From a virus, in IMG/VR virus record IMGVR_UViG_3300036781_000802, positions 1 through 38,014 of that record: DNA of 38,014 nt; one strand, 5' to 3'. Made by a program: the position numbers and the translations under genes. Position 1 is the stretch's first letter. Each line of letters begins with the position of its first letter. The notes beneath the pieces were generated by a model that worked only from the letters and a program-made list of their open reading frames with translations, did not search any database and was not told where the DNA came from. Positions 1 to 38,014 of the stretch are shown here, one piece after another.

Positions 1-219
1 TCACGGCTTCTTTTTGGGTTGGCTTGTGGCAATCGACTTTGCCAAATTCTGCAAAAGCAGGGCCTTTGCCCCCTCAATATCAACTCCAAGCTCGGCTGCA
101 TAACGGGCGACACAATACTCAACGACGTCAGTCTTGTTGACGCCTCGCACAGATGCGATGTCCTTAAGGAGCTTCTCCGCCTGAACACTCAATCTAAAAT
201 TAGCCTGTTTGGTTCCCAT
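1..219 (-). CDS. ribbon-helix-helix-like small DNA-binding protein
   Basis: This 72-residue protein has a short basic beta-like segment (QANFRLS) followed by two predicted helices (VQAEKLLKDIASVRG and KTDVVEYCVARYAAEL), the usual layout of ribbon-helix-helix (CopG/Arc-like) repressors. The tail is basic and ends in PKKKP. I chose the ATG at 219 because the next upstream in-frame ATG (252) would place the start inside the palindromic GTATAGC operator. No strong ribosome-binding site is visible for either start. It is transcribed away from another RHH-like gene at 305, so the two probably share a control region, and one or both may bind it. RHH proteins act as dimers on palindromic or tandem half-sites. 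The specific target and the exact family were not verified. Confidence 0.6.
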   Translation of the reverse strand: MGTKQANFRLSVQAEKLLKDIASVRGVNKTDVVEYCVARYAAELGVDIEGAKALLLQNLAKSIATSQPKKKP

Positions 220-241
220 GAATAAATAGGATGGTGAATTG

Positions 242-295
242 TTGTATAGCACACTGCAAGATTTTTATTGCAACGTATAGCGCATTGCTATACAA
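242..295. promoter_or_regulatory. divergent operator with three GTATAGC half-sites
   Basis: The gap between two divergent RHH-like genes contains TTGTATAGCA at 242-251 and its exact reverse complement TGCTATACAA at 286-295. A third half-site, GTATAGC, lies at 275-281 and forms GTATAGC-5 nt-GCTATAC with the last one (275-293). The surrounding sequence is AT-rich (a T5 run at 262-266) in an otherwise GC-rich window. Small-repressor autoregulation is inferred from the symmetry and the flanking genes; binding is untested. TATACA-like hexamers overlap the half-sites on both strands, so binding could block both promoters. Confidence 0.6.
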
Positions 296-304
296 ACTAC
301 GGAC

Positions 305-475
305 ATGCGAACTGTAGGCAGACCAAAATCACCCCAAGGGACAATACTAATGGCGTTTAGGTTTCGTCCCGGTTTCGCGAAGGCGATTAAGCAAATTGCT
401 AAGAAAGAGAACGTTTCTCAGGTAAGGGTTATCGAGGCTGCGATTCAGCGTTACGGAAAGGAATTGTCCGCATGA
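305..475 (+). CDS. 56-residue ribbon-helix-helix-like protein
   Basis: This short gene runs from the ATG at 305 to a TGA whose first base lies inside the ATG of the next gene (ATGA overlap at 472-475), which supports translation. The product has a basic start (MRTVGRPKSP), a beta-like segment (ILMAFRFRPG), then two helices around AKAIKQIAKKENVS and QVRVIEAAIQRYGKEL. That is the RHH layout, and the second helix resembles that of the divergent protein encoded at 1-219. It is probably a repressor or anti-repressor acting at the GTATAGC sites just upstream. No closer family can be named. Confidence 0.6.
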   Translation: MRTVGRPKSPQGTILMAFRFRPGFAKAIKQIAKKENVSQVRVIEAAIQRYGKELSA

Positions 476-681
476 AATCCCAACGTCCCGGCTCCCTTCC
501 TGTCGGCGCAACGCTCGATTCACTTCTGACGCTTGAGGAGTTCTGCGTTTGGCAGCGTTGCGGTCGCACATGGTTTGCGGCTCGCAGGCATCGGTTGCCC
601 GGCGTGGTGCAGCAGAGTCGTAAAGCTGTCAGAATTCATCCCCGGTCATATCTCGACGGAGCCGTTAGGAGGTCCAAGTGA
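472..681 (+). CDS. small HTH-like protein, paralogue of the 917-1342 product
   Basis: A 69-residue protein whose central stretch (LDSLLTLEEFCVWQ, then LPGVVQQSRKAVRIHPRSYL) aligns with the C-terminal part of the protein encoded at 917-1342 (LDSLLTREQFCIWR, then LPGMVNESRQNPRVHPRTYL). The layout, two short helices, a turn, then an HPR-Y-L strand, suggests an excisionase or MerR-like winged helix that binds DNA, but this is inference. Its start overlaps the previous gene (ATGA), and its stop overlaps the GTG start of the next. It may regulate the early operon or help excision; no integrase is present in the window to support the latter. Confidence 0.6.
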   Translation: MKSQRPGSLPVGATLDSLLTLEEFCVWQRCGRTWFAARRHRLPGVVQQSRKAVRIHPRSYLDGAVRRSK

Positions 682-920
682 GCGCAGCCGATTCACAAAT
701 CAAAATCGAAAGCGGGATACCTATTCCCGCGCCGCATTACGGCAAGCCCAAGGGCGAAATCCGCATCGCACTCGAAAAGATGCAACCGGGCGACAGCATT
801 CTCATCAAGCGCGACCGCTTGCAACCCAACGGGATTACCAAGCTGGCCAAGTCCGATGGTATCAAAGTGGCCCAGCGCAAAGTGAATTGCGAAGGTCGCA
901 GAATTTGGAGGGTCTCTTGA
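678..920 (+). CDS. conserved small phage protein, function unknown
   Basis: An 80-residue protein starting at GTG 678, chosen because an AGGAGG-type ribosome-binding site lies just upstream (667-672) and the GTG overlaps the previous stop (GTGA). The sequence reads like a widespread class of phage hypothetical proteins: a short lead (KIESGIPIPAP), a compact alpha/beta part with MQPGDSILIKR, and a terminal R-RIWRV strand. Such proteins often sit among early phage genes and have been suspected of binding nucleic acid, but I know of no demonstrated role. It lies between two paralogous HTH-like genes, which suggests a shared regulatory or accessory function. Confidence 0.6.
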   Translation: MSAADSQIKIESGIPIPAPHYGKPKGEIRIALEKMQPGDSILIKRDRLQPNGITKLAKSDGIKVAQRKVNCEGRRIWRVS

Positions 921-1342
921 AATCCTCCGCACAACAATTTCCGGTTCAGAAAACAGGGGCCCCTGTGAACGAACCCCGCCGTGATCGTGGCGCGAATAAT
1001 AAACGGTTGCCTGTCAGCGAGGCTGCGCTTGTCGCATTCGCTGCGCCGATTGCAGGAGCACAGCCTGAGGTTCACGAGACACTGAATCCAAATCCGACTC
1101 GTGACGGGCAAGGTGAAGGTGTGCCGATGGCTGTGCCCTGCGGTCAATTGCCGGGATGTTTGCCGAATGGTTTTACGCTCGATTCGCTGCTCACGCGCGA
1201 ACAGTTCTGTATCTGGCGCGGCGTCAGCCTGGAATGGTTGAAGGCGCGTATCGGCTTGCTGCCGGGGATGGTGAACGAGAGTCGCCAGAATCCGCGTGTT
1301 CATCCACGAACATATTTGGAGAAATCCACGAAAGTAAAATAA
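917..1342 (+). CDS. HTH-like protein with long N-terminal extension (TTG start)
   Basis: A 141-residue protein. I chose TTG 917 because GGAGGG lies at 907-912 and the codon overlaps the upstream stop (TTGA). Translation from further upstream would run across the whole of the 678-920 gene. The first 75 or so residues are low in predicted order and rich in Pro, Ala and Arg. The last 60 residues match the product of 472-681 (LDSLL-EFC-W, LPG, HPR-YL). The two genes are therefore paralogues flanking an unrelated gene. If the 60-residue unit is a DNA-binding domain, the extension may mediate partner binding. An ATG at 1129 is an alternative start that keeps only the domain. Confidence 0.55.
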   Translation: MKSSAQQFPVQKTGAPVNEPRRDRGANNKRLPVSEAALVAFAAPIAGAQPEVHETLNPNPTRDGQGEGVPMAVPCGQLPGCLPNGFTLDSLLTREQFCIWRGVSLEWLKARIGLLPGMVNESRQNPRVHPRTYLEKSTKVK

Positions 1343-1347
1343 CCGTT

Positions 1348-1677
1348 ATGCCACTCATCGCCATCATCGGCCTAATTATTTTCCTGCTCCTGCTCTTGAT
1401 TTTATTCGTCGGCGGAATTCTTCACTCTGCGGGATGCGCGGATGAGCAGATGAAAACTTTCAGCGGAGGGCCAGCTTGCGAACCTTCCGACGCGTCGCGG
1501 AGTAGTGATGCGTGTGTGAGCAAGACCGAATCCGCTGAGAACCTTTCAACGCAATGCTCTTGGTGTCAAAGAGAGCAAGCCATCAAAGCGCAGCCGAATG
1601 AATCGCATGGGATTTGCCAGCGGCATTATCGCGAGATGATGGCGGACGCGAAACGGTTAAACATGGCACGCAGTTAA
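1348..1677 (+). CDS. single-pass membrane protein with C-terminal zinc-binding motif
   Basis: A 109-residue protein starting with an uninterrupted hydrophobic segment (residues 2-26, PLIAIIGLIIFLLLLLILFVGG) that should span the membrane once. A polar linker follows, then a Cys/His cluster (CSWCQ near residue 78, then SHGIC-RH-REM) with the spacing of a small zinc finger. The ATG at 1348 is preferred because translation from the in-frame ATG at 1156 would run for 190 bases across the preceding gene. A membrane-tethered zinc module in an early phage operon could anchor a host or phage protein at the inner membrane, but no function is known to me. Confidence 0.55.
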   Translation: MPLIAIIGLIIFLLLLLILFVGGILHSAGCADEQMKTFSGGPACEPSDASRSSDACVSKTESAENLSTQCSWCQREQAIKAQPNESHGICQRHYREMMADAKRLNMARS

Positions 1678-1699
1678 TTAAACCAACCAAGGAACTAAA

Positions 1700-2527
1700 A
1701 TGAAAACCGAAATATTTGCAGATTACCAAGCGTTTCTAAATCGACCGGATAAAACTGTCAACGGCGTCGATCAAGCGTTCGTGCTCGAACATCCTGATTT
1801 CTTGAAATGGGATGCTGGTGAGGCGTGCTGGAATTGTTATCGCTGCTCCGACTGCTCCCGCTGCTCCGACTGCTCCCGCTGCTCCGGCTGCTCCGGCTGC
1901 TCCGACTGCTCCCGCTGCTCCCGCTGCTCCGGCTGCTCCGGCTGCTCCGACTGCTCCCGCTGCTCCCGCTGCTCCGGCTGCTCCGACTGCTCCCGCTGCT
2001 CCGGCTGCTCCCGCTGCTCCGGCTGCTCCGACTGCTCCGACTGCTCCGGCTGCTCCGACTGCTCCCGCTGCTCCCGCTGCTCCGGCTGCTCCGACTGCTC
2101 CCGCTGCTCCCGCTGCTCCGGCTGCTCCGGCTGCTCCCGCTGCTCCGGCTGCTCCGGCTGCTCCGACTGCTCCGACTGCTCCGGCTTGGAAGCAAACGCA
2201 CCACTGAAACTGGTTATCCCATCCATCCCCAATATCCATCAAAAGGTTTTGGAAGCCGTCTCAAAAGAGAACGCTTTTGAAATGGGTTCGTGGCACGGTT
2301 CAAACTCTTGCGGCACGACTCATTGTCGCGGCGGATGGGTAATCACTTTGGCGGGCGCGGAGGGCAAGGCTTTGGAAGAGCGGACGTCCTCGGAATTTGC
2401 CGCGATGGCCATCTACAGCAAATCCTCTCCCATCAAAGTCTCGCCGGTTCGCTTTTTCGAATCGAACGAAGTGGCCATGGCTGACATCCGCCGCTGCGCG
2501 GAAGAGGAATCGAAGCTTTCGGCATAA
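1700..2527 (+). CDS. Cys-Ser-Xaa tripeptide-repeat protein
   Basis: A 275-residue protein with three parts. Residues 1-48 form an acidic N-terminal domain (MKTEIFADYQAFLNR) ending in CWNCYRC. Residues 49-162 are 38 uninterrupted copies of Cys-Ser-Xaa, where Xaa is Gly 14 times, Arg 13 times and Asp 11 times. Residues 163-275 form a globular C-terminal domain with IHQKVLEAV, SWH, CGTTHCRGGW and SNEVAMADI. A good AAGGAA ribosome-binding site precedes the ATG. I recognise the N- and C-terminal parts as those of uncharacterised phage proteins that carry CxxC-type repeats of variable length; I know of no assigned function. The regular spacing fits a beta-solenoid or a metal-binding array. The reading frame is fixed by the non-repetitive ends. 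Confidence 0.85.
   Translation: MKTEIFADYQAFLNRPDKTVNGVDQAFVLEHPDFLKWDAGEACWNCYRCSDCSRCSDCSRCSGCSGCSDCSRCSRCSGCSGCSDCSRCSRCSGCSDCSRCSGCSRCSGCSDCSDCSGCSDCSRCSRCSGCSDCSRCSRCSGCSGCSRCSGCSGCSDCSDCSGLEANAPLKLVIPSIPNIHQKVLEAVSKENAFEMGSWHGSNSCGTTHCRGGWVITLAGAEGKALEERTSSEFAAMAIYSKSSPIKVSPVRFFESNEVAMADIRRCAEEESKLSA
1844..2185 (+). repeat. 38 tandem 9-bp units (TGCTCC + GAC/CGC/GGC)
   Basis: The stretch is 342 bases made of 38 exact nine-base units. The first six bases, TGCTCC, never vary. The last three are GAC, CGC or GGC in no obvious period. Because no unit contains a stop codon in any phase, all six frames are open. The complete conservation of Cys and Ser codons, including their third bases, points to recent expansion or ongoing homogenisation by recombination or slippage. 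It is likely to vary in copy number among relatives. Confidence 0.95.
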
Positions 2528-2553
2528 CCAGCTCACCGAGGAACTTAATTTTT

Positions 2554-3456
2554 ATGCAAATCGAACTTTATCAAAAACTCAACAACCCAATCGACGCCAT
2601 TCAACAGCTTGGCAAAATGTTCGCAAAGTCCGGAATGTTTGGCTGCGAAAAAGAGGAGCAAGGCCAGGTCTTGGCGATGGTCTGCATGGTTGAAGGCAAG
2701 TCACCTGTCTTCATCACGACAAATTACGACATCGTGGAAGGCAAGCTGCGCAAGAAAGCTTTGGCCGCGCTCGCCGACTTTCGTTCTGGCGGTGGCAAAC
2801 ATAAATGGCTTTCGTCGGGGGACGCCGTGACGGTGAAGGATGAGGACCGCTACGCGGAAATCGAGCTCACGGACAAGGAAGGCAGCGTCATCAAATATCG
2901 GTATTCAATGGCTGACGCAAAGGCTGAGGGTTTGGTGAAGGACCGTTCGCGATGGGTGAAGCGTCCCGGCAACATGCTGCGCGCGCGTTGCATCTCGAAC
3001 GGGCTCGGCATGCTCTGCCCTGAAATCTTCGCCGGCGAGGATGATGAGCCTGTTTCGGAATCGGACACAAAACCCCTGCTGCCGAAAAAAGAAGCGGCAA
3101 CGGTCGAATCGCAAGCCGCTACGGCCGCTCCTGCGAAGCCCGAGCAGGCGTCGAACGTTATCAACGTCGAGGCGACGGTTGTTCCGCAGGCGTCTGCACC
3201 CGACGAAAAGAAGACGGAAGAAAAACCGTTCACAATCGACATGGTTGCGGTCGATACGGCCACGGGTCGATTGAACGCCGCGAGCGAGGCCGCGCTGATA
3301 AAGCTCTTTGGTGAGCATGTTGACGCTGCGTTTACGTGGCTGAAAGCGAAGAACTGGATTAATGAAAAAATCTCTGACATCAACGTTGACCGGGCGAAGC
3401 GCATCCTGTCCAAGCCAGCGGAGTTCATGGGCTTTATCACGAAGGGGGCGCAGTGA
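2554..3456 (+). CDS. RecT-like single-strand annealing protein
   Basis: A 300-residue protein with the hallmark RecT-family stretch around residues 128-162: W-K-RPGNMLRARCISNGL followed by CPEIFAGE. An upstream core contains the KKALAALADFR and ADAKAEGL-K helices. RecT-type proteins anneal complementary strands in phage recombination and usually work with a partner exonuclease; the next gene encodes a RecB/Cas4-like nuclease, as expected. After the core comes an Ala/Pro/Glu-rich linker (about 165-225) and a C-terminal alpha-helical domain (NAASEAALIKLFGEHVDAAF) that may bind partners. The ATG overlaps no other gene and the stop overlaps the next GTG, so translation is coupled. Confidence 0.8.
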   Translation: MQIELYQKLNNPIDAIQQLGKMFAKSGMFGCEKEEQGQVLAMVCMVEGKSPVFITTNYDIVEGKLRKKALAALADFRSGGGKHKWLSSGDAVTVKDEDRYAEIELTDKEGSVIKYRYSMADAKAEGLVKDRSRWVKRPGNMLRARCISNGLGMLCPEIFAGEDDEPVSESDTKPLLPKKEAATVESQAATAAPAKPEQASNVINVEATVVPQASAPDEKKTEEKPFTIDMVAVDTATGRLNAASEAALIKLFGEHVDAAFTWLKAKNWINEKISDINVDRAKRILSKPAEFMGFITKGAQ

Positions 3457-4514
3457 AACACCGTCCATCCTCCCTGCCGATGCTCGCGCAGTGCTCGGAT
3501 TTCGAATCATCCGGCAGCGACTTTGCCGAACTCGGCACCAACCGTCACGCGGCGCTCAAGGCGCATTACTATGGCGATGATTCGTTGCTCATGCTCCTCG
3601 ACGATGAAGATCAAGAGGGCGTGCGATGGGCCGCCGATTACATCCGCGCCAATTCGACGGACAGCTTCCCGCTGGAATGGGAAACGAAACGGGAATGGAT
3701 TCGGCCAGACTTCACCGATGCCACCGGCACGCCGGATGTCGTCAATGGATTTACCATCTTCGACTTCAAATGGCGGGATCGCGATTACGCGGCGCAGATG
3801 GCCGATTATGCGTTCTCGCTTATTGGCAACAGTTTTGAACGCGTGACGGTCATCTTGTTATTTGGTGCCGAGCGCAAGGCCGTGAAATTGTTTTTCGACG
3901 CGGCGGCGGTCGAATCGTTGCTAACTCCCATCCTCCAACGTGCCGAGAATCCGACGCCGACGCCGTGCGATTATTGCGGCTGGTGTGCGAAGCAATTCAC
4001 CTGCAAGGCCAAGACCGGCCCGGCGAAGGTCGTTGCCGAGGGCTATGCCGAGGGTGACATGCTGCAAGTCATCAAGGATTGGCATCCGTCGGAGATGATC
4101 GGCAACGCGGAGCAGATTTCATTCGCGCTGAATATCTGGCGCAAGGTGCTCAAAAAATGGGGCGAGTCGGTCGAGTTTCACGCCATGGAAGCGGCGACGA
4201 AACAGGGATTTAAATTGCCCGGTTTCGAATTGAAGGAACGCCAGGGACGCAAGTTTGTTGCCGGTGTCCATCGCGCCTACGAACTATCCGGCCTGCCGCC
4301 TGAGAAGTTTTTGCAAGCGTGCACGGTGCGGTTGAATACCACCAAGACGAATCCCCTGCCCGGGCTCGATAAACTGTTTGCCGAATCACTGGGATTGAAG
4401 ATGTCGCCCGCGAAACGGGAGGCGGAAAAGAAGCTTGGCGACGTGATTCAACGCAGCAAGGGCACGCTGTCGCTGGTTAGTGCGAAGGATGATGGAGGCG
4501 ATAGTGATGAATGA
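3453..4514 (+). CDS. PD-(D/E)XK nuclease with Fe-S-type cysteines (RecB/Cas4-like)
   Basis: A 353-residue protein read from GTG 3453, which overlaps the previous stop. The nuclease signature is clear: GTNRH near residue 28-32, D95 in GTPDVV, D104 and K106 in FDFK, and a QxxxY motif (Q115, Y119). Cys14 together with Cys172, Cys175, Cys178 and Cys184 matches the split four-cysteine pattern of Cas4 and AddB-type nucleases, which hold a 4Fe-4S cluster. The likely job is 5'-strand resection to feed the RecT-like protein encoded just upstream. About 150 C-terminal residues beyond the cluster are alpha-helical and unassigned. The family call is strong; the metal cluster is inferred. Confidence 0.8.
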   Translation: MKHRPSSLPMLAQCSDFESSGSDFAELGTNRHAALKAHYYGDDSLLMLLDDEDQEGVRWAADYIRANSTDSFPLEWETKREWIRPDFTDATGTPDVVNGFTIFDFKWRDRDYAAQMADYAFSLIGNSFERVTVILLFGAERKAVKLFFDAAAVESLLTPILQRAENPTPTPCDYCGWCAKQFTCKAKTGPAKVVAEGYAEGDMLQVIKDWHPSEMIGNAEQISFALNIWRKVLKKWGESVEFHAMEAATKQGFKLPGFELKERQGRKFVAGVHRAYELSGLPPEKFLQACTVRLNTTKTNPLPGLDKLFAESLGLKMSPAKREAEKKLGDVIQRSKGTLSLVSAKDDGGDSDE

Positions 4515-4695
4515 TACCGACCCAATTCCGTTTGGAAAACATGAAGGCGTGCCGATGCAGGATGTTCCCGCCTCATACCTTCACTACCTCTGGAAAAGCG
4601 GCATGAAGGACGACAAGCAATCAGCGGTTGCTGATTATATCCGTCGCAATTTGAGCGCACTGAAAAAAGAATTGCCGGATGCGATTTGGTCTTAA
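4507..4695 (+). CDS. DUF3820-like small protein
   Basis: A 62-residue protein from ATG 4507 (GGAGG at 4494-4498). The sequence has IPFGKHEGVPMQDVPASYLHYLW, split here as PFGKH, a P-SYLHYLW block and then DYIRRNL, which I recognise as the DUF3820 (putative quorum-sensing-regulated virulence factor) family. These small proteins are frequent in phages beside recombination nucleases and exonucleases, and this context repeats that pairing. Biochemical function is not established as far as I know. The gene overlaps the end of the nuclease gene by eight bases, suggesting coupled production. A GTG at 4504 is a possible alternative start adding one residue. Confidence 0.75.
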   Translation: MNDTDPIPFGKHEGVPMQDVPASYLHYLWKSGMKDDKQSAVADYIRRNLSALKKELPDAIWS

Positions 4696-4742
4696 TGCCC
4701 CGCATCCAAGAATCTCACCATGAACCTAACGAAAGAATAACC

Positions 4743-5219
4743 ATGCCTAAATTTGATTCAAAAGCTGAAAGCGTCTCGTTCGAACTCATAAACGGCGATT
4801 ATCCGTTTGAAATCGTCGCGGTCGATAACGCCATTTCGCAAGGCGAGAAAACACGCGGCTGCGACGTGCGCGAAGTGAAATTGAAGTTCTACCAGGATGC
4901 GACGTTCACCAAGCCGCTCGCGCAATGGACCGAAGATTTTATCGCCGCTGATAACTGCATCTGGAAATGGAGTGTGTTCGCAAAATGCATCGGCAACATG
5001 CTTGTCGATGGTGAGGAGTTCGATATCGACCATTCGTGGATCGGACGCCGCGGCTGGGCGACGTGCAAGCCGGAAGAGGATAAGGATAAGACCAAAATCG
5101 ACGCGCAGACGGGCCGCGTGAAGCGATACAACCGCGTCGCAGTGTTCATCACCAATAAGGGAATGCTGCCGCCGAATGTGAAAGCCGCGACGGAAGAGAA
5201 GGACGATTTGCCATTCTAA
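4743..5219 (+). CDS. SSB-like protein (DUF669-type) with DDLPF tip
   Basis: A 158-residue protein read from ATG 4743; the upstream in-frame ATGs overlap the previous gene. The N-terminal two-thirds have alternating strands (FDSKAESVSFELINGDYPFEIV, WTEDFIAADNCIWKW, GWATCKPEE) compatible with an OB-fold or the DUF669 family often found beside phage recombination genes. The last residues are acidic and end in KDDLPF, closely resembling the DDDIPF tip through which bacterial SSBs recruit partner proteins. It follows a RecT-like protein and a nuclease, so single-strand binding and partner recruitment during recombination and replication are the likely role. No direct binding evidence exists. Confidence 0.65.
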   Translation: MPKFDSKAESVSFELINGDYPFEIVAVDNAISQGEKTRGCDVREVKLKFYQDATFTKPLAQWTEDFIAADNCIWKWSVFAKCIGNMLVDGEEFDIDHSWIGRRGWATCKPEEDKDKTKIDAQTGRVKRYNRVAVFITNKGMLPPNVKAATEEKDDLPF

Positions 5220-5223
5220 TTTA

Positions 5224-5302
5224 CGCCCGGCGAATCCCATGGAAATTGGCACCTATCGTATTCGGTTTGTTTGTAAACCCAATAGCCATGACTCGCCGGG
5301 CG
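5224..5302 (+). ncRNA. candidate structured leader RNA or hairpin
   Basis: The 99-base gap between two genes folds into a long hairpin. CGCCCGGCGA (5224-5233) pairs perfectly with TCGCCGGGCG (5293-5302). Inside, CATGG pairs with CCATG, ATTG with CAAT, and GGTTT with AAACC around a six-base loop. The outer helix is followed by AATTTTTA, so it could end transcription, but the loop is much longer than in normal terminators. It may be a cis-acting leader for the DnaA-domain gene 16 bases downstream, or a small RNA. No known family was recognised, and tRNA features are absent. Confidence 0.45.
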
Positions 5303-5318
5303 AATTTTTAACTCGTAT

Positions 5319-5627
5319 ATGAACCTGTTACTCCCCATCGACAAAGACCTGGTTTCGAAAGTTGTGTGCGAGCACTTCGGATTGCCGCTCAGTGAATTGA
5401 AATCATCGAGACGCACGGAGGCCATCGCGAAGCCTCGCCAGGTTGTTTTTTACATCCTTCAAAAGTTGAGGCAATCCAGCTGCTCATCCATCGCACGCGC
5501 ATTCGGCAAGGATGTCGGCACGGTGAATTGGGGCATCACCTCGGTATCAGAATTGATATCGGTCGATGCGCGATTTGCCCAGACGGTGAATGCGTTATTG
5601 GAACAATGCCGGAAGGAGATGCAATGA
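5319..5627 (+). CDS. stand-alone DnaA domain IV-like DNA-binding protein
   Basis: A 102-residue protein matching only the C-terminal DNA-binding domain of DnaA. Visible features are VCEHFGLPLSELKS, the RR--AIAKPRQVVFYIL segment corresponding to the basic loop and following helix, and IARAFGKDVGTVNWGI in the place of DnaA's IGR-FG-RDHTTV signature. The usual His of that signature is replaced by Val or Gly, so box recognition may differ. The AAA+ ATPase and DnaB-loading parts of DnaA (normally about 350 further residues) are missing. It could bind DnaA boxes at the phage or host origin, either to recruit host replication proteins or to compete with host DnaA. A DnaA-box-like TTATACACT lies at 14686. 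Confidence 0.75.
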   Translation: MNLLLPIDKDLVSKVVCEHFGLPLSELKSSRRTEAIAKPRQVVFYILQKLRQSSCSSIARAFGKDVGTVNWGITSVSELISVDARFAQTVNALLEQCRKEMQ

Positions 5628-5860
5628 AATACACCCGTTCCGAATCCAACGAGGTTATCGAGGTCAAAGGCTGCACGACCTGTCCGCATATGGTGAAGGA
5701 AGATGGACTCATGGTCTGTCGCGCTCCAGCCCCGAATGCAGCCGGTGAATTTAAGCCGCGCAAAAAGAAACTCACATCACATTGGGCAGGCGCTTATCAC
5801 GCGTCCTGTCCGCTGGCGATTAAGCCGGAGAGCGTGCCGGTTTTGAAAGACGTGTCGTAA
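5624..5860 (+). CDS. small putative zinc-binding protein
   Basis: A 78-residue protein from ATG 5624, overlapping the previous stop (ATGA) and ending in TAATG with the next gene. It has a CTTC pair near residues 17-20, a third Cys in MVCRAP and a fourth in HASCPL, a spacing that suits a structural zinc or redox site. A KPRKKKL stretch in the middle is strongly basic. No family was recognised. Position between a DnaA-like domain protein and a helicase-methyltransferase fusion suggests a role in DNA metabolism, by context only. Confidence 0.55.
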   Translation: MKYTRSESNEVIEVKGCTTCPHMVKEDGLMVCRAPAPNAAGEFKPRKKKLTSHWAGAYHASCPLAIKPESVPVLKDVS

Positions 5861-8475
5861 TGCAAACCTATACCGATTTCATTCTGAACAAGATTCCGCG
5901 TGCCGAGGTGGCGGGCTTCACGCCGAAATCCGAGCCGCATTCATCGCTGAAGGGTCATCAGCGCGACGTGGCGAGATGGATGTGCGTCGGCGGGCGACGG
6001 GCGTGTTTCATGGCGTTCGGCCTCGGTAAGACACGCGTTCATTTGCAAATTGCGCTCTGGTGCATCGAAGCAAATCCCGGCAAGAAATATCTCATCACCT
6101 GCCCGCTGGGTGTGCGCCATCAATTCATTCACGAGGACGGCCCGGCGATGGGTATCGCGATGACATTTTGTCGGACCGATGCGGAGGTTGATGCGGCGAC
6201 TACGCCGGTTGTCATCTGTAATTACGAGCCGGTGCGCGATGGGAAGATTACGCTCGATGATCGCTTTTGCGGCTGGGGCTTGGACGAGGCGAGCGTGTTG
6301 CGCTCGTTCGGTTCGAAGACGTATCAGAATTTCTTGAAGCTCGGACAGGCAGTAAAATATCGCTTTGTGTTCACGGCCACTCCCTCGCCGAATCGGCACA
6401 AGGAATTGATTCACTACGGCGGGTTCCTGGGGGTGATGGATACCGGGCAGGCTTTGACGCGATTCTTTCAACGCGATTCGTCCAAGGCGGGCAACCTGAC
6501 GCTGTATCCGCACATGGAGGAACAATTCTGGACGTGGCTCGCTTCATGGGCGGTGTTCATGCAGAAGCCTTCCGATTTGGGTTACTCGGATGAGGGCTAT
6601 GATTTGCCGCCGTTGAAAGTCCACTGGCATTGCGTCGCGGTCGACCACAAAAAGGCGTGGAAGCAGACCGACCGGCGCGGGCAGGCTGCTTTGTTTTTGG
6701 ACAAGTCCAGCGGGTTGAAGGATATCGCGGAGGTGAAGCGGGAGACGATTCTGGCGAGGTTGGAAAAGGCGCAAGAGATAATGCGCCACACTTGTCCAAC
6801 CTGCGGAGAAATACCACCTGTGGTTGACAGCCTCAAATGCGACGAGTGCGGCACGGACCTAGGATTCCGTCACTGGCTGCTCTGGCACGACCTAGAAGCC
6901 GAGCGTCACATCATCAAAAAAGAAATCCCCGGCGTGCGCACGGCGTACGGATCGCAAGACTTGGAAAAGCGCGAGGAAATCATTCTCGGTTTCAGCCGTG
7001 GCGAATTTCCGATTCTGGCAACCAAACCGTCGATAGCCGGGAGCGGCTGCAATTTTCAGCGGCATTGCTCGGATGCGATATTTCTAGGTAGCAGCTACAA
7101 GTTTAATGACTTCATTCAAAGTGTGCATCGCATTCAACGCTTCCAGCAGCCGCGCGAGGTCAACATCCACGTCATCTATTCCGAGTCCGAAGATCCCGTT
7201 ATCGCGTCACTCAAAACGAAATGGGCGCAACACAATGAACTGGTGGAGAAAATGTCGGCGCTTCTGCGGAAGTCCAAACTCGATTTAAATACTATGGAAA
7301 TCAAACGCACGATTGGCTGTGACCGCATCGAGATGGCGAGCGGCAAATTCAGGGCGGTGAACAATGATTGCGTGCTCGAAATGGAGACGTGGAAAGAGAA
7401 CGAGGCGCATTTGATCGTCACGTCCATTCCCTTCGGCAATCAGTATGAATATTCGCCGTCGTTTCAGGACTTCGGCCACAATCCGTCGAACGAGGAGTTT
7501 TTCAAGCAGATGGATTATGCCGTGCCGCATTGGCTGCGCGTGCTCAAGCCCGGCCGTCTTGCCTGCGTCCACGTCAAAGACCGGATTCGTTTCGGCAATG
7601 TGACCGGCAAAGGCGTGCCGACCGTGGACAGGTTCAGCGATAAAACCGCCGACTGTTTTGAAAAGCACGGGTTCAATTTTTTAGGCCGTATCACCATCGA
7701 TACCGACGTTGTGCGCGAGAACGCACAAACCTATCGCCTCGGCTGGAGCGAGAACGCGAAGGACTCGACGAAGATGGGTGTCGGCATGCCGGAATACGTG
7801 CTGCTGTTTCGCAAGCCGCACTCTGACCTATCTGCGGCCTACGCCGATTTGCCGGTCACGAAGGACAAGGAAACCTATATGAGGGCGCATTGGCAGGTCG
7901 ATGCGTCGGGTTTCTGGAAGTCGGACGGGAATCGTCTCCCGGATCCGGAAATCCTCGCTGGCATGCCGATGGACGACGTGCGGCGGCTGTGGATAGCGCA
8001 CGCCAAAACGCATGGCTACCAATGGCAAGAGCACGTCGCAATCGCGAAGGCCTTGGAGGAGCGCGATTACTTGCCGGCGGCGTTCATGTTGTTCCCGCCC
8101 ATCTCAAATCATCCTGGCGTCTGGACGGACATCACGCGCATGCGGGTTTTGAATTCCGAGCAGTCGCGACGGAATCAGGAAAATCATGTCTGCCCTTTGC
8201 AAATCGATATCGTGAATCGGTTGATCGGGCGCTACTCCAATCCGGGTGAAATCGTTTTAGACCCGTTCGCCGGAATTTTCACCGTGCCGTATTGCGCGAT
8301 TCACGCGGGTCGCATCGGCTGGGGCATCGAACTCTCGCACGATTATTGGCGCTGCGGCGTCGGCTATTGCGAGCAGGTGGAACGCGAGCATTGCATGCCT
8401 ACGTTGTTCGATATGCAGCGCGGCGGATTGCAGCCGGTAGCCACGAGCAAGGTTTTGAAAGAGGAGGCGGCATGA
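5860..8475 (+). CDS. SNF2-like helicase fused to beta-class DNA methyltransferase
   Basis: An 871-residue two-enzyme protein. Residues 1-480 are a superfamily 2 helicase: Walker A FGLGKT (53-58), DEAS box (142-145), TATPSPN (172-178), and a C-terminal lobe with SIAGSG and VHRIQR near 390-430. Cys312, Cys315, Cys327 and Cys330 form a zinc ribbon between the lobes. Residues 490-860 are a DNA amino-methyltransferase with catalytic motif IV TSIPF (521-525) ahead of motif I DPFAG (about 801-805) and a GWGIEL strand, the order of the beta class that makes N6-methyladenine or N4-methylcytosine. The usual catalytic (S/D)PP(Y/F) is here SIPF. Such a fusion could methylate phage DNA while translocating, protecting it from restriction. 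There is no restriction endonuclease next to it. Confidence 0.85.
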   Translation: MQTYTDFILNKIPRAEVAGFTPKSEPHSSLKGHQRDVARWMCVGGRRACFMAFGLGKTRVHLQIALWCIEANPGKKYLITCPLGVRHQFIHEDGPAMGIAMTFCRTDAEVDAATTPVVICNYEPVRDGKITLDDRFCGWGLDEASVLRSFGSKTYQNFLKLGQAVKYRFVFTATPSPNRHKELIHYGGFLGVMDTGQALTRFFQRDSSKAGNLTLYPHMEEQFWTWLASWAVFMQKPSDLGYSDEGYDLPPLKVHWHCVAVDHKKAWKQTDRRGQAALFLDKSSGLKDIAEVKRETILARLEKAQEIMRHTCPTCGEIPPVVDSLKCDECGTDLGFRHWLLWHDLEAERHIIKKEIPGVRTAYGSQDLEKREEIILGFSRGEFPILATKPSIAGSGCNFQRHCSDAIFLGSSYKFNDFIQSVHRIQRFQQPREVNIHVIYSESEDPVIASLKTKWAQHNELVEKMSALLRKSKLDLNTMEIKRTIGCDRIEMASGKFRAVNNDCVLEMETWKENEAHLIVTSIPFGNQYEYSPSFQDFGHNPSNEEFFKQMDYAVPHWLRVLKPGRLACVHVKDRIRFGNVTGKGVPTVDRFSDKTADCFEKHGFNFLGRITIDTDVVRENAQTYRLGWSENAKDSTKMGVGMPEYVLLFRKPHSDLSAAYADLPVTKDKETYMRAHWQVDASGFWKSDGNRLPDPEILAGMPMDDVRRLWIAHAKTHGYQWQEHVAIAKALEERDYLPAAFMLFPPISNHPGVWTDITRMRVLNSEQSRRNQENHVCPLQIDIVNRLIGRYSNPGEIVLDPFAGIFTVPYCAIHAGRIGWGIELSHDYWRCGVGYCEQVEREHCMPTLFDMQRGGLQPVATSKVLKEEAA

Positions 8476-8660
8476 CCTTCGAAACCCACTCTCTTTGGAA
8501 GCAATGCGAATCCGACACGCGCGACGCTTTGAATTTGATGCTCACGCCCAATGCTCCCGATGTGCTGCATAAAATCCTCGGCAAGCTGCGCACGGCGACG
8601 GCGGCCATGCAGGATTTGGAGCGGCAATCGAAGGGTAGAGGCGAAGGGCAGTGTCATTGA
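8472..8660 (+). CDS. 62-residue hypothetical protein
   Basis: A short protein whose ATG overlaps the stop of the helicase-methyltransferase gene (ATGA) and follows GAGGAGG, so translation is well supported. It is predicted to be almost entirely helical (LWKQCESDTRDALNLML, then a helix through ILGKLRTATAAMQDLERQ), and could form a small coiled coil. No family was recognised. Coupling to the fusion gene is the only functional hint. Confidence 0.5.
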   Translation: MTFETHSLWKQCESDTRDALNLMLTPNAPDVLHKILGKLRTATAAMQDLERQSKGRGEGQCH

Positions 8661-8664
8661 ATTT

Positions 8665-8763
8665 ATGGAAAAAGAAGAAACACACGCCGGAAGGCTCTAT
8701 GAAGTCTATTGCGCGTCGGTTGGCGGTCACGCCTTTAATGGCGAATCACGCTATTCAAAATAA
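8665..8763 (+). pseudogene. truncated copy of a small phage protein (YC-VGG-AFNG motif)
   Basis: From ATG 8665 this frame reads 32 residues, including LYEVYCASVGGHAFNG. I recognise this block from a widespread small phage protein that usually continues with DPLP-W-EF and some 20 further residues. Here it stops after ESRYSK, so it looks like the front part of that gene, cut by a mutation or deletion just before the next gene. An overlapping frame starting at GTG 8651 is open across the same bases but gives a low-complexity Lys-rich sequence without any motif, so I prefer this reading. Confidence 0.4.
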
Positions 8764-8767
8764 TTCC

Positions 8768-9094
8768 ATGGACTCAATAAACAAAGGCGTTATCGCCAAG
8801 CTTAAGGCCCGCGCTGAACGCGGTCATTCCAAATATGGAGTGACGATGGACCGCACGGATTTGAATCCGCAACAGTGGCTCACACACGCGCAAGAGGAGG
8901 CCATGGACTTGGCCGTGTATCTCGAAAAGCTGATTCGGCTGAATGGGGTTTGTAAGTGGGGGCCGACTTGGGAAGGCGGTCAGTATCCAACTGGATGCGA
9001 TAATGTTTTCGAATTCACCAATGACGGCATCAAAGAAAACGATTTCGAATTCTGCCCTTACTGCGGTAGAAAAATTGAGGAGGTAAAACTATGA
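8768..9094 (+). CDS. MazG-like NTP pyrophosphohydrolase with zinc ribbon
   Basis: A 108-residue protein. Residues 6-60 match the phage MazG-like/DUF550 pattern: RAERGHSKYG, then WLTHAQEEAMDLAVYLEKLI, where the EE-x-x-D helix provides metal ligands for cleaving NTPs or dNTPs to monophosphate plus pyrophosphate. The C-terminal 35 residues form a zinc ribbon ending in FCPYCGRKIEE, partnered with earlier Cys residues. The single-domain length agrees with phage homologues that adjust nucleotide pools or destroy alarmone or non-canonical nucleotides. I chose ATG 8768; GTG 8651 would give an extra 39 residues overlapping another motif-bearing frame. The ribosome-binding site is poor, so coupling to the upstream frame is likely. 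Confidence 0.65.
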   Translation: MDSINKGVIAKLKARAERGHSKYGVTMDRTDLNPQQWLTHAQEEAMDLAVYLEKLIRLNGVCKWGPTWEGGQYPTGCDNVFEFTNDGIKENDFEFCPYCGRKIEEVKL

Positions 9095-9285
9095 CCGTTA
9101 GAGATATGATCGAACAGCTTCAACGCTTTGACCAAAACTTTCGAGTTGTGGTTGAGAATGATATTCCGATTGCGGCTCACTGCACTGAGTGTGGTGAAGA
9201 AGTAAGGAGCGTAAATTTTCAAGGAGCCGTTGATCGTGTTTCGGTCGCTGGTGGACGTTGCGAGGTAGTGATTGATTTTGTATGA
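9091..9285 (+). CDS. small conserved phage protein
   Basis: A 64-residue protein whose ATG overlaps the upstream stop (ATGA). It starts MTVRDMIEQLQRFDQNFRVVVEND, given here in parts: MTVRDMIEQL, then FRVVVEND, and has a lone CTECG pair in the middle. The opening resembles a common phage and plasmid hypothetical type (T-x-ELIE-L--FDPD-EV) of unknown function. The end is a hydrophobic strand (CEVVIDFV), suggesting a compact alpha/beta fold. No functional assignment is possible. Confidence 0.55.
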   Translation: MTVRDMIEQLQRFDQNFRVVVENDIPIAAHCTECGEEVRSVNFQGAVDRVSVAGGRCEVVIDFV

Positions 9286-9476
9286 AGGCAATATTCACCG
9301 CGCAGGAACGCATCATTCGCAACCGTGCCAATCGAGCGAAGTGGCGCAAGGCGAATCGCGACATTCTCAATCTCAAACGGCGCAATCGCTATGCGACGAA
9401 TGCGGATTATCGAGAGAGAAAAAAGGCGGCTATCAAGGCGAAACGGAATCGCGTTCAGTTAAGGGAGGCGGCGTAA
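9282..9476 (+). CDS. small highly basic protein
   Basis: A 64-residue protein beginning in an ATGA overlap. More than a third of its residues are Arg or Lys, spread through what looks like one long helix (RNRANRAKWRKANRD, then RNRYATNADYRERKKAA). This composition indicates nucleic-acid binding. The N-x-x-YR-R-KKAA pattern resembles small HNH-like or zinc-less helical proteins found near phage helicases, but no nuclease residues are visible. It precedes the DECH helicase gene, to which it may be an accessory. Confidence 0.5.
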   Translation: MKAIFTAQERIIRNRANRAKWRKANRDILNLKRRNRYATNADYRERKKAAIKAKRNRVQLREAA

Positions 9477-9480
9477 GTGC

Positions 9481-11112
9481 GTGAATCTGCGCCCCTATCA
9501 ACTTGAAACGTGCGATGCCATTCGGGATGGCTGGGATAGTGCCACTCGACAGCTTGCTGTGCTTCCCACTGGCGCTGGAAAGACTTGCATCTTTTCTTTC
9601 GTCGCGAAGGAAACAATCGAGCAGGGCGGAAAAGTTTTGATGATTTGCCATCGTGACGAATTGATTTCTCAGGCGGTAGGCAAATTCAACATCGTCACGG
9701 GCACCGTTGCGCAGAAAGAAAAGGCGTCCAGTTTCGCAAGCCTTGATTGCCCGATTGTGGCGAGCAGCATTCAGACGCTTTGCCGACAATCGCGATTGGA
9801 ACGATGGCCAAAAGACCACTTCGATTTAATCATCGTCGATGAATGCCACCGCACTCTCGCAAAGTCGTATATTGCAATCCTTAACCACTTTGACGAGCAC
9901 GCGAACGTATTGGGCGTTACCGCTTCGCCCCGTCGCAGTGACAAGCGCAACCTCGGCCAGTATTTTCAACGCACGGCGGCGGAATTGCGGCTCGTGGACA
10001 TGATTCAAGCAGGGTGGCTAGTGCCGATTACGTTCGTGCGGTTACCCATCGCCATTGACTTGGGCGAGGCCAAGGCGACGCGAACTGAATATGGCACGGA
10101 CATTTCACGCAAATCAGCCTCCGATGCGATTACGCCTTATCTGGCGAAGATTGCCGAGGCGGTGCGCGACCGGGCTGGATTTCGTCGCTGCCTTGGATTC
10201 GCGCCATTGGTGGAAACATCGCGCAAGGCGGCGGAATCGTGTCGCGCGGTCGGCATGGTCGCAGAATATATTCACGGCGAAGACCCGGATCGCGAGCGAA
10301 AGCTGCAGGCGTACAAGAACGGCGAATACGACATCCTTTGGAACGCGGATTTGTTGACTGAGGGTTACGATGACCCTGGTATCGCGTGCATCGTCAACGC
10401 CTCGCCGACGCAGAGCGTTTCGAAGTATTGGCAGATGAACGGTCGTGGAACGCGCTGCACGGCCAATGTAGACGATTACGCCACACCCGAGCAACGACGC
10501 GCGGCAATTGCGGCCAGCGACAAGCCGAATCTTCTGATTCTGGATTTCCTCTATCACAACCACGAAGTCTGCACGCCGGCGGACTTAATTGCTGGCAGTG
10601 ATGACGAGGCTAAACAGATTTTGAAATCGGCTACGGCCGGAAAAGGATTCTGTGAGGGCGAGCTGGATTTGATTGTCGAAGGGCAGAAAGCCGAACTGGC
10701 TCGCGAAGAGACATTGCGCAAGAAACTGGAGGCGAATAAAAAGCGCAATGCTGAAACTATTTCGGCTGAGGAGTTCGCTTTGAATCGCGGCGATTTTGGA
10801 TTGGCGACTTACGAGCCGACGATGCGATGGGAGTCGGCTGGCGTTACCGAAAAACAGGCGAAGTATTTGCGCAAGGCGAAGATCGATCCTGCGACCGTGA
10901 ATGGATTCGGCCACGCCTCAAAATTACTGGACGTTATTTTTCATCAAACTGCGCCGAAGCTGGCGAGTCCGAAAGTGGTTGGTTTGATGCAGCGCATGCG
11001 GCAAGTGTCGCACGCAGTCGGCATTCACGATTTCAGCAATGTCACGGTCGCGCAACAGGCGGCGTTTTTTAAGGAGTTAAACATTCGTAAAAAGGCAAAA
11101 CAAACAGCATGA
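9481..11112 (+). CDS. DEAD/DECH-box superfamily 2 helicase
   Basis: A 543-residue helicase read from GTG 9481 (GGGAGG at 9463-9468). Motifs in order are a Q-like RPYQLE (4-9), Walker A PTGAGKT (29-35), SSIQTL near 96, DECH (120-123), TASPRR near 148 and QMNGRGTR near 320. The first 370 residues therefore make both RecA lobes of an UvsW/RecG-like or type III restriction-like translocase. The remainder is charged and ends in a small domain with TEKQAKYLRKA and ILDV that resembles a DNA-binding module. It probably remodels replication forks or recombination intermediates together with the RusA-like protein encoded downstream. It does not carry nuclease residues. Confidence 0.85.
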   Translation: MNLRPYQLETCDAIRDGWDSATRQLAVLPTGAGKTCIFSFVAKETIEQGGKVLMICHRDELISQAVGKFNIVTGTVAQKEKASSFASLDCPIVASSIQTLCRQSRLERWPKDHFDLIIVDECHRTLAKSYIAILNHFDEHANVLGVTASPRRSDKRNLGQYFQRTAAELRLVDMIQAGWLVPITFVRLPIAIDLGEAKATRTEYGTDISRKSASDAITPYLAKIAEAVRDRAGFRRCLGFAPLVETSRKAAESCRAVGMVAEYIHGEDPDRERKLQAYKNGEYDILWNADLLTEGYDDPGIACIVNASPTQSVSKYWQMNGRGTRCTANVDDYATPEQRRAAIAASDKPNLLILDFLYHNHEVCTPADLIAGSDDEAKQILKSATAGKGFCEGELDLIVEGQKAELAREETLRKKLEANKKRNAETISAEEFALNRGDFGLATYEPTMRWESAGVTEKQAKYLRKAKIDPATVNGFGHASKLLDVIFHQTAPKLASPKVVGLMQRMRQVSHAVGIHDFSNVTVAQQAAFFKELNIRKKAKQTA

Positions 11113-11348
11113 GTGTAATAAAAAATGACGGTGGACCAGCGTTTCCTCAAACTCTAACCGATAACCAAGGGCGAATGGACACAGCGCACGATTACGGACT
11201 CTCTGGTATGACGCTGCGCGATTACTTTGCGTCGGCGGCTCTGACGGCGATAATCCAAAAGCTGAAAATCCACGAAGATAGGCAAAATGAATATGCGGCA
11301 TTCGCTTATGAGATTGCAGACCAGATGATCCAGCAGCGTTCAAAGTGA
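11109..11348 (+). CDS. small phage protein with GMTLRDYFA motif
   Basis: A 79-residue protein coupled to the helicase by an ATGA overlap. It contains NDGGPAFPQ, GLSGMTLRDYFA and a terminal helix with YAAFAYEIADQMI. The G-P-AFP plus GMTLRDYFA combination is very common in phage genomes but, as far as I know, has no established function. It sits inside the replication block and ends overlapping the RusA-like gene. It is a firm gene call with an unknown role. Confidence 0.7.
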   Translation: MSVIKNDGGPAFPQTLTDNQGRMDTAHDYGLSGMTLRDYFASAALTAIIQKLKIHEDRQNEYAAFAYEIADQMIQQRSK

Positions 11349-11707
11349 ATCTCTCTGAAATAAAAGATGAAAAGCTCCGCCGACGCATCCTCGAAGCCGA
11401 CCGCGAACAAAACGTTCGTGCTATGGGTGGATTATCTTCCTCCCAGCGGCAACGCCATGATGTCGGCAAAACGCAGCGTAGTAATGGCGATGAAAAAAGA
11501 GGCCCGTCTCGCGTGGTCGTTAGCTTTGTTTGCTTCAGGTCACGGACCTGTGATGACGACAATTTGCAATTCGGATGCAAGTGGCTGCGTGATGCCATCG
11601 CCACCAGCCTCGGCATTGACGACGGTGACAAACGATTCCGCTGGCAATATCAACAACTCAAAACCGATGGACCCGAAGGGGTCTCTGTGACTATTCAGAT
11701 TTTATGA
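11345..11707 (+). CDS. RusA-like Holliday junction resolvase (divergent N-terminus)
   Basis: A 120-residue protein starting at GTG 11345 in a GTGA overlap. The C-terminal half carries the RusA-type signature: CDDDNLQFGCKWLRDAIA, then LGIDDGDK and a Q--KTDGPEGV strand; the Asp cluster (DDDN and DDGD) provides the metal-binding site of dimeric resolvases. The N-terminal part, NLSEIKDEKLRRRILEADR, is a helical lead unlike E. coli RusA. An overlapping frame (+1) contains a tempting LPPSGN block but carries no continuing RusA residues. Activity would resolve junctions made by the annealing and strand-exchange proteins of this phage. Confidence 0.6.
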   Translation: MNLSEIKDEKLRRRILEADREQNVRAMGGLSSSQRQRHDVGKTQRSNGDEKRGPSRVVVSFVCFRSRTCDDDNLQFGCKWLRDAIATSLGIDDGDKRFRWQYQQLKTDGPEGVSVTIQIL

Positions 11708-12489
11708 ACACACTACCACTCGAAAGACCGATTGTCGTTTTCGACATCGAATCAACAGGAGTCGACATTGCTGTTGACCGAATCATATCACTGGCAGCGT
11801 TGCGCATTGAGCCTGAGGATTTTTTACAGGATGCCCGCGAGCTGCGCGGGCATTGGATTGTTAATCCGATGGTGTCAATCCCTGCTGCGGTTTCCAAGGT
11901 GCATGGATTTACCAATGACATGTTGAAGGATAAGCCTTTATTCAAAAGCATTTCCGAAACAGTCCACACTTTCTTTCAGGGGGCTGATTTGTGTGGCTAC
12001 AACCTTCGCAATTTTGATATCCCGATGCTTTGGGAAGAATTCTACCGATGTAAAATTGAGTGGAATCTCTCTTGTGTTAAAGTTGTTGACGCATCGGAAA
12101 TATTTCGCCGCAAGGAACCTCGCACACTCACAGCGGCGGTGGAAAAGTTTTGCGGTCGAAAGCACGAAGGCGCTCACGATGCAATGGCTGACGTTCTGGC
12201 CACATGGGAAGTGTTGCATGGCCAGCGTAAATTCTTTTCCGATATCGGTGACATGGGAGTTTCGGCACTGGCGGAATTTTCATGCAGCGAAGAATTTGAA
12301 GGACAGCCCGCACGCCGTCTAGATACCGCTGGTCACATCATCGAAACAGCCGACGGTATTGCCCGCTACACCGCCCGCAGGGTTAAAGGTGTGCCGGTGG
12401 TCGATGATCCGGGATTTGGTGGATGGATGCTGCGCAATTCGTTTCCAGCGAATACCAAACTGATTTTACAGCAACTCCTTTCAGCATGA
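11704..12489 (+). CDS. DnaQ-like DEDDh 3'-5' exonuclease
   Basis: A 261-residue protein with all five catalytic positions of the DEDDh exonucleases: D14 and E16 in FDIESTG, D105 in NLRNFDIP, H158 and D163 in the AHDAMAD block. The next 90 residues form an extra C-terminal domain that includes AGHIIETADGIARY, reminiscent of small add-on domains in phage exonucleases. It may proofread for the host polymerase, trim recombination ends or degrade host DNA. No phage DNA polymerase is encoded in this window, so a repair or degradation job is more likely than proofreading. The start overlaps the previous gene (ATGA). Confidence 0.85.
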   Translation: MNTLPLERPIVVFDIESTGVDIAVDRIISLAALRIEPEDFLQDARELRGHWIVNPMVSIPAAVSKVHGFTNDMLKDKPLFKSISETVHTFFQGADLCGYNLRNFDIPMLWEEFYRCKIEWNLSCVKVVDASEIFRRKEPRTLTAAVEKFCGRKHEGAHDAMADVLATWEVLHGQRKFFSDIGDMGVSALAEFSCSEEFEGQPARRLDTAGHIIETADGIARYTARRVKGVPVVDDPGFGGWMLRNSFPANTKLILQQLLSA

Positions 12490-12496
12490 CAACTCA

Positions 12497-14623
12497 ATGT
12501 CCATCACCGAACAAGCCCAGCGATACATAGACGCCATTCCGAGCGCTGTCTCAGGCGACTCTGGCCACACCCAAACGTTCAAGGTCGCCTTGGCTCTGGT
12601 TGAGGGCTTCAGTATGTCAGCAGCGGAAGCACGCCCAATGATGGTCGATTACTCGAATCGTTGCGACCCGCCATGGTCGGAGCGCGAAATCGACCACAAA
12701 CTGGCCGAGGCGGAAAAGCTGTGCGACCCGGCGAAGCGAGGCAAGCTGGTCAAGTGCGGCGTTAAATATCAATCGGGCCACAAGCCGACGTTATCGACGG
12801 CGCGGGCTCTTCCCGTAACGCCGCGGCCTGCGCCAGCGACGATTAAGACCAAGGCAGCACGATATGAGGTTTCGGATACCATCGAGCTGCCAGAGCCGAT
12901 GGAGGACGGCACGCGGGCGTTTATCAAGGCCGCATTCCAAGAGGGTGAGGGCGTGCGCATCGCGGTCGCCCGGACGAATGAGGAGAATAAGGAGGTGCCG
13001 AAAGACGCCGGCGTGACGCTGTCGCGTGAAGAGTGGTTGCGGAAGCTGGACACGCACAAGGGCAATCCCAATAAGTTTCTCAAGACTTCGGAACGCAACG
13101 GGATTTTTGTCTCGGTAAACCCGATGCGGATCGGCGGCTCGAAGGATGCGGATGTCACGCTATATCGTCATGCACTGCTTGAGTTCGACAATATCAGCTT
13201 GCAGGAACAATGGGGGATTATCACGGCGTCGAGAATTCCCTGCACGGCGGTCATCTCGAGTGGTGGGAAGAGTATTCACGCCTGGGTGCGGGTTGATGCG
13301 CAGGATAAGTATGAATTCGCTGATAGGGTCAAGACGCTCTACGCGTGGTTCGCCGATTACAAGCCGGATGAGAAGAATAAGAATCCGTCGCGGTTATCGC
13401 GGCTGCCAAACTGCGAACGCGGCAATCGCAGGCAAGAATTGCTGGCATTAAATCCAGATTGGGCATGTGCATCATTCACGGAATGGATAAAATCGAATCA
13501 GGAAGATCAATTAGGCGCGTGCTTCAAGTTGTCCGATTTGCTTTCCGTCGATACGTCAAAAGACCCGAATTGCGTCATTGGTTTTCGCGATGGAAAATCA
13601 CTGCGCTATTTGTGCAAAGGCCGTGCTGCGTGGTTAATCGGTCCGTCAGGGATTGGCAAATCGTCGTTGATTTCTGAGTTTGCATTAGGATGGGCGGCCG
13701 GCAATCCGGTGTTTGGCATCCAGCCGGCGCGCCCGTTGAAATCGCTAATCGTCCAGGCTGAGAACGATTTTTACGATTTGGCCGAGATGGCACAGGGCAT
13801 TGCGCGGGCGCATTCGATATCATCCGAGTGTATTCTGTTCGAGGACATTAACAACAATGTTCAATTCAAGACGGAGACGACATCCATTCGCGAACAGTTT
13901 GCAGAGCGTTTGCATCGCCTGATTGACCGCGAACGACCGGATATTGTCTGGGTTGACCCGCTGTTATCATTCGCCGGCATCGCCGTATCGAAGCAAGAGG
14001 AGTGCAGCATGTTTTTGCGCCAGTGGATGAATCCAGTTTTGGAGGCGACAGGCGTTGTGCTTATTGGTGTTCACCATACCGGCAAGCCGAAATCAACCAA
14101 GGAAACATCGACGTGGACGGCATTGGACTACGCCTATTCCGGCATCGGCTCATCCGAGCTGGTGAATTGGGCCCGGGCGGTGATGGTGCTTAATCCAATG
14201 GGGGATCATGATTTTGAGTTAAAGCTGGCCAAGCGCGGTTCGCGTGCCGATGCGCGTCATCCGAATGGCGATTTCACAACTTCGGTATTCTTAAAGCACG
14301 GGACGGATACTATTCGCTGGCATCAACAGTTGCCGCCTGAGCCTGCCGAGGAATCAAAGGTTGATAAGGAACCTAAGTTAACCAAGCCTCAGCAGATTGC
14401 AGGGTTGAATCTGGCCACGTTTCTAAGCCACTGCACCAAGGACGGGGAGAGTTTGCGTGGCATGATGCGACGGTTAGGCTCGTGGTTAGCCTCAAAGGAT
14501 TCGCCTAAAAAGTCGCTGGCATCCTCATCCGAGGGGTCTATCCGGGCCGCAGTTGGTCTGATGTTAGACAATGAAAAGCTCACAATGTTGGATAATCTCT
14601 ACTTCAAAGGACCGAAGGCATGA
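12497..14623 (+). CDS. primase-helicase (AEP-like primase plus RecA-like ATPase)
   Basis: A 708-residue replication protein. Residues 1-80 form a PriCT-like alpha-helical domain (GHTQTFKVALALV, then PPWSEREIDHKLAEAEK). Residues 215-330 resemble an archaeo-eukaryotic primase: an acidic LLEFDN strand, the SGGKSIHAWV block in which SIH corresponds to the sxH motif, and NPSRLSRLP. Residues 370-600 are a RepA/DnaB-like ATPase with Walker A GPSGIGKSS (about 382-390), Walker B IVWVDPLL (about 483-490) and HHTGKP. It should unwind DNA and make primers, serving as the main replicase partner. It is the last early gene, directly followed by the TGTGCAA repeat region. The domain limits are approximate. 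Confidence 0.8.
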   Translation: MSITEQAQRYIDAIPSAVSGDSGHTQTFKVALALVEGFSMSAAEARPMMVDYSNRCDPPWSEREIDHKLAEAEKLCDPAKRGKLVKCGVKYQSGHKPTLSTARALPVTPRPAPATIKTKAARYEVSDTIELPEPMEDGTRAFIKAAFQEGEGVRIAVARTNEENKEVPKDAGVTLSREEWLRKLDTHKGNPNKFLKTSERNGIFVSVNPMRIGGSKDADVTLYRHALLEFDNISLQEQWGIITASRIPCTAVISSGGKSIHAWVRVDAQDKYEFADRVKTLYAWFADYKPDEKNKNPSRLSRLPNCERGNRRQELLALNPDWACASFTEWIKSNQEDQLGACFKLSDLLSVDTSKDPNCVIGFRDGKSLRYLCKGRAAWLIGPSGIGKSSLISEFALGWAAGNPVFGIQPARPLKSLIVQAENDFYDLAEMAQGIARAHSISSECILFEDINNNVQFKTETTSIREQFAERLHRLIDRERPDIVWVDPLLSFAGIAVSKQEECSMFLRQWMNPVLEATGVVLIGVHHTGKPKSTKETSTWTALDYAYSGIGSSELVNWARAVMVLNPMGDHDFELKLAKRGSRADARHPNGDFTTSVFLKHGTDTIRWHQQLPPEPAEESKVDKEPKLTKPQQIAGLNLATFLSHCTKDGESLRGMMRRLGSWLASKDSPKKSLASSSEGSIRAAVGLMLDNEKLTMLDNLYFKGPKA

Positions 14624-14685
14624 AATCAACGCAAGTGGGATACATGTCAGAACTTACGACGATTTCTGTTGTTTTTGTCTTATTG

Positions 14686-14872
14686 TTATACACTTATCTT
14701 AGATATGGGTGTGCAAAGTGTGCAAACAGTATGTATTTTGCACAGCCTGCACGGGTGTGCAAAAAGTGGTGTGCAATATCCCCCTACTACGTAGGGGGGA
14801 TATATATTGCACACACACATTGTTTGCACCACGACCGTGCTCAATGCGATTTGCACATTACACAGTTGCACG
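14686..14872. other. candidate replication origin: iteron-like repeats and DnaA-like box
   Basis: A 187-base noncoding stretch after the primase-helicase gene. GTGTGCAAA occurs as two abutting copies (14709-14717, 14718-14726) and again at 14755. Related copies lie at 14736-14744 (inverted, TTTTGCACA) and 14769-14776; four further inverted copies lie to the right at 14807-14814, 14823-14830, 14850-14857 and 14866-14872. So left-hand copies mainly point right and right-hand copies point left. TTATACACT at 14686-14694 differs from the DnaA box by one base and lies in an AT-rich run. Direct iterons plus an AT-rich segment beside a primase-helicase is the pattern of many phage and plasmid origins. 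An operator array is the alternative. Function is inferred. Confidence 0.6.
14769..14814. repeat. long inverted repeat in the centre of the TGTGCAA array
   Basis: GTGTGCAATAT (14769-14779) is the exact reverse complement of ATATTGCACAC (14804-14814). The inner arms CCCCCTAC (14780-14787) and GTAGGGGG (14791-14798) also pair exactly around the three-base loop TAC, with a five-base bulge on the right arm. This makes a 19-base-pair, cruciform-capable hairpin flanked by the iteron-like repeats. It has no T-run after it, so it is not a typical terminator. Confidence 0.8.
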
Positions 14873-15022
14873 TTTTACTAACCGCATCCCAATCCGGAAT
14901 ACGGAACGCATTACCATCTTCCACAGCGCATACCAATATGGGCCATGGGGGATATAGCCCCGGTAAGGAATCTTTTGCCTAGTGGGTTGAAAGCAGGTTT
15001 GGTGACTTTCCTTCATATTTTT

Positions 15023-15565
15023 ATGAAAAATCGAAAAACTCATTCCCCCCAAAAACCGCAGCATGTCATTGCTACAACCTTGGAAGCTGCAGCTTCCATT
15101 GCGGGCCGAACAGTGACTGAAATCAAATCAGCGCAGGCGCAAGGTTGCCTCGCGTTCCTGAGCGGCGGTCGCATCGACTGCACAATTCTGGAACGGTGGT
15201 TTCAGAAAATGAAACGCAAAAAACCCAACGTCGACTACTACGAAGAGAGGGCAAAAAAGATGGCCGTCGACCGGGAGAATGCTGAGCAAGATCTGCTTGA
15301 GAAGCGGAAACTCGTCTGGCCAATCGCGAAGATTAAAACCGCATGGGCGCGTAACGTCATCACGACGAAATCCAAACTTCAAGGTGTGGAGGATTCTGTT
15401 TCGGTCGCGGCGTCCATGCGATTTAATCTCACCACGCCACAAGTCGCAGAGCTTCGTGATATCATCCATCGCAATATCCGCAGCGCGTTGAAAGAGCTGA
15501 ACGTTGGCGACTGGGGGAAGACCGCATGCCCGCACTGTAAAAAAGAAATCGTTGCCCATGAATGA
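15023..15565 (+). CDS. terminase small subunit (Nu1-like)
   Basis: A 180-residue protein read from ATG 15023, which follows a short AT-rich spacer. Residues 12-55 have an N-terminal HTH-like region (TLEAAASIAGRTVTEIKSAQAQG) as in lambda gpNu1, and residues 70-105 a helical, charged stretch (ERAKKMAVDRENAEQDLLEKRKL, given here in part) typical of small terminases that use coiled oligomerisation. It ends with CPHCKKE, a pair of cysteines that might bind metal with other residues. Its position directly before the large terminase gene confirms the call. It would recognise the packaging site, which might lie nearby but was not identified. Confidence 0.75.
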   Translation: MKNRKTHSPQKPQHVIATTLEAAASIAGRTVTEIKSAQAQGCLAFLSGGRIDCTILERWFQKMKRKKPNVDYYEERAKKMAVDRENAEQDLLEKRKLVWPIAKIKTAWARNVITTKSKLQGVEDSVSVAASMRFNLTTPQVAELRDIIHRNIRSALKELNVGDWGKTACPHCKKEIVAHE

Positions 15566-17405
15566 CGCTGAGAAATTCATTTGCGATTCGTTCGAGCCAA
15601 GCAGCGAAGAGCTGGCGTGGAAATGGATTGCCGAGAACGTCGAGTTGCCACCGGATTCGGAGTTGAAGAAATTCGACTTCGAACTTTTCCCGCTAGCTCG
15701 GTTCGTTCTGGAACAGCTTTGCCACAATCAGGGACTGCGCCGATTTACAGAAATGCTTTCCGCGCAGGTTGGCAAGACTGTAACCATCCTCGCGTATCTC
15801 TGTCACAAAATAATTAACCGCCCCAGCTCTGTCGGTTGGTATACCGACACCGGCATCAACGCAAAGGCGGATTACAACACGAAGATTTTGCCCGCACTTG
15901 AGAACTGTGAAAAGGTTGCAGAGCTGCTGCCGATCGAGCGGTCAAAAAAAACCAACACGCTTGTTCAATTCGGATTTATGAACCTCCGCGTGCTCGGTGC
16001 AGAGTCAAAATCTAATCGCGAAGGTAAAACGATTTCCGAAGTGCTCTGTGACGAGGTGCGAAATTATCCGCCCGGCGCCATGGAGCAGATTGACAATCGC
16101 TTCAAGACCATCACTAACTGGCGCCGCATTCTGTTCTCATCCGCTGGCGACATAACGCAAGAGCCCTGGCTGTCGTTCAAAAAAGGAACGATGCATCTTG
16201 GCTTTTGGAAATGTCCACACTGCGGCCACAAGCAGACCTTCCGCTTTGGTCTCAATGAATCGCCGCTCTATCCCGCGAAGCGCAAGTGCGGCGGATTCAT
16301 CTGGGCCAAGAATGAAAAGACTCATCCGAGCGAGGATGTTTACAACTTCGCAGAGTTGGACCCAACCATCCGCTATCAGTGCGAGAACGAGGCGTGCAAA
16401 TACGAATTTAAAGAATCAGAAAAGTTGCCGCTCATCCGCGATACGGAATTCACTCAGACAAATCCGATGGCCGATCCGTCGGACGTTTCGGTTCATTGCT
16501 GGGAGGCTTACATGCCGTTCGCGGGTTGCTCATGGGCGAGCATTGTTCACAAGTTTCTGAACGCCTCCGTCGCCGCGAAGCAGGGCAAGGACGATGCGAT
16601 GCAAGTCGTCATCAAAGAAACCTTCGGCGAACCATGGGAGGAGCAAGGCGTCAAACCGATGGAAGGTGAAATCCTGGAACGTTGCGGCGAATACTCCATC
16701 GGTGAGGAGTGGCCATCGGAAATCAAATGCGCAAAGCAAATCACCGTCGACAATCAGCGCGGGTTCGTGAAATTTAATTATTCCATTTTCAATCGCGGCG
16801 GGGCGAAGCGCACGGTTGAGACCGGCTCGCTCGCCACGTTCGACGAATTGCGCGCGTATCAGGTCGCAAAGAAAATCATGGACCGTGGTGTTGGCGTCGA
16901 CTGTGCACATAAGCCGAATGACGTTTACGACGCCTGCTTGAAATACGGAAGATGGGTGCAAGACCCGAACCCAAAAGGCAAAAATCATATTTGGAATGGC
17001 TGGCTTCCATTGCTCGGTGACGACGCGGAAGAATTCACAAATTACGTGCTCGATAAGGACGGCAAGCAGCTTTCAATTATCGCATACTGGAAAGCGATTC
17101 TCATCACTGCGAACGAAGGCCGCAGCGGAAAGCAAAAACCCATTCACCGATTCTCATGGTCGAATCCACACTACAAGCACGAACTCTATTTCATCCGCAT
17201 CAAAGGCAAAGGTTCTCCATGGGAAATCCCGAAGAATGTCGGCAAGCAATATGTCGACGAGGTGCAGGCGGTCGAACGCCGTGACGTGCGAAACGCGGAA
17301 GGTCAAACCATCGGCTACGAGTGGAAGGACCGGGGGCGTCACGACGATTCGGATTGCGAGTTGATGCAGCTCGTAATGGCAGACATAAACAAAATTGCGG
17401 GTTGA
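15558..17405 (+). CDS. terminase large subunit (GpA-like)
   Basis: A 615-residue packaging motor and nuclease. The ATPase domain has Walker A AQVGKT (69-74), Walker B LCDEV (163-167) and a coupling TNWRR-LFSSAG stretch near 186-197. A zinc ribbon follows (C219, C222, C244, C275, C280). The C-terminal nuclease domain has D398 in TVDNQ, D448 in GVDCA and a late acidic DDSDCE motif. The order and length fit the lambda gpA group, which usually cuts at defined cos sites, rather than headful-packaging terminases. Its start overlaps the small terminase by eight bases. Confidence 0.9.
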   Translation: MNDAEKFICDSFEPSSEELAWKWIAENVELPPDSELKKFDFELFPLARFVLEQLCHNQGLRRFTEMLSAQVGKTVTILAYLCHKIINRPSSVGWYTDTGINAKADYNTKILPALENCEKVAELLPIERSKKTNTLVQFGFMNLRVLGAESKSNREGKTISEVLCDEVRNYPPGAMEQIDNRFKTITNWRRILFSSAGDITQEPWLSFKKGTMHLGFWKCPHCGHKQTFRFGLNESPLYPAKRKCGGFIWAKNEKTHPSEDVYNFAELDPTIRYQCENEACKYEFKESEKLPLIRDTEFTQTNPMADPSDVSVHCWEAYMPFAGCSWASIVHKFLNASVAAKQGKDDAMQVVIKETFGEPWEEQGVKPMEGEILERCGEYSIGEEWPSEIKCAKQITVDNQRGFVKFNYSIFNRGGAKRTVETGSLATFDELRAYQVAKKIMDRGVGVDCAHKPNDVYDACLKYGRWVQDPNPKGKNHIWNGWLPLLGDDAEEFTNYVLDKDGKQLSIIAYWKAILITANEGRSGKQKPIHRFSWSNPHYKHELYFIRIKGKGSPWEIPKNVGKQYVDEVQAVERRDVRNAEGQTIGYEWKDRGRHDDSDCELMQLVMADINKIAG

Positions 17406-17408
17406 ATC

Positions 17409-17423
17409 TTGACAATAAAGCAA
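17409..17423 (+). promoter_or_regulatory. conserved 15-bp motif, copy 1
   Basis: TTGACAATAAAGCAA lies four bases after the large terminase stop. Two other forward copies (differing only in A/T at position 6) lie at 20406 and 31966, and an exact inverted copy lies inside the tail-spike gene at 32709. TTGACA alone resembles a -35 element. A separate TTGCAG-17 nt-TATAAG pair at 17434-17462 could be a conventional promoter for the portal block. Whether the 15-mer is a promoter part or a repressor site is open. Confidence 0.55.
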
Positions 17424-17469
17424 CGTTTCTTCCTTGCAGAAGCCGCCCCGTGTCGCTATAAGCCGAATC

Positions 17470-17733
17470 ATGGTCGAAGGAAAATTTGTTGCGCTGGATG
17501 TGGCCACGCTCACCACAATGCTTACCGAGTGGCGGGCATGTCTGTCTGCAATCGCCGCATACGATTCAACAAAAGGGATAGCGAGCGGACTTCAATCTTA
17601 CTCTATTGCCGGTCGCAGTTTTACACGCGCAGACCTCGCGCAAGTTTCCGATATGGTCGCTGAACTTTCCTACGCCTTGAGTCTGAAAACCGGCCAGCTT
17701 GTCCGCACCACTTACGCCGACATGAGTTGCTAA
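17470..17733 (+). CDS. gpW-like head-tail connector protein (tentative)
   Basis: An 87-residue protein read from ATG 17470; earlier frame starts overlap the promoter motif. It has two long helices (ATLTTMLTEWRACLSAIA and ADLAQVSDMVAELSYAL) with a central YSIAGRSFTR strand. The -SIAGRSFTRADL block is like the gpW-type head-completion proteins, which plug the portal before tail joining. In lambda the gpW gene also lies between terminase and portal. The fold match is by eye and not certain. Confidence 0.55.
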   Translation: MVEGKFVALDVATLTTMLTEWRACLSAIAAYDSTKGIASGLQSYSIAGRSFTRADLAQVSDMVAELSYALSLKTGQLVRTTYADMSC

Positions 17734-17734
17734 A

Positions 17735-19285
17735 ATGAGCATGCTCAAAACCATCACACGCGGCGCGGCCATGGCGGGCGCCCCCATCGGCGGATTCTTC
17801 CACGGCTTCCAAGCGGGATTCAAAGGAAATTGGGAAGGCGGAGAACACTCACGCGAACGCCGTCGCCCCGCCCGCGCAACCGAATCCGCCGACACGGGAT
17901 TAAATTTCGGCGTGCGCGAAAACATGCTGTCCGAGGGGCGCAACCTCGAACAAACTTTTCCGCTCGCCCGCCGCATCAACCGGCAATACGCCAAGCATAC
18001 CGTCGGCTCGTGTCGCATGAAGTGGAGCACGGGCGATACAAAAATCGACAAGGCGTATTCCGACGCGTGGCAGGCGTGGATGCCCATGGCTGATGTGCAG
18101 GGCCGCCACACTTTCCGCAAGCTGACAAAAATCGCGGTGCAGCGAATCCTGGTCGACGGCCGTATTTTCGCACAGCTCGACCGGCGCGAAGGTTTTTTGC
18201 AACTGCAACCCATCGAAGGCGACCGGGTTTCGAGCGATGGCGTTTTTAATTCCGACATGCAAGGACTCGTGAGCGGCCTCGGATTGGATGGCAATGGCCG
18301 CGCACAATTCGCCCGCGTTTGGCAGCGAACCATCTATGGCCAATTCGCAAACCCGCAAGAGATTCCAATGCGGCAATTGCTTCATGCGTTCGACGCTGAT
18401 CGGTTCGATAGCGTGAGCGGATACACGCACTATCACGCGGCGTTGAACAAGATTCGAGACTTGCTCGAAACCACCAAAGCCGAACAACTCGCCGCGAAAC
18501 GCCACTCCAAACTGGCGTTGATAATGAAAACTCTCATGGGCGGGGCGGGCGCTCCGATGGTGAATTTATTTGATAACGACGGAAGCGCGCCAGCTGCGGT
18601 GGATAACAAACCAAACATCGAAGCCGCCGGCGATGTGGCCACGGCCTACATGTTTCCGAACGAGGATGTCAAAGCTTTCGAATCAAATCGCCCCTCAGAG
18701 GGTTGGTTCAACTTGATGTTGTGGAACGTCCGCGAAGTGGCGCTCGGTTTGGATTTGCCTTTCGGTGTCGTGTGGAACATGGCCGATTTGGGCGGGCCTG
18801 CCGTGCGCTTTGAAATCATGCAGGCCGCTCGCACGTTCGAAGAGTTTCTAACCGACGTGCTTGAGCCGATGTGGATTCGTCCGACTGTCGGCGCGTGGAT
18901 TACTCTGGAAATTGCCGCTGGCAAATTGCCCTTTCATCCGAACTGGTATCGCTTCTCCGTTCCGAAACCAAAAAGTATCACGATTGATTTTGGCCGCGAC
19001 TCCAAGGCGAGCATTGCGGAGAACATCGCCGGGCTCGGCACCGCTACTGATTGGTTCGCGGAAGAGGATGAGGAATTTGAATCGCAGACCGACCGTCAGG
19101 TTTACGAAGCGCGTTATCGCGAGTGCGCCCGCCGTGGCATTCCGTTTGACCCGACGATTGAAGTTCCCCTTGAACAAATCCGGCTCATTGTGCCGAACGG
19201 AAATCCAAACCAATCCGATCCCGGATTGGACGACGCGAGCACAACGCCACCGAAGAAAAATGCAAACCCAGCTTTCGCCAAATAA
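17735..19285 (+). CDS. phage portal protein (lambda gpB-like)
   Basis: A 516-residue protein whose layout fits portal proteins of the lambda B family: N-terminal hydrophobic AMAGAPIGGFFHGFQAG, a charged linker, then the core with NRQYAKHTVGSCRM, KWSTGD and a long helix (YHAALNKIRDLLETTKAEQ). A later GLDLPFGVVWNMAD block is the portal's typical wing region. Portals form dodecameric rings for DNA entry and docking of the terminase. It follows terminase and the gpW-like gene, and its last 26 bases overlap the protease gene, as is common. Confidence 0.85.
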   Translation: MSMLKTITRGAAMAGAPIGGFFHGFQAGFKGNWEGGEHSRERRRPARATESADTGLNFGVRENMLSEGRNLEQTFPLARRINRQYAKHTVGSCRMKWSTGDTKIDKAYSDAWQAWMPMADVQGRHTFRKLTKIAVQRILVDGRIFAQLDRREGFLQLQPIEGDRVSSDGVFNSDMQGLVSGLGLDGNGRAQFARVWQRTIYGQFANPQEIPMRQLLHAFDADRFDSVSGYTHYHAALNKIRDLLETTKAEQLAAKRHSKLALIMKTLMGGAGAPMVNLFDNDGSAPAAVDNKPNIEAAGDVATAYMFPNEDVKAFESNRPSEGWFNLMLWNVREVALGLDLPFGVVWNMADLGGPAVRFEIMQAARTFEEFLTDVLEPMWIRPTVGAWITLEIAAGKLPFHPNWYRFSVPKPKSITIDFGRDSKASIAENIAGLGTATDWFAEEDEEFESQTDRQVYEARYRECARRGIPFDPTIEVPLEQIRLIVPNGNPNQSDPGLDDASTTPPKKNANPAFAK

Positions 19286-20207
19286 TTTCCCGCACATTCG
19301 CAGCGCGATTTACTCGACACCGTGGGCCATCACGTCGCAATGGCTGGATACCATTTGCGAAATTGCGGAGGCGCATATCGGCGGGCGCGTTCCAGTTTCC
19401 AGCATCGCGACGAAGCAAAAACGCAAATGCCCGAATTGCGAAACCGGATGGATGAAACTTTCCGTGCGTCGCGAAGAGGGCAAAGAACCAAAGTCGGAAT
19501 GCACCTGTCCGAATTGCGGTTGTGAATGCGAAGAGGACGACTTGCCGCCGTATGACATCGTGAGCGGCGTTGCGCTGCTGCAACTCTCAGGCCCGCTCTT
19601 TCCGAAAGCCAATTTGTTTACGATGCTGAGTGGCGCCACGAGCTACGAGCAATTCGGCAATGACTTTTCACAGGCGCTTTCAGACGGCGATGTCAATGCC
19701 GTGGCCATCATCTCCGATTCCCCTGGCGGCTCGTGCCTGCGCCTCTCCGAATTATGCAGCCGCATATTCGCCGCGCGCGATCAGAGCAAGCCGATTGTTG
19801 GATTCATCGACCCGATGTGTTGTAGTGCGGCCTACGCCATCGTGAGCCAGTGTGAGCGCATTTACATTTCTGAAAGCGGGATGGCCGGCAGCATCGGCAC
19901 GGTGATGAAATATTCGAACTGGGACCGGGCTGAACGCAACGCGGGCAACGACCCGGTGATGCTCACCTCGACCGATGTAAAACAATTCGGCACGCCGCAA
20001 TCGCTCGCGCAGTATCAATCGTTGATTGACACCCTGCTCGCCTACTTCAATCAGTTTAAAGAAATCGTCTCACGCGGGCGCAAGGGCATCGACATCGACG
20101 CCGTGAGCGGCGCGAATGTTTGGATTGGAAAAGAAGCAGTCGGCAAAGGATTGGTCGACGGCGTTTCGACGCTGGAAAAAATCATTGCGGACCTGACAGG
20201 GAAATGA
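19260..20207 (+). CDS. S49-family prohead protease with zinc-ribbon insert
   Basis: A 315-residue protein of the SppA/gpC family. The catalytic serine is Ser189 in CCSAAY, and Lys241 lies exactly 52 residues later, the Ser-to-Lys spacing of SppA. SDSPGGS at about 152-158 is the oxyanion loop. Residues 57-90 hold CPNC and CTCPNC, a clear zinc ribbon inserted before the first core strand (VALLQLSGP). I do not know of this ribbon in lambda gpC. The enzyme would cut scaffold and capsid proteins during head maturation; its C-terminus may also act as scaffold. Confidence 0.85.
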   Translation: MQTQLSPNNFPHIRSAIYSTPWAITSQWLDTICEIAEAHIGGRVPVSSIATKQKRKCPNCETGWMKLSVRREEGKEPKSECTCPNCGCECEEDDLPPYDIVSGVALLQLSGPLFPKANLFTMLSGATSYEQFGNDFSQALSDGDVNAVAIISDSPGGSCLRLSELCSRIFAARDQSKPIVGFIDPMCCSAAYAIVSQCERIYISESGMAGSIGTVMKYSNWDRAERNAGNDPVMLTSTDVKQFGTPQSLAQYQSLIDTLLAYFNQFKEIVSRGRKGIDIDAVSGANVWIGKEAVGKGLVDGVSTLEKIIADLTGK

Positions 20208-20377
20208 GCGCCTCGAAACTCGAACCGCAAAAAGCCACGTTCACCCGTTCAACATTGCCGACGAAAGAAGAATTAATCCGCCTTGTAAAATCCATGCAGA
20301 GACGTGGGCAGATTCATAAGCCGCGTAAGGAAACGCACGCAGAGCCCCCGAAACATAAGCTTCAAATTCTGTGCTAA
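20204..20377 (+). CDS. 57-residue basic protein
   Basis: A short protein that overlaps the protease stop (ATGA). It is rich in Lys, Arg and Pro (KPRKETHAEPPKHKLQ) and has one helix (TKEELIRLVKSMQRRG). It might be a morphogenesis factor or minor DNA-binding protein. No family was recognised. The gap after it carries copy 2 of the conserved 15-mer. Confidence 0.5.
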   Translation: MSASKLEPQKATFTRSTLPTKEELIRLVKSMQRRGQIHKPRKETHAEPPKHKLQILC

Positions 20378-20405
20378 TTTTCGCCAATTATTTTTCACAT
20401 TTCTG

Positions 20406-20420
20406 TTGACTATAAAGCAA
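20406..20420 (+). promoter_or_regulatory. conserved 15-bp motif, copy 2
   Basis: TTGACTATAAAGCAA ends six bases before the ATG of the scaffold-like gene. A TGATAA hexamer starts 16 bases after TTGACT, so this copy could be a promoter with TTGACT as the -35 box, overlapping the start of the gene. An eight-base inverted repeat (CAACATTG at 20418, CAATGTTG at 20440) overlaps the end of the motif and spans the start codon. Confidence 0.55.
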
Positions 20421-20426
20421 CATTGA

Positions 20427-20957
20427 ATGATAACGCGTCCAATGTTGGTAAAACTTTCGCAAGAAATGTTGGCGGCAATCGGCGGCGGAGCAAACGCTTC
20501 CGAGGCCCAGACAAACCTCTCCACGTTCATCACGAACGCTAACCAAGCGACAAAATTTATGGCTGATTCCAAAGTCACTCTCGAAACCGTTCAAGCGTCT
20601 GTTACGGCGCTTGAGGCAAAAATCGGCACGCCGTTGACCGAGGCTCGCGTCAAGGAAATCGTCGGCGCTGAAACGACCACTGCCATAGCCGCATGGTCCG
20701 CTTCCGTTGAGGGGAAAAAAATCATCGGGGCCGAATCGAGCCGCATCGCTATGGAGGCGCTTGCTGGCGTTGGGACTCAGCCTGCCAAGCCGTCCCCGGC
20801 TGGCAACCCCGAACCCGCCGCCGCCGCGAAAACCTTCGCCGAAATCGTCCAAGCCAACATGGCAACGGGCAAAAAGAAATCCGACGCCATCTCGGCGGCG
20901 GTCGAATCGAACCCGACCGAATACGCGGCGTATCTGAAAACCGGCGGCAAACTGTAA
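20427..20957 (+). CDS. scaffold-like head assembly protein
   Basis: A 176-residue protein dominated by Ala, Thr, Glu and Lys, with helical stretches (KFMADSKVTLETVQASVTAL, then EARVKEIVGAETTTAI) and an Ala/Pro linker (PAKPSPAGNPEPAAAAK). This composition and its place between protease and decoration genes match the scaffolding protein of lambda-like phages. There are no catalytic motifs. The first ATG is used; ATG 20442 is an alternative. It should direct capsid assembly and be cleaved or expelled. Confidence 0.55.
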   Translation: MITRPMLVKLSQEMLAAIGGGANASEAQTNLSTFITNANQATKFMADSKVTLETVQASVTALEAKIGTPLTEARVKEIVGAETTTAIAAWSASVEGKKIIGAESSRIAMEALAGVGTQPAKPSPAGNPEPAAAAKTFAEIVQANMATGKKKSDAISAAVESNPTEYAAYLKTGGKL

Positions 20958-20963
20958 ATCTTT

Positions 20964-21341
20964 ATGTCCACACAAACCCAAAATTCCAGCGGTTTCAAAA
21001 CCTTTCAAGCCACCGCCGTTGCTATCGGCGTCGGCAAGCGCGTCTTTGTTGACACTGCAAATCCGCCGTTGATTGCCGTGGCAGGCGCGGCAGTCGGCGC
21101 GATTGGCGTCACGATGGAAAACATCGCTGCAAGCGGTTACGGCACCGTCAAACTTTTCGGCGCTCCCGGCACTTTCCTGATGTGCGCGAATGCGGCGATC
21201 ACGGCGGGCGCTCAAATTTTTCCCGCTGCCAGTGGCAACATTGACGACGCGGGCACGACTGCGATTCCGTATGTCGCTTTGGAAGCGGCAACGGCGCAGG
21301 GCGACATCATCGAAGTCGCGCCGTTTGTTCTCGGTGCTTAA
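20964..21341 (+). CDS. head decoration protein (DUF2190-like)
   Basis: A 125-residue protein rich in Gly, Ala, Ile and Val strands, with VAIGVGKRVFVDTANPPL, VGAIGVTMENIAASG and a trailing AQGDIIEVAPFV. These features match the DUF2190 family of capsid cement proteins that bind the capsid exterior and help it withstand internal pressure. It lies directly before the major capsid gene, as in many phages that use this cement. Confidence comes from the family pattern and from position. Confidence 0.8.
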   Translation: MSTQTQNSSGFKTFQATAVAIGVGKRVFVDTANPPLIAVAGAAVGAIGVTMENIAASGYGTVKLFGAPGTFLMCANAAITAGAQIFPAASGNIDDAGTTAIPYVALEAATAQGDIIEVAPFVLGA

Positions 21342-21365
21342 TCCGAATCAACCAAATAAAAATCT

Positions 21366-22328
21366 ATGTATCCCAGCTCTGGAGCAACCATTCGCGGCGA
21401 CCTCAACACCTTCGTTCAGGAGGCGCTCGCTGCTGACAAATTTTTCATCGGGCCGATGGTGTTCCCGCCTTTCGAGGTGGATATCCGCAGCGGCCAATAT
21501 CCGCGCCTGAAGAAAGGCAATGGCAGCCTGATGAAGTCCGGATCCACGCTCCGCGCTCCGAAAGGCAGCTACGGCGAAATCGACCGCGCGTGGGATACCG
21601 ACACCTACGACACGGTTGACCGGGGCCTTGAAGAACTGATTGACGACACGCAGACGCGTGATCTCAAACGCTTCTTCAATCAGGAGGTTGTGACCTCCAA
21701 TCTCGTGCGCCGATGCGTGCAGTTGGACCACGAAGTCCGGGTTGCGGCGGCTCTGTTCAACACCTCCAATTTCGGCTCGGCAACCAATTCCACAGTTGCC
21801 TACACCGCCGCAAACATCGCGACGATGAATGCGCCGCTGGATATTCTGGCGGCGATTGAAAAGGTCAGCGACAACGGCGAAGAGGCCGACACGATTGTCA
21901 TGTCCCCGAACGTGTTCAACCGCATCAAGCTTTCGACGCTGATGCAGAATTTCATTCGCGGCAATCGCCCGAGCGATTCCACGGTGAACATTACGCCCGG
22001 CGCCGTGGCCCAGGCATTCGCCGAAAACGGCATCACTCAGGTTTTGGTGGGTCGCGCCCGTTACGACTCGGCGAAGAAAGGCCAGTCATTCTCTTCCGCT
22101 CGCGTTTGGAGCGACACCTACATCTGGGTTGGCAAGGTTTCCAGCGGCGACTTCATGAACGGCGGCGCGGGTCGAACGATTGTTTGGAATGAAGAGGGTG
22201 GATTGTTCGTGACCGAAGCCTATCGCGACGAGAAGCGCCGAAGTGGCGTCATCCGCGTGCGTCAAAACACGTCGGAGAAAGTCATCAATGATGGATGCGG
22301 CGCATTGATCGCGACTCAATACAGCTAA
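21366..22328 (+). CDS. major capsid protein
   Basis: A 320-residue protein with features of the phage capsid family of lambda E-like phages: PPFEVDIRSGQYPRLKK, the helical RDLKRFFNQEVV region with a preceding ELIDDTQTRD, and the C-terminal VWSDTYIWVGKV and GGLFVTEAYRDE strands. It follows protease, scaffold and decoration genes and is followed by a transcription terminator, which would isolate the strongly expressed capsid unit. There is no N-terminal scaffold domain to be cleaved, so the separate scaffold-like protein may be needed. Confidence 0.85.
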   Translation: MYPSSGATIRGDLNTFVQEALAADKFFIGPMVFPPFEVDIRSGQYPRLKKGNGSLMKSGSTLRAPKGSYGEIDRAWDTDTYDTVDRGLEELIDDTQTRDLKRFFNQEVVTSNLVRRCVQLDHEVRVAAALFNTSNFGSATNSTVAYTAANIATMNAPLDILAAIEKVSDNGEEADTIVMSPNVFNRIKLSTLMQNFIRGNRPSDSTVNITPGAVAQAFAENGITQVLVGRARYDSAKKGQSFSSARVWSDTYIWVGKVSSGDFMNGGAGRTIVWNEEGGLFVTEAYRDEKRRSGVIRVRQNTSEKVINDGCGALIATQYS

Positions 22329-22347
22329 GATTTGGGGTCCCATGGGA

Positions 22348-22379
22348 AACGCCGTCGATCAAAAGTCGGCGGCGTTTTT
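22348..22379 (+). terminator. Rho-independent terminator after the major capsid gene
   Basis: AACGCCGTCGA (22348-22358) pairs with TCGGCGGCGTT (22366-22376) over eleven base pairs with one T-G pair and a seven-base loop, and the T run TTTTT begins at 22375. It lies 20 bases after the capsid stop and a few bases before the next start, so downstream tail genes need read-through, antitermination or their own promoter. Confidence 0.85.
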
Positions 22380-22385
22380 AGTTAA

Positions 22386-22697
22386 ATGACACTAGCAGAA
22401 CAAATGGATGCGGACGTGGCGACGACGGAGCCTGAGGGTCAAATGACTTTCAAGTTCGCCGGCAAGTCTTACATCGGCCAATGCACGCCAATGGACGGCA
22501 AGCTGGTAATGGGGGAAGTGGGTTATGAATCGACTGCCGACTTTATGATGGCCGTGCGTCGCTCGCAGTTTGTCCTGCCCGATGTTCCGCCGGCAGACAA
22601 CGACGTGATCGAAATTGACGACGTGAAATACCAGGTGCAGGTGGTCCCGGACCAATACAACGTCGTTCTGAATTATGCGGTGAAACAATACACGTAA
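22386..22697 (+). CDS. head-tail joining protein (tentative)
   Basis: A 103-residue beta-rich protein with AGKSYIGQCTPMD, ADFMMAVRRSQF and a C-terminal strand-rich IEIDDVKYQVQVV. Its size and position immediately after the capsid protein fit the head-tail attachment proteins of lambda-like phages (FII-type). The match is positional. It overlaps the next gene in TAATG and starts only seven bases after the terminator, so it might be translated from read-through. Confidence 0.5.
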   Translation: MTLAEQMDADVATTEPEGQMTFKFAGKSYIGQCTPMDGKLVMGEVGYESTADFMMAVRRSQFVLPDVPPADNDVIEIDDVKYQVQVVPDQYNVVLNYAVKQYT

Positions 22698-23518
22698 TGT
22701 CCAACGAAACTCTAACCGCCGACTTGGATTACTCGAAAATCAATTCGAGAATCGAAGAGTTGCACGATGCCATTCAAGGGCAAGGCGGCGATGTGTCCAC
22801 GATTTTCGAAGATGAATCACGGTTGTTTCTCAAGCAGGTCATCCGCTTGACGCCTCCGAAAACCCGCCAGCAAGGCGAGGCGGCAATCGACCGGGATCTG
22901 ATGAAAATCTTTGAGCCCGTGAATGGCGATTTTCTGGACGACCTGATTATCGAGCACGGCGCGAACAATCTCGATGCGTGGATTACGACGGCCGGGGGCG
23001 AAAAGAAGCATCTCAAATGGACGTATCTCGACAACACGGGCGGGCCGATGGCCAATTTTCACCGAGAGAAACAAGGGAGTCGGGGTAGAACGTTTAATTT
23101 GAAACGGCAGAAAGACCCCAGCATTTGGTATGCGCCTTATGTGGTGAGCTATGAAAACTTTGCTGCTTATGCCAAACGTATAAAATCTCATGTTGGCAGA
23201 AGAAAGGCAGCATGGGCGGTTTCATTTACAAGCTTAGGCGGAAAGGTTGCCTCATGGATTGGCCGTCACGTCTCAGGGGCAAAGGGAGAATACCACAATT
23301 CTTACAACCCCGAGCGGCCATCGATTACAATCATCAATCGCGCGCCGGGGATTGAGCAGGATTTGAATGTTGTGCGCAGCGCCTTGCGTGTTCGCCAAGA
23401 GGCGATAACCAAACGCATTCGTCTAGTTCTTTCGGGTTATTCCAAAGACGTTGCGCGGGGAATTAAGATTCAGCGATGGGCAAAGGAATTGCCCGATTCG
23501 CGAATGGAGGTTTCCTAA
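22697..23518 (+). CDS. tail completion or minor tail protein
   Basis: A 273-residue protein with a predicted N-terminal helical region (SRIEELHDAI, then EDESRLFLKQVIRLTPPKT) and a C-terminal helix (RVRQEAITKRIRLVLSG). The helix followed by PPKTR resembles the opening of HK97 gp10-like tail completion proteins, though the whole is longer than usual. The middle (WYAPYVVSYENFAAYAKRI) is unassigned. Its stop overlaps the end of a reverse-strand gene by four bases. Confidence 0.55.
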   Translation: MSNETLTADLDYSKINSRIEELHDAIQGQGGDVSTIFEDESRLFLKQVIRLTPPKTRQQGEAAIDRDLMKIFEPVNGDFLDDLIIEHGANNLDAWITTAGGEKKHLKWTYLDNTGGPMANFHREKQGSRGRTFNLKRQKDPSIWYAPYVVSYENFAAYAKRIKSHVGRRKAAWAVSFTSLGGKVASWIGRHVSGAKGEYHNSYNPERPSITIINRAPGIEQDLNVVRSALRVRQEAITKRIRLVLSGYSKDVARGIKIQRWAKELPDSRMEVS

Positions 23519-23664
23519 TGTTTTTTCCATCTCACCAACGCCGCGGCCCGCGCCTGTTCTGGGGTGCGTGCTTTGCGCTTACCTTTTGCGTTACCACCTT
23601 TGGCCCCGCTTCGGCAGGAAAAATGGGAGGCATCGACGGATTGTTTGCAGCATGGGCATTTCAT
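23515..23664 (-). CDS. 49-residue CPCC zinc-motif protein on the reverse strand
   Basis: A reverse-strand gene that starts MKCPCCKQSVDAS and continues FSCRSGAKGGNAKGKRKAR, then TPEQARAAALVRWKKH. The CPCC pair and a later Cys suggest metal binding, and the Lys/Arg-rich tail suggests nucleic-acid binding. The frame is open from the ATG to TAG, with three bases between the ligase stop and this ATG, so it is downstream in the same unit as the ligase-like gene. Small proteins with a Gly-Lys-rich segment and a TPEQ-RAAA-RW end are frequent in bacterial and phage genomes. No function is known to me. Confidence 0.6.
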   Translation of the reverse strand: MKCPCCKQSVDASHFSCRSGAKGGNAKGKRKARTPEQARAAALVRWKKH

Positions 23665-23667
23665 AAT

Positions 23668-24243
23668 TCAAAAAATGGAATTCCAGTCCTCATTCAGAAG
23701 CCGCTTCACCTTGAGAATATTCGATGTGCGGCCACGTTCGTAGAATCGAATAGCAGGATTTCGGACAATAAGTCCCTCGCCCCCGCAAGCCTGAATGCGC
23801 TGCATGTCGGCAATCATTTCCTTTCGGCTGGAAACGACGGCGCACTTAACCACGAAGGCATTGCTGGAAACGAGACTGATAGATGCGATGCGCTCGGACC
23901 AGTTGCCGCTGGCGTTCGGGGCATCAAAGACAGCGAACCTGATGCCGGAATTGAACCGGCCAAAATTGACCGCATTCCGAGCGGCATTGAATCCACCGCG
24001 TCCCGCCCAAATTTCGCCGTCAAGATGGCACGCGGGCAACCCCTCAGTGAACCATTCCGGGGCGTCAATTACTTTTCCGCCACGCGTCCAGAACCGGGAG
24101 CCATCCCAATAAGCCCGGCAACCATCCAGTTTTTCACTGGCAAACCACCCGTCAACGCATTGGCCAGACCAATCAGCGCCAAGAGTCATTTGCTTTTCGT
24201 TCACGGTCAAAATATAGCGCAAGGCCTTGTGTATTGCAACCAT
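23668..24243 (-). CDS. ATP-dependent DNA ligase adenylation domain, OB-fold missing
   Basis: A 191-residue protein with the covalent nucleotidyltransferase motifs of small DNA ligases: motif I EKLDG with catalytic Lys38, the RAYWDG stretch, LDGEIW (74-79), FAVFDAP (103-109), motif IV GGEGLIVR (154-161) and motif V ILKVK (176-180). Only eleven residues follow motif V, whereas ligases normally continue for about 80-100 residues with an OB-fold holding motif VI. It could be a truncated ligase, a stand-alone adenylyltransferase, or use a partner. It is coded on the reverse strand inside the structural operon. ATG 24189 is an alternative start. Confidence 0.8.
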   Translation of the reverse strand: MVAIHKALRYILTVNEKQMTLGADWSGQCVDGWFASEKLDGCRAYWDGSRFWTRGGKVIDAPEWFTEGLPACHLDGEIWAGRGGFNAARNAVNFGRFNSGIRFAVFDAPNASGNWSERIASISLVSSNAFVVKCAVVSSRKEMIADMQRIQACGGEGLIVRNPAIRFYERGRTSNILKVKRLLNEDWNSIF

Positions 24244-24259
24244 AAAATGGGGGTATCAA

Positions 24260-24760
24260 ATGGCTAAACCTCCGATGGAAATTTACCAGTTCGAGGACGA
24301 ATACGAACGCGCCGTAGCCGCGTGGCTGCTGGCGAACGGCGTCAACGATCCGAAGGTGCAGCGCCAAGACGATATCAAACTCGAAGATGGCAGTAAACGC
24401 ACGCTCACAACGCCGCGCGTCGAAGTGAAGTTCATGTGCTCAGGCCTGACTCGTGAACATTATCACGTCGTTACCCAGACCGGCGCGACGTGGCTGGATT
24501 TTGCCGACGGCGTTCTCTATCTGAAAATCGTCACCCGGCGCGACGTAAAAGAGCCGTCGCATTCCTACCTGCGCGGGCTCTGCCGTTACGCGATGCAATT
24601 CGCATCGTCCATCAGCGGCAAAATGAAATATCACAAAATCGAAAAGGTGCTCGAATCCAGCAGCACCTCGACCATGGAAGCGGACAAGAATCACGACGTT
24701 TCCGCCCTCAGTTTCAACACCACACTCCGCATCCGTCCCGAATTTTTTCCAACCAGCTAA
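24260..24760 (+). CDS. tail protein of unknown subtype
   Basis: A 166-residue protein read from ATG 24260, with GGGGG at 24249-24253 as a weak ribosome-binding site. It has helix FEDEYERAVAAWLLANGV followed by strands VEVKFMCSG, WLDFADGVLYLKIV and LSFNTTLRIRP. It lies between tail completion and tail tube genes and is likely a tail terminator or joining protein by position. It starts 16 bases from the reverse ligase start. No specific family was recognised. Confidence 0.5.
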   Translation: MAKPPMEIYQFEDEYERAVAAWLLANGVNDPKVQRQDDIKLEDGSKRTLTTPRVEVKFMCSGLTREHYHVVTQTGATWLDFADGVLYLKIVTRRDVKEPSHSYLRGLCRYAMQFASSISGKMKYHKIEKVLESSSTSTMEADKNHDVSALSFNTTLRIRPEFFPTS

Positions 24761-24766
24761 AACTCT

Positions 24767-25129
24767 ATGAAACATTCCTATCAACAAGTCCTAACCACTC
24801 CGAGCGGGTCAATTGCCGATTCTGCATCGTCCGCTACGGGCGACAGCATTTTCGAAGTCGATACCACCGTTGCCGTGAATGGCGGCAGCGCCAACGTCGT
24901 GAGCGTCGCCATTCCCTCCGCTGGACTGGTATCGCTCGCACTCATTTCAACCGTGCCCTGCATCGTCACGTTCACGGGCTCGACGGACGACAATCAAACC
25001 TTGGCCGCCAATTTGATGAATCGCATCACGGCGATTGGGAGCGATGTCACGTCGCTATCAGTCAGTGCCAACACCGTGAGCAGCGGCCCGGCTGGCACCA
25101 TCAAAATCCGCGTCCTCTGGAATTCTTAA
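24767..25129 (+). CDS. beta-rich tail protein
   Basis: A 120-residue protein made of Ser, Thr, Val and Ala-rich strands (FEVDTTVAVNGGSANVVSVA, TFTGSTDDN, TIKIRVLWNS). It has no helices or catalytic residues. It lies between two tail genes, so a tail tube or adaptor component is likely. The start ATG has only a weak purine-rich sequence ahead of it. Confidence 0.5.
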   Translation: MKHSYQQVLTTPSGSIADSASSATGDSIFEVDTTVAVNGGSANVVSVAIPSAGLVSLALISTVPCIVTFTGSTDDNQTLAANLMNRITAIGSDVTSLSVSANTVSSGPAGTIKIRVLWNS

Positions 25130-25141
25130 TCGAAAGGAAAT

Positions 25142-25516
25142 ATGTCTGACACTTTAAATGATAATGGCGTAGTTGGTTTTACGCGGCGGGTGACTCTCAG
25201 CACGTCCGGGGTCGTCATCTTGGACGATTTCAAATACGACACCGCAAACAATGCTGAATTCGAGCGCACGAACGAAAAGAGCAAGACGACCGGCTACGCA
25301 TGTGCGAAAGGCATTCGAAAAGGCACTGCCACGGCGCAGCTCGCTGATGCCACGGTCAACCCCTCGCTCTACTGGGGGCAGACATTTACCACGACTGAAG
25401 GCGTTGAAACGGTCAATTGGGTTATCATCGGCACGGGCCGCAGTGAATCCAAAAGCGGCGAAACCAAAGCCTCGATTACCTTCCGTGAAACTGTCGGCTC
25501 CGTCGTCCTGTCGTGA
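25142..25516 (+). CDS. probable tail tube protein
   Basis: A 124-residue protein, strand-rich, with VVILDDFKYDTAN and a trailing KASITFRETVGSVVLS; the trailing block resembles the C-terminal strands of tail-tube proteins. The preceding AAAGGAAA at 25131-25138 is a good ribosome-binding site, giving the strong expression a tube protein needs. Placement three genes ahead of the tape-measure gene fits a siphovirus tail tube. Family identity is by pattern and position only. Confidence 0.5.
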   Translation: MSDTLNDNGVVGFTRRVTLSTSGVVILDDFKYDTANNAEFERTNEKSKTTGYACAKGIRKGTATAQLADATVNPSLYWGQTFTTTEGVETVNWVIIGTGRSESKSGETKASITFRETVGSVVLS

Positions 25517-25522
25517 TGCATC

Positions 25523-26140
25523 ATGGCCAACAACTGGCAGGAAATGCTCGCGGAGTTGCGGGTTGCGATTAAGCGCGAGAACGATATTCGCGATGCGTCA
25601 TTCCTTGATCTGACCACGAACATCGGCGGCGTCGCAATCCGGCAGATGACGCCGCGCGATTTGCTAATTCTGGATGGGGTTGGTAATCCGCTCGTAACGG
25701 GCGGGTTGCCATCGCCAGACCAATTGGCCGAATTCCTTTGGCTCTTGTCGCCACGATTCAAAGCAAACTCACTTCTGGCGCAATGGATTTTCATCCTCGG
25801 AATCCGCAAGATGGATTTTCTTTCATCGGTTAAGGCGTGCCAAAAATATGTTGAGGATACCTTTCAAGATTCCCCGGCAAGTGGCGGGCCGCCATCAACT
25901 CCATATGCGGGCTGGTGCGCTCATCTGGTTCACAATATCGCCACTCACTACGGTTGGTCCAGACGCGAGATAATCAACCTGTCCCTAAAGGAATTATTTC
26001 AATACCTGAAACGCATTCGTCGGCACAACGACCCGCAATGCCCGATGCATAACCCATCGGACAAAGTGAAGGGTGACTATCTGCGATTGGAAAATGCGCG
26101 CGCCTCTTTGGTAAAGACACTGAAACGGAGGCTGAATTGA
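25523..26140 (+). CDS. tail assembly chaperone-like protein
   Basis: A 205-residue mainly helical protein (AIKRENDIRDASFLD, then QLAEFLWLLSPRF and FSYL-type helices such as FQYLKRIRR). It lies just before the tape-measure gene and overlaps it, where siphoviruses encode tail assembly chaperones (gpG/GT). No slippery heptamer was noticed, so a frameshifted product was not identified. Assignment is positional. Confidence 0.5.
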   Translation: MANNWQEMLAELRVAIKRENDIRDASFLDLTTNIGGVAIRQMTPRDLLILDGVGNPLVTGGLPSPDQLAEFLWLLSPRFKANSLLAQWIFILGIRKMDFLSSVKACQKYVEDTFQDSPASGGPPSTPYAGWCAHLVHNIATHYGWSRREIINLSLKELFQYLKRIRRHNDPQCPMHNPSDKVKGDYLRLENARASLVKTLKRRLN

Positions 26141-27597
26141 ACGAGGAGATTGTTGTCAATATCGGCGGTTCAACCAGCGGGCTTGCGACCGCGCTACGCG
26201 GCGTCAAAGGCATGATGCACAAGGCTGGTGAGGAGATTAAGGATTCTTTCAAGGATGCGTTCAAACATCTCTTCGCCCCCTTAACTATTGCGGGTGCAGT
26301 CGAGGGCGTTAGAGAGCTTTTTAAAGGTTTGATGGAGGACGTAAAAAACATCAAGCGTATTTCCGAATCGACCGGACTTTCCACGGGTATGGTTCAGGAC
26401 TTCTTGAATCTGGGCAAGGCCGCTGGAATTGCTTCCGACCAGATCGAGTCAGCAATGGACAAGTTTGTTAAAAACCTGAAACCCGGAGACGACCCCGAAG
26501 AGGCCTTGATGGATATTGCCGACAGGTTTGCTGGATTGAAAGACCCGGTTGAACGTAGCCAACTGGCGTTCGAGGAATTTGGAAAATCCGGAGCCAAGCT
26601 TATTCCCATTTTGATGCAGGGGAAGGATGGCGTTAAAAAGTTAGCCGAGGAATGGGGTAAGCTTGACGAGGTTCAGATAGCTCAGATGGAGCACACCAAT
26701 CAGGTGCTTGAAAAGGGTGAGCAGAATCGCAAGTTGGGAGCAGCGAACGCAATTGAAACTGTTGAAGGCGGAGCCTCTCAGTTTAGTAAAATGCCGTGGT
26801 GGCTAAAAGCTTCTCCGCTTGCTTTGTTGGTAGCTTTGCGAAGAGCTAAAACTGACACCGATATTTCCGGAGAGCAGCCAGATGTCGTTAAAACCGCAGC
26901 GGCTAAAACCCCTGCCGAGAAAAACAAGGACATGGTGGCCGCGGGCGTCGCGGCGGCCAAAGAGCTTTCCGAGAAGCAGGAATATTACGCGGCGAAACCC
27001 GAGGAGAAAGTTTTGATGCTCACCCGGCAAATCCTCGCCTTGCGTCGCGAGATGGAGGATAGCACCGACGGGCAAAAACGTTTGGATATCGAGAGTCAGA
27101 TCGAGGACATAACCACCAAGCGCGAAGGCATCCAAAAGACGATTGACCAAAAGGCCAAAGAGACAGCGGACAAACAGAAAAAAGCCGCTGACGATATCCT
27201 TAGGACGCAGCAGCAAATCGCCGCGCTTGAAGCTGGGAAAGCGAACTACGGTGCCCAATACGCCTCGCTCCAAGAGGTGGCATCATCGGGCTTTTCATAC
27301 TTCAGAGGCAACGCTTGGAGATGGCAACAAGGGGCAAATGCAGGTGAAGCACAGAACATTCTAAGCCTGCAAGCACAGGCGAAGGACGCACGCATTTGGG
27401 GAAACATAGACTACGCCAAGCAGTTGGAATCTCGAGCGAATCAGCTACAGCAGGATTTGCAGGGCCGTGATGTCATCGCACCGGATGAGGGATTGAAGGG
27501 GATAAACGACAAACTTGCGGAAGCCAGAGAGCACCTTGCGACACTCTCAGGTGCTGTCAATGGCAAGGCGGTCAAAGTCATCGGCCCCGAGGATTAA
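26137..27597 (+). CDS. tape-measure protein
   Basis: A 486-residue protein from TTG 26137 in a TTGA overlap with a GGAGG-like site. It is strongly helical and low in Cys, with repeated heptads (KNIKRISESTGLSTGM, then KQKKAADDILRTQQQIAALE) and a central hydrophobic WWLKASPLALLVALRR segment that could enter the membrane on DNA ejection. Its N-terminal part (GSTSGLATALRGVKG) is typical of lambda-like tape-measure proteins. At this length the tail would be short for a siphovirus. It sets tail length. Confidence 0.75.
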   Translation: MNEEIVVNIGGSTSGLATALRGVKGMMHKAGEEIKDSFKDAFKHLFAPLTIAGAVEGVRELFKGLMEDVKNIKRISESTGLSTGMVQDFLNLGKAAGIASDQIESAMDKFVKNLKPGDDPEEALMDIADRFAGLKDPVERSQLAFEEFGKSGAKLIPILMQGKDGVKKLAEEWGKLDEVQIAQMEHTNQVLEKGEQNRKLGAANAIETVEGGASQFSKMPWWLKASPLALLVALRRAKTDTDISGEQPDVVKTAAAKTPAEKNKDMVAAGVAAAKELSEKQEYYAAKPEEKVLMLTRQILALRREMEDSTDGQKRLDIESQIEDITTKREGIQKTIDQKAKETADKQKKAADDILRTQQQIAALEAGKANYGAQYASLQEVASSGFSYFRGNAWRWQQGANAGEAQNILSLQAQAKDARIWGNIDYAKQLESRANQLQQDLQGRDVIAPDEGLKGINDKLAEAREHLATLSGAVNGKAVKVIGPED

Positions 27598-27599
27598 CC

Positions 27600-28262
27600 A
27601 TGCCTGATATTTTAACAGACGGCGATTTTTCGACAGCGGCGAACGTTTCCGACATTCGGGAATACGCGCCGTTCTCGCAATACGGAATTAACGACTTGCT
27701 GGTTTTGGAGCAAGATTTTGTCATCGCGCGCGCATCCTATTCTACGCTGGCAATCGACACCACGCACCCGACGATTGCGAATTATTTCCTCGCGCTCGAA
27801 ACGCCCTATTCCGCCGTCGCAATGAAAAATACAGTCCAATGGACGCGGCGATACGCGAAAGTGCCATCGTCCTTCTCGCGCCCGGGCGGCACGTATCCCT
27901 ACACCTTTCCGGTTTTGTTGACTGGCGATTTGACTACCTCTCGATTGTTCGCGAAACCCATCACGGTCAACGCCCGAATCCAGGTTGATTTCTTTCACAC
28001 CAGCGACCCGAATTCCATCGCGATCATCGACGCGCAACGTTACGTGCTCGCGTTCAATCCGACTATCGACGCCACAAGTCCGTATGGCGAGCCCGCTGTT
28101 GCGGACGCCTCATTCTCGCTCGCGTTGACGGTTCCGAGCTACACGACTTACGCCGCGTGGATTGCGGGCGGTATTGAGATTGTGCCCGAAGCTTCCAAAA
28201 TCACTCCGAATTGGATGGGCAACATTCACATGCGCGAAACGATTTATCTGAAGGCGAAATAA
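27600..28262 (+). CDS. tail protein, possibly distal tail
   Basis: A 220-residue protein rich in aromatic and hydroxylated residues, beta-sheet in character (VIARASYSTLAI, TVNARIQVDFF, SFSLALTVPSYTTYAA). It lies immediately after the tape-measure gene, where distal tail proteins are encoded in siphoviruses. No family motif was recognised. It overlaps the next gene in TAATG. Confidence 0.5.
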   Translation: MPDILTDGDFSTAANVSDIREYAPFSQYGINDLLVLEQDFVIARASYSTLAIDTTHPTIANYFLALETPYSAVAMKNTVQWTRRYAKVPSSFSRPGGTYPYTFPVLLTGDLTTSRLFAKPITVNARIQVDFFHTSDPNSIAIIDAQRYVLAFNPTIDATSPYGEPAVADASFSLALTVPSYTTYAAWIAGGIEIVPEASKITPNWMGNIHMRETIYLKAK

Positions 28263-28777
28263 TGCCGCGCAAAGGCAAAAGATTAAAGCGGCTGAAACCC
28301 GGCCAATTGCTCGGCTCTGCGACCGCGAATGAGTTGATTGATTTTTTCAACGCGTTCATGGCCATAAAGATTGTGCGCGGCAGTTCGGATGACGTGCTTA
28401 TCGGAGACCTCGCCATTCTGCTCAAGTTCAAAAGCAGCAGTGCGACCGGCGATGGCAGCAGCAGTTACCGAGGTGAATACTCTCCCGATGGCATCACGCC
28501 TTTGAACCCCGGGCCGTTTCTTCCCGGCGATATCGTGCGCGTCACGCCGACAAACGCACTCTCAGTTCCCGAGGGTGGCGATATCATCCCCGGTGTTTAC
28601 GTCTGTATTCTTGAGGGCGCGACCGAAGCCGATGTTCCGAATCATCCACTATCGGACGGCGGCGAAACTTCTTTTTGGCATTGCCTTGCGACGTATCCGA
28701 GCCTGCGCGATACCTGCGACGAGACGGGCGAAATTGTTTCCACGATTGTTGACGCTCAAGACCTGCCCGCGCCATGA
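28262..28777 (+). CDS. minor tail protein
   Basis: A 171-residue protein with a strongly basic start (MPRKGKRLKRLK) followed by a helix (ATANELIDFFNAFMA), then strand-rich YRGEYSPDGITP and GDIVRVTP blocks. The basic start resembles DNA- or core-binding segments of phage tail-tip proteins. It is coupled to the flanking genes by TAATG and ATGA overlaps and is part of the tail-tip gene set. The specific role is unknown. Confidence 0.45.
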   Translation: MPRKGKRLKRLKPGQLLGSATANELIDFFNAFMAIKIVRGSSDDVLIGDLAILLKFKSSSATGDGSSSYRGEYSPDGITPLNPGPFLPGDIVRVTPTNALSVPEGGDIIPGVYVCILEGATEADVPNHPLSDGGETSFWHCLATYPSLRDTCDETGEIVSTIVDAQDLPAP

Positions 28778-31671
28778 GTATCGGCGGCAACAAATCACCG
28801 TTCCGCATCCCGTGCGAGGTTGGCGACACGCCGCGTTCGTTCCTGCTCTGCAAGGGCAATCATCAGCACGCCGCCGCAGTTCCCGCCTTCGGCAACACCA
28901 CGCAGATGACCGACCATTGCGGCAACACCGTCCCCGCCGACAAACGCTTTTACCAAACCGATACGTGCGGCCTCGATATCTGTGCGCCCAACTGCAACGA
29001 TTGCCCGGGAGGTGTCAACCTGCTCACGAACACGCCCGAACCACCGTCCATCAGCGACAATACATTTTCAGAAAGCGGAACGGTGCAGCTTGAGCCGACG
29101 GAGAAGGTTGGAAGCAAAGGGATGCAGGCCGCGAAAATATGGCACGGCGCGCGCGGCTTCCTTGATCGCTGCAACGGCGTCGATGGGAACACTAAATACC
29201 TCACTGCGACATTTGACCTGCACTACGATGTGGTTTGGGATGACACCGATGGAATCACCAATTACACATTCACGTCCTCTGGGTCTGGCTCCCGGAGCGT
29301 CGCACGGCTTTCCGGCGTCATAACCAGCGATTTGGAAACGTTCGAGGACGACTCGCACGCTACCGATTCCAACGGTGGCGGGGGAGCCAGCACCGACACA
29401 CTGCACGTCGCCGGAGGCGCGGGTTGGCGTTTGGAAGAAAGCGGCGTGGTTGACTACACGCACGGACTCGCCACCATGGTCGACGCCGCAGCAGCCTTTG
29501 ATTCCGATTGCGGCACGCCACAAATTGGCAGCGATGGTTTTTTTGCCCACGGCGAAACCGCTGAAGAATTAAGATCCGGCTGGAACGGTGCTCATCCAGA
29601 CTATCCATTCCCGGACATCACCGACCCGGACAGCTATGACGAAACGGTTACCTATAACCCGATAGGGCTCCCCTCTGCCACTTACCGAATCTCTTGGAGC
29701 CGAACCAACACCGTGCTTTCGTGGGATGTGGATTACAGCGGGACCGCTGGGGATGGTCAATCCGCACACTTTTACGGCTCCATTACCCTTTCCGACCCTT
29801 ACACGATCAATGATTGCCTCGCCGACGCCGCCACAAACGCTGACGAATATTCGCTCACCGATGATTTAAAATATCCTTACCGCATCGACCAACACACTAC
29901 CGTCGCCCCCTTGGTCCTGCGCAATGAACGCGGCACACCCATCAGCCCGCTGGGATTCAATACCTTCACCGTCGATGATTACACATCGCCCATTGGCACT
30001 GCCCCATACACCGAATGGGACCAGCGGGCATGGTTCAACCCCAGCGCTTATGAATGGATATTTCCATCGCCAAGCGACGACCAAGCCAGCTCGCGCGCCT
30101 CCGATCTGTTGTTACTATACGACGGCTCCATTATCGGCAACCCGCTGGACGCCGGTTACGGCCAAGGCAGTCCCCGCGGCGTGTTCGACAAGGACCATGA
30201 GAATTTCTTTCGCAAGAACTGCGATCCCGGACCCGGCTGGACTCAGGCCAGCGAGTCGCGCGGGGCTTACACGCCGTCCTTCCTGCCATCGAACGCGCAG
30301 AAATGGACAGATGATTTTACCGCAACGCACCTTTGGCCATGCGCGTTTATCAATGCCGACGTGAGCGGCATCTATTTACAGAAGTGGGCAGAGACTAAAA
30401 TTAAACGACCGAGCGCCAACTTCGCGCGCCCATTCGGGCCTGATAAGTTTTCACTGGATGAGACATCGGTTTATTACGTCTCCGATTTTACGGCCGGGGT
30501 TGTGACACTTCAAACGGTGGACTTCGCTACGCCAGTATCATTGCCATTTACCACGAGCGATATTGTTGGCAGCGCGGCTGTCGGCGGATTCTTCGCGGTG
30601 ACCTCGGTTGGTGCGGATACCGTGACGCTCGGTTCAAAGGTTTACGATCTCCCGACGGACTGGGAGACACCGAGCAAAGACGTCGGATTCTGTTTCGGAA
30701 AGCTGAAATACCCCGATGCGCCGGGAATGAATTTCACGGACGAAACCAAGGAAGTTGGCGGGCGCGTGCGCGTGACCGTCACCAATAGCTCACCCGTCAC
30801 GCTCACAACCGGCACCTCGCAGAAATATCTCAGCATCACGACCGCTGAGAACATCGACATTCTGGCGGCGGATAATACCGTGCTCGCGAGCAACGTCGCG
30901 GCGACGCGCGTTGATGATGTTACTTTCCAAGTTCCGACCGCCTTCGCGACGATTGCCTCGGCGAAATGGATTGTCCCGCACGGCACCAAATACAAGTTTG
31001 CGGATAGCCGTAGCAAGGGCGATTACGTTTACCGCACGTGGCTGGTGAGAATGAGCGACGCCTCCGTTCTCTCGACGTCGCAGACGGATGCCTGCCTACC
31101 TATCGCCCCCTGCTCACCCTCGGTCGCTGGTATCTCGCCGAATGGCGAGACGGGCGGCAACGCGCACTATTGGGCATTCCCCACAAGCATCAATAACGGC
31201 GAAGTCTGGTTAGGTCGGATTGATTTCTGGATGACGGACCCATTCTGGCAGGAGCCGCACAAACCCGTGCAGCCGCCGGCGGATATTCTCGTCGGCGATT
31301 TCGCACCCGGGACGGACATCATTCTCTGGGCCGAGGACGACGGCAGTTGCCAAACGAACTCCGCTGAGACGGGCGGCGGCGGTGAAATCATTTACCATCT
31401 CTTTTATCCCATGCGCCCTTATGTCGAGGCGCGTTGCACATTGCCCGATGATATCGACGGCGAGTCAACGCCCTCGCTGGCCAGCGGCGTTGATTTGACC
31501 ACCGTTCAAGACCCGCCGTCGCAGGCCGGTATTGGCGACGTGGAAGGCCCGCTCGTGGATGCAATCATCGTTCCGACGCCAAGCTGGGTGAAGATGTTGG
31601 CGCAACGTGCGTGCGTCGCGGCATCGGGAGCATTCGCCGCCGATTATGAAGCCAATGACACAACGGCCTGA
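28774..31671 (+). CDS. large tail-tip or receptor-binding protein, unassigned
   Basis: A 965-residue protein with a Cys-rich first 85 residues (CGLDICAPNCNDCPGG) and then many short beta-strand blocks rich in Asp, Thr and Ser. A mid-region stretch (VTVTNSSPVTLTTGTSQ, then ITTAENIDIL) looks like a small beta-sandwich. No glycosidase or protease motifs were seen. Its size and place, after tape measure and before the spike, suggest the central fibre or baseplate hub. The N-terminal cysteines may form disulfides or bind metal. The start overlaps the preceding stop (ATGA). Confidence 0.5.
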   Translation: MSIGGNKSPFRIPCEVGDTPRSFLLCKGNHQHAAAVPAFGNTTQMTDHCGNTVPADKRFYQTDTCGLDICAPNCNDCPGGVNLLTNTPEPPSISDNTFSESGTVQLEPTEKVGSKGMQAAKIWHGARGFLDRCNGVDGNTKYLTATFDLHYDVVWDDTDGITNYTFTSSGSGSRSVARLSGVITSDLETFEDDSHATDSNGGGGASTDTLHVAGGAGWRLEESGVVDYTHGLATMVDAAAAFDSDCGTPQIGSDGFFAHGETAEELRSGWNGAHPDYPFPDITDPDSYDETVTYNPIGLPSATYRISWSRTNTVLSWDVDYSGTAGDGQSAHFYGSITLSDPYTINDCLADAATNADEYSLTDDLKYPYRIDQHTTVAPLVLRNERGTPISPLGFNTFTVDDYTSPIGTAPYTEWDQRAWFNPSAYEWIFPSPSDDQASSRASDLLLLYDGSIIGNPLDAGYGQGSPRGVFDKDHENFFRKNCDPGPGWTQASESRGAYTPSFLPSNAQKWTDDFTATHLWPCAFINADVSGIYLQKWAETKIKRPSANFARPFGPDKFSLDETSVYYVSDFTAGVVTLQTVDFATPVSLPFTTSDIVGSAAVGGFFAVTSVGADTVTLGSKVYDLPTDWETPSKDVGFCFGKLKYPDAPGMNFTDETKEVGGRVRVTVTNSSPVTLTTGTSQKYLSITTAENIDILAADNTVLASNVAATRVDDVTFQVPTAFATIASAKWIVPHGTKYKFADSRSKGDYVYRTWLVRMSDASVLSTSQTDACLPIAPCSPSVAGISPNGETGGNAHYWAFPTSINNGEVWLGRIDFWMTDPFWQEPHKPVQPPADILVGDFAPGTDIILWAEDDGSCQTNSAETGGGGEIIYHLFYPMRPYVEARCTLPDDIDGESTPSLASGVDLTTVQDPPSQAGIGDVEGPLVDAIIVPTPSWVKMLAQRACVAASGAFAADYEANDTTA

Positions 31672-31963
31672 ACCATTCTCGCGCGTTCAGCGATTGCCAT
31701 ACCGCGGCGAAGGCGGGCGAACATATTCTGCCGAGGCAGTCGTCCAATCCATGGCCGTCCCGCAATCGCAATGGCCCATATGGGCGGCGGCACTGGCCTT
31801 TTTCAAATCAGAAAAAGACATCGGCGTTGGCGATACCGTTGAACGAATCATCGGCAAAACCAATAGCGTCGCCTTCAAAGCGTGGCATCTGAAAACGTTC
31901 GGCAAATCGTGCGGTTGCGGCTCGCGAAAGACTGCATGGAATGCCAAATTTCCTTACGGATAA
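31646..31963 (+). CDS. small phage protein with CGCG motif
   Basis: A 105-residue protein with GVGDTVERIIG, AFKAWHLKTFG and then SCGCGSRKTAWNAKFPY. I have seen the F-x-x-CGCG-R---N--FP pattern in short tail-adjacent phage proteins, without any functional assignment. The last 26 bases of the preceding gene overlap its beginning. ATG 31655 is an alternative start with a shorter overlap. It might be a tail-tip chaperone by position only. Confidence 0.5.
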   Translation: MKPMTQRPEPFSRVQRLPYRGEGGRTYSAEAVVQSMAVPQSQWPIWAAALAFFKSEKDIGVGDTVERIIGKTNSVAFKAWHLKTFGKSCGCGSRKTAWNAKFPYG

Positions 31964-31965
31964 GA

Positions 31966-31980
31966 TTGACTATAAAGCAA
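31966..31980 (+). promoter_or_regulatory. conserved 15-bp motif, copy 3
   Basis: TTGACTATAAAGCAA starts two bases after a stop codon and lies 20 bases before the next start. TGTAAA lies 17 bases after TTGACT, so a conventional -35/-10 promoter can be drawn (TTGACT-17-TGTAAA). It matches copy 2 exactly and copy 1 with one A/T difference. It probably governs the spike and hydrolase genes. Confidence 0.6.
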
Positions 31981-31999
31981 TTTTACGGTGTAAACATCG

Positions 32000-32686
32000 G
32001 TGAGAATGTTGGCGATTTACATTAACGAAGCTTTGGACGTTTCCAGATCCCGCGTTTTTTCCGTCGATAACCCCGTTCCCATCCCCGCGCCTGAGATGGT
32101 TGTTGGCGATGCGCCCATCGTCGGCCTCTACATCGTCGACGGGCAAGGCGGTTACAGCGCGGTTAGTGGCGCGGACGGCACGACCGTTAAAGTCGCCATT
32201 GGCGATTTGACGAGCGCGGAGCCTGTCTGGATGAATTCGGCCTGGATGCAGATCGCCAATGGCTGGACAGGCATCCTGTCCACGAATACCGACGAAGTAG
32301 CAGCTTTGCTCAATGGCCGAAATGTCGCAACCCTTTCGCTCCGCATTGTTATTGTTGACCCGCAAGGCAACCCACGAACCTACGCTTTGATGCCGTTCCG
32401 ACTCTGGGGCATCGGCATACCCACTGATATGAGTGCATCACTACCCGAAGGCGCGCAGTCTGGACAGTTCCCAATTCCGGATGGTGTCGACGCTGTTACT
32501 GTTACAGGGCTAAACCTGACCGCCGTTCCGCGTCACGTCATTCCGTTTATGATTAAGCCCGCTGGCGGTGCGAACTTCTACCCCAGCCTAATCGACGAAA
32601 CCAAAACCACGGACGGGTTTCAGATTGATTTGCAAGGCGAGACAGACAGCGCGAATTACAAGCTCGGTTATTTCCTGATTTTCTAA
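32000..32686 (+). CDS. tail fibre-associated protein, unassigned
   Basis: A 228-residue protein of beta character. It starts in a GTG (32000), with ATG 32006 as an alternative. Blocks include VFSVDNPVPIPAPE, TTVKVAIGDLT, LSLRIVIVDPQGN and a final ANYKLGYFLIF. These are typical of phage proteins that attach fibres to the tail. It follows copy 3 of the 15-mer and directly precedes the spike gene, so it may be the spike's adaptor or chaperone. Confidence 0.45.
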   Translation: MRMLAIYINEALDVSRSRVFSVDNPVPIPAPEMVVGDAPIVGLYIVDGQGGYSAVSGADGTTVKVAIGDLTSAEPVWMNSAWMQIANGWTGILSTNTDEVAALLNGRNVATLSLRIVIVDPQGNPRTYALMPFRLWGIGIPTDMSASLPEGAQSGQFPIPDGVDAVTVTGLNLTAVPRHVIPFMIKPAGGANFYPSLIDETKTTDGFQIDLQGETDSANYKLGYFLIF

Positions 32687-35125
32687 ATGAAAACTTTCGC
32701 TGCCATTATTGCTTTATTGTCAATCGTGTTCCTCGCTCAAGGCGCGGGGGACATGGCGATTAAAAACGGCAAGTTGCAAAACCCGCTGAACGCGAACGGT
32801 CAGACGATTACGAATGTCGCGGATATTCTGGACGCCAACGGGGACACATTGCTTGGCGCGGGCCCGGGAGGAGGCGAAGCGAATACGGGCGCAAACATCG
32901 GGACGGGCGTCGGAATCTTTTGGCAGAAATCCGGCCTGTCATTGCAATTCAAAAACGTTGCGGTGTCTGGCGGCGCGACAGTCGCAACGAACGCAACCAC
33001 ACTCACCATTGGAGCGGATGCGCCGGGTGCGGCTACGGCAGTGCAGACGTTTGCAAATGGCTATAGCAATTCCGTGAACGTGGCCAGCGGGAACGCGGCG
33101 GCAGTTTCCACGAATCGATTTGAGGTGAGTGGCGCGGCGGCGGCGCTAAGCAATAGCCTGCCATCCATTTCCGTCATGTCCTTTGGCGCGAAAGGAGATG
33201 GCGTCACCGATGACACGACGGCCGTGCAAAATTGGGCGAATTACATTTGTTCCACCAACATCATAGGTATCGTCCCGGCGGCGCCAGGCGGGTGTTATTT
33301 ATTGTCGTCCGCGATTGGTTTCTCAAACACGTTCAACATGCAGGGAGCGGGTGGATCGGCCTACCCGGCGGGCGATTTCGGGGCGACCAAATGCCGGTTC
33401 GCGCAATCCACACGCGGGGCGAATTGCCTGGAAATTACCAATTACGCGGACTCGGTGACGATGTATGGCATCGCGGTAACCAATCTCGCGGCCAACAACT
33501 TCACGAACCTGGATTCTTATGGGTTCCATTTCACCGGGGCGGTCGGTTCGCACATGGGCAGAATAACGCAGTGCAGTGCGGTCAACTTTGGGCGGGGGTT
33601 CTACGCGGTGGATTTGGCGGCGTCTGAGTTTATCGCGTGCGGCGCAAATTATAATGCCATCGGGTTCGAACTCACCAACATCCTGAGCAATGGAAATTAT
33701 CCATTCCACATGGACTCGTGTGTGTGCGCTTTCAATTACAGCAATCAGGTCGTCTGCGCCTCGACCACGATGCCGTTCCTGATTGAAAATTGTATTATCA
33801 CGCCGTTTGCCTCACACGCGAAATCCCTGATTTCCTATTCGCCATCGACGACAATTCTCAACTGCCGGTTTTTGGATGGGTCGGCAGAGTCGGTGATTTG
33901 TCTCAGCGGCGGAACCGCGAACTTGATCGGGGTCACCATGCAAAGCGCCGGGGGGGTTGACGGGATATACTCCGTGCTCGCTACTAATTGCATCTTAAAT
34001 GTGCAAAGCAGCCTGGCCTTGAGCAATAGCTTGAATGGGGCATCGGTTTATTTGTCGGGCGCGAACAGCCGGTTGTTTGCCACGCCGCCACTCTGGGCGG
34101 TCACTGACGACGGCGCGGGCAACCTGGGAACCAATCTAATGAGCGCGCTTGGAAATATCAGCGTGATTGGCCAATTGACGGGCAGCACTTTAGTGGTGAC
34201 CAACCTCGGCGACAACACGAGCACCAATCTTATTTACTCGGATAAAAACGGGAAGCAGCACCGGGCCACTATCGGATCGGGATTAACCTGGAACGTCGCT
34301 ACCGAAACATTAAGCGCGCCGACTGGCGGTGCGGGCGATATGGTGGCCGCCAACAATCTTAGCGATGTGGACGATGTGGCGACTGCCCGTGGCAATCTCG
34401 GCGCGGCGGCTTCCGCCACAACCGTAACCATCGCGGGAACGGGCGGGCAAATAACCTCGTCCACTTCGAGTGCGCAGCCCTTGAGCGGCAACGTGACGAC
34501 TACGTTGTCGCTGCCATCGCCGTTGGTGGCTCCGGGGACCGTGTATGCCACCACTTCACTTAACACCCCGAAATATCTTCTAGGTGATTGGGTGTTGGGC
34601 AGCAATGCCACTGACCGTTCGTTCTTTTTATCGAACGGGCCGAATGCCAGCGTGGCAATCCTGGTGCCTTCGAACGGCGCGCCGATCTTCAACGGCTCCG
34701 GCCTCACCAACCTGAATCCATCGACCGCGTTTCCCACGCCGATGCTCGACGCGTCAACCCTGACCGCGAATCATCACATTCGTTCCGGCGCCACGACCAA
34801 CCTTGAACCGTGGGAAGATGCGACGGGATATACCAACACCATCGCCTGGACGCACGAAGGGTTGACAACGAATCTCACGGCCACTTTCAACGGCACGCTG
34901 CAAAGTTTCACCGTGACGAATGGGCCGGATGTGTTTCTGGCCTACGCGGGCGCGAATGGCTCGTGCAGTTATCGCTTCACCACGAATGTCACGCTGCATT
35001 TCAGTTACCAGCCGAAATGGCTGGCGGGCTCAAACAGCGTCGTCACCAACGGAGTGCTGTCGCTCACAAGTTACGGCGGCACGAACGCCACGCAACTCGA
35101 AGCCGCGATGAAGGAGAACCAATGA
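32687..35125 (+). CDS. tail-spike-like beta-helix protein with signal-like N-terminus
   Basis: An 812-residue protein. Residues 1-20 (MKTFAAIIALLSIVFLAQGA) look like a signal peptide. Residues 21-60 contain LNANGQTITNVADI, a common tail-fibre lead. Around residues 166-187 the FGAKGDGVTDDTTAVQ motif marks the start of a pectate-lyase-like right-handed beta-helix, as in phage depolymerase spikes; about 300 residues of helical turns follow (ENCIIT, TILNCRFLDGS). The C-terminal third is rich in Asn, Thr and Gly, typical of trimerisation regions. It should recognise and perhaps cut surface polysaccharide. A signal peptide on a virion protein is unusual. Confidence 0.8.
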   Translation: MKTFAAIIALLSIVFLAQGAGDMAIKNGKLQNPLNANGQTITNVADILDANGDTLLGAGPGGGEANTGANIGTGVGIFWQKSGLSLQFKNVAVSGGATVATNATTLTIGADAPGAATAVQTFANGYSNSVNVASGNAAAVSTNRFEVSGAAAALSNSLPSISVMSFGAKGDGVTDDTTAVQNWANYICSTNIIGIVPAAPGGCYLLSSAIGFSNTFNMQGAGGSAYPAGDFGATKCRFAQSTRGANCLEITNYADSVTMYGIAVTNLAANNFTNLDSYGFHFTGAVGSHMGRITQCSAVNFGRGFYAVDLAASEFIACGANYNAIGFELTNILSNGNYPFHMDSCVCAFNYSNQVVCASTTMPFLIENCIITPFASHAKSLISYSPSTTILNCRFLDGSAESVICLSGGTANLIGVTMQSAGGVDGIYSVLATNCILNVQSSLALSNSLNGASVYLSGANSRLFATPPLWAVTDDGAGNLGTNLMSALGNISVIGQLTGSTLVVTNLGDNTSTNLIYSDKNGKQHRATIGSGLTWNVATETLSAPTGGAGDMVAANNLSDVDDVATARGNLGAAASATTVTIAGTGGQITSSTSSAQPLSGNVTTTLSLPSPLVAPGTVYATTSLNTPKYLLGDWVLGSNATDRSFFLSNGPNASVAILVPSNGAPIFNGSGLTNLNPSTAFPTPMLDASTLTANHHIRSGATTNLEPWEDATGYTNTIAWTHEGLTTNLTATFNGTLQSFTVTNGPDVFLAYAGANGSCSYRFTTNVTLHFSYQPKWLAGSNSVVTNGVLSLTSYGGTNATQLEAAMKENQ
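32709..32723 (-). promoter_or_regulatory. conserved 15-bp motif, inverted copy 4
   Basis: TTGCTTTATTGTCAA is the exact reverse complement of copy 1 (TTGACAATAAAGCAA at 17409). It sits inside the codons for residues 8-13 of the spike's signal-like segment. Since the peptide composition is free to vary here, its retention with no mismatch suggests a binding site, not codon choice. Confidence 0.5.
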
Positions 35126-35985
35126 ATTTGCGATTTACGATTGCCGATTGCCGATTGTTCGGAGCCGATGCGGCGGGGGCGAACGCCGTCCGCAGAATCG
35201 CGAGTGGTTTTGCACCGAGGACTGTGGACTGTGGACTGTGGACAATTTTTCTTGTCTCCATGTTCTGCCGATTGCCTTTCGGCTTTTCTCAATCCGTCCT
35301 TACCGCGGATGGCCTCGCGGCTTTCGGCAGCAGCGCGATCGCGGGCGGCGGTGGCGGCGGCGGCGCGTGGACGATGGTGTTTCATTCCATTGCGGGCGGC
35401 ACTGCGAATGGCGCGACGAATACGGTTGACTCGACCGGGGCAACCGGGTTGACGGTCGCCGTCGGTTCGTTTTCAAGCAAACCGACGCCGGCGGATAATT
35501 TTGGAAACACCTACGTCCTGGATATCTCGACCAACATCTCAAGTTATTTCGTTTCCATTTATCATTGCATCCCGTCTACGGTGGGCGCCGGCCACAAAAT
35601 TTGGGCGGCGGGCACCAGCACCTATGACACGGTATCGGTCATTGGCTGGACGGGGATGAATACCAGCCCGCAGGATTTATCCAAAGCCAACGCGGTGGGA
35701 GCTTTTGATTTTGTCACCCCTCCCGCCTTCACTCCCTCGCAGAATAATTCCCTGCTCATCGGCGCGGCGGTGGTGGACAAAAATCATCCCGACAATGTGG
35801 CCGCCAGTTCGGTGTTTGGTTTGCTGGACCACGTGAATTGCGGCGGCGGCGGGTTGTTGCACCTTACCGTTTTCACGAACATCCAAACCACCGCCGCCAG
35901 CGTGAGCGTCACCTTTACAAACGTGGGGGCCGGAACTCCGAACCCTCACCTCGGCGCCATCTCAAGCTTCAAACCGTCACCCTGA
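35122..35985 (+). CDS. glycine-rich secreted or tail protein with repeat-derived N-terminus
   Basis: A 287-residue protein. The first 45 residues are translated from host-type repeats: RFTIADCRL comes from the GATTGCC tandem and TVDCGLW from the GGACTGT tandem. Next comes a hydrophobic stretch (IFLVSMFCRLPFGF) that could serve as a signal peptide, then GGGGGGGAW and a beta-sandwich-like body (TGLTVAVGSF, YFVSIYHCIP, VSVIGWTGMN). The repeats may have inserted into the leader of a gene whose original start lay further in. It is coupled to the spike by an ATGA overlap, and may be a spike accessory. Confidence 0.55.
   Translation: MNLRFTIADCRLFGADAAGANAVRRIASGFAPRTVDCGLWTIFLVSMFCRLPFGFSQSVLTADGLAAFGSSAIAGGGGGGGAWTMVFHSIAGGTANGATNTVDSTGATGLTVAVGSFSSKPTPADNFGNTYVLDISTNISSYFVSIYHCIPSTVGAGHKIWAAGTSTYDTVSVIGWTGMNTSPQDLSKANAVGAFDFVTPPAFTPSQNNSLLIGAAVVDKNHPDNVAASSVFGLLDHVNCGGGGLLHLTVFTNIQTTAASVSVTFTNVGAGTPNPHLGAISSFKPSP
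35126..35157 (+). repeat. host-type tandem repeat (GATTGCC units)
   Basis: TTTACGATTGCCGATTGCCG and flanking bases carry a degenerate seven-base unit (GATTGCC). I associate such TTTGCGATT/GATTGCC tandems with intergenic spacers of Pedosphaera-like Verrucomicrobiota. Here they are coding, in frame, at the very start of the gene. Confidence 0.65.
35219..35243 (+). repeat. host-type tandem repeat (GGACTGT units)
   Basis: Three exact GGACTGT units followed by GGAC. I associate this unit with intergenic spacers of Verrucomicrobiota. It is translated here as TVDCGLW and lies between the GATTGCC repeat and the signal-like stretch. Confidence 0.7.
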
Positions 35986-37349
35986 TGAAACGTTTCACTG
36001 CCCTCTTCCTGATGCTCCCGGCGCTGTGGTGCCGGGCGCAGATTTCGCCACTGCCGGCCACGAACGAAGTGAACTGGATTCACCAGGCGCATTCGTTCGA
36101 CGTCGGGCCGAACCTGCAATTTTACGATTCCATCGATTGCTATGTCTATTGCATGTATCCGCAATTCACGAATCACCTCTGGTCGTGGAGTCACAGCGGC
36201 AGCAACCTCGAGGAAGATTATGAGGACGACGAGGCGGCGCGCACCATGCCGTTCTTTCATTCCGTGGATACGAATCTGGTGGCGTGGGATATTTTCATGG
36301 CCGGCGATGACAACGGCGGTTATACGAGCAATCAAATCGTTCAATGGTCCACCAACATCATGGCCGGACCGTTGCTGGTGTGGAATCCGACCAACGCCGC
36401 GGCGACCAATGAGGGCATCACCTTTCCCACGGTCATCAACCTGCCGATCGGCGGGCCGCCGGAGGATTCGGCCACGGGCGGCGGCCTGGCGCAAATCGCC
36501 CGCAACGATGCGGCCACGAATCTCGCCGGCGTGAACGGCCTGGTCATGGTCGATATGTGGCACGACATGTGGACCAACGGCGTGGAATCGGATGTGACGG
36601 GCAGCCGGCTTTTTGGTTTTTTTCCCGGCAACCATCCTTTTCCCGCCGGTTATTTGTGCATGGCGCTGAAAACGCTGATCGCGCTCGGTGCCGAAACCAA
36701 CATTGGCTCGTGCGTGATTGATTTCAATGCGGCGACCGTTCGCTCCACCAATCACGAGGTCATCAGCGGATTGCAACTCACCGGAAATACGCTCTCGTGG
36801 ACGGTTCATTACGATCGCATGCCCGGCGCGTGGGATGTGCCGGATGGAACGATCACCAACGATTGCCGCAATGCCTTTGTGCTGATGCCGCAATTGGGCA
36901 ACGCGTTTCAATGGACGATTCAAGTCACGAATTTGCCCGCGGGATTTTATTCCGTAGCCATCGATGGCGCGCCGGTCGTCAGCCTGACCGGCGCGCAGCT
37001 CACGGCGGGCTGGAACATGTTCACGAATTACACCGGCCCGTTGTGGAATCAGCGCAAAGCCATTCTGGCCGCGAAACGCGACCAGGAAGGCAATAATCAC
37101 GTGACGCTCATGAATGCACACACCGCCGGCGATCTCGGCGTGGGCGGGAACCGTGATTTGATCAATTATTATTCCGCGGCCACGACTTACCCGGGAAGTT
37201 TCATCGGCACCAATTATACAACCGCGATGGCTCCGGTCGTCGCGGGGATGAAAGCGTTGGATGTTTTAATTCACAATGCCGCGCAACAAACAAATCACAC
37301 GTGCTCGGTGACGCTGATCACCCCGCGTCTCGCGCCGTTTCACCGATGA
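35985..37349 (+). CDS. SGNH-hydrolase-like secreted protein
   Basis: A 454-residue protein with a classical signal peptide (MKRFTALFLMLPALWCRAQ). FYDSID at 46-51 places Ser49 where GDS-type block I would be (Gly to Tyr), AGDDNGG resembles block III, and the GNHPFPAGYLCMA block has a His as in block V. The C-terminal half (NLPAGFYSVAIDG, then WNMFTNYTGPLW) is beta-rich. I recognise the overall type as an SGNH/GDSL hydrolase-like family common in Verrucomicrobiota genomes. It could remove acetyl groups from surface glycans, complementing the spike. It looks host-derived. Catalytic assignment is by eye. Confidence 0.65.
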   Translation: MKRFTALFLMLPALWCRAQISPLPATNEVNWIHQAHSFDVGPNLQFYDSIDCYVYCMYPQFTNHLWSWSHSGSNLEEDYEDDEAARTMPFFHSVDTNLVAWDIFMAGDDNGGYTSNQIVQWSTNIMAGPLLVWNPTNAAATNEGITFPTVINLPIGGPPEDSATGGGLAQIARNDAATNLAGVNGLVMVDMWHDMWTNGVESDVTGSRLFGFFPGNHPFPAGYLCMALKTLIALGAETNIGSCVIDFNAATVRSTNHEVISGLQLTGNTLSWTVHYDRMPGAWDVPDGTITNDCRNAFVLMPQLGNAFQWTIQVTNLPAGFYSVAIDGAPVVSLTGAQLTAGWNMFTNYTGPLWNQRKAILAAKRDQEGNNHVTLMNAHTAGDLGVGGNRDLINYYSAATTYPGSFIGTNYTTAMAPVVAGMKALDVLIHNAAQQTNHTCSVTLITPRLAPFHR

Positions 37350-37501
37350 AAAACTTTGGCGAATATCATACCAACGACCGTGAGTACGATGAAAGCCGAC
37401 TGCAAGTCGGCGCTCCGGAGCGCCGGCTTCCAGCCGGCTTTGCGCAGCCTGCCTCCTTCCGCACCCGAACTCGTCCGCGATTTTACCTCAGGACCATTTA
37501 A
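37346..37501 (+). CDS. 51-residue reading frame interrupted by a palindromic element
   Basis: It starts in an ATGA overlap with the hydrolase gene. The first 14 residues (MKNFGEYHTNDREY) are plausible protein, but from residue 16 onward the sequence is translated from a palindromic repeat and its flank (SRLQVGAPERRLPAGFA). The likely explanation is that the repeat landed in a small gene or in the leader of the next one. I give low confidence that it makes a functional product. Confidence 0.25.
   Translation: MKNFGEYHTNDREYDESRLQVGAPERRLPAGFAQPASFRTRTRPRFYLRTI
37392..37441. repeat. 50-bp palindromic element (REP-like)
   Basis: The left half (37392-37416) and the right half (37417-37441) are near-perfect reverse complements with three mismatches. 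Each half forms its own hairpin, GCCGACT-GCA-AGTCGGC and GCCGGCT-TCC-AGCCGGC, and the centre is a 16-base perfect palindrome, GGCGCTCCGGAGCGCC. Such elements are typical of dispersed host repeats. Confidence 0.85.
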
Positions 37502-37504
37502 AAA

Positions 37505-38014
37505 ATGAAAAAAGCGCTCGCCATTTTTGTCGCGTATTATCGCCGCCTCGAAGGAACTGTTGGGAAATTTTTCGCTTCGATTAAAGGGGAACATCGAACG
37601 CTGAACGCCGAACGCCGAACTTCGAATGAAGAAAGCGGCGGAGGTGCGGCGTCGGCCGGCGCGGTCGAGCCTGTCACTCAAGATGACACGCGGGGAAGTG
37701 AGAATCGGGGAGAAATTAAGATTGTTGATAAGGGTCAACATCCAACAACCAACATCGAACATCCAACATCCAATCCAGACGACGCGGTTCCGGCGGCGCA
37801 ATCCGCTTCGATGTTGCCGGCTGCGCCCGCGCCTGGGAGCGCCGCCGTCTCGGCGGCGAGTCTCGAACCTCGCCGGCGGGACGCCAGCGCTCCCAGGCAA
37901 CCAACCGCCCGCGACGAATCCCCTGCCGCGCCCCCATCCTCCGCCGCCTTGGCGAAGGACGATCCGCGTTTCATCACCCGCGATGAACTCAAACGCGAAC
38001 TCGCTTCCCTCCAT
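37505..38014 (+). CDS. partial gene with embedded host repeats (runs off the window end)
   Basis: From ATG 37505 the frame stays open for 170 codons and continues past the edge. The first 29 residues (MKKALAIFVAYYRRLEGTVG, then KFFASIKGE) are amphipathic and could bind membrane. The next parts read HRTLNAERRTSNEE and QHPTTNIEHPTSN, which come from GAACGCC and CCAACATC tandem repeats, and a Pro/Ala-rich stretch spans a palindromic element. It ends with DDPRFITRDELKREL, a charged helix like the opening of a coiled coil. A long disordered linker built from repeats seems likely. The function is unknown; a holin or tail-tip accessory is possible. Confidence 0.5.
   Translation, partial: MKKALAIFVAYYRRLEGTVGKFFASIKGEHRTLNAERRTSNEESGGGAASAGAVEPVTQDDTRGSENRGEIKIVDKGQHPTTNIEHPTSNPDDAVPAAQSASMLPAAPAPGSAAVSAASLEPRRRDASAPRQPTARDESPAAPPSSAALAKDDPRFITRDELKRELASLH
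37589..37630 (+). repeat. GAACGCC-type tandem repeat within the partial gene
   Basis: GAACATCGAACGCTGAACGC and two more GAACGCC-like units followed by GAACTTCGAATGAA. The seven-base unit is repeated in frame with the gene every three units. I recognise it as a Verrucomicrobiota-type spacer repeat. Confidence 0.65.
37734..37776 (+). repeat. CCAACATC-type tandem repeat within the partial gene
   Basis: Repeated units of CAACATC, with GAACATC as a variant, over about 43 bases. It translates to QHPTTNIEHPTSN in the open frame. It is of the same kind as spacer repeats in Verrucomicrobiota. Confidence 0.65.
37831..37898. repeat. 68-bp palindromic element within the partial gene
   Basis: GCCTGGGAGCG (37831-37841) pairs exactly with CGCTCCCAGGC (37888-37898). 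Inner arms form CGCCGCCG-TCT-CGGCGGCG. The whole is a compound hairpin similar in kind to the element at 37392 but of different sequence. The reverse strand reads GSAGVPPARF-type peptides familiar from such repeats. Confidence 0.8.

Follow-up and report, generated by a model that had tools for sequence, protein, structure and literature searches.

A Lig E-type nucleotidyltransferase without an OB domain, encoded antisense among phage structural genes

DNA ligases have been described as always consisting of a nucleotidyltransferase (NTase) domain followed by an OB domain, in a survey that kept only sequences of 250–370 residues and judged those with the NTase domain alone to be apparently partial (PMC8455567). 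In the DNA-bound Lig E of Alteromonas, the NTase side holds the AMP and the nick through residues S32, K34, R39, R50, E73, F133, M191, R203, K209 and K211 (PMC6144786), and in ATP-dependent ligases motif VI of the OB domain helps to reorient the β and γ phosphates in step 1 (PMC6698739). In the trypanosome editing ligases (TbREL1/KREPA2) the OB fold is supplied in trans (PMC4366279), and truncated T4 RNA ligase 2 joins pre-adenylated donors and retains some self-adenylation (PMC3514331). These two precedents show that an NTase domain can still work without the C-terminal half. Doherty and Wigley are said to have found in 1999 that the isolated NTase domain of T7 ligase is adenylated, to a reduced but real extent.

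A literature search on phage ligases lacking the OB domain returned no papers. The phage locus described below encodes a Lig E-type NTase domain with intact motifs, belongs to a clade in which the OB domain is consistently absent, and recurs in antisense placement.

The antisense gene pair

The window, that is, the whole stretch of DNA analysed, is a linear virus record of 38,014 bases. An earlier note on it had described two minus-strand genes inside the structural operon, and both reading frames are found where it placed them: a ligase-like ORF at 23668–24243 (−), with an ATG start and 191 residues, which encodes a Lig E-type NTase domain without an OB domain, and a CPCC ORF of 49 residues at 23515–23664 (−), whose ATG begins 3 bases past the ligase stop and which overlaps the forward gene at 22697–23518 (+) convergently by 4 bases. 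The remaining genes had been said to be all forward, and this is true among the genes examined, which cover all but the last ~2 kb. As for the claim that the pair sits between two tail-joining genes, both of these are indeed located in the interval from the major capsid gene (phrog_1005, E=2e-30) to the tape measure, but their “tail-joining” nature is a positional inference: from its position the gene at 22697–23518 (+) encodes a probable tail-completion or neck protein and that at 24260–24760 (+) a probable tail-terminator, and neither has a confident Pfam or PHROG match.

The ligase-like gene is probably shorter than its ORF. Its relatives begin with MNETQMTLG, MNENEMTLG or MIxEKxMTLG, or, when the start is GTG, with VNETNMTLA or VNTDELAHG; in the window the corresponding VNEKQMTLG lies 13 codons inside the reported ORF. 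Because the family N-terminus aligns with V14 of the 191-residue ORF, the start is probably the GTG at 24204, which would give a gene at 23668–24204 (−) of 178 residues plus the stop (MNEKQMTLG...). The 16-base divergent gap given before is arithmetically right up to the ATG at 24260, but it becomes 55 bases with the probable GTG start. A sigma-70-like promoter match (TTGCAA-17-TATATT; 24211–24239, −) ends 7 bases upstream of that GTG; it is a weak match, one being found where 0.4 are expected by chance.

Two other features that overlap the gene were rejected. The long ORF at 23476–24267 (+, 263 aa) owes all its matches to being antisense to the conserved NTase ORF, and a tRNA-Ser reported by ARAGORN at 23935–24012 (−), inside the NTase gene, was judged a false positive, with 18.7 bits in Rfam against a gathering score of 47; the fold z-score of this candidate is −0.93, and it is missing from the NTase genes of relatives. 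Elsewhere in the window, positions 5860–8475 encode an 871-residue protein in which an SNF2-type helicase is fused to a DNA methylase domain of the N6/N4 kind.

Extent of the single-domain form

The 191-residue ORF matches the Lig E model NF006592 (PRK09125) with E=6.6e-43 over profile positions 26–206 of 283; its score of 146.7 bits lies below the curated cut-off of 200, and profile positions 207–283 are missing. Matches are also found to the solved structures 8u6x (E=1.4e-28), 6gdr (7.1e-21) and 4d05 (2.8e-17) and to phrog_114, an ATP-dependent DNA ligase family (E=3.3e-20). The Lig E models and structures cover the whole NTase domain and nothing past it. Judged by these matches, the ligase identity of the ORF is far beyond chance. 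The characteristic residues of motifs I, III, IIIa, IV and V are present (K38, E77, F106, E156, K178 and K180, in the 191-residue numbering): motif I, SEKLDG, with the nucleophilic lysine K38, lies at 24121–24138 (−), and motif V, ILKVK, with K178 and K180, at 23704–23718 (−). The protein had been said to keep motifs I to V and to end eleven residues later, and so it does, the stop codon following 11 residues past K180 and the OB domain being missing.

The AlphaFold2 model of the window NTase, built from a 20-sequence alignment (pLDDT 93.7, pTM 0.88), has the adenylation-domain fold of Lig E. When this model was used in a structure search, three Lig E structures came first (4d05, 6gdr and 8u6x, with TMq of 0.87, 0.84 and 0.83, respectively), followed by other DNA ligases, and there was no RNA ligase or capping enzyme in the top 50 matches. 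The protein is not filed here as a Lig E ligase because the OB domain that defines these enzymes was looked for and is absent; it is a Lig E-derived protein of an NTase-only family, which may function as ligases do, one half being absent or borrowed.

Single-sequence scans of viral and genome contigs found no relatives; alignment-based scans of both were needed, and these gave well over 150 Lig E-related loci. The ORF ends of these loci fall into two classes. The large class runs at least 64 residues past motif V, which leaves room for an OB domain, and the nearest relatives of the window protein (L164, L084, L004, L005, L006, L007, L008, L010, L013, L167, L173, L175, L041 and L189) end 1–20 residues past it. 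Also short are L180, L181, a protein of an Akkermansia MAG (L159), and L194 and L207, which belong to one further genome from the phylum of that MAG; L176 has a 53-residue tail past motif V that is not OB-like. The proteins of the OB-less clade are about 165–220 residues long.

A tree built from 97 NTase domains unites 16 short proteins, the window's among them, in one clade with a support of 100/99, a stem of 0.54 changes per column and no full-length protein inside. A single clade for all 19 short proteins of this tree is not rejected (p-AU 0.42). L194 and L207 are closer to full-length proteins in a quick tree, and therefore a second loss of the OB domain is possible in these two. The PF14743 OB domain is found in none of 20 carrier records or genomes (the window, searched in any frame, and 19 others), and as a control six of six full-length Lig E proteins scored above the cut-off. 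Among viral contigs outside the short class, L015, L018, L045 and L064 carry full-length Lig E genes with the OB domain, which bears on the claim that Lig E lacks a phage missing link.

The possibility that close relatives would have a longer, frameshift-corrected ligase had been raised as what would undo the first description; none is longer, and the close relatives are all equally short. Since they share the end point and the window holds no OB remnant, a frameshift or sequencing error is rejected. That the gene is a decayed or truncated ligase pseudogene is highly improbable: the protein does stop abruptly past motif V, the copy in L006 is degenerate and the survey cited above took NT-only sequences for partial ones (PMC8455567), but many divergent phages (40–54% identity) have the same end point and intact motifs in a single clade, and an OB remnant is missing from the window in any frame. 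With the same short version in at least a dozen other phages, the short form is a stable and apparently undescribed type of enzyme, not a broken gene. Searches of 50,697 annotated phage records yielded no OB-less member.

Gene placement and the small neighbouring gene

A moron is defined as a gene that appears inserted in the late operon when related phages are compared (PMC2629481). In 11 carriers (the window, L165, L176, L180, L181, L164, L175, L178, L167, L168 and L169) the NTase gene is antisense to the neighbouring phage genes, which are mostly structural, and in five (L166, L171, L173, L174 and L006) it has the same sense as its neighbours. The slot between the homologues of 22697–23518 and 24260–24760 is occupied in the window, L165, L166 and L176, and in L178 and L180 one flank of it is recognised. 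In L006, whose terminase (TerL) is 70% identical to that of the window, the NTase gene nevertheless lies between the terminase and gpW, and in L002, with a capsid protein 44% identical, the window's slot has no gene and is apparently empty. Mapped on the tree, these positions amount to about six slot changes, with coarse slot labels and 12 carriers, and three orientation changes.

One genome has two NTase copies, each directly behind a different tyrosine integrase gene (regions L207:15–2046 and L194:194–2049). In the second of them, a direct repeat of 25 bases, 24 of them identical (L194:1458–1482 and 2021–2045), brackets the OB-less NTase gene behind the integrase; the integrase gene ends in one copy of the repeat and the NTase gene in the other, as would be seen had the NTase gene been inserted as a cassette. 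Integrases occur in three of 17 viral carrier records, several of which are fragments, and the window has none; apart from the window, 13 of the 16 viral carrier records, many of them fragments, gave no integrase either. The window also lacks lysogeny genes.

The proposal that the locus is a moron agrees with these maps, in that the gene is antisense and its slot differs between related phages. Its recurrence in antisense within structural operons, together with several slot changes, is therefore described as moron-like and suggests an accessory gene, which may be expressed independently of the late operon. Three neighbouring features deserve mention in their own right. In L165 the tail-completion ORF (7944–9422) meets no stop where it crosses the NTase gene in antisense, so that 492 codons stay open; in L180 the tail-terminator homologue (6896–7942, 348 aa) resembles a tandem duplication of its own domain; and on a Verrucomicrobia MAG contig a tRNA-Ser gene (L084:3471–3562) lies 1.3 kb from the NTase gene, possibly at a prophage boundary.

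The host phylum is likely the Verrucomicrobiota, as the capsid and terminase matches suggest: the window capsid protein has a relative, 40% identical, in a genome from the phylum of the Akkermansia carrier; among annotated phages, the terminase finds its best full-length match in Verrucomicrobia phage P8625, at 24%.

The second gene of the pair encodes the protein MKCPCCKQSVDASHFSCRSGAKGGNAKGKRKARTPEQARAAALVRWKKH, with a zinc-knuckle-like start (CX2CX7HX2C) and a basic tail (KGG/ARxAAxxRW); the start could bind zinc, and the remainder is a small basic motif. The relatives of the ligase-like gene come without it, and its only detectable relative is a stretch of 24 residues, 71% identical, in another phage with no ligase nearby. 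It had been suggested that this protein replaces the missing domain, so that the two genes would make a split ligase whose DNA-binding part is the CPCC protein. Its gene follows the ligase stop by 3 bases, its sequence is basic with a zinc-knuckle-like start, KREPA2 likewise has zinc fingers, and small basic, zinc-ribbon or HTH genes, unrelated to CPCC, adjoin the NTase gene in L164, L171, L169 and L174. However, 49 residues are too few for an OB fold, no CPCC-like or similar small neighbour is recognised in nine carriers, and the C-terminal motif recurs in an unrelated phage gene with no ligase close by. A split ligase of this kind is thus very doubtful, and as a general explanation CPCC is rejected as a surrogate OB domain, since it is not recognised beside most relatives of the NTase and its own relative lies away from ligases; it is at most an optional companion of the NTase. 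There is no conserved partner gene beside the NTase among the carriers, in which the search for an OB domain covered the family PF14743. The phage-encoded OB-fold SSB (4686–5219, phrog_2698) was also considered as a partner in trans, and was rejected because no solved-structure match supports it.

Predicted activity and comparison with known systems

The residues that hold the AMP and the nick in Lig E are largely kept in the OB-less proteins. The equivalents of K34, R39 and R203 are present in 19 of 19, and those of R50 (one K), E73, F133 (one Y) and K211 in 18 of 19; at the K209 position, the first lysine of motif V, 14 of these proteins have K and the other 5 have R, whereas 78 of 78 full-length proteins have K. 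Motifs I, III and IV retain their catalytic residues in 18/19 OB-less members. In window numbering, R43 and R54, which contact the nick, and R172, which contacts the DNA, vary little or not at all. What has been lost is the OB half, which completes the DNA clamp and bears motif VI. Since this motif aids step 1, the lone NTase may self-adenylate poorly.

The best explanation, to which we give a probability of about one half, is that the protein belongs to the Lig E lineage, is complete with the one domain that it naturally has (NTase-only), is a moron-like accessory of tailed phages, probably of Verrucomicrobiota, and acts on DNA 5′-phosphates. It would react with ATP to form lysyl-AMP on K38, and the adenylated enzyme would then act on 5′-phosphates at DNA nicks or ends. 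Sealing would be either slow, by the enzyme on its own, or helped by an OB-fold partner supplied in trans by the host or the phage, by analogy with the trypanosome editing ligases, and the role would be that of an accessory repair or end-modifying enzyme expressed apart from the late operon. The conserved AMP- and nick-binding residues favour a DNA 5′-phosphate over a non-DNA substrate; a self-adenylating enzyme on DNA 5′-phosphates, working by itself or aided by an OB domain in trans, is the most likely of the predicted activities. Against this explanation count the gene context, in which there are no DNA-repair genes around the NTase, the possibly poor self-adenylation of a lone NTase, the R in place of the first motif V lysine in 5 of the 19, the lack of a conserved partner gene and the absence of lysogeny genes from the window.

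It is unlikely, by comparison, that the protein is a phage-borne descendant of a ligase, now a transferase for a new target, which adenylylates a protein, an RNA end or a small molecule and spreads as antisense cargo, possibly for counter-defence or superinfection exclusion. The consistent absence of the DNA-clamping half fits such a repurposing, as do the cargo-like placement of the gene, twice directly behind an integrase, and the clade-specific residues that stand in place of Lig E ones (E16, M19, D24, C42, W52, A80, A88, A91 and G95); but R43, R54 and R172 are kept, and the best structural matches are to Lig E and other DNA ligases. The window protein also has no PADLOC family match, and membership of a defence system was rejected on this ground and on the three marginal, single-member matches of its relatives.

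A protein without turnover, which would attach to nicks or DNA ends so as to shield or mark them, for instance against host nucleases, is improbable. The C-shaped clamp that Lig E forms around DNA (PMC6144786) cannot form without the OB domain, and the sister of the window NTase on the tree (L006:2354–2908) has lost residues of motif I (now SSKLWDC) and of motif III (now LDGG) while its reading frame is still open, so that this one member may be inactive; the near-universal retention of the catalytic residues, however, argues against shielding as the function of the family.

A clade of complete, OB-less phage proteins with conserved catalytic residues challenges the rule that DNA ligases consist of NTase plus OB, and with it nature provides a way to test why ligases need the OB domain; it could also represent the smallest natural nucleic-acid adenylyltransferase of the Lig E lineage. 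In addition, a single cargo gene is seen here to recur in antisense within tail operons.

The gene resembles the phage morons, such as the ant moron of P22-like phages, which are likewise late-operon insertions seen across related phages (PMC2629481); it differs from them in that the NTase occupies different slots in different carriers and that its own promoter, its expression and the lysogeny of this phage are putative. With the Lig E ATP-dependent DNA ligases (PF01068 + PF14743; NF006592/PRK09125; PDB 8u6x, 6gdr, 4d05) it shares an NTase homologous from end to end, motifs I–V and the nick-contacting arginines, whereas it has neither the OB domain nor motif VI, scores below the family cut-off, is phage-encoded, and has a short N-terminus with no room for a leader peptide. 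Like TbREL1 and TbREL2 of Trypanosoma, which work with KREPA2 and KREPA1, it has an NTase with no OB in the same protein, the trypanosome enzymes obtaining their OB fold in trans (PMC4366279); those enzymes, however, belong to the T4 Rnl2 type of RNA ligases and have a C-terminal domain of their own, while an OB partner of the phage protein is hypothetical. Truncated T4 RNA ligase 2, finally, is similar in its C-terminal deletion, despite which it can still join donors that are pre-adenylated and has some self-adenylation left (PMC3514331), but it is an engineered RNA ligase, whereas the phage protein is a natural architecture of a DNA-ligase lineage.
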